A stretch of DNA of 64,000 nucleotides from an uncultured Erythrobacter sp. (GTDB taxonomy: Bacteria > Pseudomonadota > Alphaproteobacteria > Sphingomonadales > Sphingomonadaceae), in contig CANMTU010000001.1 of NCBI GenBank assembly GCA_947501005.1, positions 496,001 to 560,000 on the forward strand. The letters run 5' to 3'. Below, piece by piece: positions 1 through 64,000 of the stretch (within the stretch, counting starts at the first letter, position 1; every line of letters begins with the position of its first letter). Made by a program: the position numbers and the translations under genes. A model generated the notes under the pieces. The model was given only the letters and a program-made list of their open reading frames with translations. It was not told the DNA's origin and searched no databases.

Positions 1-42
1 TACAGCTGGACGATGAAGGGCGGCGTGCGGGTGAATTTCTGA
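1..42 (+). CDS. C-terminal end of an outer-membrane (probably TonB-dependent) receptor, partial
   Basis: Only the last 13 codons and the stop (40-42) lie in the window. The peptide ends in alternating residues with a terminal Phe, as expected of the last beta strand of an outer-membrane barrel recognised by the BAM machinery. Its TGA stop shares one base with the ATG of the phytase gene, so the two are translationally coupled. A receptor directly upstream of a beta-propeller phytase would suit uptake of phytate breakdown products. Family assignment is inference from very little sequence. Confidence 0.45.
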   Translation, partial: YSWTMKGGVRVNF

Positions 43-1061
43 TGCGCTTTGGCTCGAAACTGCTCGCTGTCGTCGCCTGCGTTGTCACCGCCGGGTGCGC
101 GAGTATTCCGGCGGCGGGCGATCCGCCGGTCGAGGTTTTCGCCGTGGCGGAGACCCGGCCGGTCGGCACAGCCAACGAAGATGCGGCCGACGATCCGGCA
201 ATCTGGCGCAACGCCGCCGATCCCGCCGCCAGCCTGATCGTCGCGACCGACAAGAAGGGCGGGCTCTATGTCTACGGCCTCGATGGAGAGGTTCGCCATT
301 TCATCGCCCGGCCGGGGCTGAACAATGTCGATCTGGTCGATATGGGGGCGGACGGCGTCATCGTCTTCGCCAGCGACCGGTCCGATCTTGCCCAGGCGAA
401 GATCGCCCTGTTCCGGCTCGATACGCAGGCCGCGCGCCTGCTGCCGTTGGGGACGGTGGCGTCGGGGTCGGGGGAAGCATACGGCATCTGCGGTTACCGG
501 CGTGGGAGCCAGCTCATCGTCTACACCGCGCCCAAGCAGGGCAATATCGGCGAATGGTCGGTTGCTCTCGGCCAGACGCCCGGCGCCACCCTGCTGCGGT
601 CGCTGCGCGTGCCGAGCCAGCCGGAAGGCTGCGCCGTCGATGCGCGCGACGGAACGCTCTATATCGGCGAGGAGGCTGGCGGCATCTGGCGCTTCCGATC
701 GGGGGAGACGGCGGGGGAAATCGTCGCAGCTGTCGACGGTCGAATGCTGGTCGCCGATCTGGAAGGCCTGGCCCTCGTGCCCGAGGGGGCGGAGGGCGGC
801 TGGCTCTACGCCTCGAGCCAGGGCGACAATGCCTATGCCCGCTTCCGCCTGCCCGATCTGGCTCCCGCCGGGCGCTTCCGGATCGCGAAAGGCCGCGTCG
901 GATCGACCGAGGAGACGGACGGGATCGAAGCCATGCGCGGTGATTTCGGCCCTGATTTTCCGGGCGGGCTGTTTGTCGCGCAGGACGGCGTAAACGAAAC
1001 CGGCGCGCAGAATTTCAAGCTGGTTCCTCTTGCCGATATCGAGGGGGCGTTGGGGTTGTAG
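42..1061 (+). CDS. Beta-propeller phytase (3-phytase), lipoprotein
   Basis: 339 residues. The N-terminus is a lipoprotein signal with a lipobox ending at Cys19 (VTAGC), so the enzyme should be membrane-anchored outside the cytoplasm. The mature part begins with the beta-propeller phytase hallmark: an acidic stretch leading into DDPAIW (residues 50-55), then ATDKKGGL, where acidic residues bind Ca2+ and phosphate. Length fits the single-domain family, which hydrolyses myo-inositol hexakisphosphate in a Ca2+-dependent way. The start overlaps the upstream receptor stop by one base (TGATG). With a second receptor downstream it suggests phosphate scavenging from phytate; substrate is inferred from family. 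Confidence 0.9.
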   Translation: MRFGSKLLAVVACVVTAGCASIPAAGDPPVEVFAVAETRPVGTANEDAADDPAIWRNAADPAASLIVATDKKGGLYVYGLDGEVRHFIARPGLNNVDLVDMGADGVIVFASDRSDLAQAKIALFRLDTQAARLLPLGTVASGSGEAYGICGYRRGSQLIVYTAPKQGNIGEWSVALGQTPGATLLRSLRVPSQPEGCAVDARDGTLYIGEEAGGIWRFRSGETAGEIVAAVDGRMLVADLEGLALVPEGAEGGWLYASSQGDNAYARFRLPDLAPAGRFRIAKGRVGSTEETDGIEAMRGDFGPDFPGGLFVAQDGVNETGAQNFKLVPLADIEGALGL

Positions 1062-1776
1062 CTCGGTCTGGGGGAGGGGCGGGGCGGCTTTCGTTTAGCT
1101 ATGACGAGCGGAAGCCGGCACGGAACGGATCGGTGTCGGTCGCAGCTAGTCACCGCCCGCGCCCTGCGACTACAGCCCGAAAACCAACCGCCCCGTTCCC
1201 GTTCTAACCGAAGGGGCAGGCGCGGCAGAAAACTTCGACCGCACCCTCGATCCGCTCGGCGCCGCGCTTGTTGTTGCGCGACATGCCGAACCGGCGCGCG
1301 AGATCGCCCATTCCCTTGCACATCGCGGCGAAATGCTCGGCGGCGAGTTCAGGTTTCGATCGCCGCAAGTCATACGCAGCGACGATCGAGGCTGGCGGGT
1401 TGCACAATGGACTTTGGGAAAATCGCCAACTCGGTGATCGACGGGTACACGGGAGGCGCTTAATTGCCAACTTTTCGATTGCCTATCGCGCCCTCAAGAA
1501 CACGGCCACAGAGCTCCGAGGCTGGCGTTTCCGACGAATGGCGAAACCCCCACGGCGAGAGCCATGCCGGGGCGGAGAGAAATACGAGCGAAACGGAATT
1601 CCCGCGCGGGAAATTTTACGAAATTTGGTGCTTGTCAAACTTTACGAAAACGTCTTATGTCGTTCATTGGGAGAGGTAAAAGATCACCCCGGTAAACAGA
1701 ACAATGCGTAGAGCAGCGTTTACATGAGGGCTCGGCCACTCCCGCGCACCGACACTGGTGTGATCAGGGAGAGGTC
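1062..1776. other. 715-bp gap between phytase and TonB receptor; no confident gene
   Basis: Frames on both strands here are arginine/proline-rich and have no recognisable domain. The least unconvincing is a minus-strand frame (about 1204-1470) whose C-terminal half looks protein-like and ends in CRACPFG; it could be a remnant or a very small hypothetical protein. The last 200 bases are A+T richer and carry a palindrome and direct repeats (separate entry), so this part probably serves as the control region of the receptor at 1777. Confidence 0.5.
1599..1649 (+). promoter_or_regulatory. Palindrome plus direct repeats upstream of the TonB receptor
   Basis: A perfect 14-base palindrome (ttcccgcgcgggaa) occupies 1599-1612. 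It is followed by two identical copies of tttacgaaa at 1615-1623 and 1641-1649, 26 bp apart start to start. A TTGTCA element (1632-1637) lies between the repeats and could be a -35, though no good -10 follows at the right distance. The arrangement looks like regulator binding sites, but the cognate regulator is unknown. Confidence 0.35.
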
Positions 1777-4700
1777 ATGAAAAAGCAATATCTCGAAACC
1801 GCCTGTATGTCCGCAATCGCAGCCGGTCTGCTGTTCGTGCCCGGAACCGTCTGGGCGCAGGAAACCGTCGAGCCGGATCCGGTCGACGTCGTCGATGAAC
1901 CGGGCCCGGTCAGCGATGCCGATACCACCATCGTCGTGACCGGATCGCTCATTCGCGGCACGCCCGAAGACAGCGCGCTGCCGGTCGACGTCTTCTCGAC
2001 CGAGGAGTTCGCCCAGGAGGGCGTCACCTCGCCGCTCGACTTCATCAAGGACATTCCCGCGGTCGGATCGGTCCTCGGCGATTCGAACCAGTTCTCCGCG
2101 GCGGCACAGGGGCTGGGCGGGGTCGGCTCGATCAATTTGCGCAATCTCGGGGCGACCCGCACGCTCGTGCTGCTGAACGGGCACCGCACGATCGTCTCGC
2201 CGGGCGACGGTCTGGTCGACACCAACCTCCTGCCCCTGTTCGCCTTGCAACAGGTCGAACTGCTGAAGGACGGCGCCGCCGTGACCTATGGGTCCGACGC
2301 GGTCGCGGGCGTGGCGAACTTCATCACGCGCAAGCGGTTCGACGGGGTCGAGATACAGGGCGACTACCGCTTCATCGACGATAGCGACGGGGATTGGACG
2401 GCCAGTATCCTGGCGGGCAAGAACCTCGGCACGGACGTCAATTTCCTGGCCGGCTTCGGCTATCGCCACCGCTCGCCGCTCGCCGCGATCGATCGCGACT
2501 ATGCCAATCTGCCTTACGAGGTCAATCCGGCCGGCTATTCCGTCGTCAGCAATCCCGCGACGTATTTTCCGGCGATCCGGCCCGGCGGGCCGATCCGCAG
2601 CAATCCGCGCGCCGCGGTTCGGCCGACGCTCATCTCCGGCACGCCGTTCCAGGATGCCGGATGTACCGATCTCGGCGGAACGCAGGTTTTCTCGGGCGGT
2701 GCGGCGCCGCTGTGCGCCTACCAATTCACCGATTACAACAATCTCGTCGAGGATCAGGATTTCTACCAGGCCTTCGGCCAGATGAACGTGGACCTGTCCA
2801 ACACGGTCCGCTTCAATGCCGACGTGCTGTGGGCGCGCAGCGTGACGCGCACCGCTCTCTCGCCCTCCTATCCCTCCACCACCGGGCCGGCGGGTCCCGG
2901 TACAAGGTTCAACTATTTCGTCCCGGCCACCAATCCCGGCTTCGCCGACTTCGTCGAGCAGACCGGGTTTCCAACCGCGATCGGGCCGTTCACTCCGGGT
3001 GCCGCGATCCTCGTCTACCGGCCGTTCGCGCTGGGCGGCAACCCGTTGGCGGGCGAGCCTTTCGGCAATGAAAGCTTCGGCAAGAACAACAGCTGGCGCG
3101 TATCCGGCGGCTTCGAAGTCGACATGGCGACCAACCTCGTCGCCAGCCTGCAGGGAACCTACATCCAGTCGAGTTCCGAATCCAAGATCCCCGACTACCT
3201 GCCGGTGCGCCTGCAGAACGCGCTCGACGGGCTGGGCGGGCCGGACTGCAACGTCGCCACCGGTACGCCGGGCCAGAACGGCTGTCTCTATTACAACCCG
3301 TTCTCCAACGCGATCGCCCTCAATCAGGCAACGGGGCAGACCAATCCCAATTACACCGGGCCGCAGGGCCAGGCGAACAGCAACGATCCCGAACTGCTGC
3401 GCTTTCTGTTCGGCAATACCGGGACCCGGCAGCAGGAACGCCAGGTGGTGATCGATGCGCTGATCAGCGGCGATCTGGGCGGTATCGATCTGGGTGCCGG
3501 CCCGCTCGCCTTCGGGATCGGCGCGCAATATCGCTCGACCAATTTCAGCAGCACCGGGCGGAACGACGAAGGCCTGTTGCTGAACGATGCGAACCGCAAT
3601 CCCTGCCCGATCCTTGGCGACACGACATGCCGGGTTCGGACCGGGCCGTTCGCCTTCCTCGGCCAGTCGCGCAACGTCGATCTGGAAGGCGATGTCTATG
3701 CGGTCTTCGGCGAGGTACAGGTGCCGATCCTCGAAACGCTCGAGGTCAATCTGGCGCTGCGTTACGAGGATTACGGCGGGCTGACCGGGTCCACGCTCGA
3801 TCCGAAGGGCAGTTTCCGGTTCGAGCCGGTGCCGTGGCTGGTGCTGCGCGGCTCCGCCTCGACCACTTTCCGCGGCCCGCTGCCGAGCAACATCTCCCCC
3901 TCCACCGTGACGGCCCTGCAGGCGATCGACGCGGCAAATGGCGGCTTCCTCTCGGTCGACATCACCGGCGATCCGTCGCTGCGCCCGGAAAGCGCCTTCA
4001 CCTACAATGTCGGTGCCGTGGTCCAGACAGGCGGCTTCAACGCGTCGGTCGATTACTGGAGCTACGATTTCGACGACGCGATCGCGGTGCAGGACGAGAA
4101 CGCGCTGGCTACGGCGGTCATTCCGGTCGCAGGCGGGCTCGCCAATTGCGAGAGCCCGCTGGCGGACCGGCTGACCTTCGCGGGCGGCTGCGTTCAGGGC
4201 ACCACGACCGGGAACGACCTTGCGCGGATCGGAACCTTCATCGTCAACAGCTCCAAGATCAAGACGGACGGCATCGACGTGAAGGCCGATTACAGTCTGT
4301 TGTTCGGGGAAAGCCGGTTCACCGTCGGCGGCGCCGTGACGTGGACGCTGAACTACGATGTCGACCCGACCCTGGTCGAAGGGGTACAGATCGCCGGTGC
4401 CTACGATGCGGTCGGGTTCGCCAATTTCGACCGTTCGCCGGGCACGATCTCGGAATGGAAGGGCAATGCCTTCGCCAATCTCAATGTCGGCAACCTCAAC
4501 GCGCGTTACGTCTTCCGCTATGCCAGCGGCGTGACCGACGATCGGTGCCCCGAGAACGCGCCGTGCTTCATCGCGACCTACGGGACGAGCCCGGGCGATC
4601 CGACAACGGAGACCGATTTCGGGCGTGAGATCCCTGATCTGGCGCAGCACGACCTCACCGTGCTGTACGACATCGCGATGAACTTTGCCGAAGTGCAGTT

Positions 4701-4827
4701 GCAGGCCTCGGTCGAGAACATCTTCGATCAGGACCCGCCGGCAGCGCGGTTCGAGCTCGGATACAATCCGTTTATCGGCAACCCCCTGGGCCGCACCTAT
4801 CGCTTGGGAGCCAAGCTGCGGTTCTAG
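1777..4827 (+). CDS. TonB-dependent receptor
   Basis: 1016 residues. A signal peptide ends near AQE (about residue 28). A plug domain follows with a TonB-box-like IVVTGSLIRG near residues 50-60, then NLRNLGATRTLVLLNGHR and VTYGSDAVAGVANFITRKRF, which are typical plug motifs. A large beta barrel follows, ending in Phe (RLGAKLRF). The length suits a receptor of the sphingomonad oligosaccharide/peptide type with extended loops. The start ATG has a strong ribosome site (agggagaggt) just upstream. It moves a bulky ligand across the outer membrane using TonB energy. The ligand is unknown; the phytase upstream hints at an inositol-phosphate-related substrate, but that is conjecture. Confidence 0.93.
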   Translation: MKKQYLETACMSAIAAGLLFVPGTVWAQETVEPDPVDVVDEPGPVSDADTTIVVTGSLIRGTPEDSALPVDVFSTEEFAQEGVTSPLDFIKDIPAVGSVLGDSNQFSAAAQGLGGVGSINLRNLGATRTLVLLNGHRTIVSPGDGLVDTNLLPLFALQQVELLKDGAAVTYGSDAVAGVANFITRKRFDGVEIQGDYRFIDDSDGDWTASILAGKNLGTDVNFLAGFGYRHRSPLAAIDRDYANLPYEVNPAGYSVVSNPATYFPAIRPGGPIRSNPRAAVRPTLISGTPFQDAGCTDLGGTQVFSGGAAPLCAYQFTDYNNLVEDQDFYQAFGQMNVDLSNTVRFNADVLWARSVTRTALSPSYPSTTGPAGPGTRFNYFVPATNPGFADFVEQTGFPTAIGPFTPGAAILVYRPFALGGNPLAGEPFGNESFGKNNSWRVSGGFEVDMATNLVASLQGTYIQSSSESKIPDYLPVRLQNALDGLGGPDCNVATGTPGQNGCLYYNPFSNAIALNQATGQTNPNYTGPQGQANSNDPELLRFLFGNTGTRQQERQVVIDALISGDLGGIDLGAGPLAFGIGAQYRSTNFSSTGRNDEGLLLNDANRNPCPILGDTTCRVRTGPFAFLGQSRNVDLEGDVYAVFGEVQVPILETLEVNLALRYEDYGGLTGSTLDPKGSFRFEPVPWLVLRGSASTTFRGPLPSNISPSTVTALQAIDAANGGFLSVDITGDPSLRPESAFTYNVGAVVQTGGFNASVDYWSYDFDDAIAVQDENALATAVIPVAGGLANCESPLADRLTFAGGCVQGTTTGNDLARIGTFIVNSSKIKTDGIDVKADYSLLFGESRFTVGGAVTWTLNYDVDPTLVEGVQIAGAYDAVGFANFDRSPGTISEWKGNAFANLNVGNLNARYVFRYASGVTDDRCPENAPCFIATYGTSPGDPTTETDFGREIPDLAQHDLTVLYDIAMNFAEVQLQASVENIFDQDPPAARFELGYNPFIGNPLGRTYRLGAKLRF

Positions 4828-5401
4828 GCGTTTGTCGAGGCTTTGACGCGTGCAGGGAGTAGCGGGAAGGGCTGTTCGACGCTTCGTTGATCGAAGCTCG
4901 GCTGCCCGTTCCGCTGCTCCCGTTTTGTTTTGAACGGGCGTTGCGAGCGACGTTGCAGTTGCGGCGTTGGGGCGAACCCAGCTTTATCGTCAACATGCGA
5001 ATGGGCGGCGCTGAGCCATCGTATTGGTTTGCGAATATCGGATGGAATGATGCACGCGCAGCGTTCCTTGTAGGGCGTGCCCGGCCTTCCATCATCTAGT
5101 TCTATTTCAGGCACCTTGGCCCCCGTTAGGGAGATAGTTGGCTCTACCTTGAGCCAAGATTGCCGGGGATGAGGGGGGACGAGGGGCTGGATGTGACCAT
5201 CGCTTCGTCCGTCACCAACATACATGCCTCGCGCAGTGGCCCGTTTCGTATCCATTCGGTCCGCGACAGGCGGACAAAAAATACTTCGAAGTATAACGCT
5301 CTGCGCCCACCGAAAACCACGGTTCCGGAACTGATTAGCGGAACGCAACAGGCGCCGCTTGGTTGATTGGTTATTCATCCAATAATTGGAAACGACCCGT
5401 T
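4828..5401. other. 574-bp gap with no confident gene; palindrome at 5281-5294
   Basis: Base composition is lower in GC than the neighbouring genes. A minus-strand frame (4824-5378) and a plus-strand frame (4887-5099) are open but have no recognisable domain, good ribosome site or coding-like composition. A perfect palindrome, atacttcgaagtat, lies at 5281-5294. The downstream edge carries the candidate stress promoter of the next gene. Confidence 0.5.
5340..5364 (+). promoter_or_regulatory. Candidate EcfG (general stress sigma) promoter
   Basis: GGAAC at 5340-5344 is followed, after 16 bases, by GGTT at 5361-5364. This matches the alphaproteobacterial EcfG/SigT consensus GGAAC-N16/17-cGTT except for the first -10 base. 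It lies about 40 bp upstream of the ATG of a stress-protein-like gene, giving a short leader. It also argues against a TTG start at 5363, which would fall inside the promoter. Confidence 0.6.
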
Positions 5402-5929
5402 ATGACCAAGTACAACCCCAACCTCAGTTCCGCCGTCTTCGATACGCACGACGCAGCGGACCGTGCAATTCGCGATCTGAAGGCTGCCGGCGCCAGCAAC
5501 GACAATATCTCGGTCGTCGCGCGCGACCATGGCGCAACCACCACGACCGACGGTTCCGGCGCCGAGGCGGCGAAGGATATCGTCGGCAAGGGCGCGCTCG
5601 GCGGCGGCATCGGCGCACTGCTCGGCGTGGCGGCGCTCGCGATTCCCGGTGTCGGGCCGCTGGTCGGCGCAGGAGCCATCGCCGCGACGGCTGCTGGCGG
5701 CGCGGCGCTTACCGGTACGGCCGTCGGTGCGGCGGCCGGTGCCATCGCCGGCGCGCTGGAAGATCACGGCGTGAGCAAGGAAGATGCGGCCTATTACGAG
5801 CGCGAAATGGAAAAGGGCGGCGTGATGGTATCGGTCGACACCGACCACGCCCGGATGACCACCGAGCAGGCGAACGAAATCCTTGCCCGCGCCGGCGGCC
5901 ATTCGAGTACGATCAGCCGCACGCACTGA
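5402..5929 (+). CDS. YflT-like general stress protein with glycine-rich hydrophobic core
   Basis: 175 residues from ATG 5402. The first ~45 residues (AVFDTHDAADRAIRDLKAAG, then ISVVARD) resemble the YflT/general-stress-17M domain. The middle (about residues 60-120) is Gly/Ala-rich and hydrophobic, like a glycine-zipper segment, and may insert into or associate with membrane. The C-terminal part (GGVMVSVDTD, then EQANEILARAGG) is a second short alpha/beta unit. An upstream TTG in frame was rejected because a candidate EcfG promoter overlaps it. Monocistronic, with its own terminator. Molecular function is unknown for the family; a stress role is inferred from the promoter and domain. Confidence 0.8.
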   Translation: MTKYNPNLSSAVFDTHDAADRAIRDLKAAGASNDNISVVARDHGATTTTDGSGAEAAKDIVGKGALGGGIGALLGVAALAIPGVGPLVGAGAIAATAAGGAALTGTAVGAAAGAIAGALEDHGVSKEDAAYYEREMEKGGVMVSVDTDHARMTTEQANEILARAGGHSSTISRTH

Positions 5930-5953
5930 TCGTACCAGGCGTAAGACTATCGG

Positions 5954-5984
5954 ACGGGGCGGGACGAGTTTCCCGCCCCGTTTT
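5954..5984 (+). terminator. Rho-independent terminator of the stress-protein gene
   Basis: An 11-bp perfect stem (acggggcggga at 5954-5964 pairing with 5971-5981), a 6-base loop and a short T run. It sits 24 bases after the stop codon at 5929. Confidence 0.85.
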
Positions 5985-6298
5985 GACGTATGCGATGAGA
6001 ATCTGCTTTACCGCTTTGCGTCGCCAGGGGCCGGTTATTCGAGATGTCGCTGCGATCAACCGCTCGCCGGCGCCGATATTCTTCCGGGCGATCAGTTCAC
6101 AAGTCTAGCGGAAGTCGCAAAGGCGGACTGTGACGCTCCGTAACCAAGCTACTCGCTACGCCGCCCGTGCGACTGATGTTAGAGTGAGCCGCCGTCAAAC
6201 CCTGTGACTTTGCGCGCCTGTCTGGCGCGAAGGGCGTCCCCATTCGCCTCCTGCAAACTTGCCGACCGGTTGCCCCATATCCCAAGTTCGCGCCTCGC
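5985..6298. other. Gap of ~310 bp; no gene seen
   Basis: It lies between the plus-strand stress gene and the 3' end of the minus-strand five-gene operon. Short open frames exist but none has a ribosome site or recognisable sequence. No clear terminator hairpin was seen for the operon arriving from the right. Confidence 0.5.
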
Positions 6299-6889
6299 CT
6301 AACCGCCCTGAGCGCTCGATTGCTTCCGCAACCGGTCGATCCGGTACTGGTCCGCTTCCTGCCGCAGATCGGCAGCCCACCCTGCAGAGTCTTTGAAGAT
6401 TTCTACCGCGCGCGGTCCGTCCACCGGCAGGTCGTTCGGCCCGGTCCAGTTGATGAGGAGGCAGGCGCCGCCGGGGTCGAGGCTCTCCCATGCGCGCCGC
6501 GACGCACGGGCGACATCCTCGGCGGAAAGGAAATACAGCACCTCGGAAAAAAGAATCAGGTCGAAGCGGCCCGCCGGCCAGTCCCGCGGCACCTCGCCGC
6601 GCACGAATGTAACGTGCGACCCGTTCTCCACCCGCGAACGCGCCGCCCGCAACGCATTCTCCGCCACATCGATCGCGACCAGCCGATCCGCCAGGGGCAC
6701 GAGTTCGGCGGTGAGGACACCGGTCGAACAGCCAATATCCAGCACATGCGCGAACCGCCCGTCGGGAAGCGCCGCAAGCGTCGCGGCGCGTTTGCGGCGT
6801 TCGTAATCGCTCGTCTCGACGTTCCACGGATCGCGGTCAGCCTCGTAAAGCGCTTCGAAAGCGGTGCGCTTGTCCGTCTCATTGCTCAC
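6299..6889 (-). CDS. NodS-type SAM-dependent methyltransferase
   Basis: 196 residues from GTG 6889, which has GGAG 9-10 bases upstream and overlaps the deacetylase gene by 11 bases. Residues 20-41 carry the NodS-family signature (DPW, then SDYERRK, then TLAALP). The SAM-binding motif LDIGCSTGVLT follows (50-60), then an acidic strand-2 end (AIDVAE). NodS proteins N-methylate the deacetylated amino sugar of lipochitooligosaccharides; this paralogue's acceptor is unknown. It is the last gene of the five-gene operon. Directly after the PIG-L deacetylase, it could methylate the amine that enzyme exposes, which is inference. Confidence 0.82.
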   Translation of the reverse strand: MSNETDKRTAFEALYEADRDPWNVETSDYERRKRAATLAALPDGRFAHVLDIGCSTGVLTAELVPLADRLVAIDVAENALRAARSRVENGSHVTFVRGEVPRDWPAGRFDLILFSEVLYFLSAEDVARASRRAWESLDPGGACLLINWTGPNDLPVDGPRAVEIFKDSAGWAADLRQEADQYRIDRLRKQSSAQGG

Positions 6890-7613
6890 GGATGAAGATC
6901 TCCGGATGGTTTGCGAAATGGTCGACAAACACCGCCGGCATGACGAAACCTTCAGGATCGTCATCGATCAGGTCGCCGGTTTGCGAGCGATAGCAGTCGA
7001 TCGCATCGCGTTTGGCCGCGAGGAACCGGGCGTCGTGGAAGCATGTCAGACCGGAGGGCGGGGTGCCCGGGCCGAACCGGCCCCATACGGCGAAGGCGAA
7101 ATGCGGGATCGCCAGCCGCCGCGACACGCGGGTGGCGAGCGCGGCGGCGGTCTGATGATCGCAATGCGGATCGCCCGCCCATGTCGTCCAGATCACGGAA
7201 GCCTTGTTCTCCAGGGCCAGGTCTGCGACCTGCTCGACGGTCTCGGGTGAAATGTCCGCCGGCATGCTCGCGCCGTCCGGAAAGGCGAGCCGGTGGACGG
7301 CGATCGGCGCGCCCGGACAGAGATGGCCCAGCGCCTCCTGCAATTCCGCGCGGCGCAGCGCGGCCAAGGCATCAGAGCCGTATCGGGCAGAGGATGGGTG
7401 CGACGCCTCGCCGTCGGTCAGCAGGACGATCGCGGCCCGTCTGCCGCTCGCCACTGCGGCGGCCAGCGCCATGCCGCAGCCGAACGTCTCGTCGTCCGGA
7501 TGGGGGATGACCAGCATTAGGCCCGCGCCCGGCGCAAGCTGTTCGATGGGGATCAGCGGCGCCGTTCGCGCAGCGTCCAGCAGGGTGCCCGATACCGCTT
7601 CGGGCAGGCTCAC
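6879..7613 (-). CDS. PIG-L family (LmbE-like) zinc deacetylase
   Basis: 244 residues from GTG 7613, which overlaps the preceding stop by four bases (GTGA). The Zn-binding and catalytic motif HPDDE is at residues 38-42, and the second metal site His150-Cys-Asp-His153 is present, so the active site looks intact. The family hydrolyses N-acetyl groups from amino-sugar conjugates (GlcNAc-PI, GlcNAc-malate, mycothiol precursors). The longer open frame upstream is rejected because it lies inside the acyl-CoA-dehydrogenase gene. Genetic coupling to a glycosyltransferase and a NodS-like methyltransferase points to an amino-sugar-containing product. Confidence 0.88.
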   Translation of the reverse strand: MSLPEAVSGTLLDAARTAPLIPIEQLAPGAGLMLVIPHPDDETFGCGMALAAAVASGRRAAIVLLTDGEASHPSSARYGSDALAALRRAELQEALGHLCPGAPIAVHRLAFPDGASMPADISPETVEQVADLALENKASVIWTTWAGDPHCDHQTAAALATRVSRRLAIPHFAFAVWGRFGPGTPPSGLTCFHDARFLAAKRDAIDCYRSQTGDLIDDDPEGFVMPAVFVDHFANHPEIFIREQ

Positions 7614-8716
7614 AACCGGTCCACCAGTGCGCCGCTTTCCACGAGGTGCGCGGCGGCCTTTGCGCGCTTGGCGTCGGGCGCGGCCTGGCGCAGGAACAGG
7701 CGCAGGTCGCGGCAGATGCGCTCGACCGGAGAGCCTTCGATATAGGCCGCCGTTCCCAGTGCACGCTCGACCCGGCCGATCACGATCAGGCAGTGTTCCT
7801 CGGTCACCTCCCGCGCAAGCAGCGAGAGCACTGCCGCGTCCGGCTGGGCCCCCTCCGCCTCGACCGCGCAGGCCGCCCGCAGGATCCACAGCCGCATGGT
7901 TTCAAGCGCGATGGCGGTTTCGGCAATACGGCGCTGCTGGTGCGGGTCGCCGGCGCGGTCGCGGCCGATCAGGGCATCGCGCATGGTTTCGTACAGGCTT
8001 TCCGCTGCGCCAAGATGCGCGGCGCAGTAACGCCAGATACCGCCTTCGAAATGCGGTTCGGTGTAGTAAACGTCCGGCGCGCCCAACCGGCAGGCCGGAT
8101 CGAGCCGGATCCCTGTGAAGTCGTAGCGGCCCGAGCGCGTCGCCCGCATCCCGCCCATGCGCCAGCTTGCGGGATCGGCGCGGCCGGGATCATCGACCGG
8201 GGCCAGCCACAGCTCGGTTCCCGCATCGCTCGACACGGTGACGACCGCGCGCCCGACAGGGCCGAGGCCGGAGGCGAACTGCTTGGTCCCCTCAAACGAA
8301 ATTTCGGCGTTTCCGTCATCGCGCACTACGGCATCGCCCGGCACGTCCGCGCCCCAAACGCCCAGCAGCGTGCCGTTCCTGACCTCCGCGAACGCGTCGG
8401 CCTGCAAACTCTCGCAGCCATACAGGTGGACGAGCTTGACCGCGTTCATATGCCCTTCGAACAGGCGGGCGAGCGCGAGGTTGGCGCGCCCGACCTTGCG
8501 CAGCGCGTCGAAGGCGGGTTCGGTGCCGGCCGGCTCGCAGCCCCAGCCCGCGCCGCCGAATGCCTGCGGCAGGCACGCGGCCAGCCACCCTGCGCCGTCC
8601 AGGTCGCGCACGTCCTGTGCCAGGTCGCCATCATGCCGATCCGCCTGCCGCGCACGCTCTTGAATGGGAGCGAGGGACAGGCGAGCGAGCAGATCGTCCG
8701 ACATCGCGGTGCGCAT
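7610..8716 (-). CDS. Acyl-CoA-dehydrogenase-like flavoprotein
   Basis: 368 residues. The sequence follows the acyl-CoA dehydrogenase fold: an N-terminal helical domain (LDGAGWLAACLPQAFGGAGWG), a beta domain, then a C-terminal helical domain (AHLGAAESLYETMRDAL, then IALETMRLWILRAA). It is divergent: the usual GGYG and FAD-contact motifs near the C-terminus are not evident, so substrate and even chemistry are uncertain. ATG 8716 overlaps the glycosyltransferase stop by one base; ATG 8704 (MSDDLLARL) is an equally possible start. Position four-square inside a biosynthetic operon suggests desaturation or oxidation of an acyl or sugar intermediate rather than fatty-acid degradation. Confidence 0.78.
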   Translation of the reverse strand: MRTAMSDDLLARLSLAPIQERARQADRHDGDLAQDVRDLDGAGWLAACLPQAFGGAGWGCEPAGTEPAFDALRKVGRANLALARLFEGHMNAVKLVHLYGCESLQADAFAEVRNGTLLGVWGADVPGDAVVRDDGNAEISFEGTKQFASGLGPVGRAVVTVSSDAGTELWLAPVDDPGRADPASWRMGGMRATRSGRYDFTGIRLDPACRLGAPDVYYTEPHFEGGIWRYCAAHLGAAESLYETMRDALIGRDRAGDPHQQRRIAETAIALETMRLWILRAACAVEAEGAQPDAAVLSLLAREVTEEHCLIVIGRVERALGTAAYIEGSPVERICRDLRLFLRQAAPDAKRAKAAAHLVESGALVDRL

Positions 8717-9831
8717 CAGCGAAGGATCGCCCGAGCTTTGCCAAGTTCGCGCAGAAGCTCGCTGTAGCGCAGGGGTTGGAGGCGCGCATTCGCCGCCGTT
8801 TCACCCTGCGAACCTGTGACCCTGTTCGCCAGAAGGCGCAAGTCCGCCACCCGCATCAGCCGCCCGTCGCACAGCGGGTCTTCCTGATGCGCGCGTTCGT
8901 TCAGGGCCGCGCCGCAGCCGCCTTCAGCCCGGCCATAGATACGGGCCGAGGTGCGCGTGCCGCAATCGCCAAGCGTCACGACCTTGCAGCCCGCCTTCAG
9001 GGCCATATCGCACAGCGCCGCATCTTCCCCCGACGGGGGCAGGGGCAGGGCGCCCAGCGCGCCATACACGTCGCTGCGCAGCGCCATGCTGGCGCCCGAG
9101 GGCCGATGGGCGAATACGCCGTGCGCCCCGCCGGTCCATCGATCCCACAAGGCGTTGCTGGCATCGAAGAACGCCCGCTCCGCCTCGCCGACCTCGCGCA
9201 CGCTATCGGGCAGGCGGGCAAGTTCCTCTTCGTCGAGCCGGATGTCCTCGCAGACGAGGTCGTATCCCGAGCGGATGGCCCCTAGCATGTCGCAGCACCA
9301 GCCCGGACCCACCCGCGTATCCGCATCGCTCGTCAACAGTACGCCACCGGGGCACAGCCGCACGGCCAAGTCGAGCGCGAACCTGCGAGCGTGGGGGGCG
9401 TTTCTGACTTCGGGATCGAGCGTGAATTCGACCGCTAGCCCCGCAATATCGGCGGCGGCGAAGGCATTTCTGACCAGATCGAACGAGCGATCCGTACTGT
9501 CGTGCAGGGCAATGACCAGCGCCCCGCTTGCGCCTGACTGTCGCGCCGCCTGTTCCATCGCGCGGGACAGGCTTTCGATGCAGCGCGGAAGGAAGCCTTC
9601 CTCGTCGCGCGCCGGGATGGCCACAGCGTAATCGAAGGCAGGGGCGGAAAGGGTGTTCGCCGTCCGCAAAACCTGAGCGCGACCGGCGAACGGATCGCTC
9701 CCCACCACACTGTCGATCAATGGCCCGACATCCGGGGCGGGCGGCGGCAAGATCGAATCGCGAAGCAATCCGGGGACGTGCGAGACCTGCCGTATCGGCA
9801 ACGGGTTCGCACTGCCCCCGGACAGGCTCAT
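8716..9831 (-). CDS. Family 2 glycosyltransferase (GT-A fold)
   Basis: 371 residues from ATG 9831, overlapping the preceding stop as ATGA. After about 65 variable residues the GT-A start motif is clear (YAVAIPARDEE, 68-78). The DXD-type metal site is in LLTSDADTRVGP, and an acceptor-side acidic pair lies in SGEDAALCDMALKAG. There are no obvious membrane helices, so it is probably cytosolic or peripheral. It is predicted to transfer a sugar from a nucleotide donor; the acceptor is unknown. It is the second gene of the five-gene operon and the only sugar-transfer enzyme in it. Confidence 0.85.
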   Translation of the reverse strand: MSLSGGSANPLPIRQVSHVPGLLRDSILPPPAPDVGPLIDSVVGSDPFAGRAQVLRTANTLSAPAFDYAVAIPARDEEGFLPRCIESLSRAMEQAARQSGASGALVIALHDSTDRSFDLVRNAFAAADIAGLAVEFTLDPEVRNAPHARRFALDLAVRLCPGGVLLTSDADTRVGPGWCCDMLGAIRSGYDLVCEDIRLDEEELARLPDSVREVGEAERAFFDASNALWDRWTGGAHGVFAHRPSGASMALRSDVYGALGALPLPPSGEDAALCDMALKAGCKVVTLGDCGTRTSARIYGRAEGGCGAALNERAHQEDPLCDGRLMRVADLRLLANRVTGSQGETAANARLQPLRYSELLRELGKARAILR

Positions 9832-10325
9832 CCTTTGGCGGCGAGGTTGACGCTGCGTTCCGCCAGATCGCTCATATTCTCGTCGGCGTCGTAGATTTCG
9901 GCGGTGATCTTGTCGAGCTTGCTCACATGATCCTTCTTGCCGAGCGCGTCGGCGAAGGCCTTGGCCGTGCCGAAGCCGCAGATGCCGTAATGGCACATCC
10001 GCTGATATTGCGAGAGGATGACCACGTCGCGTACGTCACCGTCCTCGATCTTGGCTTCGAGGGCATGCTTGCGGGCTTCCTTGACCAGCCCTTCCATGCC
10101 CTTGCAATGTTCCTTCTCGTCCTCGCCGCAATCCTTGAGCAGTTCCTTGAGCGTCTTGGTATGCTTGGCGATGCCGTCGGTCGCCTTTTCCAGCTTGGAG
10201 CGCAGCTTGTCGTCGCTGGCCTTCTTGGCCAGTTCCTTGACGATCTTTTCCATCTGGTCGTTCGCCGACCACAGATCGGCCAGTTCCTCGGTATAGCAAT
10301 CGGCAAGGTTTTCGGGTGCGGACAT
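9828..10325 (-). CDS. DUF892 (YciF-like) ferritin-like protein
   Basis: 165 residues from ATG 10325 with a good ribosome site (GGAGAG, 6-7 bases upstream). Almost entirely helical: EELADLWSANDQMEKIVKELAKKA, then HTKTLKELLKDCGEDEKEHCKGMEGL, then SQYQRMCHYGICGFGTAKAFADALGK. This is the DUF892 four-helix ferritin-like pattern with Glu/His candidates for a di-iron site. Family members are linked to stress responses but have no settled activity. It heads the overlapping operon, and its stop overlaps the glycosyltransferase ATG by four bases. It could be a di-iron oxidase step in the pathway or an unrelated stress gene sharing the promoter. Confidence 0.85.
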   Translation of the reverse strand: MSAPENLADCYTEELADLWSANDQMEKIVKELAKKASDDKLRSKLEKATDGIAKHTKTLKELLKDCGEDEKEHCKGMEGLVKEARKHALEAKIEDGDVRDVVILSQYQRMCHYGICGFGTAKAFADALGKKDHVSKLDKITAEIYDADENMSDLAERSVNLAAKG

Positions 10326-10622
10326 GCGTGCTCTCCATGCGTTTTCGTGTTGATACGCCGATGGGAAAATCGGCACTTGATACCCAGTCAAAGTCTTGTA
10401 ATCCGAAGGCGTTCCCGATGAAGCGGGAGAGGGCGGGGCCGCCTGCGCAATCCGGGGCGGCATGCCAATCGCCTCATGCGGGTCGTCGCGCCGCCTTGTC
10501 AGGGGCGGGATGATGCGTTCAAACCCGTTCAACCCCGCCGATCCCGGTCACCGGGGGTCGAAATTCCGCTGCGTCCCGCCTGCCGGACCTGAAACCACGC
10601 CACGCAAACCGCCGAGGAAACC
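10326..10622. other. Divergent control region between the DUF892 operon and the DUF389 gene
   Basis: 297 bp separate two divergent genes and must contain both promoters. A GGAAC on the minus strand (within cgggaacgcc, about 10411-10416) is present, but no GTT stands 16-17 bases downstream, so an EcfG promoter is not supported. Short plus-strand frames look non-coding. Confidence 0.4.
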
Positions 10623-11873
10623 ATGCGTCAACTCGCCCTGACCGTCGATCCCAGCCAGACCGAAGCCGTCATCGAAGCCGCCCGCAAGCACGATATCGTC
10701 CTGTTCGCGCAGGTCGACGCGCAGGCGGAGGACAGCCTGCGCCAGATGCTGATCTTCGAGGCGCCGAACGCCAGGATCGAGGCTTTCGTCGGTGCGATCG
10801 AAGACCATGAGGGGCTGCGCGCGATCTTCGCGCCGCAGGGGATAATCTCGCTTCGCCCGCCAGCCTCCGAGGCCGAAGACCAGATGCTCGACATCCAGCC
10901 GCGCAGCCCGCTGGAAGTGTTTCTCGACGGATTGCAGAGCATCGGTTCGTGGCCCGGTTTCCTCAGCTATGCAGTCATCGGCGGCATCATCGTATGGATC
11001 GGGCTGTTCACGGAAAGCGTGTTCCTGCTGGTCGCGGCCATGCTGATCGCGCCTTTTGCCGGCCCGGCGATGACGCTCGCCATCGCGACGGCGAGGGGGG
11101 ATCACACGCTCCTTATGCGGTCCCTGTCGCGCTATTGCGCGGCCCTGCTTGCCAGCATCGCGACCGCCTATCTGCTCAGCGTCATATTCGACCAGCAGAT
11201 CGCGACCGCGCTGATGATCGAGACCAGCATGCGCTCGACGGTGTCTTTCCTGCTGCCGCTTGCCGCGGGCGTCGCCGGCGCGCTCAATCTCGTCCAGTCG
11301 GAGCGCAGCAGCCTCGTCAGCGGCGCGGCGACCGGCATGCTGGTGGCCGCCGCGCTGGCCCCCCCGGCCGGGCTCGTCGGCATGGGGCTGGCGCTGGGCG
11401 AGATGGACATGGTCATATCGAGCCTGTGGGCGCTTGCGATCCAGATCGTCGGCATCAATCTGGCGGGCTTCGTCGTTTTTCGCATCTACGGCCTCGGAAC
11501 CAAGGGCGCGCGTTATCCCCGCGGCAATACGACGATAGCACGGGCCTCGATCGTGATCAGCACGATCGCACTGGCGGCACTGCTGGCGGTGCAGTTCTGG
11601 AAGACGCCGCAATTCCAGCAATCCTCGCTCGCCCAGCGCATTTCCGCATCGGTGCAAAAGGAGGTGATCGACACGCCGGGCATGCGGCCCATGATCATCC
11701 AGTCCCAGTTCACCCGCAACCGGTCGTGGGGAGAGAACCCCGTCTGGGTCACCGTGAAACTTCAGGGCGCCTTGTCCGAAAGCGAGAAACAGGCCTTCGC
11801 CAACCGGCTGGAAGCGCGGGTAGAGCAGGAATTCGGGGTGACGGCGCTGATCGAATTGAGCGCGGTCTCGTAA
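10623..11873 (+). CDS. DUF389 integral membrane protein
   Basis: 416 residues with GAGGA six bases before the ATG. Residues 1-75 form a soluble alpha/beta domain, as in the N-terminus of the DUF389/TIGR00341 family. The following region has several hydrophobic helices including the conserved core VAAMLIAPFAGPAMTLAIATARGD, and GMLVAAALAPPAGLVGMGLALG. A final hydrophobic helix precedes a soluble tail. Family members are inner-membrane proteins of unknown function. It is transcribed alone, divergent from the biosynthetic operon. Confidence 0.88.
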   Translation: MRQLALTVDPSQTEAVIEAARKHDIVLFAQVDAQAEDSLRQMLIFEAPNARIEAFVGAIEDHEGLRAIFAPQGIISLRPPASEAEDQMLDIQPRSPLEVFLDGLQSIGSWPGFLSYAVIGGIIVWIGLFTESVFLLVAAMLIAPFAGPAMTLAIATARGDHTLLMRSLSRYCAALLASIATAYLLSVIFDQQIATALMIETSMRSTVSFLLPLAAGVAGALNLVQSERSSLVSGAATGMLVAAALAPPAGLVGMGLALGEMDMVISSLWALAIQIVGINLAGFVVFRIYGLGTKGARYPRGNTTIARASIVISTIALAALLAVQFWKTPQFQQSSLAQRISASVQKEVIDTPGMRPMIIQSQFTRNRSWGENPVWVTVKLQGALSESEKQAFANRLEARVEQEFGVTALIELSAVS

Positions 11874-12007
11874 GGCCCCGCTTGACCGGGCCTGCGGGGC
11901 TTCGGCGCTTGCCATGCCTGCCACATGGCGATACGCAACTGGCGAAAGCGGGATTTCCCGCCTTTCGTAGAGGGTTATGACGATGCGCCTCGTACCATGT
12001 TTGCCGT

Positions 12008-13948
12008 GTGGACGGGGAAATTGCGGACGTGGTGAACTTGGCTGAGACGGACATCGACATTGGCGGGCAGGCGGCGTTCGATGGGCTTGTCGACCTGACA
12101 TCGCAGATTTTCGATGCGCCGATGGCGGCGCTCCTGGCGTGCCGGGACGGTAGCAAGCGGGCCGAGGCCCTGCTGGGGCCGAGCGAGACGATCGAGCGGA
12201 TCTACGATGACCTGTCGCTCAAATCGCGCGAGGAAAACGAGCCCTTCGTCTTCCGCAAATTTTCGGACCACGAGATCGGCCTGCCCGAGGGGGGCGAGAT
12301 CCGCTTCCTGTGCGGACTGAAGCTTTGCACCTCCGACGGTTCGACCAGCGTGACGCTGATCGTCGCCGATAGCGAGCCGCGCCCCGGCGGGATCACGCCG
12401 CAGCAGGAGCGGTCGCTGGAAATCCTGTGTTCGCAGGCCGTGTCGCAGATCGAATTGCGGCAATCCCAGGCGATCCAGCGCGCCAGTTCCTCGCGTCTCG
12501 CCTTCCTGGGCCGGCTGGCGGAGGCCACGCAGAACCTGACCGATGCGACCGGTATCATGCAGCGGACGGCGCATCTGATCGGCGAACATCTCGATCTGGA
12601 GATCTGCGCCTATGCCGACATGGACGCGGACGAGGACGGGTTCACGATCGGCGGCAACTGGGTCGCGCCCGGCGCGCAAAGCATCGTCGGCTCATACCAG
12701 CTGTCGCGGTTCGGCGAACTGGCGGTCACCAATCTGAAAGGCGGCAAACCCCTCGTCATCGACGATACCGCCACGCTGCCGCCGGGGGCCGAACAGATGT
12801 TCGCCAGCATCGGCGTGCGCGCGACGATCTGCATGCCGCTGATCAAGGAAGGCAGGCTGACCGCCCTGATGGCCGTGCACAGCGCCCGGCCGCGCAAATG
12901 GACGAAGAGCGAGCTGCACCTGATCGGCGAGGTGGTCGAGCGGTCGTGGGCGCATATCGAACGCGTGCGCTCCGAACGGACCGCGCGCGAGACGACCCGG
13001 CGGCTGAACGCCATCCTCGGCAATACCCGCTCGGCGGTGTTCCTCATGGATGAGAGCCAGCAATGCATCTACGCCAACGCCGCCGCCGAACAGCTGACCG
13101 GCTATGCCTTCGCCGAAATGCGCGGGCGGCCGCTGCACGACGTCGTGCATCACAAAAAACCCGACGGGTCGCATTACCCGATCGAGGAATGCCCGATCGA
13201 CCGGGCCTTTCCCGAACGCGCGCAGATGTCGGGCGAGGAATTGTTCGTCGCGCCCGACGGCGAATTCTACCCCGTCGGTTTCACGGCCAGCCCGGTGCTC
13301 GACGATCAGAAGCAGCCCATCGGTACCGTCATCGAAGCCCGCAATATCACCGAGGAACGGCGCGCGCGCGAGCATCAGGACCTGCTGATCGACGAGCTCA
13401 ATCACCGGGCGAAGAACCTGCTGGCCATCGTGCAGGGGATCGTCGCCCAGACGATGAAATCGTCCGATCCCGCGATCCGCCACGCGCTTGAGGGGCGGCT
13501 GATGGCACTGGCGGCGGCGCACAGCCTGCTGACCAAGCGCAATTGGGAGCCTGCGCCGCTGCAGCAGATCGTGGCGGATGCGCTCGAACCCCATGTGCAG
13601 CAGCACGTGTTCCATATCTCGGGGCCGCATCTCATGCTCGCCTCGAAAACGGCGGTGTCGATGCTGCTGGCGTTGCACGAACTGGCGACCAATGCGGTCA
13701 AATACGGCAGCCTCTCGGTGCCCGAGGGCAAGATCGACGTCACCTGGCATACGGATGAGGGCATGTTGCATTTCACCTGGCGCGAGAGCGGCGGGCCGAA
13801 GGTCGTCGTCCCGCAATCGCGGGGCTTCGGCAGCCGGATGCTGGAACGCGGGCTCGCCGCCGAGCTCGACGGGCAAGTGCGCATCGACTTCGCGCCGGAC
13901 GGGCTGGTATGCGCGATCACCGCGCCGCTGGACGCGGCAACGGCATGA
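12008..13948 (+). CDS. HWE-family sensor histidine kinase (GAF-GAF-PAS)
   Basis: 646 residues from GTG 12008; GTG 12032 is also possible and neither start has a strong ribosome site. Two GAF-like domains span about residues 15-150 and 165-320. A PAS domain follows (about 330-450, with IYANAAAEQLTGYAFAEMRG). The kinase domain is of the HWE/HisKA_2 type: ELNHRAKNLLAIVQG with phospho-acceptor His466, then HELATNAVKYG for ATP binding. There are no membrane segments, so it senses a cytosolic signal, possibly light or redox through GAF/PAS ligands. It overlaps the response regulator gene by four bases and so forms a two-component pair; HWE kinases often act in the alphaproteobacterial general stress response. 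Confidence 0.9.
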   Translation: MDGEIADVVNLAETDIDIGGQAAFDGLVDLTSQIFDAPMAALLACRDGSKRAEALLGPSETIERIYDDLSLKSREENEPFVFRKFSDHEIGLPEGGEIRFLCGLKLCTSDGSTSVTLIVADSEPRPGGITPQQERSLEILCSQAVSQIELRQSQAIQRASSSRLAFLGRLAEATQNLTDATGIMQRTAHLIGEHLDLEICAYADMDADEDGFTIGGNWVAPGAQSIVGSYQLSRFGELAVTNLKGGKPLVIDDTATLPPGAEQMFASIGVRATICMPLIKEGRLTALMAVHSARPRKWTKSELHLIGEVVERSWAHIERVRSERTARETTRRLNAILGNTRSAVFLMDESQQCIYANAAAEQLTGYAFAEMRGRPLHDVVHHKKPDGSHYPIEECPIDRAFPERAQMSGEELFVAPDGEFYPVGFTASPVLDDQKQPIGTVIEARNITEERRAREHQDLLIDELNHRAKNLLAIVQGIVAQTMKSSDPAIRHALEGRLMALAAAHSLLTKRNWEPAPLQQIVADALEPHVQQHVFHISGPHLMLASKTAVSMLLALHELATNAVKYGSLSVPEGKIDVTWHTDEGMLHFTWRESGGPKVVVPQSRGFGSRMLERGLAAELDGQVRIDFAPDGLVCAITAPLDAATA

Positions 13949-14322
13949 GCGCGCTGCAAGGCATGACGCTCCTGCTGGTGGAGGACGAGCCGATCGTGGC
14001 CATGCGTGCCGAGGACATGCTGCTCGAACTCGGCGCCGCCACGGTCGAGCTGTGCTACCGCGTCGATCCGGCGATCGCGGCGATCGGGCAACAAGGGTTC
14101 GACGCGGCCGTCCTCGACATCAACCTCAATGGCGAGCGCAGTTTTCCGATCGCGGCCATCCTGACCGAACGCGCCATCCCTTTCATCTTTGCCACGGGCT
14201 TCGCCGATCGCGAGACGCCGTTTCCCGGCGCACCCGTGATCGGCAAACCCTATCGGACGCAGGAACTGGCGCAGGCGCTCGGGCGCGCCCTCGATCGGCG
14301 GGCCAACGAGGCGGCATCCTGA
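13945..14322 (+). CDS. Single-domain response regulator
   Basis: 125 residues from ATG 13945 (ATGA overlap with the kinase stop). It is a complete receiver domain with no output domain: acidic pocket VEDEP (12-16), phospho-acceptor Asp58 in AVLDINLNG, the switch region FATGFADRE and the conserved Lys in IGKPY. It probably acts by passing phosphate on or by protein contact. Cognate kinase: the HWE kinase immediately upstream. Confidence 0.9.
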   Translation: MSALQGMTLLLVEDEPIVAMRAEDMLLELGAATVELCYRVDPAIAAIGQQGFDAAVLDINLNGERSFPIAAILTERAIPFIFATGFADRETPFPGAPVIGKPYRTQELAQALGRALDRRANEAAS

Positions 14323-14359
14323 TCCGGAACGCGAACCGGAACTCCAGGGCTGGGTCAGA

Positions 14360-14854
14360 ATGGTAATCAACGAAGCAATTGATATTCAATGGATCGATTT
14401 CGACATCGTCGCCCGCCTCGGCGTTGCGGCGTTGCTCGGTCTGGCCGTAGGACTGGACCGGGAATTGCGCGGCCACGCCGCCGGGATGCGCACCCACGGC
14501 ATCGTCTGCGTTTCCGCCGCCGCGATGGTCGTGTCGATGCTGTCGCTTCATGCGCAGTTGGGCGGGGCGCGCAGCGATCCGCTGCGCCTGTTCGAGGCGG
14601 CGGCTTCGTTCATCGGGATCATCGGCGCGGGCCTGATCGTGTTCAGCCGCGGACAGGTGCACAATCTCACCACCGCGGCGCATCTGTGGCTCGCCACGAT
14701 CCTGGGCATCGCCTGCGGTGCGGGCCAGTGGCCGCTGGTCCTGATCCTCTCGGTCATCAGCCTCGTGATGGTGACGCTGTTGCGGTTCGTGGAAGGCTGG
14801 TTCGGACCCAAGGACAGGCGGCTCGATCACGAAGGCCGCAACGACGTGGAATAG
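14360..14854 (+). CDS. MgtC/SapB family membrane protein
   Basis: 164 residues. The N-terminal part has the family signature LGLAVGLDRELRGHAAGMRTH, followed by hydrophobic helices (IVCVSAAAMVVSMLSLH; FIGIIGAGLIVF; GIACGAGQWPLVLILSVISLVMVTLL). MgtC/SapB proteins are inner-membrane and are tied to Mg2+ limitation, acid adaptation or ATP synthase modulation; which applies here is unknown. It lies 37 bp after the response regulator and may share its transcript. Confidence 0.85.
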   Translation: MVINEAIDIQWIDFDIVARLGVAALLGLAVGLDRELRGHAAGMRTHGIVCVSAAAMVVSMLSLHAQLGGARSDPLRLFEAAASFIGIIGAGLIVFSRGQVHNLTTAAHLWLATILGIACGAGQWPLVLILSVISLVMVTLLRFVEGWFGPKDRRLDHEGRNDVE

Positions 14855-14936
14855 CAGGCGGAAACATTGTCGGGGCCGCGCGCATTCAGGGTAAGGGGGT
14901 TTCGTCGCGCGGAAAAATGTTCGAAAGACTGGTTGG

Positions 14937-15689
14937 ATGACAGGTTTGGGAAACAGCGCCGGCATCGATAACGCCCATATGTGGACGCCCTATTGCGGGG
15001 TCGCACCCGATCCGGCCGGCTGGGCGGGGGCGTGGAATGCGGATCTCGTCCTCCTCGCCATCGTCAGCGTCGCTCTGGTCCTGACCGCGCGGAGACATCC
15101 TGAACGCACCAGGGATTGCGCGGCGGCGGCCGGGGTGTTTCTGGTGCTGTATGTCTCGCCCCTGTGCGCGCTGGGATCGGCGCTGTTCGCGGTGCGGACG
15201 TTCCACCATGTCGCCCTGTCGTTGATCCTCGCGCCGCTGCTGGTGCGGGCCTTCGCACTTGAGCGGGTGGCGGCGCGCATGTCGTTCCCGCTGCTGACCG
15301 CGTTGCAAGCGGGGGTGTTCTGGGCCTGGCATGCGCCTCCGGCATATGCCGCCGCCCTGTCGAACGATTTCGTCTTCTGGGCGATGCAGGCCAGCCTGAT
15401 CGCCACGGCAACCCTGTGGTGGGCCGCACTGCGCCGGGCGGAGGCGCCAGCCGCGGTCGCAATGACGCTGGCAACGATGGTGCAGATGGGCGCGCTCGGC
15501 GCCTTGTTGACCTTCGCGGGCCGGGCCTTCTACGCGCCGCATTACCTCACCACGCAGGCCTGGGGGTGGAGCCCGCTGGAGGACCAGCAGATCGCCGGGC
15601 TGATCATGTGGGCGCCGGCATCGGCGGCCTATCTCATGGTCGCGCTCGCCATCCTCTATCGTTCGATGCAGCCGGCCCTCGCGCGATGA
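14937..15689 (+). CDS. CtaG-like cytochrome c oxidase assembly protein (caa3 type)
   Basis: 250 residues with about seven hydrophobic helices. The conserved features are WTPYCG near the start, FHHVALSLILAPLL, and FWAWHAPPAYAAAL; the histidines match the Caa3_CtaG family, thought to assist copper insertion or assembly of caa3-type oxidases. ATG 14937 is used; a second ATG at 14979 (MWTPYCG) is possible. It is the first gene of the cytochrome oxidase locus and overlaps the next gene as ATGA. This is not the unrelated Cox11-type CtaG. Confidence 0.85.
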   Translation: MTGLGNSAGIDNAHMWTPYCGVAPDPAGWAGAWNADLVLLAIVSVALVLTARRHPERTRDCAAAAGVFLVLYVSPLCALGSALFAVRTFHHVALSLILAPLLVRAFALERVAARMSFPLLTALQAGVFWAWHAPPAYAAALSNDFVFWAMQASLIATATLWWAALRRAEAPAAVAMTLATMVQMGALGALLTFAGRAFYAPHYLTTQAWGWSPLEDQQIAGLIMWAPASAAYLMVALAILYRSMQPALAR

Positions 15690-16366
15690 AGCCCTGGGTC
15701 CAGCAATGGCAGGAATGGTCGGTCAGCTACCGAGAGCGGGGCAAGTACACGCCGGTCGGCGTGGCGTTTCACTGGACGATGTCGGCGATCATCATCTGGC
15801 AATTGATCACCGGCTGGCTGATGGGGCGCTATCTCGTCGGCGCGGCCAAGCTCGATGCTTACGAACTGCATTCCGAGATCGGGTTGACCGTGCTGCTGCT
15901 GGGCGGGTTGCGCCTGCTCTGGCGGCTGATCGTTCCCGGCCCGATCAACGATGCCGACAATCATGGCTGGCGCAGCAAGGTGGCGCATGCGATCCACGCG
16001 GTGTTCTACCTGCTGTTCGCGCTCCTGCCGCTGTCGGGCTGGGCGATGTGGTCGGCCATCACCCCGGCGCGCGATCTGCACCTGGCCGGCATCGTCCCGC
16101 TGCCCGCCATGCCGTTTCAGGATTTCTCCCCCGAATTGCAGTACTGGGTGCTGGAATTCGCGATGGACGTTCACGTGACCTGCGTGATCCTCCTGGCGCT
16201 GGTCATTCCCGCCCATGCACTGGCGGCGATCAAGCACCACTTCTGGGATAAGGACGACGTGCTGGAGGGCATGTTGCCGGAGGTGCCGGATAGCCGGCAG
16301 CACCCGAAAGGGCCGAGCTATACCCCGCCAGCCGCGCCTTCTCCCGCTCGGTCAGAAGCTGGCTGA
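15686..16366 (+). CDS. Cytochrome b561-family membrane protein
   Basis: 226 residues from ATG 15686 (overlaps the CtaG-like stop). Four hydrophobic helices carry His residues suited to ligating two b hemes: VAFHWTMSAIIIW, ELHSEIGLTVLLLGGLRLLW, KVAHAIHAVFYLLFALLPLSGW, and DVHVTCVILLALVIPAHALAAIKHHF. The last ~40 residues are polar and Pro-rich, and their coding region overlaps the 3' end of the convergent diheme cytochrome c gene by 137 bp. It probably shuttles electrons in the inner membrane next to the oxidase; the donor is unknown. Confidence 0.85.
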   Translation: MKPWVQQWQEWSVSYRERGKYTPVGVAFHWTMSAIIIWQLITGWLMGRYLVGAAKLDAYELHSEIGLTVLLLGGLRLLWRLIVPGPINDADNHGWRSKVAHAIHAVFYLLFALLPLSGWAMWSAITPARDLHLAGIVPLPAMPFQDFSPELQYWVLEFAMDVHVTCVILLALVIPAHALAAIKHHFWDKDDVLEGMLPEVPDSRQHPKGPSYTPPAAPSPARSEAG

Positions 16367-16946
16367 TGCGGGTCATCGTGTTGTTCGGATCGCCATGCCG
16401 CTCCCCCGCATCCCAGGCCTTAAGTTGCGCCTCGAGATAAGGGGCGGGCTGCGCGGCCAGCGGGGGATTGCCCTGCCCGACACCGGCGCCGTTCGCGCCG
16501 TGACAGCTGGCGCACGAGGGCAGGCCGCGCGACGCGTCTCCCTGCTGGTACAGCCGCGCCGCCGCGCAATCCTCGGCATCGGGCGTGCTGGCGGCGCCTT
16601 CGGGAACCGGCAGTTCGGCATAGTAATTGGCGACCTTCTCGCGCGCCGGCCAGTCGAGATGATCGGCGATCCAGGTCATCTGCGGATGGCGCCGCTGACC
16701 GCGCGCGAAATATTCGAGCTGCCGCGTGTGATAGCCCGGATCGAGCCCGGCGAGCCGGGGAACGTGGCTGCCATTGCCTTGGCCGTTCAACCCATGACAC
16801 GTCACGCAAGCCCCGCGCGCACCCGCATCCCCGCCGCTGAGCGCGATGACCTCGCCCGAAATCTCGTAGCGGTCGGTGTTCGGTTCGACTGCGCTGCACG
16901 CAGGAAGCGCAGCCAGCAGAACGAGGCTCGCGAGTGTCGCCGGCAT
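16230..16946 (-). CDS. Diheme cytochrome c lipoprotein (cytochrome c4-like)
   Basis: 238 residues from ATG 16946, chosen because AGGA lies eight bases upstream and the signal peptide then starts cleanly. The lipobox ends at Cys17 (ALPAC). Two heme c motifs are visible, CVTCH (47-51) and CASCH (145-149), with GNGSHVPRLAGL and GQGNPPLAAQPAPY after them as in c4-type repeats. It is a membrane-anchored periplasmic electron carrier. The 3' end overlaps the convergent cytochrome b561-like gene by 137 bp. It is divergent from a monoheme cytochrome c gene. Confidence 0.9.
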   Translation of the reverse strand: MPATLASLVLLAALPACSAVEPNTDRYEISGEVIALSGGDAGARGACVTCHGLNGQGNGSHVPRLAGLDPGYHTRQLEYFARGQRRHPQMTWIADHLDWPAREKVANYYAELPVPEGAASTPDAEDCAAARLYQQGDASRGLPSCASCHGANGAGVGQGNPPLAAQPAPYLEAQLKAWDAGERHGDPNNTMTRISQLLTEREKARLAGYSSALSGAAGYPAPPATCPPARRPYPRSGA

Positions 16947-17011
16947 TTTACCCATCCTTTCGGGAACAGTCCTGCAACCGGACCGGTTCCCGCAGGGATG
17001 AGGGGACCGAC

Positions 17012-17407
17012 ATGACCGGCGGCAGGCACCGATCATATCGCGCGGCGGCGGCACTGCTGTGCCTTGCCCTCGGCCTTGCCGGGTGCAAGCAACCGCCCGG
17101 CCCGCGCTACATCCCCGATGCCGAGGATGCAGCGCGGGGGCGCGCAGCGATCGAGCGTGTCGGCTGCGCCGCCTGCCACGAAATTCCCGGGATCGACTGG
17201 CCCGAGGGGCGCACCGGCCCCTCGCTCGTCGGGTTCGACGATATCGGCCTGATCGCCGGCGCGGTGCCGAACACGCCGGAGAACCTCGCGCGTTTCGTGC
17301 GCAACGCGCCGGCCGTCAAACCCGGCTCCACCATGCCCGCCATGCCTCTCACGCAAGAAGAGGCTCGCGATGTGGCGGCATATCTCTATGGTCTCGACGA
17401 TGAATGA
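17012..17407 (+). CDS. Monoheme cytochrome c lipoprotein
   Basis: 131 residues from ATG 17012 with gaggggac upstream. The lipobox ends at Cys25 (LAGC). Heme motif CAACH is at 52-56 and the likely Met ligand is in STMPAMP. A class I cytochrome c anchored on the periplasmic face, 8 bp overlapping coxB, so it is probably part of the oxidase transcription unit and a likely electron donor to it. An upstream in-frame ATG at 16934 is rejected because it would bury the signal peptide. Confidence 0.9.
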   Translation: MTGGRHRSYRAAAALLCLALGLAGCKQPPGPRYIPDAEDAARGRAAIERVGCAACHEIPGIDWPEGRTGPSLVGFDDIGLIAGAVPNTPENLARFVRNAPAVKPGSTMPAMPLTQEEARDVAAYLYGLDDE

Positions 17408-18425
17408 CAGCAGCGACGTTTTCGATGCGTGGTGGGGCTGGCCGCCGCCAGTGCTCGATCCGGCAGGGCCTTATGCCGATAGCGTGGTGGTGCTGGCCTG
17501 GGCGCTGTTCGCCATGGGGGTGCTGGTCACCGGCATCGTGGTGGCCGCGCTGTATGTCGCGATCAAGGGGCCGCCGCATCTCAAGGCGAAGCTCGGCGGG
17601 GAAAGGACGGTATGGATCGGCGGGATCGCCTTTCCCGGCGTGGTGCTGACCGGCCTGCTGGTCTGGGGCCTCACGCTGACCGCATCGATCACCGCGCCCG
17701 CGCCCGCCGACGCCATGCGCGTTCGGGTAACCGGGCACATGTGGTGGTTCGACGTCGAATATCTCGACGCCTCGGGCGATGTCCTGCTGCGCGATGCGAA
17801 CGAACTGCATCTGCCGGTGGGCGAACCGGTCGTGGTCGAGCTGGAAAGCGGCGACGTCATCCATAATTTCTGGGTGCCGAACCTGTCGGGCAAGGAGGAC
17901 ATGATCCCGGGGCGCCGCAACGAACTGGTCGTCCAGGCTGACCGGGCGGGGCGCTTCGGCGGGGTCTGCGCCGAATATTGCGGCGGGCCGCACGCGCTGA
18001 TGGGCTTCGTCACCGTCGCGCACGACCGGGCGGGCTGGGCCGACTGGATGCGGAACAGAACCATGAGCCTGCGCCCCGCGGTCGCCGATCAGGACGTGCC
18101 CGGCGAGCTGACAGCAATCACCGGCCGGGTCGCGCAGACCGGGAACGAGGCCCTGAGCGGCCGGCAATTGTTCATGGAAAGCGGCTGCGCGGCCTGCCAC
18201 CGCGTCGGCGGGACCGAGGCGAACGGCCTCGTCGGCCCCGATCTCACCCATGTCGGCAGCCGGCTGACGCTGGGCGCGGGCATCCTGCCCAACAATCGCG
18301 GCACGCTGATGGGCTGGATCGGCGACAGCCAGTCGATCAAGCCGGGCAACCGCATGCCGAGCTACGACATGCTGTCCGCCGACCAGCTGAATGCCATTGC
18401 CGCTTGGCTCGAGCAGCAGAAGTGA
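17400..18425 (+). CDS. coxB: Cytochrome c oxidase subunit II with fused cytochrome c domain (caa3 type)
   Basis: 341 residues from ATG 17400. Two N-terminal membrane helices (about 25-48 and 70-92) precede the cupredoxin domain. The CuA ligands are complete: His in GDVIHNFWVP, then Cys190, Glu192, Cys194, His198 and Met201 within CAEYCGGPHALM. A C-terminal cytochrome c domain has CAACH (263-267) and the Met ligand in NRMPSYD, which makes this a caa3-type subunit able to take electrons from a membrane-bound cytochrome. Earlier ATGs at 17370 and 17388 lie inside the preceding cytochrome gene. Overlaps the subunit I gene as GTGA. Confidence 0.95.
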   Translation: MNDSSDVFDAWWGWPPPVLDPAGPYADSVVVLAWALFAMGVLVTGIVVAALYVAIKGPPHLKAKLGGERTVWIGGIAFPGVVLTGLLVWGLTLTASITAPAPADAMRVRVTGHMWWFDVEYLDASGDVLLRDANELHLPVGEPVVVELESGDVIHNFWVPNLSGKEDMIPGRRNELVVQADRAGRFGGVCAEYCGGPHALMGFVTVAHDRAGWADWMRNRTMSLRPAVADQDVPGELTAITGRVAQTGNEALSGRQLFMESGCAACHRVGGTEANGLVGPDLTHVGSRLTLGAGILPNNRGTLMGWIGDSQSIKPGNRMPSYDMLSADQLNAIAAWLEQQK

Positions 18426-21010
18426 GCACCGCCCCGCTCGACCGCACGCGCGATGCCATGGAAGGCCGCACGTCCGAAACCGGGTTCGATCACGAACTCT
18501 ATCGCCTGTTCCCGACCCACCGCCCCCGGCCCGAAGGCGAGGTGGAGGAGCTGGAGAAGATCTGGGACAATCCCAAGGGCTGGGGCCTGCTGACGGTCGT
18601 AAACAACAATTACGTCGGCTTCTTCTACGTCGCGACGGCGTTCCTGTTCTTCCTCCTGGCCGGGGTGCTGGCGCTGGGCATGCGAGTGCAGTTGGCCGCA
18701 CCGATGCAGGATTTCCTGCCGCAGGATACCTACAACCAGTTCTTCACCATGCACGGCACGGTGATGATGTTCCTGTTCGCCGTGCCCATGGTCGAGGCGA
18801 TCGGCGTGATGCTGCTGCCTCAGATGCTGGCGGCGCGCGACCTGCCGTTTCCGCGCCTCTCGGCCTATGCCTTCTGGTCCTATTTCGTCGGCGGACTATG
18901 CTTCTTCGCCTCGATCTTCGTCGGGCTGGCGCCCGATGGCGGGTGGTTCATGTATCCCCCGCTGACCTCGATGACCTATTCGCCCGAGATCAACACCGAT
19001 TTCTGGCTGCTCGGCATCGGCTTCATCGAGATCAGCGCGATTGCCGGCGCGATCGAGATTATCGTCGGCGTGCTGCGCACCCGCGCGCCGGGCATGACGC
19101 TCGACCGGATGCCGATGTTCGCCTGGGCCATGCTGGTGTTCGCGGTGATGATCGTGATCGCCTTTCCCAGCATCATCCTCGGCACGCTGCTGCTGGAACT
19201 GGAGCGGGCGTTCAACTGGCCCTTTTTCGATCCCACGCGCGGCGGCGACCCGTTGTTGTGGCAACACCTGTTCTGGTTCTTCGGCCATCCGGAAGTCTAC
19301 ATTATCTTCCTGCCCGCCGCCGGTCTGATGAGCATGATGGTGGCGACCATCGCGCGTACCGAACTGGTCGGCTACCGGCTCAACGTGCTGGCTTTGGTGG
19401 CGACCGGGTTCATCAGTTTCGGAGTCTGGGCGCACCACATGTTCGCCACCGGCATGCCGCGCGTGTCGACCGGCTATTTCAGCGCCGCCAGCATGGCGGT
19501 GAGCCTGCCGGCGGGCATCCAGGTGTTCTGCTGGATCGCGACGCTCGCCGTGGGCAAGATCCGCTGGTCGACCCCGGCGCTGTTCGTGGTCGGCAGCATC
19601 GTGATCTTCGTGATGGGCGGGCTGACCGGCGTGATGGTGGGCATGGTCCCGTTCGACTGGCAGGCGCACGACACCTACTTCATCGTCGCGCATCTGCATT
19701 ACGTGCTGCTGGGCGGCATGGTCTTCCCGATGTTCGCCGCGTTCTATTACTGGAACGGCATGACCTCGAAGAACCCCCTGTCCGAACGGCTGGGCAAATG
19801 GGTGTTCTGGCTGATGTTCAGCGGGCTGCACATCACCTTCCTGCCCATGCACCTTACCGGTTTCATGGGGATGCCGCGCCGGGTCTATACCTATCTGCCC
19901 GATCGCGGGCTGGAGGCGCTGAACCTCGTTTCGACCATCGGGGCGTTCGTCATCGGGGCTGGGGTTCTGGTCTTCCTGATCGATCTGGCGCGGAGGTTCC
20001 GCTTCACCACCGATCAGGATGCCGGGAACGTCTATGGCGGCGGCACGCTCGAATGGCTGCCGACCGGCATGTATTCGACCCGCTCGATCCCTTTGGTCAA
20101 AAGCCGCGAACCCTTGTGGGACGATCCCGCCATCTGCGACGATGTGAAGGAAGGGCGGTATTTCCTCCCCAACAGCGCGACGGGCTTGCGCGAAACGTTG
20201 ATCACCTCGCCGATCAACGCCGAACCGCAATATCTCCAGATCATGCCCGGCCCCTCGCCCTGGCCGGTCGGCGCGGCGGTGTTCACGGCCGGCTTCTTCC
20301 TCGCGCTGACGGTGCAGGCCTATACCTTCGCCGCGGTCAGCGGGGTGCTTGCCGTCGCCTGCGTGCTGCGCTGGCTGTGGGAAACCGACCGTCCGATCGC
20401 GCAGGAAACGGCCGATATCGGGGCAGGCATCACCGTACCGATCGCCATCACCGGCCCCAAGAGCCACGGGTGGTGGGCGCTCAACACCTTGATGGTGGTC
20501 ATGGGCATGATCGCGTTCATGGCCCTGTTCAGCTATCTCTATTTGTTCGGCATAAACCCCGAGGTCTGGATCGCGCCCCCGCCTTTCCTGCAGACTTTGG
20601 GTATCACCGTGCTGCTGGTGCTGGCGTTCGGAGCGGCCTGGCTGTCGCGCCGGATCCTCGCCCGCAAACCGCGCGGCACGTTTCCGGGGCAGGGTCCGTG
20701 GCTGATGGCGGCGCTGGGCGCCGGGTTGCTGGCGGCGGCGATCTGGTGGGACTGGACGGGATGGCAGGGCGCCGGGCTGGAGCCGAGCGCCAGCGGGCAG
20801 GGCGCGACCGTCTTCGCCCTGCTGTCGCTCCAGGCGTTCGTGGTCATCGTCTCGGTCGTCATGGCGCTCTATCTCGGCTATCGCAGCGGCAGGGGCCTGC
20901 TGGTCGCGCCCGCCAACGTCACGCTCGACATCGTCGTTCGCTTCATCGGTTTCACCGCGTTGCAGGGCATTGCCGTCGCACTGGTGGTCCGGCTGTTCCC
21001 CGGGGGTTGA
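18422..21010 (+). CDS. ctaD: Cytochrome c oxidase fused subunits I and III
   Basis: 862 residues from GTG 18422 (GTGA overlap with coxB). Residues ~1-560 are heme-copper oxidase subunit I: HGTVMMF heme ligand, HPEVY (289-293) with the cross-linked His-Tyr and the D-channel Glu291, His338-His339 for CuB, and HDTYFIVAHLHY for the heme a3/a ligands. From about residue 600 a subunit III domain follows (SHGWWALNTLMVVMGMIAFMALFSYLY and four more helices). Compared with textbook aa3 enzymes, the K-channel Thr and Lys positions are Ala364 and Gln367, and D-channel Asn positions are Val129 and Ser147. It reduces O2 to water and conserves energy at the inner membrane. Confidence 0.95.
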   Translation: MSTAPLDRTRDAMEGRTSETGFDHELYRLFPTHRPRPEGEVEELEKIWDNPKGWGLLTVVNNNYVGFFYVATAFLFFLLAGVLALGMRVQLAAPMQDFLPQDTYNQFFTMHGTVMMFLFAVPMVEAIGVMLLPQMLAARDLPFPRLSAYAFWSYFVGGLCFFASIFVGLAPDGGWFMYPPLTSMTYSPEINTDFWLLGIGFIEISAIAGAIEIIVGVLRTRAPGMTLDRMPMFAWAMLVFAVMIVIAFPSIILGTLLLELERAFNWPFFDPTRGGDPLLWQHLFWFFGHPEVYIIFLPAAGLMSMMVATIARTELVGYRLNVLALVATGFISFGVWAHHMFATGMPRVSTGYFSAASMAVSLPAGIQVFCWIATLAVGKIRWSTPALFVVGSIVIFVMGGLTGVMVGMVPFDWQAHDTYFIVAHLHYVLLGGMVFPMFAAFYYWNGMTSKNPLSERLGKWVFWLMFSGLHITFLPMHLTGFMGMPRRVYTYLPDRGLEALNLVSTIGAFVIGAGVLVFLIDLARRFRFTTDQDAGNVYGGGTLEWLPTGMYSTRSIPLVKSREPLWDDPAICDDVKEGRYFLPNSATGLRETLITSPINAEPQYLQIMPGPSPWPVGAAVFTAGFFLALTVQAYTFAAVSGVLAVACVLRWLWETDRPIAQETADIGAGITVPIAITGPKSHGWWALNTLMVVMGMIAFMALFSYLYLFGINPEVWIAPPPFLQTLGITVLLVLAFGAAWLSRRILARKPRGTFPGQGPWLMAALGAGLLAAAIWWDWTGWQGAGLEPSASGQGATVFALLSLQAFVVIVSVVMALYLGYRSGRGLLVAPANVTLDIVVRFIGFTALQGIAVALVVRLFPGG

Positions 21011-21015
21011 GGCGG

Positions 21016-21294
21016 ATGCGCGACTATCGCAACGCGATCGACTTGCTGACCCCGACGCTCGCACTGGCCGTGTGGGCGGCGCATTTTTCCTTGCTGTGGG
21101 GGGCAAGCAGCATCTTTCCCGACCAGCCCGCCGCACGCTGGATCGCGGCTGCGCTGACGGTTCCGGCGCTGGGCGCGATGGTGTGGCTGTGGCGGCGGGG
21201 CGGCGTGCGTTCGGTCACCACGGTTCCGGGTCTGGGCATCGCGATATCGACGGTCGGCATCCTCTTCGATCTGCTGCCGGCGGTGATCGGCTGA
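21016..21294 (+). CDS. Small membrane protein of the oxidase locus
   Basis: 92 residues, five bases after the subunit I/III stop. Three hydrophobic segments: LLTPTLALAVWAAHFSLLWG, WIAAALTVPALGAMVWLW and TTVPGLGIAISTVGILFDLL. No family recognised with certainty. Location suggests an accessory or assembly subunit of the caa3 oxidase. It ends the plus-strand run and converges on the ZIP-like gene. Confidence 0.7.
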   Translation: MRDYRNAIDLLTPTLALAVWAAHFSLLWGASSIFPDQPAARWIAAALTVPALGAMVWLWRRGGVRSVTTVPGLGIAISTVGILFDLLPAVIG

Positions 21295-21304
21295 TGCGCG
21301 CGTT

Positions 21305-22045
21305 TCAGCCCAGATAGGCCGAGGTCAGCAGCAGTGCACCGAAACCCAGCGCGAAGGCCGGGCTGGACACGCGACGCTTCGCCTGCGGCTGGTCGGCCTC
21401 GGGCACGATATCCTCGATCGTCGCGGTAAGCAGCAAGCCGGCAAAGAGGGCGAGCACGAATCCGGTCAGGATCGGCCCTGCATCGGCCAGCACGATATAG
21501 CCGAGGAACGCGCCCAGCACGGGGAGGAAAGGATAGATCGCCAGCGCCCGCCACCGTTTTGACCGACCGATATTCGCGGCGCGGAAATTGGCGGCAATGG
21601 CGAACCCGCCGGGCAGGTTGCCGATCACCTGCGAGAGCGCCAGCAGCAGGCCGAGTTCGGCAGCCACCGCGCCGCCCCCTCCGGTCATCAAGCCATCGGT
21701 GAACAGGTCGACACCGATGGCGGCATAGGCGCCCCATGTGGTCGCCCGGCCCGCCTTGCTGCCGATGCGGCGGCGGATGACGCGCGTTGCCCTGGCGATG
21801 CCCGCCGACCCGACCGCGCCGATCACCAAGGCGGCGGCGAGCATCCATGTCTCGATCCGCTCCTGCGCGCGGGGGATGAGTTCGATGGCGGCGACCGCGG
21901 TCGCGATCCCGGCCGCTGCATGCAGCGCCCCGCCGACCAGCCATTCAGGCGGGCGCCGCCATTCGGCGAGACCCACCCCGACGAGGTTGCCAAGCGAAGG
22001 CAGCAGGGCAAGTGCGAGGATAGCAAGAAGGCCAGACCATTCCAC
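21305..22045 (-). CDS. ZIP-family-like membrane protein
   Basis: 246 residues, about eight hydrophobic helices. The order of motifs matches ZIP metal transporters: AAAGIATAVAAIELIPRAQE (helix 2), VDLFTDGLMTG (helix 4 position of HNxPEG), IGNLPGGFAIA (helix 5 position) and GYIVLADAGPILTGF. The metal-binding His/Glu of helices 4 and 5 are replaced (VDLFTDG and GNLPGG), so divalent metal transport in the usual way is doubtful. Transcribed 27 bp downstream of the PCMT/esterase fusion gene and probably co-transcribed with it. Confidence 0.72.
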   Translation of the reverse strand: MEWSGLLAILALALLPSLGNLVGVGLAEWRRPPEWLVGGALHAAAGIATAVAAIELIPRAQERIETWMLAAALVIGAVGSAGIARATRVIRRRIGSKAGRATTWGAYAAIGVDLFTDGLMTGGGGAVAAELGLLLALSQVIGNLPGGFAIAANFRAANIGRSKRWRALAIYPFLPVLGAFLGYIVLADAGPILTGFVLALFAGLLLTATIEDIVPEADQPQAKRRVSSPAFALGFGALLLTSAYLG

Positions 22046-22072
22046 GCGAGCTACCGAACGTCGCCAGGCATG

Positions 22073-24052
22073 TCAGACGCCGAAGGGAAAGGTTTCGGCC
22101 CCGCCGTCATGCGGCTCGTGCGCTTCGAGGGGAGTGAGCGCGCGGGTTTCGTCGAACCAGCACCACGCATCGAATTGCCGGGGCAGCACCGCTTCGCTGT
22201 AGTGGCTCCAGCGTTCGGTTTCAGGGCGGTAGATCACGCCGATGAACCGTTCCAGCCGCGGCTGCGCCAGTCGGTCCCGCACCTGCGCATCGCCTTTCAG
22301 ATCGAGCAGGAACCGGTCGACGCCGCTGTCGTGGCACAATCGCTCGTAACTGTCCCGGCGCGAGGGGTTGACCTGCTTGACCTCGCGTTCGCCGTCCCAG
22401 TCGCTCGCCGCGCTGACCGTTCCGCCATGGGTGCCGAAGCCGATCAGGGCGACCGCCTCCTCGCCCCATTTCTCGCGGGCAAGCTGGCCGATATTGTGTT
22501 CGCCCCGCACCGCGCCCATGTCGGTTTCGCGGGCATCGCCGATATGGTTGTTATGTGCCCAGACGGCCGCCTTTGCGTCGGGTCCACGATTTTCCAGCAG
22601 ATGCGCCAGCGTATCGGCCATGTGGCTGTCGCGCAGGTTCCAGCTTTCGCTGCCGCCGTGATACATGACCCGGTAATAGCGTTCGGCCGAGGCGATAAGG
22701 CGGGCATTCATCGCCGCCGAAAACGAGCCGCCATCCCGTTCGATCGCCGTGTCGAGCAGGTCGCGGCATTGCGCGATCACCGCCCCCTCGCATTCGGCGA
22801 ACCCCCGGCGCAGCGCCGCCCGGCCATAAGTGGCGGGATCGGCCTGCCACGGGGTCAGGCAACCATAGCGTTCCCGGGCGGTGGCGGCGGCCTGCGGGTC
22901 GTGTTCGTCGAGATAGGCGAGGACCGCCTCGATCGAACCCGACATGTTGTAGATGTCGAGCCCGTAGAAACCGACCTGTTCGTCGGCCCGTCGCTCGGCA
23001 TTGATCGCGCGCAGGTCGCTAAGGAAGCCGGGCATCACGGTGTTGCGCCACATCCAGGTCGGGAAGCGCTGGAACGGCGGCGCCGCATTCGTGTCCGGCG
23101 GCGCGCCCTGAATGAAGCGATTGTAGACCGCCGCATCGGGCCAGTCGCCTTCGACCGCCACGATGGTGAAGCCGTGCCGTTCCACCAGCCGCCGCGTGAT
23201 TGCCGCTCGCGCGGCGTAGAATTCGTGCGTGCCGTGGCTGCTTTCGCCCAGCATGACGATGCGCTTGTCGGCGAAGCGATCGAACGCCTCTGCGAACGCG
23301 GCGTCGTCGATCGGCGGCAGGCGCGTGCAGCTTTCGGCGATGATCCGGGCGGTCGTCCGCTGCGAGGCGGGCCGATGGTCGCTTGCCGCCCGGGTGCCGT
23401 CCTGTGGGTTCACCCCGGCCAGCAGCGGGACGAAGCGCACCGGGGCGATGTCATGGCTGTGCCATTCGTCCGCGCCGGTCCGCTCGATGCAGCGCAATTG
23501 CTGCACATCGTCATCGCCCACCGGAATGATGAGCTTCCCGCCCACGGCCAGCTGCCGTTTCAACGCCGGCGGCACTTCGGCGGTACGGGCGGCGACGAGA
23601 ATCGCGTCGAACGGGGCGTGCCGTGCCAGTCCTTCGCGCCCGTCGCCGACGGTTATCTCACAGTTGTCGTAGCCGAGGGCCGCGATCCGCTCCTGCGCGG
23701 CGGCCGCCAGCACCTCGTGCCGCTCGACGGCATGGACCCGGCCCGCGATGCGCGACATCACCGCCGCCGCATAGCCGCTGCCCGCGCCCACCTCGAGCAC
23801 GACGGAATCGGGCGTCAGTTCGGCGGCATCGATCATGCAGGCGACGATGAAGGGCTGGCTGATCGTCTGCCCCTCGCCGATGGGCAGGGGAGCGTCCTCA
23901 TAGGCGAATTCCTGCATGTCGTCCGGCAGGAAATCCTCGCGCGGAACCTCGCGGAACGCCTGCAGGATCGCGGGGTCGTCGATCCCCCGCGCCGCGATCT
24001 GCCGTGCCACCATCCTGGCTCGGGCGTCGCCTCGGTGCGTGTCGTCAGCCAT
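22073..24052 (-). CDS. Fusion of protein-L-isoaspartate O-methyltransferase and erythromycin-esterase-like domain
   Basis: 659 residues from ATG 24052 (MADDTHRG; GAAGG just upstream). Residues ~8-205 are PCMT: VPREDFLPDD, GQTISQPFIVACMIDAAEL and SAM motif EVGAGSG (87-93). Residues ~235-659 are an erythromycin-esterase-like hydrolase: GESSHGTHEFY (269-279) with the proposed catalytic His, EGDWPD, WMWRN, VWAHNNHIGDA and SWHYSE-like SHYSEAVLP. PCMT repairs isoaspartyl damage; the esterase family includes macrolide esterases, but most members have unknown substrates. The two activities in one chain hint at a protein-repair or succinimide-related hydrolysis rather than drug resistance, which is inference. 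Confidence 0.9.
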   Translation of the reverse strand: MADDTHRGDARARMVARQIAARGIDDPAILQAFREVPREDFLPDDMQEFAYEDAPLPIGEGQTISQPFIVACMIDAAELTPDSVVLEVGAGSGYAAAVMSRIAGRVHAVERHEVLAAAAQERIAALGYDNCEITVGDGREGLARHAPFDAILVAARTAEVPPALKRQLAVGGKLIIPVGDDDVQQLRCIERTGADEWHSHDIAPVRFVPLLAGVNPQDGTRAASDHRPASQRTTARIIAESCTRLPPIDDAAFAEAFDRFADKRIVMLGESSHGTHEFYAARAAITRRLVERHGFTIVAVEGDWPDAAVYNRFIQGAPPDTNAAPPFQRFPTWMWRNTVMPGFLSDLRAINAERRADEQVGFYGLDIYNMSGSIEAVLAYLDEHDPQAAATARERYGCLTPWQADPATYGRAALRRGFAECEGAVIAQCRDLLDTAIERDGGSFSAAMNARLIASAERYYRVMYHGGSESWNLRDSHMADTLAHLLENRGPDAKAAVWAHNNHIGDARETDMGAVRGEHNIGQLAREKWGEEAVALIGFGTHGGTVSAASDWDGEREVKQVNPSRRDSYERLCHDSGVDRFLLDLKGDAQVRDRLAQPRLERFIGVIYRPETERWSHYSEAVLPRQFDAWCWFDETRALTPLEAHEPHDGGAETFPFGV

Positions 24053-24274
24053 GCCCTTCGAATGAGCGACGGGGCAAAACGGTCCGAACATCCGGTCGCC
24101 CGGCATTGGCGTTTCCCGGTTCCCAGCACGATTGACGGTGTTTCGCGGGCGCTATAACCCTGCCGCATGTCCGGCGATCGGATTGCGCAGGGCCGAAGGC
24201 GACATGTCGGTCCGATTGAATGCGGCGCCGCGAATTCCTACACAGAACCGGCACGACAGAACTGGAGAGACGCA

Positions 24275-25699
24275 ATGACCAAGACCTATGCCAACCTCAT
24301 CGGCGGCGAAATGGTAACGACATCCGCCACGCTGGACGTCATCAATCCCGCCACCGAAGACGTCATCGCGCAGGTCCCGGCATGCGGCCAGGACGAGCTT
24401 GATCGGGCGGTTGCCGCCGCGCGCGAAGCCTTCAAGAGCTGGCGCCGGACGACGCCGGAAGAACGCCAGAACGTCGTCCTCGGTATCGCCAACGCGATCA
24501 AGGAAAACGGCGAGGAACTCTATCGCCTGCTGACGAGCGAGCAGGGCAAGCCGCACCAGCAGGCCCAGCAGGAAATCTACGGCGCGGCGGGCCTCGCCAA
24601 GGCGCAGTCCGCGCTGACGCTGGACGACGTGATCAACCAAGACGACGATACGCGCCTGTCGCGCACGCGCCGGGTGCCGATCGGCGTGGTCGGCGGGATC
24701 GTGCCGTGGAACTTCCCGATCATGATGGCGATCCAGAAGATCGTGCCCGCCCTGATCGCCGGCTGCACCATCGTCCTCAAACCCTCGCCGTTCACGCCGC
24801 TGACCACACTGCGCATTGCCGAGCTGATCAAGGATGTGGTTCCCGCCGGCACGGTCAACATCATCACTGGCGAGGACAGCTTGGGCCCACTCATCACCGG
24901 GCATCCCGGGATCGACAAGATCACCTTCACCGGCTCAACCGCGGTCGGCAAGAAGATCATGGAATCCGCCAGCGCGGATCTCAAGCGCATCACGCTGGAA
25001 CTGGGCGGCAACGACGCCTCGATCGTGTTGCCGGATGCCGATGTGGAAAAAGTCGCCGCGCAATTGTTCTGGTCGAGCTTCTCCAATGCCGGGCAGGTCT
25101 GCATCGCCGCCAAGCGCATCTATATCCACGAGGATATCTATGACGACCTGTCCAAGGCCATCGCGGATTACGCCGCGGGGGTGAAAGTTGGCGACGGATC
25201 GCAGCAGGGCACCGGCGTCGGCCCGATCCAGAACAAGAAGCAGTTCGAGCGCGTGTGCGACCTGATCCAGGACGCCAAGGATCAGGGGTACAAGTTCCTC
25301 GCCGGCGGCGATGTCGACCCGTCCGGCACCGGCTATTACGTGCCGATCACCATTCTCGACAATCCGCCAGAGGATGCGCGGATCGTGGCCGAGGAACAGT
25401 TCGGCCCGGTCATGCCGCTGATGAAGTTCGCCACGGTGGACGAGGCGATCGAGCGGGCGAACAATTCGGAATATGGCCTCGCCGGCGCGGTGTGGAGCAA
25501 GGACACCGACAAGGCGGTCGAGATCGCGGAGCGGATGGAAACCGGCACGGTCTGGATCAACGAGTTCATGCACCTCTCGCCGCTCGCCCCGTTCGGCGGG
25601 CACAAGCAGTCGGGCATCGGGGCGGAATACGGGATCGAGGGACTGAAGGAATTCACTTACCCGCAGGTCATCACGATCAAGCGCGACGCGGTGGTCTAG
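24275..25699 (+). CDS. NAD(P)-dependent aldehyde dehydrogenase
   Basis: 474 residues from ATG 24275 with ggagag seven bases upstream. Hallmarks of the superfamily: PWNFPIMM, FTGSTAVGKKI (nucleotide binding), the general base Glu in ELGGN, catalytic Cys276 in GQVCIAAKR, and EEQFGPVMP. Length is normal. It oxidises an aldehyde to the acid; the specific substrate cannot be told. Nothing in the local context fixes a pathway: PCMT fusion divergent upstream, GH3 convergent 3 bp downstream. Confidence 0.92.
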   Translation: MTKTYANLIGGEMVTTSATLDVINPATEDVIAQVPACGQDELDRAVAAAREAFKSWRRTTPEERQNVVLGIANAIKENGEELYRLLTSEQGKPHQQAQQEIYGAAGLAKAQSALTLDDVINQDDDTRLSRTRRVPIGVVGGIVPWNFPIMMAIQKIVPALIAGCTIVLKPSPFTPLTTLRIAELIKDVVPAGTVNIITGEDSLGPLITGHPGIDKITFTGSTAVGKKIMESASADLKRITLELGGNDASIVLPDADVEKVAAQLFWSSFSNAGQVCIAAKRIYIHEDIYDDLSKAIADYAAGVKVGDGSQQGTGVGPIQNKKQFERVCDLIQDAKDQGYKFLAGGDVDPSGTGYYVPITILDNPPEDARIVAEEQFGPVMPLMKFATVDEAIERANNSEYGLAGAVWSKDTDKAVEIAERMETGTVWINEFMHLSPLAPFGGHKQSGIGAEYGIEGLKEFTYPQVITIKRDAVV

Positions 25700-25702
25700 C
25701 GC

Positions 25703-27724
25703 TCAGGCGCGGCGCCGGAACGGGGTGACGGTGGGCGAAAGGCCCGCCATCGCCCGCGCCAGTTCGGGCGAGATCTCGGCCCGGGCGGCAAGGACCGCCT
25801 TGCTGCTCAGGCCGACCGCGAGGGTCAGCTCGCCCGGCTCGACCACGAACCGGCCGTCGGGCAGATGCCGCCCGGCGATGCCGGCATCGATCGTGAAGTG
25901 CACGGTGCGGCTTTCGCCCTGCTGCAGGGCGATCTTCTGGAAATCCGCCAGCCGGGGCGGGCCGGCATCGGCCCCCGCGTCCGCATGGGCGAGATACAGC
26001 TGCACCGTTTCCGTCCCGGCGAACGTGCCGACATTGGTCAGCGTGGCGGAAACGTTGAGCGTGCGCGCCGCCGCGCCGATGGCGAGGGCTGAGAGGTCGA
26101 ACTCGGCATAGCTCAGGCCGTGGCCGAACGGCAGACCAGCGGCCCCGTCGGTGCCTGGCAGGGCGAGCGGCAACTTCCCGCTCGGCGCGGTGCGACCGGC
26201 CAGAACCTCGGCGATGGCATGGCCGCTCATCGTGCCCAATTGCCCGGCATGGAGGACGCAATCGAGCCGTTCTTCCCCGATCATCGGATCGATCGGCAAG
26301 GAGCCTCCGGTCACCAGCACGATCCGCTGGTTGACCCGCCGCAGGGCTTCGAGCAGCGCCTGCTGCGCCTCGCCGAGCTGGCCGATCCGGTTGCTTTCGC
26401 CAATCACGACCACCACGGTGCGGGCCCGTTTGGCGGCTTCGCTCGCCATGGCGATGGCCATGCGATCCGCCTCGACCAGCGCCTCGCGCTGGATGCCTTC
26501 CCCGCGCAGGGCCAGACCGGCGACGTATTTGTGCGGGACGCCGAGTTGCTGCAACCCGTCAATCACGCTGGCCGCCTCGCCCCCGCCGCGCCCGGCCATG
26601 GCCATGTGCCTGTCGCCTGCCGCCGTGCCGACGATCAGCACGTCGCCCGCATCGGGACCGAGCGGCAGCAGGGCCGGCGTGTTGCGCAGGAGCACCATCG
26701 AACGCGCGGCCAGGTTCTGCGCCGCGCTCCGCCTCTCTTGCTCGTTCTCGCGGGGGCGATGGTGCGCCGCCGGGCTGACGCCCAGTGCCGCCTCGAACAG
26801 GCCCAGCGCGAACTTGGCGCGCAGGATGCGCAGGACCGCATCGTCGAGCCGGCTCTTCTTGATACGGCCGGCCTGCACCGCGCTGATCAGGGCATCGACC
26901 GAAAGGTCCTCGAACCCGATGCCGGCGCCGGCCCCCTCGGCATTGGCGGCAAGGCGTTCCCATTCCGACAGGATGATGCCGGCAAAACCACCGGGGCCGC
27001 GCAGGAAGGAAAAGGCGTTGTCCATCGCCACGCGCTGTTCGCCGGAGAGCTTGTCGAACGCGATGACGCCGAGATGGCCGGTATCGATCGCCCGCTCCGC
27101 GATGGTGAGGGCTTCGATCGCAGTGCGGCGGCCGGCCTCGCCATGGGTCGGCAGGATGCCGGACAGGTCGAGCGTGGCGAGCACGCCGGGACCAGCCTCA
27201 TCTCGTCCGCCCTGCAGGCCGCGCACCCGGGCGGCGGCGATCCGGCTGGCGAGATATGCATCCTCGCCGATGGAGCGGGCGACGTCCTGGCCGGCGAGAT
27301 CGGTGAACAGGACTTCGGGGCTGAGCGACCAGTTGATGCCGTGCATCGCGGCTTCCGCCGCCACGACCCGCTCGCCCGCCTCGATCGCGTCCACGTCCCA
27401 GCTGCACGCGGCGGCGAACTGGGTGGGCAGGACAGTGCGAAAGCCGGTTCCGGTCTCGTCGGCGAAGAGCAGGGGAATGCCGAGGCGCGAGCGTTCGGTG
27501 GCGATTTCCTGTAATGCGTCCGCCTGTTCGAGCGAGATGACGCCGCGAACCGTCCCGATCCGACCGTCCTTCAATTCGCGCATCAGCGCGTCGCTGGCAT
27601 TGCGGTTCGACAGGTCGCCCAGATGGTGCACGCCGAGCTGGCCCGCCTTTTCCGCCAACGACATATGCGCCAGCAGGTCGGCTACCAGCCGCTCGCATTC
27701 GGCCGAAGCGATGTCGCGAATCAT
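25703..27724 (-). CDS. Glycoside hydrolase family 3-like protein with altered catalytic motifs
   Basis: 673 residues, a full GH3 architecture: (alpha/beta)8 domain (about 1-310), C-terminal alpha/beta sandwich (about 335-540) and a fibronectin III-like end. The motif that should hold the nucleophile Asp (SDW) reads SEW with Glu254, and the usual KHF segment that follows the VxAT strand reads LDLSGI. No signal peptide, so cytoplasmic. It may be a non-hydrolytic relative, a phosphorylase-like variant or an inactive binding protein. A 22-codon frame with a strong ribosome site ends 4 bp before its ATG, suggesting coupled translation. Confidence 0.8.
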   Translation of the reverse strand: MIRDIASAECERLVADLLAHMSLAEKAGQLGVHHLGDLSNRNASDALMRELKDGRIGTVRGVISLEQADALQEIATERSRLGIPLLFADETGTGFRTVLPTQFAAACSWDVDAIEAGERVVAAEAAMHGINWSLSPEVLFTDLAGQDVARSIGEDAYLASRIAAARVRGLQGGRDEAGPGVLATLDLSGILPTHGEAGRRTAIEALTIAERAIDTGHLGVIAFDKLSGEQRVAMDNAFSFLRGPGGFAGIILSEWERLAANAEGAGAGIGFEDLSVDALISAVQAGRIKKSRLDDAVLRILRAKFALGLFEAALGVSPAAHHRPRENEQERRSAAQNLAARSMVLLRNTPALLPLGPDAGDVLIVGTAAGDRHMAMAGRGGGEAASVIDGLQQLGVPHKYVAGLALRGEGIQREALVEADRMAIAMASEAAKRARTVVVVIGESNRIGQLGEAQQALLEALRRVNQRIVLVTGGSLPIDPMIGEERLDCVLHAGQLGTMSGHAIAEVLAGRTAPSGKLPLALPGTDGAAGLPFGHGLSYAEFDLSALAIGAAARTLNVSATLTNVGTFAGTETVQLYLAHADAGADAGPPRLADFQKIALQQGESRTVHFTIDAGIAGRHLPDGRFVVEPGELTLAVGLSSKAVLAARAEISPELARAMAGLSPTVTPFRRRA

Positions 27725-27728
27725 GCCA

Positions 27729-27797
27729 CTAGGCCCGGGCGTTGCCGGCGGGGGCGGGGCCGCAGTGAAGGGCGAGGATCGGCAGTGTGTTCATCAT
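27729..27797 (-). CDS. Candidate 22-residue leader peptide before the GH3 gene
   Basis: Two consecutive ATGs (27797, 27794) follow a near-perfect ribosome site (gagggaggacc). The frame stops at 27729-27731, four bases before the GH3 ATG, which itself has no recognisable ribosome site. The arrangement suggests translation reaches the GH3 gene by termination-reinitiation. The peptide starts MMNTLPILAL and is otherwise unremarkable. Alternatively it is a misplaced start region of no function. Confidence 0.4.
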   Translation of the reverse strand: MMNTLPILALHCGPAPAGNARA

Positions 27798-27963
27798 CGG
27801 TCCTCCCTCGAACGGCGGCTGACCAATGGAGCCAGCGGCGGAATTGCTTGCCGGGGCGAGCGATCTGCCGCTCCGGTGAGGGAGGATCTGAAGGAAAATG
27901 GTTAACGCGAAGTAACCATGTTCCTGAAAAAGAACCGCGATCAGTTCTCAGCACACGTTTACA

Positions 27964-27985
27964 GATATAAAAATATCTTTATATC
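27964..27985 (+). promoter_or_regulatory. Palindromic operator, probably of the SahR-like regulator
   Basis: A 22-base A+T-rich near-perfect palindrome (20 of 22 positions symmetric; arms gatataaa and tttatatc) ends nine bases before the regulator's ATG, where it would block initiation. ArsR-family repressors bind such sites. Position implies autoregulation and control of the downstream metF-metH genes. Confidence 0.65.
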
Positions 27986-27994
27986 GAAGCTGGA

Positions 27995-28969
27995 ATGCGC
28001 ATCGAAACCATCTTCCGGGCCCTTGCGGATCCCACGCGGTTGCGGGTTCTGCGGCTGCTCGGCTCGATGGAACTCGCCGTCGGTGAACTGGCCCAGGCAC
28101 TTGGGCAGAGCCAGCCGCGCGTCTCGCGCCATGTCGGCATCCTGTGCGAGGCGGGGCTGGCGCATCGCCGCCGGGAAGGCAGCTGGACGTTCCTGCGCGC
28201 TGGCGGCGAGGCGCGCGCGCTCGAAACCGAGATCAACGCCCTGCTCGACGCCGCCGAACGGATCGACGATGGCTTCGCCCGCCAGTGCGAGACCGATCGC
28301 CGCAAGCTGGCGGAAATTCGCGAACGGCGCGAAAGCCTCGCGGAAAGCTATTTCGCCGATCATGCCGACGATTGGGATGAGTTGCGCCGCCTCCATTCCT
28401 CCGACGAGGCGGTGGAGCGTGCCCTGGCGAAGGCGCTGGGCGATGGCCCGCTCGGCCGGTTGCTCGATATCGGCACGGGTACGGGGCGCATGGCGGAACT
28501 GTTCGCGGCGCGGGCGGATCACATCGTCGCGCTCGACAAGAGCCTGGCCATGCTGCGCGTCGCGCGGGCAAAGCTGCAGCACCTTCCGCCCGAACAGGTC
28601 GAACTGGTGCAGGGCAATTTCACCGAACTTCCCTTCGGCGACGATGCGTTCGATACGGTAATGTTCCACCAGGTCCTCCATTTCGCCCAAAGCCCGGGCG
28701 GCGCGCTGGCCGAGGCTGCGCGGGTGACGCGGGGCGGGGGACGCATCGCGATCGTCGACTTCGCCGCGCATCAGCGCGAGGAATTGCGCGGGCGGCACGC
28801 CCATGCCCGGCTGGGCTTCGCGGACGATCAGATGGACGAATTGCTGGGCGAGGCCGGTTTCCTGCCGGCCCGGCCCGTCGCCCTCGACGATGGAGAGCTG
28901 GTAGTGAAGATCTGGATCGCAACCCGCCAGTCGGCCCCAGCCGCCGCGGCGAGGAGGGCCGTATCGTGA
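27995..28969 (+). CDS. ArsR-family regulator fused to SAM-dependent methyltransferase domain (SahR-like)
   Basis: 324 residues. Residues ~1-85 are an ArsR winged helix (FRALADPTRLRVLRLLG, then LGQSQPRVSRHVGILCEAGL). Residues ~140-320 are a class I methyltransferase fold with SAM motif LLDIGTGTGRMAELF. This two-domain layout is that of SahR, an ArsR-type regulator of methionine/SAM-cycle genes in Proteobacteria that responds to S-adenosylhomocysteine. The neighbourhood fits: metF starts within its stop (GTGA) and both metH halves follow. The palindrome at 27964-27985 is the likely site. Confidence 0.85.
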   Translation: MRIETIFRALADPTRLRVLRLLGSMELAVGELAQALGQSQPRVSRHVGILCEAGLAHRRREGSWTFLRAGGEARALETEINALLDAAERIDDGFARQCETDRRKLAEIRERRESLAESYFADHADDWDELRRLHSSDEAVERALAKALGDGPLGRLLDIGTGTGRMAELFAARADHIVALDKSLAMLRVARAKLQHLPPEQVELVQGNFTELPFGDDAFDTVMFHQVLHFAQSPGGALAEAARVTRGGGRIAIVDFAAHQREELRGRHAHARLGFADDQMDELLGEAGFLPARPVALDDGELVVKIWIATRQSAPAAAARRAVS

Positions 28970-29886
28970 GTCCGACGCTCAACCAGATGCGCGAGGCGCA
29001 GCGCGCGCTCGAGGCGCCGATGTTCGCCCAGGTTCCGGGCGATATCGAGGTCAGCTTCGAATTCTTCCCGCCCAAGAACGAGAAGATGGCCGAGACCCTG
29101 TGGGACAGCGTGCAGACGCTTGCCCCGCTCGGCCCCCGCTTCGTCTCGGTCACCTATGGCGCCGGCGGTTCGACGCGGGAACGCACGCACGAGGCGGTGC
29201 GGCGGATCGTGAACGAGACCGCCATGCCTGCCGCCGCCCATCTCACCTGCGTCGATGCGACGCGCGAGGAGGTGAACGCGGTGGCGCAGGAATATTGGAA
29301 CGAGGGCGTGCGCCACATCGTCGCCCTGCGCGGGGATGCCAGCGACAGCAGCAAGGGCTATGCCCCGCATCCCGGCGGCTATGCCAATGCGGCTGAGCTG
29401 ATCGCCGGGCTGAAGGACATCGCGCCGTTCGAGATCTCGGTCGCCGCCTATCCGGAAATGCACCCCGATTCCGCCGACCGGCAGGCCGATCTCGACAATC
29501 TGAAGCGCAAGTTCGATGCCGGCGCCACCCGTGCGATCACCCAGTTCTTCTTCGAACCGGAATGTTTCTTCGACTTCCGCGACAAGGCCGCCGCCGCCGG
29601 GATCCAGGGCGAGATCGTGCCGGGCATCATGCCGGTGATGAGCTTCGCCGCGGTCCAGAAGATGAGCGGGCTGTGCGGCACCGCGATCCCGCATTGGATG
29701 CAGGGATTGTTCGAAGGCCTCGACGAGAAGCCCGAGGCGCGCCAGCTCGTCTCCGCAACGATCGCCGCCGAACTCAGCCGCCGCCTGTATGCGGGCGGGG
29801 TGCGGCAGTTCCATTTCTACACTCTCAACCGCGCCGAACTGAGCTATGCCATCTGCCACATGCTCGGCGTGCGAGCGAAAGCCTGA
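28966..29886 (+). CDS. metF: Methylenetetrahydrofolate reductase
   Basis: 306 residues from GTG 28966 (GTGA overlap). FAD-dependent TIM barrel: VSFEFFPPKNEKM (catalytic Glu region), VTYGAGGSTRERT, HLTCVDATREEV, ALRGDASDSS, TQFFFEPE and PGIMPVMSF are all present. It reduces 5,10-methylene-THF to 5-methyl-THF, the methyl donor for methionine synthase encoded by the next genes. Length is normal. Confidence 0.96.
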   Translation: MSPTLNQMREAQRALEAPMFAQVPGDIEVSFEFFPPKNEKMAETLWDSVQTLAPLGPRFVSVTYGAGGSTRERTHEAVRRIVNETAMPAAAHLTCVDATREEVNAVAQEYWNEGVRHIVALRGDASDSSKGYAPHPGGYANAAELIAGLKDIAPFEISVAAYPEMHPDSADRQADLDNLKRKFDAGATRAITQFFFEPECFFDFRDKAAAAGIQGEIVPGIMPVMSFAAVQKMSGLCGTAIPHWMQGLFEGLDEKPEARQLVSATIAAELSRRLYAGGVRQFHFYTLNRAELSYAICHMLGVRAKA

Positions 29887-29889
29887 TCC

Positions 29890-30930
29890 ATGTCGAAACG
29901 CGAAGACTTCGAAGCCGCCGCCGCGCGTTCCATCCTGATCAAGGACGGACCATACGGCACCGCGATCCAGCGCGCCGGCCTCTCGCCCGAAGACTATGCC
30001 GCCGGAACCGGCCTGACGCAGGAGCAGAAGGGCAATAACGACCTCGTCAACCTGACCCAGCCGCAGGTGATCCGCGCGATCTGCGACAGCTATATCGATG
30101 CCGGCGCGCACATCCTCGCCACCAACACGTTCAACGCCAACCGCATCAGCCAGGCGGATTACGGGGCCGAAGACCTGGTGCGCGAGATCAACGTGGCCGC
30201 CGCGCGCATCATCCGCGAGGCGGTCGACGCACGGGGCGACGGCGTGGCGCGCTTCGTCGCCGGGGCGGTGGGGCCGACCAACAAGACCCTGTCGCTTTCC
30301 CCCGATGTCGAGGACCCGGGTTTTCGCGAGGTGACGTTCGACGAGATCGTCGCCGTCTACCGCGAACAATGCGCCGCGCTGCTGGAGGGCGGGGCGGACT
30401 TCATCCTTATCGAGACGGTGTTCGATACTTTGAATTGCAAGGCCGCGATCATGGCGGTGAAGCAGCTGGAGCGCGAGCTGGCGCGGGACATTCCGCTGAT
30501 GATCTCGCTTACCCTCACCGACTTGTCGGGCCGCAACCTGTCGGGCCACACGGTGGAGGCGTTCTGGTACACGGTGCGGCATGCCAAACCGCTGACCATC
30601 GGGCTCAATTGCAGCTTCGGGGCGGAGCAGCTGCGCCCGCACGTCCAGCTGCTGTCCGACATCGCGGATACCTATCTGATGGCCTATCCCAATGCCGGCC
30701 TGCCCAACGATCTGGGCGAATATGACGAACTGCCCGAAACCACCGCCGCACTGACGCGGATGTGGGCGGAGAACGGCCGGATCAATGCACTGGGTGGTTG
30801 CTGCGGATCGACGCCCGCGCATATCGCCGCGATGGCGCAGACGGTGAAGGGATTGCCGCCGCGCGCCGTCCCCGCGATCGAGGCCAAGATGCAGCTCGCC
30901 GGGCTCGAAGCCTTCACCATCGCGGCCTGA
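29890..30930 (+). CDS. Methionine synthase, homocysteine-binding half (split MetH)
   Basis: 346 residues, three bases after metF. It holds only the homocysteine S-methyltransferase module: DGPYGTAIQ near the start, TNTFNANRISQADYG, and the three zinc cysteines in GLNCSFGAEQL and GGCCGSTP. The pterin, cobalamin and activation modules are on a separate gene at 31476, so MetH is split here between modules 1 and 2, as in many alphaproteobacteria. Catalyses methyl transfer to homocysteine together with its partner. Confidence 0.93.
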   Translation: MSKREDFEAAAARSILIKDGPYGTAIQRAGLSPEDYAAGTGLTQEQKGNNDLVNLTQPQVIRAICDSYIDAGAHILATNTFNANRISQADYGAEDLVREINVAAARIIREAVDARGDGVARFVAGAVGPTNKTLSLSPDVEDPGFREVTFDEIVAVYREQCAALLEGGADFILIETVFDTLNCKAAIMAVKQLERELARDIPLMISLTLTDLSGRNLSGHTVEAFWYTVRHAKPLTIGLNCSFGAEQLRPHVQLLSDIADTYLMAYPNAGLPNDLGEYDELPETTAALTRMWAENGRINALGGCCGSTPAHIAAMAQTVKGLPPRAVPAIEAKMQLAGLEAFTIAA

Positions 30931-30940
30931 GCGCGTTGGC

Positions 30941-31468
30941 ATGAAAGACGCGCCTTCAATCTCCATCGCTATCCGGGAAGCGGGCACGGACGATGCCGGA
31001 CGCCTGTCCCTCGTTGCGAACGCCACCTTCCTCGAAACCTTTGCGGGTCTGATCGACGGCGCGGCCCTCGTCGCGCATTGCGCCCGCCATCACGAGCCTG
31101 CCCATTTGCGCGCGCGCCTCGACGCCGGAGCGCGAGCCTGGCTGGCGGAACGCGATGGCGCCCCGGTCGGCTATGCGTTGCTTGTAAAACCCGAACTCGA
31201 GGCGGCGCAGCCCGGCGATATCGAACTGAAGAAGATCTACCTTCTGTCGCGCTTCCATGGCGGCGATAGCGCGGCGCGCCTCCTCGCCAACGTAATTGCC
31301 GGGGCGGCGGGACATTCCCGCCTTTTGCTGGGCGTGAAGGACGACAATCACCGCGCGATCGGGTTCTACCGCAAGCACGGCTTCCGCCAAATCGCCACGC
31401 GCCGCTTCGATGTCGGCGGCACTCTCTACGACGACGTCGTGCTTGCCCGCGATCTCGAACAGGTCTGA
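30941..31468 (+). CDS. GNAT-family N-acetyltransferase
   Basis: 175 residues. GNAT pattern: [26 protein letters not shown], a central beta strand with the acetyl-CoA loop ([23 protein letters not shown]) and the C-terminal [15 protein letters not shown] motif. It lies between the two halves of metH and is in the same transcription unit by spacing (10 bp and 7 bp gaps). Substrate unknown. Its presence inside metH's operon is conserved-looking but unexplained. Confidence 0.85.
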
Positions 31469-31475
31469 TACTTTC

Positions 31476-34082
31476 ATGAGCAATCTCTCAACCGCCCTTT
31501 TCGTCAATATCGGCGAGCGCACCAACGTCACCGGCAGCGCCCGGTTCAAGAAACTCGTCATGGCGGACGATTACGAAGCCGCTGTCGAGGTCGCGCGCGA
31601 CCAGGTGGAGAACGGCGCGCAGGTGATCGACGTCAACATGGACGAAGGCCTGCTCGACGCCGAAAAGGCGATGACCACCTTCCTCAAACTGATCGCCGCC
31701 GAACCCGACATCGCCCGCGTGCCGGTGATGATCGACAGCTCGAAATTTGGCGTGATCGAGGCGGGGCTGAAATGCGTCTCCGGCAAGCCGATCGTCAATT
31801 CGATCAGTATGAAGGAAGGCGAGGCGCAGTTCCTCGAACAGGCGCGCATCTGCATGGATTACGGCGCGGCGGTCGTCGTGATGGCGTTCGACGAGGCGGG
31901 GCAGGCCGACACGAAAGAGCGCAAGGTCGAAATCTGTTCGCGCGCCTACGACCTCCTCACCGGCATCGGCTTCCCGGCCGAGGACATCATCTTCGATCCC
32001 AACATCTTCGCCGTGGCGACCGGGATCGAGGAGCACGACCGCTATGGTCTCGATTTCCTCGAAGCGGTGGCCGAGATCAAGCGACGCTGCCCGCACGCCA
32101 AGACCAGCGGCGGCCTCTCCAACCTCAGCTTCAGCTTTCGCGGCAACGAGACGGTGCGCCGCGCGATGCATTCGGTGTTCCTCTACCACGCGATCCCCGC
32201 CGGGCTCGACATGGCGATCGTGAATGCCGGCCAGCTCGACGTCTACGACCAGATCGACCCCCAATTGCGCGAGGCGTGCGAGGACGTGATCCTGATGCGC
32301 CGTCCGGACGCGACCGAGCGGCTGATCGACCTTGCCGAAAGCTACAAGGGCAAGTCCGCCGCCGATGAAAAGGCGGAAGAGGAATGGCGCGGCTGGGACG
32401 TCGCCCGCCGCATCGAACATGCTTTGGTCAAGGGGATCGACGCCCATGTGGTCGCCGATACCGAAGAAGCGCGCCAGCGATACGACCGCCCGATCGAGGT
32501 GATCGAAGGCCCGTTGATGGACGGGATGAACGTCGTCGGCGACCTGTTCGGCAGCGGCAAGATGTTCCTGCCGCAAGTGGTCAAGTCCGCGCGGGTGATG
32601 AAGAAGGCGGTCGCGCATCTCATCCCTTTCATCGAGGCTGAGAAGGAGAGAACCGGCCTCGCCAACCAGTCCAAGGGGCGGATCGTCATGGCGACCGTCA
32701 AGGGCGACGTGCACGATATCGGCAAGAATATCGTCGGCGTGGTATTGCAGTGCAATGGCTACGAGGTGATCGATCTCGGCGTCATGGTGCCATGGTCGCA
32801 GATCCTGCAGGCGGCGAACGAGAACGAGGCCGACATGATCGGCCTCTCGGGCCTCATCACCCCCTCGCTCGACGAGATGGTGAGCGTGGCCGAGGAAATG
32901 AAACGGGCGGGCATGACCATGCCGCTGCTGATCGGCGGGGCGACCACCAGCAAGGTCCACACCGCGCTGCGCATCGATCCCGCCTATGACGGGCCGGTGA
33001 TCCACGTGCTCGACGCCAGCCGCGCAGTCGGCGTCGCCAGCCGCCTCCTGTCCGACACGCAGCGCGACGAGTTCGTCACCACCACCGCCGGCGAATACGT
33101 CAAGGTGCGCGATGCCCGCGCCGGCAAGGGGCAGAGCGTGCTGCTGTCGATCGAGGAAGCGCGCGCGAACTTCTACGACGCCTTCCTGTCCGACAAGGCC
33201 GCGCCGCCACTCAAGCCCGGCGTGCACAGCTTCGCCGACTGGGATTTGGCGGACCTGCGCGACTACATCGACTGGACCCCGTTCTTCCGCGCCTGGGAAT
33301 TGCACGGCACGTTTCCCAACATCCTCAAGGCCGAGGTCGTGGGCGAAACGGCGGAGCAATTGTTCGCCGACGCCAACGCCATGCTCGACCGGATCATCGC
33401 GGAGAAATGGCTGACGGCGCGGGGCGTGTGCGGCTTCTGGCCCTGCGCCCGGGATGGCGACGACGTGACGCTGCATCTCGAGAGCGGGCACGTCACGCTG
33501 CCCTTCCTGCGCCAGCAGGTGAAGAAGAGCCGCGAGCGGGCCAACATGTGCCTTGCAGATTTCATCGATCCGGCGGGCGACTGGATGGGCGGCTTTGCGG
33601 TCGGCATCCACGGGATCGAGCCGCATTCGAAGGCCTTTTTGGCGGACAAGGACGATTATTCCGACATCCTTTTGAAATCGCTGGCCGATCGGTTCGCCGA
33701 GGCGTTTGCAGAGCGCTTGCACCAGCACGTGCGCACCGATCTGTGGGGCTATGCGCCGGGCGAGCAGCTGACCAACACCGCGCTGATTAAGGAGGAATAT
33801 CGCGGCATCCGCCCCGCGCCGGGCTATCCCGCCTGCCCCGATCACAGCCTCAAGCCGATCTTGTTCGACCTGCTCGATGTGCCGGGGAACGCCGGGCTGG
33901 AACTGACCGAGAATTTCGCCATGCTGCCGACCGCGGCGGTGAGCGGGTTTTATTTCGCCCATCCCGAAGCCGCCTATTTCGGCGTGGCCCGCATCGGCCG
34001 CGATCAGGTGGAGGACTATGCCCGGCGCCGCGGCGTCGACGTCGCCACGGCCGAGCGGTGGCTGCGCCCCAATCTCGACTAA
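31476..34082 (+). CDS. metH: Methionine synthase, pterin-, cobalamin- and activation-domain half (split MetH)
   Basis: 868 residues from ATG 31476. Modules in order: methyl-THF binding (about 1-290; [15 protein letters not shown], then NSISMKEGE), cobalamin cap and Rossmann (about 325-560; the [11 protein letters not shown] motif supplies the B12-ligating His), and the SAM reactivation domain (about 580-868; [16 protein letters not shown]). It takes the methyl group from 5-methyl-THF to cob(I)alamin and on to homocysteine held by the separate 29890 protein. Complete relative to MetH minus its first module. Confidence 0.96.
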
Positions 34083-34235
34083 GCGCCGCGCTGGTGGGAG
34101 ACGGGGCGGCGGGTTCCAAAACCCTCGTTTGCTGTGGCTTAACGGGTGGAACGCGCATCTGCCCGATTGACCGGAAGAACGGACTCGCGCAGGGCTGCCC
34201 TGTCGGCCGTGGGAGCGATTCTGCGGCGGGCGCGC

Positions 34236-34430
34236 ACGGGAGAGTTCGCGGGGCCAAACGGCCGCGCGGCGCCGAAGGAGCAACCGCCCCGGAATCTCTC
34301 AGGCAGATCGGACCGTGCGCGTCGATCGACACTCTGGAAAGCGTCGGGGCGCAATCGTGCCCGGCCACCGAAGGGGTAAGCCTGCGCGGTCCCGCGCCGG
34401 TCAAGCTCTCAGGTATCCCGACAGAGGGGG
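34236..34430 (+). promoter_or_regulatory. Tandem glycine riboswitch
   Basis: Two aptamers are recognisable. The first (about 34236-34318) has gggagag, the core gccgaaggagcaa, and aatctctcaggcagatcggacc. The second (about 34325-34430) has cactctggaaagcgt, the core caccgaaggggtaa, and aagctctcaggtatcccgacagag. These are the conserved gcv-type glycine riboswitch elements. It lies directly upstream of gcvT and should switch on glycine cleavage when glycine is high. The region 34083-34235 between metH and the first aptamer holds no recognised gene and presumably contains the promoter. Confidence 0.9.
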
Positions 34431-34445
34431 CATGGGTTGTAACGG

Positions 34446-34459
34446 CGCCTGCGCAGGCG
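34446..34459 (+). promoter_or_regulatory. GC-rich palindrome between the riboswitch and gcvT
   Basis: A perfect 14-base dyad, cgcctgcgcaggcg, between the second aptamer and the gcvT ribosome site (gaagga, about 34477-34482). No T run follows, so it is not a classical terminator; it may be part of the riboswitch expression platform acting on translation. Confidence 0.4.
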
Positions 34460-34487
34460 TCGCCATGCTTTACTTGAAGGACCGGCC

Positions 34488-35660
34488 TTGAGCGACGACA
34501 CCGACACCATCCAGGAGACCGAAGCCCTGCCGCTGGATGCGTGGCATCGCCGCAAGGGCGCGCGCATGGTGCCGTTCGCGGGCTATCACATGCCGATCCA
34601 GTATGAAGGCATCGTCATCGAGCATGACTGGACGCGCGAGCAGGCCGGCCTGTTCGACGTGAGCCACATGGGCCAGTTGATGGTCACCGGCGAGAACGTG
34701 GCCGCCGAACTCGAAAAGCTGTTGCCCGGCGCCATCGCCACGCTCAAGCCGGGCAAGGTGCGCTATTCCCTGCTGCTGAACGACGAGGGCGGCATCCTCG
34801 ACGATCTGATGGTCACCAACGCGACCCCGTGGATCGCCGGCGACGAGGAAGCCGGGACCGAAGGCCATTGGGGCGATCCCGCCTACTACATCGTCGTCAA
34901 CGGCGCGACCAAGTGGGACGATATCGCCTGGCTGCGCGAACATCTGCCGGACGAGATCACGCTCACTCACATGGACGATCACGCCCTGATCGCGCTGCAG
35001 GGCCCGAACGCGGCGACGGCCCTGAACCGCGTCATGCGCAACGTGATCGACGACATGGTGTTCATGGAAAGCGTCTGCCACGATTTCGGCGAGTGGCCGC
35101 TGCGCATCACGCGCGCCGGCTATACCGGCGAGGACGGGTTCGAGATTTCGCTGCCCAACGAGCATGTCGAGACGCTGTGCAACCGGTTGTGCGCCGAGAT
35201 CGAGGTGCGTCCGGTCGGGCTGGGCGCGCGCGATTCGCTGCGGCTCGAAGCTGGATTGCCACTCTACGGCCACGACCTGACCGCCGAGATCGATCCGGTC
35301 AGCGCGGACCTGACCTTCGCGCTCACCAAGACGCGGCGCGAGACCGGCGGCTACAAGGGCCACGATTATGTCAGCGCCGCCCTGCGCGACGGAACCAAGA
35401 ACCGCCGCGTCGGGCTGGTCCTCGACGGCCGCCTGCCCGCGCGCGAAGGGGCCAAGGTGTTCGCCGGCGACGAAGAGGTCGGCCGCGTCACCAGCGGCGG
35501 CTTTTCGCCCACGCTCGGCCACCCGATCGCCATGGGCTATGTCGCCATGGCGCAGGCCGAACCGGGAACCGCGCTCGAAGTCGAGGTTCGCAACAAGAGA
35601 TTACCCGCGAAGGTCGCCACGCTGCCCTTCGTCCCCCACCGCTATCACAGAGGGAAGTGA
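34488..35660 (+). CDS. gcvT: Glycine cleavage system T protein (aminomethyltransferase)
   Basis: 390 residues from TTG 34488, the only start compatible with the ribosome site gaagga 6 bases upstream. T-protein features: [57 protein letters not shown] and [18 protein letters not shown]. It releases ammonia and passes the methylene group from the aminomethylated H protein to THF. First gene of the gcv operon below a glycine riboswitch. The rare TTG start may damp translation. Confidence 0.96.
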
Positions 35661-35664
35661 CACG

Positions 35665-36036
35665 ATGGCCCGCTATTTTACCGACGAACATGAATGGATC
35701 GAACTGGACGGCGACACTGCAACCGTCGGCATCACCGATTACGCACAGGGGCAATTGGGCGACATCGTGTTCGTCGAACTGCCCGATGCCGGCAAGGCGC
35801 TCGAAAAGGGCGGCGATGCGGCCGTGGTCGAAAGCGTCAAGGCGGCGAGCGACGTCTACGCCCCGATCAGCGGCGAAGTGACCGAAGCCAATCCCGCGCT
35901 GGAAGACGATCCGTCGCTGGTGAACTCCGACCCCGAAGGCGAGGGCTGGTTCTTCAGAATGACCGTTGCCGACAAGGGCCAGCTCGACGGGCTGATGGAC
36001 GAGGCGAAATACAAGAGCTTCTGCGACGGGTTATGA
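35665..36036 (+). CDS. gcvH: Glycine cleavage system H protein
   Basis: 123 residues from ATG 35665, four bases after gcvT. The lipoyl-attachment Lys59 lies in [14 protein letters not shown], and the flanking hairpin ([20 protein letters not shown], then [12 protein letters not shown]) is typical. It shuttles the aminomethyl group between P and T proteins. Length normal. Confidence 0.96.
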
Positions 36037-36040
36037 TTTC

Positions 36041-36119
36041 GTCATCCCGGCGCAAGCCGGGATTTCTGTCCGCCTGGTCGGACTTGGCTGCACCAGATCC
36101 CGGCTTGCGCCGGGATGAC
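36041..36119. repeat. REP-like inverted repeat between gcvH and gcvPA
   Basis: Perfect 23-bp arms (36041-36063 and 36097-36119; arm begins gtcatcccggcgcaagccgg) separated by 33 bases. This is a dispersed palindromic type common in alphaproteobacterial intergenic regions. It lies inside the gcv operon and would form a stable mRNA hairpin between gcvH and gcvPA. Confidence 0.85.
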
Positions 36120-36130
36120 GGGAATTTGAC

Positions 36131-37492
36131 ATGCGCTACCTCCCCCTGACCGATGCCGACCGTTCGGCTATGCTCGAAACGATCGGCGCCTCCGATATCG
36201 ACGCGCTGTTTGCCGACGTGCCCGAAGAAGCGCGGCTCAACGGCCCGATCGAAGGCCTGCCGATGCACGCTTCCGAAATGGCGGTCGAGAGGCATATGCG
36301 CCGCCTTGGCCAGAAGAACCTTGCGGCGGCGGATGCGGCGTTCTTCCTCGGGGCGGGGGCCTATCGCCATCACGTGCCGGCCTCCGTCGATCACATCATC
36401 CAGCGCGGCGAATTCCTCACCGCCTACACGCCCTACCAGCCGGAAATCGCGCAGGGCACGCTGCAGATGCTGTTCGAGTTCCAGAGCCAGGTCGCGCGGC
36501 TCTATGGCTGCGTGGTCGCCAATGCGAGCATGTATGACGGATCGACCGCCTGCTGGGAAGCGATCAGCATGGCCGGCCGCGTGACGAAAAAGCGACGCGC
36601 CCTGCTCAGCCGCGGGCTGCATCCGCACTACGTCAACGTGGTGGAGACGATGGCGAAGTTCACCGGCGACGAGATCGCGAGCGACTGGCCCCGGCTCGAG
36701 GCGCAGTACGACGAGGACGCGCTGATCGCGCAGATGAGCGACGATCTGTCCTGCGTGGTCGTGCAATATCCCGACATTCTCGGCCGCTTGCCGAACCTGC
36801 AGAAGATCGCCGACGCCGCGCACGAGAAGGGCGCACTGCTGATCGTCGTCAACACCGAACCCGTGGCGCTCGGCGCGATCGAGGCCCCGGGCAATCTGGG
36901 GGCCGACATCGTGGTTGGCGAAGGCCAGGCGATCGGCGTCGGCCTGCAATTCGGCGGGCCCTTTCTTGGCCTGTTCGCCGTCACGAACGAGAAGCATGTG
37001 CGCCAGATGCCCGGCCGCCTGTGCGGCGAGACCGTAGATGCGGAAGGCAAGCGTGGCTTCGTCCTCACCCTCTCCACCCGCGAACAGCACATCCGCCGCG
37101 AGAAGGCGACCAGCAACATCTGCACCAATAGCGGGCTGTGCGCGCTCGCCTTCAGCGTCCACATGACGCTGCTGGGCGAGAAGGGCCTGCGCGCCCTGGC
37201 GGCGGAGAACCACCGCCTCGCCTGCATCGCCGCCGACCGGCTGGCGCAGGTGCCCGGCGTCGCGGTGCTGAACGAGACCTTCTTCAACGAATTTACCGTG
37301 CGGCTTGGTCAGGATGCGCGTGCCGTGGTCCGCCGCCTGGCGGATGACGGCGTGCTGGCGGGGGTTTCGCTTGGCCGGCTTTATCCGACCCGCGAGGAAC
37401 TGGCCGACGGGCTGGTGGTCGCGGTGACCGAAACGACGAGCGAGGAAGATATCGAAACCCTTGCGCGTGCGCTCGAGGAGGCGCTGGCATGA
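36131..37492 (+). CDS. gcvPA: Glycine dehydrogenase (decarboxylating) subunit 1
   Basis: 453 residues. N-terminal half of the split P protein: GLPMHASEMAVERHM, FFLGAGAYRHHVPASVDHII, SEFLTAYTPYQPEIAQGTLQ-type region (GEFLTAYTPYQPEI), and NICTNSGLCALAFSVHMTLLGEKG. Pairs with GcvPB to decarboxylate glycine and load the H protein. Separated from gcvH by the REP-like repeat; overlaps gcvPB as ATGA. Confidence 0.96.
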   Translation: MRYLPLTDADRSAMLETIGASDIDALFADVPEEARLNGPIEGLPMHASEMAVERHMRRLGQKNLAAADAAFFLGAGAYRHHVPASVDHIIQRGEFLTAYTPYQPEIAQGTLQMLFEFQSQVARLYGCVVANASMYDGSTACWEAISMAGRVTKKRRALLSRGLHPHYVNVVETMAKFTGDEIASDWPRLEAQYDEDALIAQMSDDLSCVVVQYPDILGRLPNLQKIADAAHEKGALLIVVNTEPVALGAIEAPGNLGADIVVGEGQAIGVGLQFGGPFLGLFAVTNEKHVRQMPGRLCGETVDAEGKRGFVLTLSTREQHIRREKATSNICTNSGLCALAFSVHMTLLGEKGLRALAAENHRLACIAADRLAQVPGVAVLNETFFNEFTVRLGQDARAVVRRLADDGVLAGVSLGRLYPTREELADGLVVAVTETTSEEDIETLARALEEALA

Positions 37493-39147
37493 ATGCTCCC
37501 AACAAATCCGGCTGGAAGCCCGGCACCCCGGTCGAAGGCGACAATTCGGGAAGCGGCCCGGAAACCGTGACCGGTAACCGCGCGCTGATGCTGGAAGAAC
37601 CGCTGATCTTCGAGATCGGCAGCACCGAGACGACCGGCGTCGATTTCGAATTCGCCGGCAGGCTCGATCTTGCGGGCGTGACGCAACCTGCCACGCCGAC
37701 CCCGGCCAAGGACGTGCCGAGCCGCCTCGGCACCATGGCGCGCCACGGCACGATCGGCCTGCCCGGGCTGACCGAGCCGGAAACCGTGCGCCACTACACT
37801 CGCCTCAGCCGGCAGAACTACGCCATCGACCTCGGCCTGTTTCCGCTCGGTAGCTGCACGATGAAGCACAATCCGCGCCTCAACGAGAAGGTCGCGCGGA
37901 TGCCCGGCTTTGCCGACGTTCACCCGCTGCAACCGGTGGATACGGTGCGCGGTGCGCTGGAGGTGATCAACGAACTGGCCTTCTGGCTGCTCAAGCTTAC
38001 CGGCATGCATGGCGTCGCGATGAGCCCCAAGGCGGGCGCGCATGGCGAATTGTGCGGCATCCTGTGCATCCGCGCCGCGCTCGAAGCGCGCGGCGATGCG
38101 CGCAAGGTCATCCTCGTGCCGGAAAGCGCCCACGGCACCAATCCCGCCACCGCCGCCTTCGCGGGCTACGAGGTGGAGGACATTCCCGCGACCGCCGAGG
38201 GCCGCGTCGATCTCGAGGCGCTGAAGGCGCGGCTGGGTCCGGACGTCGCCGGGGTGATGATCACCAATCCCAACACCTGCGGCCTGTTCGAGCGCGACAT
38301 GAAGGCCATTTCCGACGCGGTCCACGAGGCGGGCGGCTTCGTTTATTGCGACGGGGCGAACTTCAACGCCATCGTCGGCAAGGTGCGCCCCGGCGATCTA
38401 GGCGTCGATGCGATGCACATCAATCTGCACAAGACCTTCTCCACCCCGCATGGCGGCGGCGGGCCGGGGTCGGGGCCGGTCGTGCTGTCCGAAGCGCTGG
38501 CCCCTTACGGCCCGCTGCCCTTCACCGCGCGGACCGGGGACGGGGTCGTCCACCTCGTGGAAGAGGAGAACGCTGCCGAGTTCGACCACACACGCGCCTT
38601 CGGCCGGATGACCGCGTTCCACGGCCAGATGGGCATGTTCACCCGCGCACTGACCTATATCCTCAGCCACGGGGCGGACGGGTTGAAGCAGGTCGCGGAA
38701 GACGCGGTGCTGAACGCCAACTACATCCTGCGCAGCCTCGACGACGTGCTCGATGCGCCGTTCGGGCCGAGCGGTCCATGCATGCACGAGGCGCTGTTCA
38801 GCGATAAGGGCTTTGGCGAGGGGATGAGCACGCTCGATCTCGCCAAGGGGCTGATCGACGAGGGTTTCCATCCCATGACGATGTATTTCCCGCTGGTGGT
38901 GCACGGCGCCATGCTGGTCGAACCGACCGAGACCGAGAGCAAGGCCGGGCTCGACCAGTTCATCACCGCACTGCGCAGCGTGGCGGAGCGGGCCAAGGCG
39001 GGCGACGAAAGCCTCAAGGCCGCGCCCTATTACGCCCCGCGCCGCCGGCTCGACGAAACGCTGGCGGCGAGGAAGCCGGTGCTGGCGTGGAAGGAGCCTT
39101 CGCCGCCGGGTGGCCCCTCCGCGCCGAGCGAGGTCGGCGGCCGCTGA
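37489..39147 (+). CDS. gcvPB: Glycine dehydrogenase (decarboxylating) subunit 2
   Basis: 552 residues from ATG 37489. The PLP-binding Lys315 is in MHINLHKTFSTPHGGGGPG. Other family motifs: GLFPLGSCTMKHNPR, SPKAGAHGELCG and ESAHGTNPATAAFAGY. The C-terminal ~15 residues are Pro/Gly/Ser-rich and variable. The PLP half of the split P protein. Some 30 residues longer than many homologues because of an N-terminal Gly/Asn-rich extension (residues ~1-30). Confidence 0.96.
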   Translation: MNAPNKSGWKPGTPVEGDNSGSGPETVTGNRALMLEEPLIFEIGSTETTGVDFEFAGRLDLAGVTQPATPTPAKDVPSRLGTMARHGTIGLPGLTEPETVRHYTRLSRQNYAIDLGLFPLGSCTMKHNPRLNEKVARMPGFADVHPLQPVDTVRGALEVINELAFWLLKLTGMHGVAMSPKAGAHGELCGILCIRAALEARGDARKVILVPESAHGTNPATAAFAGYEVEDIPATAEGRVDLEALKARLGPDVAGVMITNPNTCGLFERDMKAISDAVHEAGGFVYCDGANFNAIVGKVRPGDLGVDAMHINLHKTFSTPHGGGGPGSGPVVLSEALAPYGPLPFTARTGDGVVHLVEEENAAEFDHTRAFGRMTAFHGQMGMFTRALTYILSHGADGLKQVAEDAVLNANYILRSLDDVLDAPFGPSGPCMHEALFSDKGFGEGMSTLDLAKGLIDEGFHPMTMYFPLVVHGAMLVEPTETESKAGLDQFITALRSVAERAKAGDESLKAAPYYAPRRRLDETLAARKPVLAWKEPSPPGGPSAPSEVGGR

Positions 39148-39166
39148 GCGGCCGGCGGACGCGGGT

Positions 39167-39907
39167 TTGCGGATAATCTTCAGCCGCAAGGGCTTCGACA
39201 GTGCGGCGGGCGGCGGCCCGTCCCCGATCGTGGGCGGCCGGCCGATCAGCCTGCCGATCCCCGATACCAAGGGCTTCGCCCCGGCAACCTATGGGGAGCG
39301 GGGGCTGGGCGATCTGGTCGGCGCGGCGAGCAGGGGGCGGCTCTCTCATGACGATCTCTGCCATGACGATCCGATGTTCCTGCCCGGCGGTCGCTGCGTC
39401 TTCGGGCAGTGCGGCGGGGCGCAGACCCATCTCGACCGGCAGGGCGTGTGCACCGGCGACGTGTTCCTGTTCTTCGGCTGGTTCGCGGGCGAGGGGCAGG
39501 GCGATCATCACCGCATCTTCGGCTATCTCCGGATCGAGGAAATCGTCCGGCTGGAGGCCGCGGACACGCCGACCCGCAAGCGCTTCGCCGCAATGGGCCA
39601 TCCGCACGCATTCGGCTTTCACCACGCCAATTGCAGCGACACGCTGTATGTCGGTTCCGGCGCCACGGCAGCGCATGCCAGCGAGGCGTTACGCCTCACC
39701 CGCGATGGGGCGAGCCGCACCCATTGGCGAGTGCCGGAATGGCTGCGCGAAGTCGGCCTGTCCTATCACGGCGCGGCGAAACGCTGGCCCAGCCCGGATC
39801 ACCTGATCTCGGTGGCGCAGGGCCAGGAATTCGTCGCGGATATCGGGGACCGCAGCGACGCCCATCGATGGCTCGCCGCGATCCTGGCCGAGATCAATAG
39901 GTCTTGA
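39167..39907 (+). CDS. Nmad3-family protein (putative nucleotide modification associated domain 3)
   Basis: 246 residues from TTG 39167, 19 bases after gcvPB. The sequence opens IIFSRKGFDSAAGGGPSP and continues with GRPISLPIPDTKGF, HDDPMFLPGGRCVFGQCGGAQ and DVFLFFGWFAGEG, which match the Nmad3 family. Nmad domains were defined by association with predicted base-modification and anti-phage systems, but this copy stands in a housekeeping context after the gcv operon. No other DNA-modification genes are near. Activity unknown. The start is uncertain; no good ribosome site is visible. Its end overlaps the convergent mmsB by 14 bp. Confidence 0.75.
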   Translation: MRIIFSRKGFDSAAGGGPSPIVGGRPISLPIPDTKGFAPATYGERGLGDLVGAASRGRLSHDDLCHDDPMFLPGGRCVFGQCGGAQTHLDRQGVCTGDVFLFFGWFAGEGQGDHHRIFGYLRIEEIVRLEAADTPTRKRFAAMGHPHAFGFHHANCSDTLYVGSGATAAHASEALRLTRDGASRTHWRVPEWLREVGLSYHGAAKRWPSPDHLISVAQGQEFVADIGDRSDAHRWLAAILAEINRS

Positions 39908-40763
39908 TGATCGCCGAGAAGTCGAGCCCGCCATTGCCCGCGCCGGAAAAGTCCTCGTAGAGCGAGGCGGCCCGCGCACCGAGCGGCACGGCGGCATCCG
40001 CTTCGTCCGCCGCGGCCATGGCGAGGCGCAGATCCTTCAGCATCAGCGCGGTCGCGAAGCCGCCCTGATAATCGTTGTCGGCCGGGCTTTCGACGCCGAC
40101 GCCGGGCATCGGCGTATAGGCGTTCAAGGACCAGCAATAGCCGGAGGATTGCGAGGAAATTTCGTAGAACTTCTGCGGATCGAGGCCGAGCTTCTGCGCC
40201 ATCTTCATTGCCTCGGCCGTGCCGATCATGCTGATCGCCAGCAGCATGTTGTTGCAGATCTTGGCGGTCTGTCCCGCGCCCGCATCGCCGGCATGGATCA
40301 CCGCCTTGCCCATCGCCTGCAGGATCGGTTCGGCGCGCTCGAACGCGTCCGGAGTGCCGCCGACCATGAAGGTGAGCGTGCCGCCATTGGCCGCCGCGAT
40401 CCCGCCCGAAACCGGCGCATCGACCATGGCATAGCCTGCGCCTTCCGCCTTCGCCGCGACCTCCTTGGCGGTCGCCACGTCGATGGTCGAACAGTCGAGC
40501 AACACCGCGCCCTGCGGCGCATGGCCGATCACGCTGTCGGAATAGACCGTCTTGACGATGCCGCCATTGGGCAGCATCGAGACGACCGCGTCCGCGCCCT
40601 GCACCGCCTCGCGCGCGTCGGTGAAGGGCGTGCAACCCTTGTCCTTCGCCGCGGCGAGCGCGTCTTCGCTGAGGTCGAAGGCGTTGACCTCGTGCCCCGC
40701 CTTCGCGAGGTTCGCGGCCATTCCGCCGCCCATATTGCCGAGGCCGATAAAGGCGATTTTCAT
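39894..40763 (-). CDS. mmsB: 3-hydroxyisobutyrate dehydrogenase
   Basis: 289 residues with GGAG upstream of ATG 40763. NAD-binding GLGNMGGGMAANLAKAGH at the N-terminus, substrate motif DAPVSGGIAAANGGTLTFMVGG, and the catalytic Lys in GAGQTAKICNNMLLAI. It oxidises 3-hydroxyisobutyrate to methylmalonate semialdehyde in valine breakdown. Last gene of the minus-strand valine-degradation unit; separated from the enoyl-CoA hydratase by a REP-like repeat. Confidence 0.95.
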   Translation of the reverse strand: MKIAFIGLGNMGGGMAANLAKAGHEVNAFDLSEDALAAAKDKGCTPFTDAREAVQGADAVVSMLPNGGIVKTVYSDSVIGHAPQGAVLLDCSTIDVATAKEVAAKAEGAGYAMVDAPVSGGIAAANGGTLTFMVGGTPDAFERAEPILQAMGKAVIHAGDAGAGQTAKICNNMLLAISMIGTAEAMKMAQKLGLDPQKFYEISSQSSGYCWSLNAYTPMPGVGVESPADNDYQGGFATALMLKDLRLAMAAADEADAAVPLGARAASLYEDFSGAGNGGLDFSAIIKTY

Positions 40764-40774
40764 AATAGAGAACT

Positions 40775-40849
40775 CCGTTCGTGCTGAGCCCGTCGAAATA
40801 CGACTGGCGTTGCGCCACGTTCGCCCTTCGACAAGCTCAGGACGAACGG
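40775..40849. repeat. REP-like inverted repeat (family 2, copy A)
   Basis: Arms ccgttcgtgctgagcccg... (40775-40797) and its imperfect complement (40827-40849), 20 of 23 positions matching, separated by 29 bases. Lies between two genes of the valine operon. Related copies occur at 50794-50880 and 52827-52927. Confidence 0.8.
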
Positions 40850-40857
40850 AAGAATAG

Positions 40858-41655
40858 TTACCGCCCCTTCCACTGCCCTTCGCGCTTTTCGACGAAGGCT
40901 GCCATGCCTTCGGTCTTGTCCTCGCTCGCGGCGAGGATCTGGAAGATGCGGCGCTCGATCGTCAGACCCTGATCCAGCGAGGTTTCGAACGCGGCATTGA
41001 CCATTTCCTTGTTCGCGATCGCGGCCATCGGGGGCATGCCGGCGATCTGAACGGCAGTCTTCATCGCCTCGTCCAGAAGCGTATCATGCGGCACCACGCG
41101 GGCGACGAGATTGCTGCGCTCCGCTTCCTCGGCGTCCATCATGCGGCCGGTGAGGCACATTTCCATCGCCTTGGACTTGCCGATCGCGCGGGTCAGGCGC
41201 TGCGATCCGCCCATGCCCGGCGCCACGCCGAGCTTGATTTCGGGCTGACCGAACTTCGCGTTCTCGCTGGCGATGATGAAGTCGGCCATCATCGCCAACT
41301 CGCACCCGCCGCCCAGCGCGAAGCCGTTGACCGCCGCGATCCACGGCTTGCGGGTCTTCCTGACGATCTCGCTGGTCCACGGGCTGAAGAAATCCTCGAG
41401 ATAGAAGTCGGCCGCGGCCTTCTCGCTCATCTCCTTGATGTCGGCCCCGGCGGCAAAGGCCTTGTCGCCCGAACCGGTGAGCACGGCGCACAACTGGCTG
41501 TCATCAGCCTGGTAGGCGGCGAAGGCTGCGATCAGATCCTGCAGCACCTGCGAGTTCAGCGCGTTGAGCGCCTTGGGCCGGTTGAGCGTGATCAGCGTGA
41601 CCGCCCCGTTGCCTTCAGGGCGCTGTTCGACGGTGATGGTTTCGTAGTCGGTCAT
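40858..41655 (-). CDS. Enoyl-CoA hydratase
   Basis: 265 residues. The second of two adjacent ATGs (41658, 41655) is preferred because the strong ribosome site aaggagga abuts the first. Crotonase fold with oxyanion-hole segments [12 protein letters not shown] and [16 protein letters not shown], and both catalytic Glu (in GGGCEL and [14 protein letters not shown]). In this cluster it is the likely methacrylyl-CoA hydratase step of valine degradation, though enzymes of this type are broad. Confidence 0.92.
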
Positions 41656-41668
41656 CATTCCTCCTTCT

Positions 41669-41757
41669 CGTCATGCCGAAGGTGCTTCAGCATCCATCTT
41701 TCAGCCCATTCCTCCGTGAGAGACGGCGATGGACCCTGAAACGAGTTCAGGGTGACG
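41669..41757. repeat. Imperfect REP-like inverted repeat
   Basis: The segment cgtcatgccgaaggtgcttc (from about 41668) and the segment ending gagttcagggtgacg (to about 41757) are imperfect reverse complements, with about two thirds of positions matching. It occupies the gap between the 3-hydroxyisobutyryl-CoA hydrolase stop and the hydratase start. Resembles the dispersed gtcatcctgaa-type intergenic repeats. Confidence 0.55.
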
Positions 41758-41763
41758 GTTTGC

Positions 41764-42816
41764 TTAGCGTAGCGGCGTCCACTCCTCGCCTTCGGGGAGC
41801 GGTGCGAATATGCTGTCGAGCAGTTCGTCGCTCACGCCTTCGGGGGTTGGCGGGTTCCATTGCGGGTCGTTCGTCTTGTCGACGATTACCGCGCGTACCC
41901 CTTCCGCGAAATCGGGCCGGGTCAGCACCCTGCTGGCGATGCGATATTCCATGCGCATGTTGTCGGCAAAGCTGTCCAGCGCCTCGCTTTGCGCCAATTG
42001 CCGCATGGCGACCTTGCAGGTCTGCGGGCTCTTGGTGCGCAGGGTGGCGAGTTCCTTCGCCGCCCAGTCGCTGTCGTCGGCCTCGAGGCTGGCGAGAATG
42101 TCTTCATAGCGATCGGAAGCGAAATGCTTGTTGATCCGCTCGCAATTGGCCTCGATCCGGGCCTCGGGCGGCTTGACCGACAGTTCGGACAGGATGCCGG
42201 CGATGCGCTCGGGATGTTCGGCAATGCGGGCCTTCGCCTCGGCCAGCTTGTCGGTCGGCAGATAGTGGGTGGCGAGGCCGACCCATTCGCACTCCGCCCC
42301 GTCGAGCCGCGCGCCGGTGAGCGCGAGGAATTGCCCGACCCGCCCGCCGAGCCGCGAGAGATACCACCCGCCGCCGACATCCGGGAACAGGCCGATGCCC
42401 GTTTCCGGCATGGCGAACCGCGTATTCTCGGTCGCGACGCGATATTTGCAGGGCAGGGCAATGCCGACCCCGCCGCCCATCGTGATCCCGTCCATGAAAG
42501 CGACGACGGGCTTCTCGTATTCGAACAGCTGGTGGTTGAGCCGGTACTCGTCATGAAAGAACGCGCGGCCCGACTGGCCCTCGTCGTTCAAGGCGGAGTG
42601 GCGCAGCAGGTTGATGTCGCCCCCGGCGCAGAAGCCGCGCCCCTCGGCATGGTCGAGGATGACGGCCTGAACGCCATCGTCCCCGGCCCAGTCGGCCAGC
42701 GCCGCGCTCATCGCCCGGCACATGTCGAGCGTGAGTGCGTGCAGCGCCTTGGGCCGGTTCAACGAGATATGACCGACCGCGCCGTGGCCGTGAATGTTCA
42801 AATCGTCGGTTTTCAT
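41764..42816 (-). CDS. 3-hydroxyisobutyryl-CoA hydrolase (crotonase fold)
   Basis: 350 residues from ATG 42816, which has gaggga 4-5 bases upstream; ATG 42828, overlapping the preceding stop, is the alternative. Crotonase superfamily with the hydrolase-type signatures GRGFCAGGDINLL, FMDGITMGGGVGIA and PETGIGLFPDVGGGWYLSRL, plus the longer C-terminal domain (SPQTCKVAMRQL, DPQWNPPTPEGV) that separates it from simple hydratases. Releases free 3-hydroxyisobutyrate for MmsB. Confidence 0.93.
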   Translation of the reverse strand: MKTDDLNIHGHGAVGHISLNRPKALHALTLDMCRAMSAALADWAGDDGVQAVILDHAEGRGFCAGGDINLLRHSALNDEGQSGRAFFHDEYRLNHQLFEYEKPVVAFMDGITMGGGVGIALPCKYRVATENTRFAMPETGIGLFPDVGGGWYLSRLGGRVGQFLALTGARLDGAECEWVGLATHYLPTDKLAEAKARIAEHPERIAGILSELSVKPPEARIEANCERINKHFASDRYEDILASLEADDSDWAAKELATLRTKSPQTCKVAMRQLAQSEALDSFADNMRMEYRIASRVLTRPDFAEGVRAVIVDKTNDPQWNPPTPEGVSDELLDSIFAPLPEGEEWTPLR

Positions 42817-42824
42817 CGCATCCC

Positions 42825-43970
42825 TCATTGCCGCAACAAGTCCCGCCCCACGATCATGCGCATCACCTGGTTGGTGCCCTCGAGGATCGAATGCACGCGC
42901 AGGTCGCGCCAGAAGCGTTCGATCGGGTATTCCTGCAGATAGCCGTAGCCGCCGAACAATTGCAGCGCATCGTTCACGATCTTGCTGCCGTTATCGGTGG
43001 CGAGACGCTTGGCCATGGCGGAGAAACGGCTCTTGTCGGGCGCATTGTCCGTCACCTTGGCGGCGGCGAGATAGAGAAGGGCGCGCGACGCCTCCAGATC
43101 GGTCGCCATGTCGGCCAGCATGAACTGGGTGTTCTGGAAATCGGCGATAGGCTGGTCGAACTGCTTGCGGTCCTTGGTGTAGGCCACCGCCTCGTCGAGG
43201 CAGCGTTGCGCCCCGCCGAGGCTGCAGGCGCCGATGTTCAGCCGCCCGCCGTCGAGCCCCATCATGGCGAAGCGGAACCCTTCGCCCTCGTCGCCGACGC
43301 GGTTGGCGACCGGGACGCGCGCATCCTCGAAGATGACCTGCGCGGTGGGGGAAGCATTCCAGCCGAGCTTCTTTTCCGGCTTGCCGAAGGAGACGCCCGG
43401 CGTGTCCTTGTCGATCACCAGGCAGGTGATGCCCTTGGTCTTGTGTTCGCCCGTGCGGACCATCGTGACGTAGACGTCGTTCACGCCGCCGCCGGAAATG
43501 AACTGCTTGGTGCCGTTCAACACGTAATGATCGCCGTCCAGCACGGCTTGCGCCTTCAGTCCGGCCGCGTCGGACCCGCTGCCCGGTTCGGTGAGGCAAT
43601 AGCTCGCGATCTTTTCCATCCCGACGAGATCGGGAAGATAGCGGTCCTTCACGTCCTGCCCGCCGAACTGGTCGATCATCCAGCTCGCCATGTTGTGGAT
43701 CGAGATGAACGCGCTGGTCGTGGGGCAACCATAGGCCATCGCCTCCATAATGAGGGCCGCTTCCAGCCGGCCGAGGCCGATGCCGCCGCTCTCCTCGCTG
43801 ACATAGATTGCGCCGAACCCGAGTTCCGCGCTGCTTTTGATGACGTCGCGCGGGAAGTGGCTGGTCTGGTCCCAATCCCCGGCGAAGGGGGTGATGTTGT
43901 CGGCGGTGAACTTGCGCGCGACATCCTGGATCGCGCGCTGTTCTTCGGTAAGCTGGAATTGTCCTGTCAT
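42825..43970 (-). CDS. Acyl-CoA dehydrogenase, probably isobutyryl-CoA dehydrogenase
   Basis: 381 residues from ATG 43970 (MTGQFQLTEEQ). Typical family motifs: CLTEPGSGSDAAGLKA, GTKQFISGGG, RLNIGACSLGGAQRCLDEAVAY, RKQFDQPIADFQNTQFMLADMA, and DALQLFGGYGYLQEYPIERFWRD. First gene of the cluster and directly coupled to 3-hydroxyisobutyryl-CoA hydrolase, so isobutyryl-CoA from valine is the likely substrate. The methylmalonate-semialdehyde dehydrogenase (mmsA) expected in such clusters is not in the window. Confidence 0.93.
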   Translation of the reverse strand: MTGQFQLTEEQRAIQDVARKFTADNITPFAGDWDQTSHFPRDVIKSSAELGFGAIYVSEESGGIGLGRLEAALIMEAMAYGCPTTSAFISIHNMASWMIDQFGGQDVKDRYLPDLVGMEKIASYCLTEPGSGSDAAGLKAQAVLDGDHYVLNGTKQFISGGGVNDVYVTMVRTGEHKTKGITCLVIDKDTPGVSFGKPEKKLGWNASPTAQVIFEDARVPVANRVGDEGEGFRFAMMGLDGGRLNIGACSLGGAQRCLDEAVAYTKDRKQFDQPIADFQNTQFMLADMATDLEASRALLYLAAAKVTDNAPDKSRFSAMAKRLATDNGSKIVNDALQLFGGYGYLQEYPIERFWRDLRVHSILEGTNQVMRMIVGRDLLRQ

Positions 43971-44072
43971 GCGGCAGGCTCTAGCCAAGGCAGACGGCGA
44001 TTGCCAGCCATGCGGACAGCGGAAATTCGCCGCGCGCACCGGCCCCCGCCCGCCGCACCCCGCGTGAGGCCG

Positions 44073-44384
44073 TCACCCGCAATAAATCCGCACGATCATG
44101 CCGCTGTCGTCATAGGTGACGTTCACCCGGTCTTCCCGGTAATCCATGGTGAAGACCGTGTCGGGCCCGCCCCAGCGCAAAGTGCGCGCGCCGCTCATGT
44201 CGAGCACGCTGCGCCCGATGCTCTCGCTCGCCTTGCGGCCGATGAATTGCTGCGCTTCGGCCACCTCGCAAGTGGCACCCGCGGCGGGCGGCGGTGCCGC
44301 GTCGAGCGAACCGGTCGGCAGCCCGCCTTGCGTGACGCAGGCGCCGAGGGACAGGGCGAGCAGGGGGACAAAGACGTTACGCAT
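44073..44384 (-). CDS. Peptidase-inhibitor I78-family lipoprotein
   Basis: 103 residues. Lipobox LGAC (Cys16) after a short signal. The mature part follows the I78 inhibitor pattern: a Cys near residue 39, QQFIGRKA, a central beta strand, VFTMDYREDRVNVTYDDSGMIVRI and a terminal Cys-Gly. Members inhibit serine proteases, so a periplasmic protective role is likely. Overlaps the upstream lipoprotein gene by eight bases. Confidence 0.8.
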   Translation of the reverse strand: MRNVFVPLLALSLGACVTQGGLPTGSLDAAPPPAAGATCEVAEAQQFIGRKASESIGRSVLDMSGARTLRWGGPDTVFTMDYREDRVNVTYDDSGMIVRIYCG

Positions 44385-44874
44385 CGGAAGCTCCCGGACA
44401 TTTCTTCAAGGGTATCGGTGTGAAATCGTCCGCCTCGCCGACATGCTCGGGCGTCAGCCGCGTGCCGTCTTCGTTGAGGACGAACCGGTTGGTGACCTGC
44501 CACGTCTCGCCTTCCCCGGCCATGTCGAGCGTGACCAGCGCGGTGCGCGCATCCTCGACCGCGACCCGCGCCACCTTGCCGAGCGATTCGTAGAATTCGA
44601 TCTCGCGCGGGCGCACGTCCATCCGCAGATCGGACGAGGGGCGGCAATCCCCCTCGACATGATCCCACACGCCGAGAAATTGCGCGGGGATGGCGGCGAC
44701 CTGCGTCGATCCGGTCGAAACCTGCGCGTCGGCAGCATGGTTCGGGTCTGGTTGAGGCTCATCGTTCTGCGCGATGGCGGTTTCGTCCGGTTCCGGATCG
44801 GCGCCGCCGGAACAGGCCACCAGGGCCATGAACAGCGCAGGCAGGGCGAAGCGGAGGGGCGGGGAGATGCACAT
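44377..44874 (-). CDS. Hypothetical lipoprotein
   Basis: 165 residues from ATG 44874. The signal peptide ends in the lipobox LVAC. An acidic, Pro-rich linker (about 25-55) leads to a compact domain with two more Cys (in EGDCRPSSDLRMDVRP and PLKKCPGA) and beta-strand-like segments. No family recognised. It is translated just ahead of the I78-like inhibitor gene and overlaps it, so the two periplasmic proteins may work together. Confidence 0.75.
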   Translation of the reverse strand: MCISPPLRFALPALFMALVACSGGADPEPDETAIAQNDEPQPDPNHAADAQVSTGSTQVAAIPAQFLGVWDHVEGDCRPSSDLRMDVRPREIEFYESLGKVARVAVEDARTALVTLDMAGEGETWQVTNRFVLNEDGTRLTPEHVGEADDFTPIPLKKCPGASDA

Positions 44875-45001
44875 GGGCGCAGGGCTTCGCAAAATTCGGC
44901 CCTGACCGCAATATGCGGACCGGCCGACGAAAGAATGGTTGCAGACCAGCAAACTGTTGACCGGGCGCTTCCCCGGTTGCATTGCCGGCCGGCGGAATCA
45001 C

Positions 45002-45075
45002 GCGGGTGTAGCTCAATGGTAGAGCAGCAGCTTCCCAAGCTGACGACGAGGGTTCGATTCCCTTCACCCGCTCCA
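45002..45075 (+). tRNA. tRNA-Gly (anticodon CCC)
   Basis: 74 bases with encoded CCA end. The acceptor stem gcgggtg/cacccgc pairs fully, the T arm is gagggttcgattccctt, and the anticodon loop ttcccaa gives CCC. The anticodon stem has four good pairs and a G-A mismatch at its outer end. The overall sequence closely follows the bacterial glyU-type tRNA. Confidence 0.95.
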
Positions 45076-45197
45076 CGATCGGTTCGTTCCAACCGGACGG
45101 CCCCGATCGACCTACCGGCGATAAGCCCGCGAAAATGTCATTCAACATTCATGCGGCCGATGGATAGGGATCTCGCAACCTTACGGAGTCGTGCCCG

Positions 45198-46535
45198 ATG
45201 TTCCCAGTTCACCGCCGCCGCTTTCTTGCCGCCACCGCCAGTGCGTTCGGCGCGCTCGCGTCGAGCGGGTGCGTCGTGCGCGAGGCTGGGCGGCGCGCGG
45301 CAGGAGCCGAGGCGGCATTCGCCGGCTACGGCCCGCTGGTTAAGGACCCCGCCGGTCTGCTCGATCTGCCCGAGGGCTTCTCCTACCGGCTGATCTCCAG
45401 CCTGGGCGAGGCGATGAGCGACGGGGGCACCGTGCCCGACCGGGCCGACGGCATGGGCTGCCTGCCGCTCGGCCGGGGCGAGTTCGCGCTGGTGCGCAAC
45501 CATGAATTGTCGCCCGGCAATGCCGCGGGCGGCCCGCTGGCCGGCGGGTACGACCGGATGGGCGGCCAGCAAGTGCTGCCCGGCGGCACGACGACGCTGG
45601 TGCTCGACGCGCAGAGCCTCGCGGTGAAGCGGCAGTATCGCTCGCTCGCCGGCACGATCCGCAATTGTTCGGGCGGGGTCACGCCGTGGAACAGCTGGCT
45701 GACCTGCGAGGAATTCGTCAGCGCGCCCGATCAAGTTGGCGAAGGCAAGCTCGGCCGCGATCATGGCTGGGTGTTCGAGGTTCCCGCCGCCGCGCCGGGC
45801 CTGGTCGATGCGGTGCCGCTGAAGGCGATGGGCCGCTTCAACCACGAGGCCGCGTGCGTCGATCCGGCGACCGGTTACGTCTATCTTACCGAGGATCGCG
45901 GCGATGGCGTGCTGTATCGCTTCATGCCGAAGACGCCCGGCAAGCTGGACGAGGGCGGGCGGTTGCAGGCGATGATCGTCGCCGGCGTGCCGGATACGCG
46001 CAATTGGGACGGCGCGGCGATGCAGGTCGGGCGAAGCCATGCGGTGGACTGGCTCGATCTCGCCGAGGTCGATGCGCCCGAAGACGATCTGCGGATGCGG
46101 GCGGCGGCGCGCGGTGCGGCGCTGGTCGCGCGAGGCGAGGGCATCCACATGGGGACGGACGAAGTCTATGTCTGCTCGACCAATGGCGGCGCGCGGAAGC
46201 TGGGGCAGATCTTCAGGCTCGTGCCGGGCCGGGGGCGCCGGGCGGATACGATCGAACTGTTCTTCGAAAGCGAGCGCGAGGACCAGTTCAATTACGGCGA
46301 CAATCTCACCGTGGGGCCGAACGGCCACCTGATCGTGTGCGAGGATCAGTATACCGACGTGGTCGACAACCATCTGCGCGGGATCACCCCCGATGGCCGT
46401 GCCTACGATTTCGGCCGCCTCAACCTGCAGACCGAGCTTGCCGGTGGCTGTTTCTCGCCCGACGGCAAGTGGTTCTTCGTCAACGCCTATTCCCCCACTC
46501 GCACGATCGCCATCACCGGTCCGTGGGCGGCGTAA
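45198..46535 (+). CDS. PhoX/DUF839-family secreted protein (Tat substrate)
   Basis: 445 residues with cggag upstream. A Tat signal opens the protein (RRRFLAATASAFG, residues 6-18), with a Cys at the end of the hydrophobic stretch (SSGC) that might be lipidated. The body matches the PhoX/DUF839 beta-propeller family: GRFNHEAACVDPATGYVYLTEDRGDG, MGTDEVYVCSTNGG, NLTVGPNGHLIVCEDQYTD and GGCFSPDGKWFFVN. PhoX enzymes are Ca2+/Fe3+ alkaline phosphatases folded before export; whether this paralogue is a phosphatase is not certain. Fits phosphate scavenging along with the phytase at 42-1061. Confidence 0.85.
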   Translation: MFPVHRRRFLAATASAFGALASSGCVVREAGRRAAGAEAAFAGYGPLVKDPAGLLDLPEGFSYRLISSLGEAMSDGGTVPDRADGMGCLPLGRGEFALVRNHELSPGNAAGGPLAGGYDRMGGQQVLPGGTTTLVLDAQSLAVKRQYRSLAGTIRNCSGGVTPWNSWLTCEEFVSAPDQVGEGKLGRDHGWVFEVPAAAPGLVDAVPLKAMGRFNHEAACVDPATGYVYLTEDRGDGVLYRFMPKTPGKLDEGGRLQAMIVAGVPDTRNWDGAAMQVGRSHAVDWLDLAEVDAPEDDLRMRAAARGAALVARGEGIHMGTDEVYVCSTNGGARKLGQIFRLVPGRGRRADTIELFFESEREDQFNYGDNLTVGPNGHLIVCEDQYTDVVDNHLRGITPDGRAYDFGRLNLQTELAGGCFSPDGKWFFVNAYSPTRTIAITGPWAA

Positions 46536-46538
46536 GCC

Positions 46539-46563
46539 CATTGATCGGAGCAGCCGATCAATG
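46539..46563. repeat. Inverted repeat after the PhoX-like gene
   Basis: A perfect 10-bp stem (cattgatcgg and its complement at 46554-46563) around a 5-base loop, four bases after the PhoX-like stop. No T run follows, so it may be a weak terminator or an operator for the dps gene, whose ATG is 83 bases downstream. Confidence 0.55.
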
Positions 46564-46645
46564 AGAGTGCATGACATCGCGAAACCGTGACAATCTTTCT
46601 GCGTTGGGAAAGCGAACCCGTAACACAGCAAGAAAAGGACATCGC

Positions 46646-47107
46646 ATGGCCACGTCCGGCGACAATTCGAAAAAGGCACTCATAAGCGCGCTCAACGGCG
46701 CATTGGCGGATACGCTCGCGCTGTATCTCAAGACCAAGAATTTCCACTGGCACGTCGCCGGCCCGCGGTTTCGCGACCTGCACTTGCTGTTCGACGAACA
46801 GGCGCTGCAATTGCTCGGCACGGTCGATGCGATCGCGGAGCGGGTGCGCAAGAACGCCGAATTCACGCTCACTTCGATCGGCAGCGTGGCCAGCACGACC
46901 CAGATCGCCGATCAGGACGATGTGACGATCGCCGCAGACGCCATGCTCAAGGAATTGCATGACGACAATCTGAAGCTGCACGCGCGCCTCAAGGAGGTGA
47001 AGGAAACCTCCGAGGAAGCGGGCGACAACGCCACCAGCGGGATCGTCGACGAATGGGCGGACCAGTGCGAGGAACGCATCTGGTTCCTCCGCCAGGCCAG
47101 CAAATAG
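46646..47107 (+). CDS. Dps-family DNA-protection/ferritin-like protein
   Basis: 153 residues from ATG 46646, with aaagga upstream. The Dps ferroxidase residues are in LKTKNFHWHVAGPRFRDLHLLFDEQ, and the C-terminal helix ends EWADQCEERIWFLRQASK. Dps forms dodecamers that oxidise and store iron using peroxide and coat DNA in stationary phase. The upstream in-frame ATG at 46571 would add an unlikely polar extension. A strong terminator follows. Confidence 0.93.
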   Translation: MATSGDNSKKALISALNGALADTLALYLKTKNFHWHVAGPRFRDLHLLFDEQALQLLGTVDAIAERVRKNAEFTLTSIGSVASTTQIADQDDVTIAADAMLKELHDDNLKLHARLKEVKETSEEAGDNATSGIVDEWADQCEERIWFLRQASK

Positions 47108-47130
47108 GCGCTTCGGCATACACCGATCCG

Positions 47131-47162
47131 GGCCGTCCGCTCTATGCAGCGGGCGGCCTTTT
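47131..47162 (+). terminator. Rho-independent terminator after dps
   Basis: An 11-bp stem (ggccgtccgct with 47148-47158, one G-T pair), a 6-base loop and tttt. It lies 23 bases past the dps stop and just before the pgl gene. Confidence 0.9.
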
Positions 47163-47178
47163 GCGTTAGGCGGCAGGT

Positions 47179-47799
47179 ATGAGCGACGTGACGATCATCG
47201 AGAACGCCGACGACGGCATGGTGGCCGACTGGCTGGGCGGCAAGCTGGGGGCGATCTTCGCTTCCGCCGCAGGTCCGGTCGCGATCACGGTGCCGGGCGG
47301 GTCCACCCCGTTTCCGATCATCAAGCAATTGCTTACCCGTGACCTTCCATGGAACCGCCTGGTCGTGTGGCCGAACGACGATCGCGTCGTGCCGAAGGAT
47401 CACGCGGCGTCCAACACCGGCAAGCTGCGCGCCTTGTTCGAACGGGTCGGGGCGGAGGTCGCGAGCCTCACGATCATGGAACAGGTGCCGCCATTCGCGC
47501 TCGCCTGGCTGGGGATGGGGGCGGACGGACACGTCGCCTCGCTGTTTCCCAACACCGATCCGCAGCCCGATGACGACCGCCGCATCATGACGCTCACCCC
47601 CGACCCCCTTCCGCCCGAGGCCCCGTTCGACCGGATTAGCCTGACCATTCCCGCCCTGATCGACAGTGGCGAGATCGTGCTCGTCGCGCGGGGCGAGGAG
47701 AAACGCGCCGTGCTGGACGATGCGGCGGCCGGACGCAGCGATCTGCCGATCGCCAGGCTGCTGGGCGCGGCGCGTCGGCCGGTCACATGCTTCGTCTGA
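47179..47799 (+). CDS. pgl: 6-phosphogluconolactonase
   Basis: 206 residues. The sugar-phosphate-isomerase-like fold of 6PGL is clear: ITVPGGSTPFPIIKQLL, WNRLVVWPNDDRVVPKDHAASNTGKLR and AWLGMGADGHVASLFPNTD. Hydrolyses 6-phosphogluconolactone in the oxidative pentose-phosphate or Entner-Doudoroff route. Slightly shorter than the ~230-residue average. The usual neighbours (zwf, edd) are not in the window. Overlaps the Nudix gene by 13 bases. Confidence 0.92.
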   Translation: MSDVTIIENADDGMVADWLGGKLGAIFASAAGPVAITVPGGSTPFPIIKQLLTRDLPWNRLVVWPNDDRVVPKDHAASNTGKLRALFERVGAEVASLTIMEQVPPFALAWLGMGADGHVASLFPNTDPQPDDDRRIMTLTPDPLPPEAPFDRISLTIPALIDSGEIVLVARGEEKRAVLDDAAAGRSDLPIARLLGAARRPVTCFV

Positions 47800-48263
47800 T
47801 CCCCCGGCCTCTGCTCCACGTCGCGTACAAGGCGGCGTACCGCCTGCGCAACGAAGTGCGCCGCATTACCGGGCGGACGAAGGATGGGGCGAGCGTGATC
47901 GCGCAGGATCTCGAGGGGCAGGTCCTGCTCGTGCGCCATAGCTACGGCCCCGAAGGCTGGGCCCTGCCCGGCGGCGGGGTGAAACGCGGCGAGGACCCGG
48001 GTCTGGCCGCCGCACGCGAATTGCGCGAGGAAACCGGCTGCGAGGCCTTCAACCTCACCCTGCACCACGTGTTCGAGGAACAGCTGAGCCAGGCGCAACA
48101 CACCGAATACGTCTATCACTGCACGGTCGACGAGATGCCCCGGCCCGACGGCACCGAGATCGTGGAGGCACGCTTCTTCCCGCTGCATTCGCTCCCCGAA
48201 CCGCTGCTTGCCCGCACGCGCGAGCGGCTGGCCGAATGGCAGGGCACGAAGGGCAAAGCCTAG
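47787..48263 (+). CDS. Nudix hydrolase
   Basis: 158 residues. A complete Nudix box lies at about 67-89 (GGGVKRGEDPGLAAARELREE then TG) with the metal-binding REIREE-type Glu residues. A basic N-terminal helix (LLHVAYKAAYRLRNEVRRI) precedes it. Hydrolyses a nucleoside diphosphate linked to another moiety; the substrate cannot be told. Translationally coupled to pgl. Confidence 0.9.
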   Translation: MLRLIPRPLLHVAYKAAYRLRNEVRRITGRTKDGASVIAQDLEGQVLLVRHSYGPEGWALPGGGVKRGEDPGLAAARELREETGCEAFNLTLHHVFEEQLSQAQHTEYVYHCTVDEMPRPDGTEIVEARFFPLHSLPEPLLARTRERLAEWQGTKGKA

Positions 48264-49417
48264 AGCAGGCTGAGTTGCGCATCCGGGCGGCGGGGCGGCG
48301 GGTCCGCACCCTCCGCTGCGGGTTTCGTTTCCAGATTGCGCAGGGTCAGGCCCATCAGGCGGATCGGCATGGGCAGCGGCAGCACTTCTTCGAGCAATTC
48401 GCGCGAAACGGACGCGAATGCCTGTTTCTCGCGGATCGGCTCGCGCAGCGATCGAGCGCGGCTGAAGATCTGGAAATCGGTGTATTTCAGCTTGAGGGTC
48501 ACCGTCCGCCCGCTCGCCCCGTTATGCGCGATGCGGTCCCACACGATGTCGATGATCGTCTCCAGCGTTTCGCGCAATTCGCTGCCGCCGGAAAGATCGC
48601 GGCTGAAGGTGCGCTCCCCACCGACCGACTTGCGGATGCGACTGCTGCGCACGGGCCTCAGATCGATGCCCCGCGCCGCGCGATAGAGGTAGTCGGCGAA
48701 GCTTCCGAAATGGGCGCGCAGCCATTCGATGTCCTTCGCGGCCAGGTCCGCCCCGGTCTCGATACCGAGCCGGGCCATCTTTTCAGCGCCCTTCGGCCCC
48801 ACCCCGTGAAACCGCCGCACCGGCAGCGACTGGACGAAGGCCGCCCCTTCTCCCGGGCGGATGACGCAGATGCCGTCGGGCTTGTTCTGGTCGCTCGCCA
48901 GCTTGGCGAGGAACTTGTTGTAGCTCACCCCCGCGCTCGCGGTCAGCCGGGTCTGGGCGCGGATGTCCTGCCTTATCGTCTCGGCGATGCGGGTCGCGCT
49001 GCCGAGACCCAGCCGGTCCTCGGTCACGTCGAGATAGGCCTCGTCGAGGCTGAGGGGTTCGACAAGATCGGTGTGCCGGGCGAAGATCGCGCGGATCTGC
49101 TGGCTCACCTCGCGATAGGCGTCGAACCGGCTCTTGACGAAAATGAGGTCGGGGCAAAGCCGCCTGGCGGTGATCGAGGGCATCGCGCTCCTCACTCCGA
49201 AGCGCCGCGCCTCGTAGCTTGCCGCCGCGACCACGCCGCGCCCGCTCGACCCGCCTACGGCGACGGGCTTGCCGCGCAGGTCGGGATTGTCGCGCTGTTC
49301 GACGCTGGCGAAGAATGCGTCCATGTCGACATGGATGATCTTGCGCAGGCCGGGGGTTTCCTCCCCCGCCCCGTCATCATGCCGCTCGCCGGTCTCGCTG
49401 TCGGACGCCTGTGCCAT
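48260..49417 (-). CDS. dinB: DNA polymerase IV (Y family)
   Basis: 385 residues from ATG 49417. Palm-domain catalytic residues are in HVDMDAFFASVEQ and SLDEAYLDVT; GVSYNKFLAKLASDQNKPDG and HGVGPKGAEKMARLGI are diagnostic. The C-terminal QLSLL is a beta-clamp-binding peptide. Performs error-prone translesion synthesis. No alphaproteobacterial SOS box (GTTC-N7-GTTC) was found upstream, so SOS control is not supported here. Converges on the Nudix gene with a 4-base overlap. Confidence 0.95.
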   Translation of the reverse strand: MAQASDSETGERHDDGAGEETPGLRKIIHVDMDAFFASVEQRDNPDLRGKPVAVGGSSGRGVVAAASYEARRFGVRSAMPSITARRLCPDLIFVKSRFDAYREVSQQIRAIFARHTDLVEPLSLDEAYLDVTEDRLGLGSATRIAETIRQDIRAQTRLTASAGVSYNKFLAKLASDQNKPDGICVIRPGEGAAFVQSLPVRRFHGVGPKGAEKMARLGIETGADLAAKDIEWLRAHFGSFADYLYRAARGIDLRPVRSSRIRKSVGGERTFSRDLSGGSELRETLETIIDIVWDRIAHNGASGRTVTLKLKYTDFQIFSRARSLREPIREKQAFASVSRELLEEVLPLPMPIRLMGLTLRNLETKPAAEGADPPPRRPDAQLSLL

Positions 49418-49499
49418 GGCTCGAGATAAATAGGCCGAGCCGTTGCAAAGCGGAACCGTTCTCGCCACCTATCTTTTTGTGCAGATGCGAAGAGAAACG

Positions 49500-50771
49500 A
49501 TGAACAGCGGCGAGGCCGTGGCCAGGCCGCAAGGCGAACCGGGCGCGCGGCGGGCTATCAGCGAACGCTCGCTGATCTGGATGATGGCACTGTTGATGGC
49601 GCTCAACGCCTTCGGGATCGATTCCATCCTGCCCGCGCTCGACAACCTCGCGACCACGCTGGGGGCGGAGGGCAACAGCCGCCAGTTCATCGTCGGCGCA
49701 TACCTGATCGCAGCCGGGTTCGGGGCGCTGGTGCCGGGGAGTTTCGCGGATCGCTATGGCCGGCGTCCGGTGCTGTTCGTTGGGCTGGGCATCTATATCG
49801 CCCTGTCGATCGCCTGTTCGCTGGCGACCGACTTTACCACGCTGCTGGTATTGCGGGCGGTCCAGGGCTTCGGCGCGGCGGCAATCATCGCCCTGCCGCC
49901 CGCGATCATTCGCGACCGGGTCGGCGGCGACAAGATGGCCCGCATGATGAGCCTGATCTTCGTCATCTTCCTGATCGTGCCCGCCATCGCGCCGACGATC
50001 GGGCAGGGCATTCTCAAGGTCGCGGGAAACTGGCGCTGGATTTTCGCCGCGATGGCCGCCGCCGGCAGCGTGATGGCGGTGTGGGTCTATACCCGCCTGC
50101 CCGAGACGCTGGATGAGGCTCAGCGCCAGCCGATCCGCATTCCCGCGATCGTGCGCAACATGGCCCATTCGGTGACTCTGCGCGAGACGATCGGCTATAC
50201 GCTGGGCAGTGCGCTGGTGTTCGGTGGCCTGTTCGGCTTCATCAATTCCTCGCAGCAACTGATCGGCGAGGCCTTCGGCGCGGGCGAGATGTTTCCGCTG
50301 ATCTTCGCGATGTGCGCGGGCGCGATGGCGATTTCCAACTGGTCGAACAGCCGCATCGTCGAACGGTTCGGCGCCCGGCGGGTGAGCCATGCGGCGCTGT
50401 TCGTGTTCATTGCCGTGGCCTGCGCGCAGCTGTGGTTCGCCAGTCAGCCGGACGAGAGCCTGTGGACCTTCGTGCCGCTGATGGCGGCGAACATGGCGTT
50501 GCTCGGTTTCATCGGAGCCAATTTCGGATCGATCGCGATGGAGCCGTTCAAGCATATCGCCGGCGCGGCGAGTTCGGCGCAAAGCTTCCTGCGGCTGACC
50601 ACCGGTGCGGGGCTGGGGGCGCTGATCGGGTTCATGTATGACGGCACGGCGCGGCCGCTGGCGGGCGCGCTGCTGATCACGGCGGTGGTGAGCCTGGTGT
50701 TCGTGCTGTTCTCCGAACGCGGCGAACTGTTCGGCGCGCCCAAGCCGGAAGATGTGGAGGACGGGGCTTAA
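49500..50771 (+). CDS. MFS multidrug exporter, Bcr/CflA-like
   Basis: 423 residues from ATG 49500 (MNSGEAV); ATG 49485 is an alternative. Twelve hydrophobic helices; the loop 2-3 motif GSFADRYGRRPVLFVG and helix 4 motif LRAVQGFGAAAIIALPPAIIRD mark the drug:H+ antiporter (12-TMS) group with Bcr/CflA-type sequence. Exports an unknown compound. Divergent from dinB with 82 bp between their starts. Confidence 0.88.
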   Translation: MNSGEAVARPQGEPGARRAISERSLIWMMALLMALNAFGIDSILPALDNLATTLGAEGNSRQFIVGAYLIAAGFGALVPGSFADRYGRRPVLFVGLGIYIALSIACSLATDFTTLLVLRAVQGFGAAAIIALPPAIIRDRVGGDKMARMMSLIFVIFLIVPAIAPTIGQGILKVAGNWRWIFAAMAAAGSVMAVWVYTRLPETLDEAQRQPIRIPAIVRNMAHSVTLRETIGYTLGSALVFGGLFGFINSSQQLIGEAFGAGEMFPLIFAMCAGAMAISNWSNSRIVERFGARRVSHAALFVFIAVACAQLWFASQPDESLWTFVPLMAANMALLGFIGANFGSIAMEPFKHIAGAASSAQSFLRLTTGAGLGALIGFMYDGTARPLAGALLITAVVSLVFVLFSERGELFGAPKPEDVEDGA

Positions 50772-50793
50772 GTGCCACTCACCGCGTGAAAAT

Positions 50794-50880
50794 CCGTTTG
50801 GGCTGAGATTGTCGAGGCCCTGCTTTTTTAAAACCTCGCTGTCCGTCAACTGAAGGACAGCCCTTCGACAAGCGAACGGG
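50794..50880. repeat. Degenerate REP-like repeat (family 2, copy B)
   Basis: Left part ccgtttgggctgagattgtc (from 50794) and right part cccttcgacaagcgaacggg (50861-50880) match the arms of the repeat at 40775-40849 with substitutions and a deletion. Lies between convergent MFS and carboxylase genes. Confidence 0.6.
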
Positions 50881-50906
50881 GAGGGGCGTTGGACAAGCGC
50901 GAGGGG

Positions 50907-52778
50907 TCAATCCTCGCCAGCAGGTGCCACTACGGCCAGCACGGCCTCGACCTGCACCTGCCCGCCTTCGCTGGCGTTGAGTTTGGTCACCGTTCCGTCG
51001 AACGGTGCGGTAAGCGCGTGCTCCATCTTCATCGCTTCGAGCACCATCAGCCGCTGCCCGGCGGTGACGCTGTCGCCCTCAGCCACGTCGAGCGTTATGA
51101 CCTTGCCCGGCATCGGCGCCAGGATCGCGCCGTCTGCGGCCGAGGCCATGCCGGTCCCGCGGGTCTCGGTCTCGAAGCCAAACGCCTGCCCGTTGTCGAA
51201 CACGACGATACGCGCGCCTTCGGCAAAACCGGTCAGCGAGGGCTCGAACGGCTGATCGTCCAGTTCGGTGACCGCGCTCTTGCCGCGATAGGAAAGCGCG
51301 ATCGCGTGGCGTGACGCGCGGTTCAACCGAAAGCCTGCCAGACCTTCCGGCTGATCGTCGTTGGCGACCATCGCGATCCGCGCCGCACCGCGCAGGACCG
51401 CGCCATCCGGCTCGCCCGACGGAATGAGCGCATCGCCCTTTTCTGCGATGAAGCCGGTATCGATCCGCCCGGCGACGAAATCATTGTCCGACAGGGCGTT
51501 GGCGATGAATGCCGCGTTCGTCCGCACGGGCCACACTTCGGCGCTTTCCGCCATCTCGATCAACTGATCGATGGCATCGTCGCGGTCCTCGCCCCAAGCG
51601 ACGAGCTTGGCGATCATCGGATCGTAGAACGGGGAGATTTCGTTCCCTTCCTCGACCCCGGTTTCGATCCGTCCCGCAATGCCGAGGTCGAGCCAGTCGA
51701 GCGGACCGGTGCTGGGCAGGAAACCGCTTGCCGGGTCTTCCGCATAGAGCCGCGCCTCGACGGCGTGACCGTCGATATGCAAATCCTCCTGCTTTCGCGG
51801 GATCGGCTCACCGCTCGCGACGCGCAATTGCCACTCCACCAGATCGACGCCGGTAATCTCCTCGGTCACCGGATGTTCGACCTGCAGGCGGGTGTTCATT
51901 TCCATGAAGAAAATACGGTCGGCGCGCAGGCCCTCGCTGGCATCGGCGATGAACTCGATCGTGCCCGCGCCCTCGTAATCCACTGCCCTGGCGGCGCGGA
52001 CGGCGGCGGCGCAGATCGCCTCGCGCGTGTCCTCGTCCATGCCGGGGGCGGGCGCTTCCTCGATCACCTTCTGGTGACGGCGTTGCAGCGAGCAATCGCG
52101 CTCGAACAGATGCACCACATTGCCGTGGGCATCGCCGAACACCTGCACCTCGATGTGGCGGGGCGAGGTGATCCACTTTTCCAGCAGAACCTCGTCGTTG
52201 GAGAAGCTGGCCTTGGCCTCGCGCCGGCAACTTTCGAGCATCGCGGCGAAGTCCGCCGCGTCGTCCACCTTGCGCATCCCCTTGCCGCCGCCGCCCGCGA
52301 CCGCCTTGATCAGCACGGGATAGCCGATCTTGTCGGCCTCTTCCTTCAGGCGGTCCGGCGACTGATCTTCGCCATCGTATCCGGGGGTGACGGGCACGCC
52401 CGCCTCACGCATCAGCTTCTTGGCGGCATCCTTCAGGCCCATCGCCTCGATGCTGGACGGCCGGGGGCCGACCCAGATCAATCCGGCATCGATCACCGCC
52501 TGCGCGAAGCCGGCATTCTCCGACAGGAAGCCGTAGCCGGGATGGATCGCCCCCGCCCCGGTCCGCTTCGCCGCGGCGATGATCTTTTCGCCCACGAGAT
52601 AGCTTTCTCCCGCCGGCGAGGGGCCGATATGCACCGCCTCGTCCGCCTGCCGCACATGCAGCGCCCTGGCGTCGGCGTCCGAATAGACCGCGACGGTGGC
52701 GATGCCCATTTCGCGCGCGGTGCGGATGATGCGACAGGCGATCTCGCCGCGATTGGCGATGAGGAGTTTGCTGATCAT
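50907..52778 (-). CDS. Biotin-dependent acyl-CoA carboxylase, alpha subunit (acetyl/propionyl/methylcrotonyl type)
   Basis: 623 residues. Biotin carboxylase domain (about 1-450): ANRGEIACRIIRTAREMG, AIHPGYGFLSENAGF, AVAGGGGKGMR, RDCSLQRRHQKVIEEAPAP and MNTRLQVEHPVTE. After a BT-like linker comes a C-terminal biotinyl domain with the biotin Lys in EAMKMEH. Which acyl-CoA is used depends on the beta subunit, which is not in the window. A run of ten C (on the coding strand) sits directly before the ATG in place of a ribosome site. Confidence 0.93.
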   Translation of the reverse strand: MISKLLIANRGEIACRIIRTAREMGIATVAVYSDADARALHVRQADEAVHIGPSPAGESYLVGEKIIAAAKRTGAGAIHPGYGFLSENAGFAQAVIDAGLIWVGPRPSSIEAMGLKDAAKKLMREAGVPVTPGYDGEDQSPDRLKEEADKIGYPVLIKAVAGGGGKGMRKVDDAADFAAMLESCRREAKASFSNDEVLLEKWITSPRHIEVQVFGDAHGNVVHLFERDCSLQRRHQKVIEEAPAPGMDEDTREAICAAAVRAARAVDYEGAGTIEFIADASEGLRADRIFFMEMNTRLQVEHPVTEEITGVDLVEWQLRVASGEPIPRKQEDLHIDGHAVEARLYAEDPASGFLPSTGPLDWLDLGIAGRIETGVEEGNEISPFYDPMIAKLVAWGEDRDDAIDQLIEMAESAEVWPVRTNAAFIANALSDNDFVAGRIDTGFIAEKGDALIPSGEPDGAVLRGAARIAMVANDDQPEGLAGFRLNRASRHAIALSYRGKSAVTELDDQPFEPSLTGFAEGARIVVFDNGQAFGFETETRGTGMASAADGAILAPMPGKVITLDVAEGDSVTAGQRLMVLEAMKMEHALTAPFDGTVTKLNASEGGQVQVEAVLAVVAPAGED

Positions 52779-52788
52779 GGGGGGGGGG
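52779..52788. repeat. Ten-base homopolymer abutting a start codon
   Basis: Ten consecutive G on the plus strand (C on the coding strand) lie immediately upstream of the carboxylase ATG at 52778. Such tracts slip during replication. Here a length change would alter spacing between any upstream ribosome site and the ATG. Confidence 0.8.
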
Positions 52789-52826
52789 ACTAGCTTCGCT
52801 GGCCCGGAATTGAAACTCTCTCAATT

Positions 52827-52927
52827 CCGTTCGGGCGGTGCTTGTCGAAGCCCTGCAAATCATGGGAAGGAGGGACAGCCGCAGGCCCTCCGCCCGCTTC
52901 GCCTTCGAAAAGCCCGGGGCGAACGGG
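52827..52927. repeat. REP-like repeat (family 2, copy C)
   Basis: Left arm ccgttcgggcggtgcttgtc (from 52827) and right arm ending ggcgaacggg (to about 52927) match the family-2 arms, with an extra inner hairpin (gagggacagccgcaggccctc, about 52870-52890). Lies between crtB and the carboxylase gene. Confidence 0.65.
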
Positions 52928-52948
52928 TTTGAGGCTAGAGAAAGCCGC

Positions 52949-53935
52949 TCACCACCCCGCCACTGGCCTGAAATCGTGCCTGCTCCAGGTAATCGGCACG
53001 TCCGGCCCCCGCGGGCGGTTCCACAGCGCCTCGAAGAAGGCGACCGCCACGTGCCACAGCTTCTCGTAGCCCGGCACCACCACCCGTCGGTCCCACGCCT
53101 TCTGGCCGCGGTTCAGCACCTTGCGCCCGATCGCGCCGTAGATGTTCGCCGCGCTCAGCACCGCCCAGCGCTGGCGGAACTTCAATCGCGCCGCGCCCAG
53201 CTTGGCCGCTTCCTCGTGCTTTTCCATCAGCGCGATCATGCGCGGCATCAGGCTGGCGAGGGTGAAGCGGTTTTCGGGCCGGGCATGGTCGCCGGGTGCG
53301 AAGCCTTTTTCGGCCAGCCACTTGGCGGGCAGATAGACCCGCCCCGCCGCCGCATCCTCGACGATGTCGCGCGAGATATTGGCGAGCTGGAACGCCAGCC
53401 CCAGATCGCAAGCCCGGTCGAGCGTGTCGCCATCGTCGTCGGGCACGCCCATCACCCGCGCCATCATCACGCCGACCGCCCCCGCGACGTGATAGCAATA
53501 GCGCAGCATGTCGCGCTCGTTCGACGGGCTCCACCCGGTCGCATCGAGGGCGAAGCCTCCGATCACGTCGTTCGCCATGTCCGCCGTCAGATTGCATTCG
53601 TCCGCGACCTGTCCGAAACCGTCGAAGGCGGGGTCGGCGGTCGGCTGTTCGTCGAAGGCGCGGCGGGTGAGGACGCGCAGTGCCTGTATGCGGTCCTCCG
53701 CATTCTTGGGCGTACCCTGATCGCCGAGCGGCCCGCCCATGTCCTGATTGTCCGCGATATCGTCGCACCGGCGGCACCAGGCGTAGAGCAGCCAGGCCCG
53801 TTCGCGCGTAGTGCGGTCGAACAGATTCGACGCGGCGGCGAAGCTTTGCGACCCCTGCTCGATTGCGATGCGCGCCTGGTCCACCAGAGATGCACGATCG
53901 CGCCCGCCGCCCGCCCGGGCGATGGTCGGGCGCAT
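52949..53935 (-). CDS. crtB: Phytoene synthase
   Basis: 328 residues from ATG 53935. Both Asp-rich motifs of squalene/phytoene synthases are present: YAWCRRCDDIADNQD (51-65) and ANISRDIVEDAAAGRVYLP. Also YCYHVAGAVGVMMARVMGV. It condenses two geranylgeranyl diphosphates to phytoene, the first committed carotenoid step. The longer open frame upstream overlaps the LOG gene and is rejected. Last gene of the crtY-crtI-LOG-crtB unit, 32 bp after the LOG gene. Confidence 0.95.
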   Translation of the reverse strand: MRPTIARAGGGRDRASLVDQARIAIEQGSQSFAAASNLFDRTTRERAWLLYAWCRRCDDIADNQDMGGPLGDQGTPKNAEDRIQALRVLTRRAFDEQPTADPAFDGFGQVADECNLTADMANDVIGGFALDATGWSPSNERDMLRYCYHVAGAVGVMMARVMGVPDDDGDTLDRACDLGLAFQLANISRDIVEDAAAGRVYLPAKWLAEKGFAPGDHARPENRFTLASLMPRMIALMEKHEEAAKLGAARLKFRQRWAVLSAANIYGAIGRKVLNRGQKAWDRRVVVPGYEKLWHVAVAFFEALWNRPRGPDVPITWSRHDFRPVAGW

Positions 53936-53967
53936 GTATTGCGTGGTCAGGGGGCGCTGCGTCGTGC

Positions 53968-54549
53968 TCAGAGGTCTTCGGCCTTCATGCGGAAGATCGG
54001 CGTATGCGGGCGATAGGCTGCCATTTTGTCGAGCAAACCGGTTAACGCGCCATCGGCGACGATGATGCCGCGATGCGCCGGCCGCACGAAGCCGACCTCT
54101 GCCATGTGCCGGTTGAAGGCGATGAGATGGTCGTAGAAACCGAAGGCGTTGAGCAGGCCGACCGGCTTGGTGTGATAGCCGAGCTGCGCCCAGCTGACCG
54201 CTTCCCACAATTCGTCCATCGTGCCGACGCCGCCGGGAATGGTGAGGAACCCGTCGGACAGGTCGGTGAACATCTGCTTGCGCTCGTGCATCCCGCCGAC
54301 CGTGTGGAGTTCGGTGCATTCGCGATTGGCGACCTCGCTGCCGGCCAGCGCGTCGGGGATGACCCCGATCACCTCGCCACCCTGCTCCAGCGCCGCCGAA
54401 GCGACCGCCCCCATCAGGCCGAGCCGGCCGCCGCCATAGACGACACCGATCCCCCGTTGCGCGAGACCCGCACCGACTTCGCGCGCCAATTCCATGTAGC
54501 GCGGATCTGCCGGCGTGGCGGACCCGCAATAGACAGCTAGGCGCTTCAC
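53968..54549 (-). CDS. LOG-family protein (TIGR00730; nucleotide 5'-monophosphate phosphoribohydrolase-like)
   Basis: 193 residues from GTG 54549, overlapping the crtI stop as GTGA. Motifs of the LOG family: VYCGSA, VVYGGGRLGLMG and PGGVGTMDE (105-113), which hold the catalytic Arg/Glu neighbourhood. LOG proteins cleave the N-glycosidic bond of AMP or cytokinin-type nucleotides. Its place between crtI and crtB has no known mechanistic link to carotenoids; it may be a passenger or may release an isoprenyl-adenine. Confidence 0.88.
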   Translation of the reverse strand: MKRLAVYCGSATPADPRYMELAREVGAGLAQRGIGVVYGGGRLGLMGAVASAALEQGGEVIGVIPDALAGSEVANRECTELHTVGGMHERKQMFTDLSDGFLTIPGGVGTMDELWEAVSWAQLGYHTKPVGLLNAFGFYDHLIAFNRHMAEVGFVRPAHRGIIVADGALTGLLDKMAAYRPHTPIFRMKAEDL

Positions 54550-56084
54550 CCGACCAGATCCTCGACCATCAGTTTCGCCGTCGCCTTGGCGCTGCCGACC
54601 ACGCCGGGAATGCCCGCGCCGGGATGGGTGCCCGCGCCGACGAGGTAGAAATTCTCGATCTGGTCGTCGCGATTGTGGCCGCGGAACCAGGCGCTCTGGG
54701 TCAGGACCGGCTCCAAGCTGAAGGCACTGCCCATATGGGCGTTCAAGTCGCCGGCGAAATCGCGCGGCGCGTAGTGGAACTTGGTCACGATGCGCGAATG
54801 CAAGTCGGGGATCAGGCGGCGCTCCACCTCGTCGAGGATGCGCTTTTCCAGCATCGGGCCGATCTCTTCCCAATCGAGCGAGAGCTTGCCCATATGGGCG
54901 ACCGGGATCAGCGCGTAGAACGTGCTCATGCCTTCGGGCGCCATCGAGGGATCGGTCACGGTCGGGTGGTGGAGATAGACCGAGAAATCCTGCGGCAGCA
55001 CGCCGTGATCGTAGATGTCCTCCAGCAATCCCTTATAGCGCGGACCGAACAGGATCATGTGGTGCGGGATGCCGGGCCAGGTTCCTTCCACCCCGAAATG
55101 CACGACGAACAGGCTGGGCGAGAAGGTCTTGCGCCCCAGCGTCTTGGCGTAGCTCTTGCCGCGCTTGGATTCGGACAGGAGATCGCGATAGCTGTGCATG
55201 ATGTCGGCATTGCTGGCGACCGCATCGAACCGCTGTTTCCAGCCCGATTCCGTCTCGACCTCGCTCGCCCGGCTGCCGAGGGTGTGGACCTGCCGCACCG
55301 CATCGCCCATCCGCACCGTGCCGCCCAACCGCTCGAAATGCGTGATCATGCCGGCGACGAGGCGGTTGGTGCCGCCCTTTGCCCACCAGACGCCGCCATC
55401 CTTCTCCAGCTTGTGGATCAGGGCGTAGATCGCGCTGGTCTTCATCGGATTGCCGCCGACGAGCAGGGTGTGGAAGCTCAAAGCCTCGCGCAGCTTCTCG
55501 TTCTCGACGAAGCTCGAAACCATGGAATAGACGCTGCGCCATGCCTGTTTCTTCGCGAGCGCAGGCGCCGCCTTCATCATCGACTTGAAATCGAGGAACG
55601 GCACATGGCCGAGCTTCACATAGCCTTCCTCGTACACGGCGGCCGCATAATCGAGGAAGCGCTGATACCCGGCGACGTCGGCGGGGTTCAGCTTGGCGAT
55701 CTCGGCGAAGAGGTTTTCCTCGTCGTTCGAATAATCGAAATTCGTGCCGTCGGGCCAGTTCAGCCGGTAGAACGGCATGACGCTCATCAGTTCGACGTCT
55801 TCGGCCATGTCGTGGCCGGACAGCGCCCACAATTCGCGCAGGCAATCGGGATCGGTGATCACGGTGGGGCCGGCATCGAAGGTGAAGCCTTCCCGCTCCC
55901 AGAAATAGGCGCGGCCGCCGGGCTTGTCGCGCCCTTCGATCACGGTGGTAGCGATACCCGCCGATTGCAGCCGGATGGCGAGCGCCAGCCCGCCGAAGCC
56001 TGCCCCGACGACGCAGGCGGTCTTGCCGGTTGCGGGAATGGCGGACGAGTGGCCCTGTACGGGCGGGTTGGTCTGGAGGTTCAT
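54546..56084 (-). CDS. crtI: Phytoene desaturase
   Basis: 512 residues from ATG 56084 (ATGA overlap with crtY stop). FAD-binding ACVVGAGFGGLALAIRLQSAG near residue 24, then EGRDKPGGRAYFWEREGFTFDAGPTVI, and the C-terminal carotenoid-oxidoreductase signature NFYLVGAGTHPGAGIPGVVGSAK. Converts phytoene to lycopene in the membrane. An upstream extension of the open frame into crtY is rejected. Confidence 0.96.
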   Translation of the reverse strand: MNLQTNPPVQGHSSAIPATGKTACVVGAGFGGLALAIRLQSAGIATTVIEGRDKPGGRAYFWEREGFTFDAGPTVITDPDCLRELWALSGHDMAEDVELMSVMPFYRLNWPDGTNFDYSNDEENLFAEIAKLNPADVAGYQRFLDYAAAVYEEGYVKLGHVPFLDFKSMMKAAPALAKKQAWRSVYSMVSSFVENEKLREALSFHTLLVGGNPMKTSAIYALIHKLEKDGGVWWAKGGTNRLVAGMITHFERLGGTVRMGDAVRQVHTLGSRASEVETESGWKQRFDAVASNADIMHSYRDLLSESKRGKSYAKTLGRKTFSPSLFVVHFGVEGTWPGIPHHMILFGPRYKGLLEDIYDHGVLPQDFSVYLHHPTVTDPSMAPEGMSTFYALIPVAHMGKLSLDWEEIGPMLEKRILDEVERRLIPDLHSRIVTKFHYAPRDFAGDLNAHMGSAFSLEPVLTQSAWFRGHNRDDQIENFYLVGAGTHPGAGIPGVVGSAKATAKLMVEDLVG

Positions 56085-57268
56085 CGCTTTCCAATATGGG
56101 CCAACGGTGCCCCCTTGCCAAGGATCGCGCGCAGGGCGCGACCGACCGGCACCGGCGGTTTGCCGGAAAGGATCCGCGCCTTGTCCGCCGGGGTGGAACG
56201 CGCGGCATAGAACCGTTCGATCAGCGGTTCGGGCAGGCGATAGAACCGCTCGAAGATGCGGTAGCGCTCGCTGGGGCGCGCGGCATCGAACAGCATTCTG
56301 GCGAGCAGGCGGTAATATCCGGTATCGGCCCAGTGTCGGGTCGCCCGCGCGGCGACGGCGTTGGCGAGGGCGGCGCCGGGCAGATGTGCCAGCCCCGCGA
56401 TGGCGAGCGCGTTGCGCACCGCGATCGGCATGGTGTAGCTCGTCAGCGGATGAACGAACCCGCCCCGCGCCCCGGCCAGCGCCACGCCGGGCTGTTCGAG
56501 CGCGGTGCGGTAGGCGCCGAAATCGCCGCCGGTAATCACCGGGAGGACGCCGGTTTCCTCGTGCACAAGTTCGGCCTGCCAACCCCGCGCCGCGGCGTAG
56601 TTCGCGATCCGCCCGCGCATCAAATCCGCATCGAGTGCCGGACTGTCGGCATAATAGGTGTCCTCGACGAAGATCTCGTCGGGGCCGAGCGGCAGGAGAT
56701 AGACGAAGCGATAGGCGCCCGGCTGCGCGACCGTCGCATCCATGATGACGGGGCGTGCGATCCCATGTGGGGCGGCGGTGCGCAGATGCTGGCCGAGAAA
56801 CACCTGCCAGCCGCCGGTGAGATGCGGGCTCGGCCCGGCATCGCGGCAATCGATGACTGCGTTGGCGACCAGCCGTTCGCCGCTCTTCAGCAATACTCCG
56901 TCGGCCGCGATGTCGGCGGCGCGGCACCCGGCGTAAACGGCGCTCTGCGGCAGTTCGCGCCGCAGTCCGGCATCGAAATCGCGGCTGTCGAGCGAGCGGT
57001 ATTCCGCCGCCATCCGCCGTGCATAGGCCGGAAAGCGGACATCGTTCCCCCCGGTCCACACGGTCTTCCTGAAGGGCGCAAGCAGCGCCTCGCCCGCCGG
57101 CCCGATATCGCCCTCGAACCAGCTCCAGCGATGATTGCCGCCGAAGCTCTCCCCCGCCTCGACCAAAGCGAGCGACAGTTCGGGCCGCTGCTGCCGCACG
57201 GCCAGCGCGATCAGGCCGCCTGCCAGACCGCCGCCGACGATTGCCAGATCGAATGCTTCATGCGCCAT
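56081..57268 (-). CDS. crtY: Lycopene beta-cyclase
   Basis: 395 residues from ATG 57268. FAD/NAD-binding DLAIVGGGLAGGLIALAV at the N-terminus, GESFGGNHRWSWFEGD, VIDCRDAGPS, and TYYADSP and YTMPIAVRNALAIAG, all typical of CrtY. It cyclises both ends of lycopene to beta-carotene. First gene of the minus-strand carotenoid operon. Hydroxylase and ketolase genes (crtZ, crtW) are not in the window. Confidence 0.95.
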   Translation of the reverse strand: MAHEAFDLAIVGGGLAGGLIALAVRQQRPELSLALVEAGESFGGNHRWSWFEGDIGPAGEALLAPFRKTVWTGGNDVRFPAYARRMAAEYRSLDSRDFDAGLRRELPQSAVYAGCRAADIAADGVLLKSGERLVANAVIDCRDAGPSPHLTGGWQVFLGQHLRTAAPHGIARPVIMDATVAQPGAYRFVYLLPLGPDEIFVEDTYYADSPALDADLMRGRIANYAAARGWQAELVHEETGVLPVITGGDFGAYRTALEQPGVALAGARGGFVHPLTSYTMPIAVRNALAIAGLAHLPGAALANAVAARATRHWADTGYYRLLARMLFDAARPSERYRIFERFYRLPEPLIERFYAARSTPADKARILSGKPPVPVGRALRAILGKGAPLAHIGKR

Positions 57269-57371
57269 GCCCGAGCGCCTAGAGGGGTATCGGGCCGCGC
57301 ACAATTGCGGGTACGCGGAACAGGCGGCTTTCCTGAATGTTTCCCGCTAAAACCAATTCAGGGATCCCTTC

Positions 57372-58253
57372 ATGAAAAGTCACGCTCTGGCCGCTGCCGC
57401 CATCCTGCCGTTCTTTATCGCAACCCCCGCGCTGGCGCAGGAGCAGAGCCTTCCGGGCGTGACCGCCGAAGTGCCGGAAACCACCGTGTTCGACGGCGAT
57501 TTCGTCAGCGTCGGCATCGGCGTCGCCTACGGGCCGAGCTATAGCGGGTCCGACGACTACACGACTTTCGTGCTGCCGCTGGTGCAGGCATCCTACAAGG
57601 GGATCGATATCAATCCGCGCCCCGGCGGGGTTGCCCTCGACCTCGTGCCGGATGCGAACACGGGGATCAATTTTTCCGCCGGGCCGGTCGCCCGCATCCG
57701 GCGCGACCGGGTGGACATCGACGATATCGAGGATGGCGTAGTGGCGGCCTATGGCGAGCTCGACACCGCGGTCGAGGTTGGCGGAACCGTCGGCGTGGGC
57801 CTGCCGGCCGTCCTCAACCCCTACGATTCGCTCAGTGCGAATGTCGATGTGGCATGGGACGTGGCCGGCGCGCATGGCGGCATGACGGTCTCGCCCAGCC
57901 TGACCTATTTCACTCCGCTCAGCCGCGCGATGGCGGCCTCGCTTTCGCTCAGCACGACCTATGTCGATGATGACTATGCCGATTACTACTACTCGGTGCC
58001 GACCGCCAACGCGGCGCTTCCGGTGCAGGACCTGCTGCCCGGCTTCCAGGCGGAAGGCGGGTTCGAGCGGGCCGGCGCCAACCTGCTCCTCGCCTACGAT
58101 CTTGGCGGCGACCTCACCGATGGCGGCCTGTCGCTGGTCGGACTGGGTGGTTATTCGCGCCTGCTCGGCGATGCGGAGGATACGCCGTTCACCCGCCTGC
58201 GCGGCGATGCTGACCAGTGGCTGGTCGCGATCGGGGTGGGGTATACGTTCTAA
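57372..58253 (+). CDS. MipA/OmpV-family outer-membrane protein
   Basis: 293 residues with a clear signal peptide (cleavage after ALA near residue 21). The mature part is a beta-barrel-like series (VSVGIGVAYGPSYSGSDDYTTFVLP, then INFSAGPVARIRRDR, and a final strand QWLVAIGVGYTF ending in Phe), matching MipA/OmpV scaffolding proteins. Located in the outer membrane; role unknown. Divergent from crtY. Confidence 0.9.
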   Translation: MKSHALAAAAILPFFIATPALAQEQSLPGVTAEVPETTVFDGDFVSVGIGVAYGPSYSGSDDYTTFVLPLVQASYKGIDINPRPGGVALDLVPDANTGINFSAGPVARIRRDRVDIDDIEDGVVAAYGELDTAVEVGGTVGVGLPAVLNPYDSLSANVDVAWDVAGAHGGMTVSPSLTYFTPLSRAMAASLSLSTTYVDDDYADYYYSVPTANAALPVQDLLPGFQAEGGFERAGANLLLAYDLGGDLTDGGLSLVGLGGYSRLLGDAEDTPFTRLRGDADQWLVAIGVGYTF

Positions 58254-58264
58254 TGGGGTTGGAG

Positions 58265-58600
58265 TTAGAGACCGGCTTGCGCACCGGCAATCCCTCCGCC
58301 GACCGACCATCCGTTCACGGCGTCTTTGATGATCGGACTATCGAGGAAGGTTGAAGGGCTCCAGTTGACCTTAAAGTTCGTCCCGCGATAGGAAATGATC
58401 GTTTCGCCATTGTATTCGTAAGCGATGGCGTAGAACCCGGCGTCTTGCCAAACTTTGTACTTCTCATCGTCGATACCCAAGCTAATAGGATCAATTAGAT
58501 TAGCTTTACCGAGAGTGCCGGAATCTAATTTAATTCCAGCGCCATATCCACGATTATAAGCGTCCATCGCAAGGATGGCGAGAAGCAGATCGCGGTTCAT
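58265..58600 (-). pseudogene. Truncated lipase-like protein (N-terminal fragment)
   Basis: 111 residues that look like only the start of a larger alpha/beta-hydrolase/lipase-type protein: LLAILAMDAYNRGYGAG, AGFYAIAYEYNGETIISYRGTN, then WSVGGGIAGAQAGL just before the stop. No nucleophile elbow (GxSxG) is reached. A stop only 12 bp from the mipA 3' end suggests that the rest was lost. The segment 58265-58640 is visibly A+T richer than its surroundings. It overlaps the upstream lipoprotein gene by four bases. It could instead be a genuine short protein. Confidence 0.6.
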
Positions 58601-59280
58601 TTGAATAGCTCCGTATTAAAGTCGGTCGCTCTTACCCGATTTATAAGCTTGGCATCTTTTAGGTATCGAGAGTGGCTCGGTTTCAAAGCGCCGCGTTCGC
58701 GGCCAACTGCTTCCAACCACGCCAACCGCCGCTCGATACCCGTCGTCACGGGATCATCGGTGGTCTCGAGGGTGATGCGCGTCACGCCGATGGCGGCGGG
58801 ATCGACCCGCTCCACACTGGTCGGATCGGCAATGTCGGCGAACATGACGAGCAGCGGATAGGCTTCGGGCGAAAGCGCCACCGGTCCCTCCGCCCCGCGC
58901 CCGCGGGCAATGCGCATGGCACTGTCGGCACGGTCGTAGTCGAACTGCGGGTCGAGCGTCTTCATCACCACTGTCGGAAGATCGTCGATCTTCTGGTCCG
59001 CCAGGCGCAGCACGGCGAACAGCGTGCGGCCATCGGGCAGATCGACGGCAACCGCCTCGCCCGTCAGATCCACCCCGACCGTATTGCCACCGGTCATAAG
59101 ATCGGTCTGGCGGTTGGCCTGGATTTCGAGGACGGACGAGCCGCTGACCGGCCCCTGCGGTGTCTGAACCTCGACGGTCATGCGGAACCGGAACGAGGGC
59201 GCCAGGGACCAGTCGCACCCACCCAATAAGGCAGCAGCCGCACCGGCGAGCGTCGCGAGAACACCGCGCCGCGCCATCAT
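58597..59280 (-). CDS. Hypothetical lipoprotein, partner of the lipase-like fragment
   Basis: 227 residues from ATG 59280 with AAGG about eight bases upstream (a TTG at 59298 is possible). Signal peptide with lipobox LGGC, partly Tat-like (ARRG). The body has beta-rich stretches (MTVEVQTPQGPVSGSSVLEI, then LPDGRTLFAVLRLAD) and acidic surface segments. No family recognised. The C-terminal ~40 residues, next to the fragment gene, become Lys/Asn/Arg-richer. The two genes overlap and presumably moved or evolved together. Confidence 0.7.
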   Translation of the reverse strand: MMARRGVLATLAGAAAALLGGCDWSLAPSFRFRMTVEVQTPQGPVSGSSVLEIQANRQTDLMTGGNTVGVDLTGEAVAVDLPDGRTLFAVLRLADQKIDDLPTVVMKTLDPQFDYDRADSAMRIARGRGAEGPVALSPEAYPLLVMFADIADPTSVERVDPAAIGVTRITLETTDDPVTTGIERRLAWLEAVGRERGALKPSHSRYLKDAKLINRVRATDFNTELFK

Positions 59281-59523
59281 GGACGAAGCCTTACGCAATC
59301 CGCGCGGATCGCCGAAATGCGCCAGAATTCGCTATTGTTATTCGGATGCCCCACCAGACGTTCGACCCCCCCATCCAATCCCCCCCCCTCATCGCACGAA
59401 GGCGGTAAATCATCGATAAAAAATCGTTGGGCGAACCGCGCTGCTCATTATAGGTTCGGCGGCAGACTATCTCTTGCCCGAAAGCCAGCCGTGAACTGCG
59501 GCCAGCTCGCCAAAGGACGCTCC
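59281..59523. other. Divergent intergenic region
   Basis: It contains the promoters of the lipoprotein and amidohydrolase genes. Two C-rich runs lie at about 59364-59395, and an inverted pair cgaacc/ggttcg lies at about 59434-59460. The end provides AAAGGA before the amidohydrolase ATG. No gene is seen. Confidence 0.4.
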
Positions 59524-60789
59524 ATGCGCTTTATTGCCGCCGCTCTTGCCGCTGTCGTCATCGCAGCACCCGCCGCCGCCCAGACCTACGTCATCCAGGC
59601 CGATCACGTCCTCGCAGATGCTGCGGGCGAGCCGAGCGGACCGGCCACCGTCACCGTGACCGATGGCCGCGTCGTATCAATCGCCGACGGGTTTCAGCCT
59701 GCCCCCGCAGGCGCGGAATTGATCCGCCTCGAAGGCAAGACGCTCGTCCCCGGCCTGATTGACCTGCATGTCCACCTCACCGGCGATCCCGGCGGCGATT
59801 TCTGGCGCGAGGCGGTGGAGCCGGCGGAATGGGGCGTCGTCGTCGGCGCGAAGAATGCCGAAAAGACGGTGCGTGCCGGTTTCACCACCGTGCGCGAGGC
59901 AGGCAGTGCGCAGCAGACAGCCTTTGCCCTGCGGCGCGGCACGGAAGAAGGGCTGATCACCGGCCCGCGCATCGTTGCCGCCGGGCCGCCGCTGGCAATC
60001 ATCGGCGGGCATGGCGACGTCACCGGTTTCCTGCCCGAGATCAACGAAATCCTTTCCAGCGGCTATAGCTGCACCGGCGCGGTCGAATGCGCGGCGAAGG
60101 TCCGCCGGGCGAGCCAGAACGGCGCCAATGTCATCAAGGTCACTGCGACCGGCGGCGTGCTGAGCCAGCAGGGGCGCGGGCTGGAGGCGCATTTCAGCGA
60201 TGCGGAGATGAAGAGCATCGCCGACACCGCGCATTCGCTCGGTCTCAAGGTGATGGCGCATGCCCATGGCGCGCGCGGGATCGAGGCGGCGAGCCGGGCG
60301 GGCATCGATACGATCGAACATGGCACCTATCTCGACGAGGCAGCCGCGCGCCAGATGGCGAAGAACGGCACCGTGCTGATCCCGACGCTGATGGCCTTCC
60401 AAGGCGTGACCGAGCGGCTGGGGCAGGGCATCTACACCCCCGTAGTTGAAGACAAGATCCGCGCCGTTGCCGAAACCGCCAAGACCTTCATGGGCAAGGC
60501 GCTGGGTTGGGGCGTGCCGATCGCATTCGGCACCGATGCTGGCGTGTTCGACCACGGCCGCAATGCCGGCGAGTTCGCGCTGATGCGCGCGCAGGGCATG
60601 AGCGATCGCGACGCGCTGGCTTCGGCTACGACCCGCGCCGCCGAAGTGCTGGAGATGGAGAACGAGATCGGCCGTATCGCGCCGGGCTATTCGGCGGACA
60701 TGATCGCGGTGAGCGGCAATCCGCTGGAGGACGTATCGGTGCTGGAAAACGTCGACTGGGTGATGGTGCGCGGCCGGGTGGTCGAATAG
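59524..60789 (+). CDS. Secreted metal-dependent amidohydrolase
   Basis: 421 residues with aaagga six bases before the ATG. Signal peptide cleaved after AAAQ (about residue 19). Metal ligands of the amidohydrolase superfamily are in order: His82-Val-His84 (LIDLHVHL), the carboxylated Lys in VIKVTATGG, His in MAHAHG, His in IEHGTYLD and Asp in FGTDAGVFDHG. Resembles the imidazolonepropionase/prolidase-like exported group that cleaves dipeptides or amides. Followed by a DUF885 peptidase-like lipoprotein, suggesting periplasmic peptide breakdown. Confidence 0.92.
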   Translation: MRFIAAALAAVVIAAPAAAQTYVIQADHVLADAAGEPSGPATVTVTDGRVVSIADGFQPAPAGAELIRLEGKTLVPGLIDLHVHLTGDPGGDFWREAVEPAEWGVVVGAKNAEKTVRAGFTTVREAGSAQQTAFALRRGTEEGLITGPRIVAAGPPLAIIGGHGDVTGFLPEINEILSSGYSCTGAVECAAKVRRASQNGANVIKVTATGGVLSQQGRGLEAHFSDAEMKSIADTAHSLGLKVMAHAHGARGIEAASRAGIDTIEHGTYLDEAAARQMAKNGTVLIPTLMAFQGVTERLGQGIYTPVVEDKIRAVAETAKTFMGKALGWGVPIAFGTDAGVFDHGRNAGEFALMRAQGMSDRDALASATTRAAEVLEMENEIGRIAPGYSADMIAVSGNPLEDVSVLENVDWVMVRGRVVE

Positions 60790-60885
60790 CCGGTCGAACC
60801 GGACGCGCGGTTCATCGGTCGCTCCTTGCCGCACCGCCGTGGGTGCCCGCATGGGCGCTTGACATCGAGAACGGAGAATGATGAC

Positions 60886-62742
60886 ATGGCCGGTGTGCGC
60901 TCGATCCTGATGGCCGGCATGGCCCTGTCGCTCGGCGCGTGTGCGACGATGAACGATGCCGATCGCTCGCCAGCGGCGGCACGGGCGATGCCCGGCACGA
61001 AAGGGGCCGCCACCGAGGTCCAGGCATCGACGGCCCACGAACGCCTGTTCGCCTTGTTCGCCGATGCGGACGAACGCAATCTCGACCTCAATCCGCTCAA
61101 TGCGATCTTCCGGGGCGACATGCGCAATGCCGGCCAGCTCGGCAATTTCCTGACCGACGAGTACAATGACGCCAGCCGCGCCGATGCGCAGACGAATCTC
61201 GATCGGTTGCAACGGATCGACCGCGCCGCTTTGTCGGAAACCGACAAGCTCGCCTACGACGTGTTCGCATACGACCAGCGCGAGGCGCTCGAAAACCTGC
61301 AGCCGGATATCCTCGCGCTGACCGAGGTTCGGCCGATCAATCACTTCTACGGCTTCCACACCTTCTATCCTGATTTCTCGAGCGGGCAGAGTGCGGCGCC
61401 CTTCGAGACGCTAGAGGATTACGACAACGCGCTGAGCCGGCACGCGGAATATGTGGCGCTGATCGATCGCTCGATCGCGCGGTTCCGGCAGGGGATGGAC
61501 AGCGGCGTGCTGGAAACGCAGCTGACCATCGGCAATGTCATCAGCCAGCTCGATACGCAGCTGGCGATGAAGGTGGAGGATACGCCGTTCTACCTGCCGA
61601 TCGCCAACCTGCCCGAGGATTTCGCGGCGGCGGACAAGGCGCGGCTGGAACGCGAATACCGCGCCGCCATCGCCGACATCATGCGGGTCCACACCCGCCT
61701 GCGCGATTTTCTGCGTGACGAATATTATCCGCAGGCGCGCGCGAATGTCGGCCTGTCGCAGATGCGCGGCGGGGTAGCGCTCTATGCCAAGCTGATCGAG
61801 GATACGACGACGTTGCCGCTGTCGCCCGATTACCTGCACGATCTCGGCCTGTCCGAAGTGGAGCGGATCAAGGCGGAACTGGAGACGGTGAAGGCCGAGG
61901 TCGGTTTCGAAGGCACGCTCGGCGAATTCTTCGACTACGTGCGGACCGATCCCAAATTCCAGCCCAAGAGCCGCGCGGCGCTGACCGAGAACTACTACGA
62001 GATCGGGCGGACGGTGGATGCGAAGATCCCCGCATTGTTCTCGCTCACGCCCGAGACCCCGCTCGAGATCAAGCCGTATGAGGAGTATCGCGAGAAATAC
62101 GAGGCGGGCGGTTCGTATTCGTCCGGCGCGCCCGATGGCACGCGCCCCGGCACGTTCTATTTCAACGCCTACGACCTGCCCAGCCGGCTGACGACCGGCA
62201 ACGTCACCCTCTATCTGCACGAGGGCGCGCCGGGGCACCACTTCCAGATCAGCCTCGCGCAGGAAAACGAGGATCTGCCCAGCTTCATGCGGTTCGGCGG
62301 CAAGACCTCCTATGTCGAGGGGTGGGCGCTCTATGCCGAGACGCTGGGCTACGAGATGGGACTGTTCGACGATCCGTGGGACCGTTACGGCACCTTGCAG
62401 GACGAACAGCTGCGCGCGATGCGGCTGGTGGTCGATACCGGGCTGCATGCGAAGGGCTGGACGCGCGAACAGGCGATCGATTTCATGCTGGAAAACAGCG
62501 GGATGACCCGCACCGAAGTCGTCGCCGAGGTGGAGCGGTATATCGCCATCCCCAGCCAGGCGTTGGCCTACAAGGTCGGCGCGCTGAAGATCCAGGAACT
62601 GCGCAAGCGGTCGGAAGAGACGCTGGGCGACCGGTTCGACATTCGCGATTTCCATGCACAGGTGCTGGATACCGGTGCGCTGCCGCTTCCGGTGCTGGAA
62701 GCCAAGATCGACCGCTGGATCGCGGCGGGCGGGGACCGATAG
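60886..62742 (+). CDS. DUF885-family metallopeptidase-like lipoprotein
   Basis: 618 residues from ATG 60886 (GGAG nine bases upstream). Lipobox LGAC near residue 19. The helical body carries the zinc motif HEGAPGHHFQ (445-454; HEGxPGHH) and the downstream Glu in EGWALYAETLGYEMG, as in M3/M32-like DUF885 proteins. Presumably a membrane-anchored periplasmic peptidase; substrate unknown. Follows the amidohydrolase by 96 bp. Confidence 0.9.
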   Translation: MAGVRSILMAGMALSLGACATMNDADRSPAAARAMPGTKGAATEVQASTAHERLFALFADADERNLDLNPLNAIFRGDMRNAGQLGNFLTDEYNDASRADAQTNLDRLQRIDRAALSETDKLAYDVFAYDQREALENLQPDILALTEVRPINHFYGFHTFYPDFSSGQSAAPFETLEDYDNALSRHAEYVALIDRSIARFRQGMDSGVLETQLTIGNVISQLDTQLAMKVEDTPFYLPIANLPEDFAAADKARLEREYRAAIADIMRVHTRLRDFLRDEYYPQARANVGLSQMRGGVALYAKLIEDTTTLPLSPDYLHDLGLSEVERIKAELETVKAEVGFEGTLGEFFDYVRTDPKFQPKSRAALTENYYEIGRTVDAKIPALFSLTPETPLEIKPYEEYREKYEAGGSYSSGAPDGTRPGTFYFNAYDLPSRLTTGNVTLYLHEGAPGHHFQISLAQENEDLPSFMRFGGKTSYVEGWALYAETLGYEMGLFDDPWDRYGTLQDEQLRAMRLVVDTGLHAKGWTREQAIDFMLENSGMTRTEVVAEVERYIAIPSQALAYKVGALKIQELRKRSEETLGDRFDIRDFHAQVLDTGALPLPVLEAKIDRWIAAGGDR

Positions 62743-62897
62743 CGGGATCGGGCCGTTATCGGGATTGCAAGCAGGTTTACCCTGGTTTCCCGTAATGGTC
62801 CCAAGTTAGGACGGAAACGAAACAGAGCGGGAACTTTCCCGGCATTTAGCGATTATACGTGCATGAATTGAGAGCAACGGTTCATGGAGGTAACGCA

Positions 62898-63050
62898 ATG
62901 TCCAGTCTGTCCTTTCACAGCAGCCGCCCGGATCGCTGGTCGAGCCCCAAGCCGTACAGCGACGCCAGCCTGCGGTACAAGCATCACGGCAAGATCATCC
63001 CGATGGATGCCGAACCCGGCTTCTTCGCCCGCCTGTTCGGCGCACGCTGA
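62898..63050 (+). CDS. Small basic protein (50 residues)
   Basis: An excellent ribosome site (ggaggt, six bases upstream) marks ATG 62898. The product is polar, rich in Ser, Arg and Tyr in its first half, and ends in an amphipathic FFARLFGAR. No signal, no membrane helix and no recognised family. Strong initiation signal plus its own terminator argue that it is expressed. An upstream in-frame ATG at 62859 lacks such a site. Confidence 0.75.
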   Translation: MSSLSFHSSRPDRWSSPKPYSDASLRYKHHGKIIPMDAEPGFFARLFGAR

Positions 63051-63089
63051 GGCTCAGGTCTAGATCGTTCGGTTGAGGCCGGAAACGGG

Positions 63090-63118
63090 GGGGCGGGCAT
63101 ACGATGCGCCGCCCCTTT
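63090..63118 (+). terminator. Probable terminator after the 50-residue protein gene
   Basis: An 11-bp GC-rich stem with one bulged base (63090-63100 with 63104-63115), a 3-base loop and a short ttt. It lies 40 bases past the stop. Confidence 0.65.
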
Positions 63119-63373
63119 CGCTTTTCCGGGGCCTGCATTGTGGGCGGCAGGCGATGCGATGATCTGTTGCCGTTTGCCTTATCCGGTCCGCTACTCGCCG
63201 GCGGCACAATCACACGGCATGAGCGCGCTGCCGACACTAGCCTTCGATCCGGTCGCCCCAAACCGCAGCGGCCTTCTCATCTCGATCCTGCAATTCGGAT
63301 CGCGAGAAGCAAGTCTATAGGACGCTTGGCGTCACGATGAACTTCGTCGCCCCGAACGGACCACGCGTTGAAA
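63119..63373. other. Gap before ribE; no gene seen
   Basis: Two overlapping plus-strand frames are open but Arg/Pro-rich and lack ribosome sites. No terminator hairpin was identified for the convergent riboflavin synthase gene. Confidence 0.4.
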
Positions 63374-63994
63374 CTAGGCTGCCCTCAGGGACTGCATCCG
63401 CTGAAGGTAGCGCGCAATGGTGTCGATCTCGAGATTGACCTGATCGCCCTCCACCAGTTTGCCGAGCGTCGTGACGTCGGCCGTGTGGGGAATGATGTTG
63501 AGGGAAAAGCGCACCGATCCCGCGGGCTGATCGCGCACCGAATTCACGGTCAGCGAGACGCCATCGATCGTGATCGACCCCTTCTGCGCGATATAGGGCG
63601 CAAGATCCGCTGGCGCGACGATGTCGAGCCGGGTGGACCCACCGACATCGCGCCGTTCGACGACCTCGCCCACCGCGTCGACATGCCCGGTCACCAGATG
63701 GCCACCAAGCTCGTCGCCCAGCTTCAGTGCCTGCTCCAGATTGATGCATGCGCCCTTCGCCCACTGTTCGGCGGCGGTGCGATCGACCGTTTCGTTCGAC
63801 ACGTCGACCGCAAACCATGCCACGCCCGCCTCGCCGCCGCGTTCCACGACCGTCAGGCAGACGCCCGCGCAGGCGATCGAGGCGCCGATGTCGATCCGGG
63901 TGGGATCCCACGGACACGAGACGACGACGCGAAGATCGCCGCGATGCGCGACTTCCTCGATCGCGCCGATGGCAGTTACGATACCGGTGAACAT
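63374..63994 (-). CDS. ribE: Riboflavin synthase, alpha subunit
   Basis: 206 residues. Opens MFTGIVTAIGAIEEV, the diagnostic N-terminus, and shows the internal duplication of two barrel domains: SIACAGVCLTVV with GHLVTGHVDAVG, and SITIDGVSLTVNSV with FSLNIIPHT. It dismutates two 6,7-dimethyl-8-ribityllumazines to riboflavin. The gene runs to within a few bases of the window edge; upstream rib genes would lie outside. Confidence 0.95.
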   Translation of the reverse strand: MFTGIVTAIGAIEEVAHRGDLRVVVSCPWDPTRIDIGASIACAGVCLTVVERGGEAGVAWFAVDVSNETVDRTAAEQWAKGACINLEQALKLGDELGGHLVTGHVDAVGEVVERRDVGGSTRLDIVAPADLAPYIAQKGSITIDGVSLTVNSVRDQPAGSVRFSLNIIPHTADVTTLGKLVEGDQVNLEIDTIARYLQRMQSLRAA

Positions 63995-64000
63995 GGCGCT

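Follow-up and report, generated by a model that had tools for sequence, protein, structure and literature searches.

Among the closest described counterparts of the locus analysed here are the Nod factor (lipochitooligosaccharide) genes nodB-nodC-nodS, which like it form an operon with a glycosyltransferase, a sugar N-deacetylase and a methyltransferase of the NodS superfamily, the methyltransferases of the two being kin. A PIG-L-type deacetylase is shared with mycothiol and bacillithiol synthesis, in which the PIG-L steps of MshB and BshB follow a sugar transfer. Two trifunctional fusion proteins (Gloeothece WP_013334356.1 and Mesorhizobium WP_064995291.1) join a GT2 glycosyltransferase, a NodS-like methyltransferase and a CE4 deacetylase, and so hold in one chain three of the activities encoded at the locus. 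A further likeness is to the stress-type gene set yciGFE-katN: a YciF-like DUF892 gene lies in the window, and a Mn-catalase gene adjoins the related cassette of Roseivivax. We know of no biosynthetic cassette at yciGFE-katN genes. Group D flavin monooxygenases (DszC, MsuC, TdsC; the sugar N-oxygenases KijD3, ORF36, DnmZ), defined in the available text of PMC6165268 by their acyl-CoA-dehydrogenase fold, share this fold with the flavoprotein of the locus.

The window, that is, the whole 64,000-nucleotide stretch of Erythrobacter DNA that was analysed, carries a minus-strand operon of five genes (10325-6299). A first-pass annotation had proposed overlapping genes throughout, and the gene calls bore this out at every one of the four junctions. 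The first gene (9828..10325, ATG start) encodes a ferritin-like DUF892 protein (Pfam DUF892, 119.7 bits against a gathering cut-off of 23.7) and overlaps by 4 nt (ATGA) the gene for a GT2-type glycosyltransferase of GT-A fold (8716..9831, ATG start; Glycos_transf_2). A TGATG junction follows, with the ATG at 8716 opening the gene for the acyl-CoA-dehydrogenase-fold flavoprotein (7610..8716; Acyl-CoA_dh_1, 38.3 bits), a predicted group D monooxygenase; a second ATG at 8704 is a possible alternative start. A 4-nt GTGA overlap leads to the PIG-L zinc de-N-acetylase (6879..7613, GTG start; PIG-L, 83.1 bits) and an 11-nt overlap to the NodS-like class I SAM methyltransferase (6299..6889, GTG start; NodS, 80.5 bits). 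Pfam scores of all five proteins exceed their cut-offs, the glycosyltransferase match being weak because its 26.2 bits lie barely above the cut-off of 23.3.

Related loci were found by scanning genome contigs with a flavoprotein alignment; the same kind of scan with a single glycosyltransferase sequence gave nothing usable. The first tally of 120 loci became 115 after removal of duplicates (L071/L210, L068/L209, L084/L203 and the near-identical pair L091/L093). This count also leaves out L055, which has all four cassette genes, places four loci of one genus in Methylobacteriaceae, and includes the Methylobacterium locus L034, where the flavoprotein stands alone. Weak Rhizobium/Sinorhizobium plasmid matches of the flavoprotein (~24-29% identity) were excluded from the family alignments, and the one match of this type that was inspected, L051, proved to be a beta-oxidation gene set.

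Rare co-occurrence of its genes would have counted against the first-pass annotation, and no such rarity was found. Glycosyltransferase, flavoprotein, PIG-L and NodS-like methyltransferase were found together, beyond chance, at 73 of the 115 loci (66/72 outside Methylobacteriaceae, 7/43 inside). DUF892 is not supported as a regular partner: it lay near only 15/115, and a five-gene unit was rejected for that reason. The conserved cassette is thus these four genes, DUF892 being a lineage-specific addition. Carriers belong to Proteobacteria, Deinococcus and Cyanobacteria; two Actinobacteria hold related gene sets. Among conserved cassettes the glycosyltransferase gene occurs in three arrangements. 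Over 55 loci, the pairwise distances within each of the four families track those within the others (r 0.68-0.84), shared descent alone explaining some of this. Within the window's genus, methyltransferase copies occur in 6 of 60 genomes, and all eight copies lie no more than 1 kb from a cassette flavoprotein.

The four-gene cassette is also horizontally mobile, and recently so. The genome that contains the window holds a second copy, inside a 12.6 kb block 98.7% identical to another genus. DUF892 occurs exactly twice in this genome, both times directly upstream of a cassette copy. This second mobile copy, the spread across phyla and the stress-gene neighbours had not figured in the first-pass annotation.

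Genes associated with stress recur around the cassette. Within 8 kb of the 115 loci we counted heme catalase at 28, LigD-like proteins at 19, DUF892 at 15, DUF421 at 11 and Ku at 8, so that at least one of the five markers was present at 49 loci and none at 66. In 23 genomes with 25 cassettes between them, seven cassettes had a catalase no more than 10 kb away, where 0.2 would be expected; five of these seven pairs belong to one genus, and no catalase was found near the window copy. Flanking the operon on the opposite (plus) strand is a gene for a YflT-domain (heat-induced stress) protein (5363..5929; 35.0 bits). On the other side, also on the plus strand, lie a divergent gene for a DUF389 membrane protein (10623..11873; 92.9 bits), a family found near 8/115 related loci, and a GAF/PAS HWE histidine kinase gene (12008..13948; HWE_HK 83.1 bits, plus GAF and PAS), PAS/HWE-type kinases being present near 14/115. 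The next gene (13909-14322) is receiver-domain-like, its Response_reg score of 29.1 bits falling just below the cut-off of 30.2. No sigma-70-type promoter was found in 5900-10700, and a scan with what we take to be the EcfG-type stress-promoter consensus gave no match upstream of the window operon. Across cassettes, a loose EcfG-type motif occurred 14 times in 136 kb of upstream DNA against 106 times in 3.56 Mb elsewhere (3.5-fold), a strict form 2 against 20 times (2.6-fold) and a variant 3 against 89 times (0.9-fold); since the control DNA is mostly coding, the enrichment is a hint only. The stress-gene context may reflect mere co-regulation or plasmid hitch-hiking. A defence-system reading was also considered and dropped, its one match being that of a generic methyltransferase to mad2 (62 bits).

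The enzymes themselves point to amino-sugar chemistry. In the glycosyltransferase, D169/D171 (DXD) and E269-D270 are invariant across 54 family members. NCBIfam gave no match to it; its AF2 model (pLDDT 90.7) resembled generic GT-A enzymes, with TMq below 0.5 among the best 50 matches listed, and chitin and hyaluronan synthases appeared only among these. The de-N-acetylase carries PHPDDE and a second motif, HCDH, and its metal ligands and catalytic Asp (H38, D40, D41, E42, H150, D152, H153) are kept in 82/82 rows, 79 without duplicates. One Rubrobacter locus has no annotated PIG-L, and there a CE4 (NodB-type) deacetylase gene precedes that of the flavoprotein by 44 bp. CE4 in place of PIG-L was seen at this locus only, the best 10 of 69 matches to the Rubrobacter flavoprotein including no second record of its type. 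Conservation of the cassette, this CE4 gene and the two GT2/NodS-like/CE4 fusions lend support to the reading of glycosyltransferase, deacetylase and N-methyltransferase as amino-sugar enzymes. The part of the first-pass interpretation that had these three activities working together in one operon is supported. PIG-L is missing at 34 of 43 Methylobacteriaceae loci, and two single-sequence queries found no CE4 gene beside cassettes at E 1e-4, PIG-L-less loci included; deacetylation is therefore not always encoded locally.

Taken together, these results lead us to propose, with moderate confidence, a horizontally mobile four-gene biosynthetic cassette whose product would be a small glycoside or glycoconjugate of an N-methylated amino sugar, serving stress survival. 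The compound made is probably an undescribed one. The GT2 enzyme would move an N-acetyl-amino sugar onto an acceptor, PIG-L would then remove the N-acetyl group, and the NodS-like enzyme would N-methylate the freed amine. The flavoprotein, as a group D flavin monooxygenase, would oxygenate the product, possibly at the same nitrogen. The most likely product is thus predicted to be a de-N-acetylated, N-methylated and flavin-oxygenated amino-sugar glycoside. The donor, the acceptor, N- rather than O-methylation, the oxygenation site and any protective role are inferred.

A rival reading, which takes up the idea of the first-pass annotation, is that the flavoprotein resembles dehydrogenases of acyl-CoA or acyl-ACP and would modify an acyl chain, the product being an N-methylated amino-sugar lipid. 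Pfam and record annotations do call it an acyl-CoA dehydrogenase, and its TM-scores (~0.79-0.85) are alike for true dehydrogenases and monooxygenases. By profile, however, its closest neighbours are monooxygenases (DszC 96.5, MsuC 89.1 and TdsC 87.5 bits, against 70.7 for the best acyl-CoA dehydrogenase), and DszC ranks first in a Foldseek search of the PDB. E83, H85, W117 and Q340 are invariant in the family. Position 340, mapped to the catalytic Glu site of acyl-CoA dehydrogenases through an alignment of moderate confidence there, is Gln in 116/116 rows, and residue 341 is A, P, S, T or C. The isovaleryl-type base site, which we presume to be correctly placed on the flavoprotein, shows Gly at 222 in 117/117 rows. 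As aligned, the family lacks Glu at both known dehydrogenase base sites. Since Gln replaces the catalytic Glu and group D flavin monooxygenases give the best matches in the PDB, a true dehydrogenase is unlikely. The recurring neighbours that were identified, many neighbour clusters lying outside this set, include no gene for an acyltransferase, an ACP or lipid metabolism. We consider acyl-chain tailoring improbable, and suggest that the widely repeated record label 'acyl-CoA dehydrogenase' is wrong for this family. Identity to described group D enzymes is nevertheless ~20%, and the sulfur-compound monooxygenases outrank the sugar N-oxygenases: KijD3, nitrososynthase and DnmZ entries match below DszC, MsuC and the best dehydrogenase. 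The operon holds no flavin reductase gene; two Flavin_Reduct genes lie elsewhere in the genome, and a pyridine-nucleotide FAD oxidoreductase gene lies within the Rubrobacter cassette.

Two other products are conceivable for the cassette. The GT2 enzyme might elongate a cell-surface polysaccharide or glycan that the other enzymes decorate, a reading that fits the presence of at least two glycosyltransferases at four of 14 annotated plasmid cassettes (L044, L045, L047, L050), the weak profile matches of the glycosyltransferase to polyprenyl-phosphate sugar transferases and the glycosyltransferase-like neighbour clusters recurring at 4-9 of 120 loci. Of the same 14 cassettes, however, nine show a single glycosyltransferase and one shows none, and among the neighbours identified, which are part of the whole, we saw no gene for a polymerase, a flippase or export that recurs; we regard a glycan as unlikely. 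That the cassette decorates trehalose or another disaccharide as a stress protectant seems to us very unlikely. Trehalose genes adjoin 7/115 loci. Five of these are among the 11 loci from Proteobacteria other than Alphaproteobacteria, and at L195 and L201 the pair otsB-otsA lies immediately upstream in the same orientation. None is near the other 108 loci, however, and such common stress genes may only be co-regulated.

The small amino-sugar glycoside can also be drawn more sharply, in a form that we put forward only tentatively. The cassette might make a widely shared, undescribed stress metabolite, a de-N-acetylated, N-methylated amino-sugar glycoside N-oxygenated by the flavoenzyme (hydroxylamine or nitrone type). 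It would travel in the company of catalase and DNA-end-joining genes, carried by plasmids and genomic islands, and no methyltransferase would be closer kin to the one that Nod factor synthesis took over than those of the cassette and the fusion proteins. Among the open-access PubMed Central papers listed, titles and abstract openings showed none treating the cassette, which is weak evidence of absence, and the available text of PMC8092242 contained nothing on it. As a conserved, mobile four-enzyme pathway shared by Proteobacteria, Deinococcus and Cyanobacteria, and matched by the related gene sets of the two Actinobacteria, the cassette is a clear target for metabolite discovery. Should its product guard cells from drying or oxidation, a small molecule would be added to what is known of bacterial stress survival.

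How does the cassette compare with the described systems? Unlike mycothiol and bacillithiol synthesis, it adds a methyltransferase and a flavoprotein and has no cysteine ligase in the operon, and its PIG-L scores far below the NCBIfam cut-offs of MshB and BshB. The trifunctional fusions differ in having no flavoprotein in the chain, CE4 instead of PIG-L and a methyltransferase on another branch of the tree. The cassette methyltransferase reaches 80.5 bits against PF05401 (NodS superfamily; gathering cut-off 24), but only 77.1 bits against the NCBIfam NodS equivalog, whose curated cut-off is 300. Its PDB matches are 4isc and NodS itself (3ofj), and cassette rows form a branch separate from NodS; the unrooted tree, in which cassette rows make up one side of a branch (75/88 support), does not show NodS nested within them. 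Among the best 60 of 131 plasmid matches of true NodS, the top non-Nod protein is the Mesorhizobium fusion, followed by cassette methyltransferases. The operon holds no NodA, and no NodA match was found in the window's genome, the same family being matched in 0/14 control genomes. In place of the CE4 enzyme NodB the window carries PIG-L, CE4 being seen in the Rubrobacter cassette only; in place of NodC there is a different GT2 enzyme with a weak PF00535 match and generic GT-A relatives; and the flavoprotein is extra. The cassette is no Nod system, and its carriers, spread across several phyla, are mostly not known symbionts. That its methyltransferase is akin to NodS bears on the origin of Nod factor chemistry.

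The five genes that the first-pass annotation read as a Nod-like operon are correctly placed on the minus strand (10325 to 6299), in the order DUF892, GT2 glycosyltransferase (GT), acyl-CoA-dehydrogenase-like flavoprotein, PIG-L deacetylase and NodS-like methyltransferase (MT). Their successive junctions are ATGA (4 nt), TGATG (1 nt), GTGA (4 nt) and an 11-nt overlap; the 1-nt junction holds if the flavoprotein starts at 8716, another ATG lying at 8704. All five products exceeded Pfam cut-offs, the GT by a narrow margin. NCBIfam provided a specific name for none of the five, and matches to its NodS, MshB/BshB and DszC/SfnB models fell far under their cut-offs.

The conserved set proved to be four genes rather than the five first proposed. 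We searched plasmids by tblastn with the flavoprotein and read the annotated neighbourhoods; GT, flavoprotein, PIG-L and MT genes were adjacent in Roseivivax, Paracoccus, Deinococcus, Komagataeibacter, Bradyrhizobium, Novosphingobium, Sphingobium, Jiella, Sulfitobacter, Sphingomonas and Acinetobacter, and three of the four were seen in Roseomonas (L043). For Nostoc, Novosphingobium RL4 and Methylobacterium aquaticum the records were unannotated, and cassette genes were called from sequence. A scan with the flavoprotein-family alignment, in which a single genome stood for each species (84,980 genomes stated), returned at least 521 relatives, the best 80 of which were retained, and further searches covered 249 genomes of the window's phylum and 61 relatives. 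The resulting 120 loci were reduced to 115 once duplicates were removed, a correction that shifted the counts slightly and left the weighing of the explanations unchanged. With loci selected by flavoprotein and GT scored as present within 6.5 kb, all four genes were found in 73/115 loci: 66/72 outside Methylobacteriaceae versus 7/43 inside, where PIG-L occurred in only 9/43. The order GT-flavoprotein-PIG-L-MT was found in 47/115 loci, while GT lay downstream on the opposite strand in 14/115 and downstream on the same strand in 12/115. A clean gap in the phylum search separated cassette flavoproteins (≥149.8 bits) from ordinary acyl-CoA dehydrogenases (≤91.5 bits). A cassette flavoprotein was carried by 17/249 genomes of the phylum, and the MT by 6/60 genomes of the window's genus, where each of its eight copies had such a flavoprotein less than 1 kb away. 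Since only a minority of genomes carry it, the cassette is an accessory unit. The four-enzyme cassette is real, conserved and mobile; our search of open-access text found no paper on it.

The window's own genome has a second copy (contig C2, 33000-49000) with an identical five-gene order and a flavoprotein 56-57% identical; its DUF892 frame contains one internal TAG. This copy lies in a block whose DNA matched that of Novosphingopyxis at 98.7% identity across 12.6 kb, and records named Erythrobacter, Aurantiacibacter and Citromicrobium at 93-98% over 8.4 kb, catalase included. Because the collection represents each species by a single genome, such near-identity suggests that genera exchanged the block recently. 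In the MT tree, Deinococcus and Nostoc cassettes fell among alphaproteobacterial ones, a placement in line with transfer between phyla. Flavoprotein genes in records of Methylobacterium jeotgali (L091) and M. hispanicum (L093) showed no difference across at least 600 bases, and that locus may therefore be moving as well.

DUF892 was found near just 15/115 loci: ∼2 kb upstream on the same strand in 12, 3.6-3.9 kb upstream in two, and downstream on the opposite strand in one. The window's genome has exactly two DUF892 genes, both directly upstream of cassette copies. DUF892 is thus an addition in the window's lineage; that it serves the pathway as a di-iron oxidase, as first suggested, is possible and finds no support at other loci. 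A ferritin-like gene follows the Kitasatospora cassette (L222:6485-7021; compare DUF892 in the window), and an iron-containing redox enzyme gene (Haem_oxygenas_2) precedes that of an Acinetobacter plasmid (L052:2795-4201), a cassette flanked by catalase and trehalose-6-phosphate synthase genes.

Within 8 kb of the 115 loci, many with flanks shortened by contig ends, we counted heme catalase (28), LigD-like (19), DUF892 (15), PAS/HWE-type kinase (14), DUF421 (11), Ku (8) and DUF389 (8) genes, representative proteins being typed by Pfam and Ku taken from annotation. At least one of catalase, LigD, Ku, DUF892 or DUF421 was present at 49/115 loci. Trehalose genes adjoined 7/115, including 5/11 proteobacterial loci outside Alphaproteobacteria. 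As a control, we located 35 full-length catalase genes in 23 cassette genomes (17 from the phylum search, another five from the window's genus, and genome G033). Catalase lay within 10 kb of 7/25 cassettes versus 0.2 expected at random placement; five of these seven belong to the window's genus, which brings the count of independent cases closer to three. No catalase lies near the window copy, whose flanks carry YflT stress-protein, DUF389 and HWE kinase genes.

The flavoprotein had been read as a dehydrogenase-like protein that could tailor an acyl chain. Its AF2 model (pLDDT 93.7) gave DszC as top Foldseek match, but true dehydrogenases equalled DszC-type TM-scores, so fold alone is not decisive. 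A 58-member profile best matched the monooxygenases DszC (96.5 bits), MsuC (89.1) and TdsC (87.5), followed by acyl-CoA dehydrogenase 4u83 (70.7), KijD3 (68.8), other dehydrogenases, nitrososynthase 3mxl (60.3; presumably ORF36) and DnmZ (58.9). The position that aligns with the dehydrogenase base is Gln340 in 116/116 rows with a letter there (112/112 without duplicates), residue 341 beside it varies among A, P, S, T and C, and position 222, which we take to be the isovaleryl-type base site, is Gly in 117/117. E83 (118/118), H85 (118/118) and W117 (119/119) are invariant. With no dehydrogenase base at these positions, acyl tailoring is unsupported: from its sequence the protein is unlikely to be a dehydrogenase and is likely a group D flavin monooxygenase. 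Hydroxylation of aromatics is described for this group, as is N-hydroxylation (PMC6165268). A sugar amine freed by PIG-L would suit such an enzyme as its substrate.

Elsewhere in the window, an ordinary acyl-CoA-dehydrogenase-like frame (42828-44072, minus) scored 27 bits and a second, distant methyltransferase-domain frame (27971-28966, plus) 36 bits. The Deinococcus gobiensis flavoprotein (L047:3585-5933) is annotated at 782 aa, its long N-terminal part having no Pfam match.

GT DXD and E-D motifs were invariant in 54 members. The GT model (pLDDT 90.7) has a GT-A fold with generic structure matches only; it points to no particular donor or acceptor. In Methylobacterium aquaticum (L042:3633-6041), GT and flavoprotein matches share one unbroken open frame, possibly a natural fusion; two Methylobacterium loci (L089:7384-7890, L113:7351-7896) encode between these genes a protein resembling, by eye, a LigD 3′-phosphoesterase domain.

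For the deacetylase and METHYLTRANSFERASE, 82/82 aligned PIG-L rows kept both the metal site and the catalytic acid intact. Flavoprotein, PIG-L and MT occur together in Kitasatospora, and also in Deinococcus radiodurans, where a helicase gene separates PIG-L from MT. The actinobacterium Rubrobacter indicoceani has the order CE4 (NodB-type) polysaccharide deacetylase, flavoprotein, NodS-like MT, FAD oxidoreductase, GT, and PIG-L is absent from the annotated genes of that stretch; the pyridine-nucleotide FAD oxidoreductase (L221:5573-6775) might supply the flavoprotein with electrons. GT2, NodS-like MT and CE4 domains are fused in single proteins of Gloeothece (Cyanobacteria) and Mesorhizobium. 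The Rubrobacter set and these fusions are the best clues to amino-sugar deacetylation and to the MT partnership, and they strengthen the amino-sugar reading of the first-pass annotation.

The solved structure closest to the MT, 4isc, is titled just 'Methyltransferase' and scored 155 bits against a cassette MT from outside Alphaproteobacteria. Among the best 60 of 131 records in a plasmid search with true NodS, the top non-Nod match was the Mesorhizobium fusion, followed by cassette MTs. In an unrooted MT tree of 65 rows, NodS (4 rows) formed one group and the fusions (2 rows) another, and all cassette rows lay on one side of a 75/88 branch. At the level of sequence, NodS, the MT domains of the fusions and the cassette MTs are relatives.
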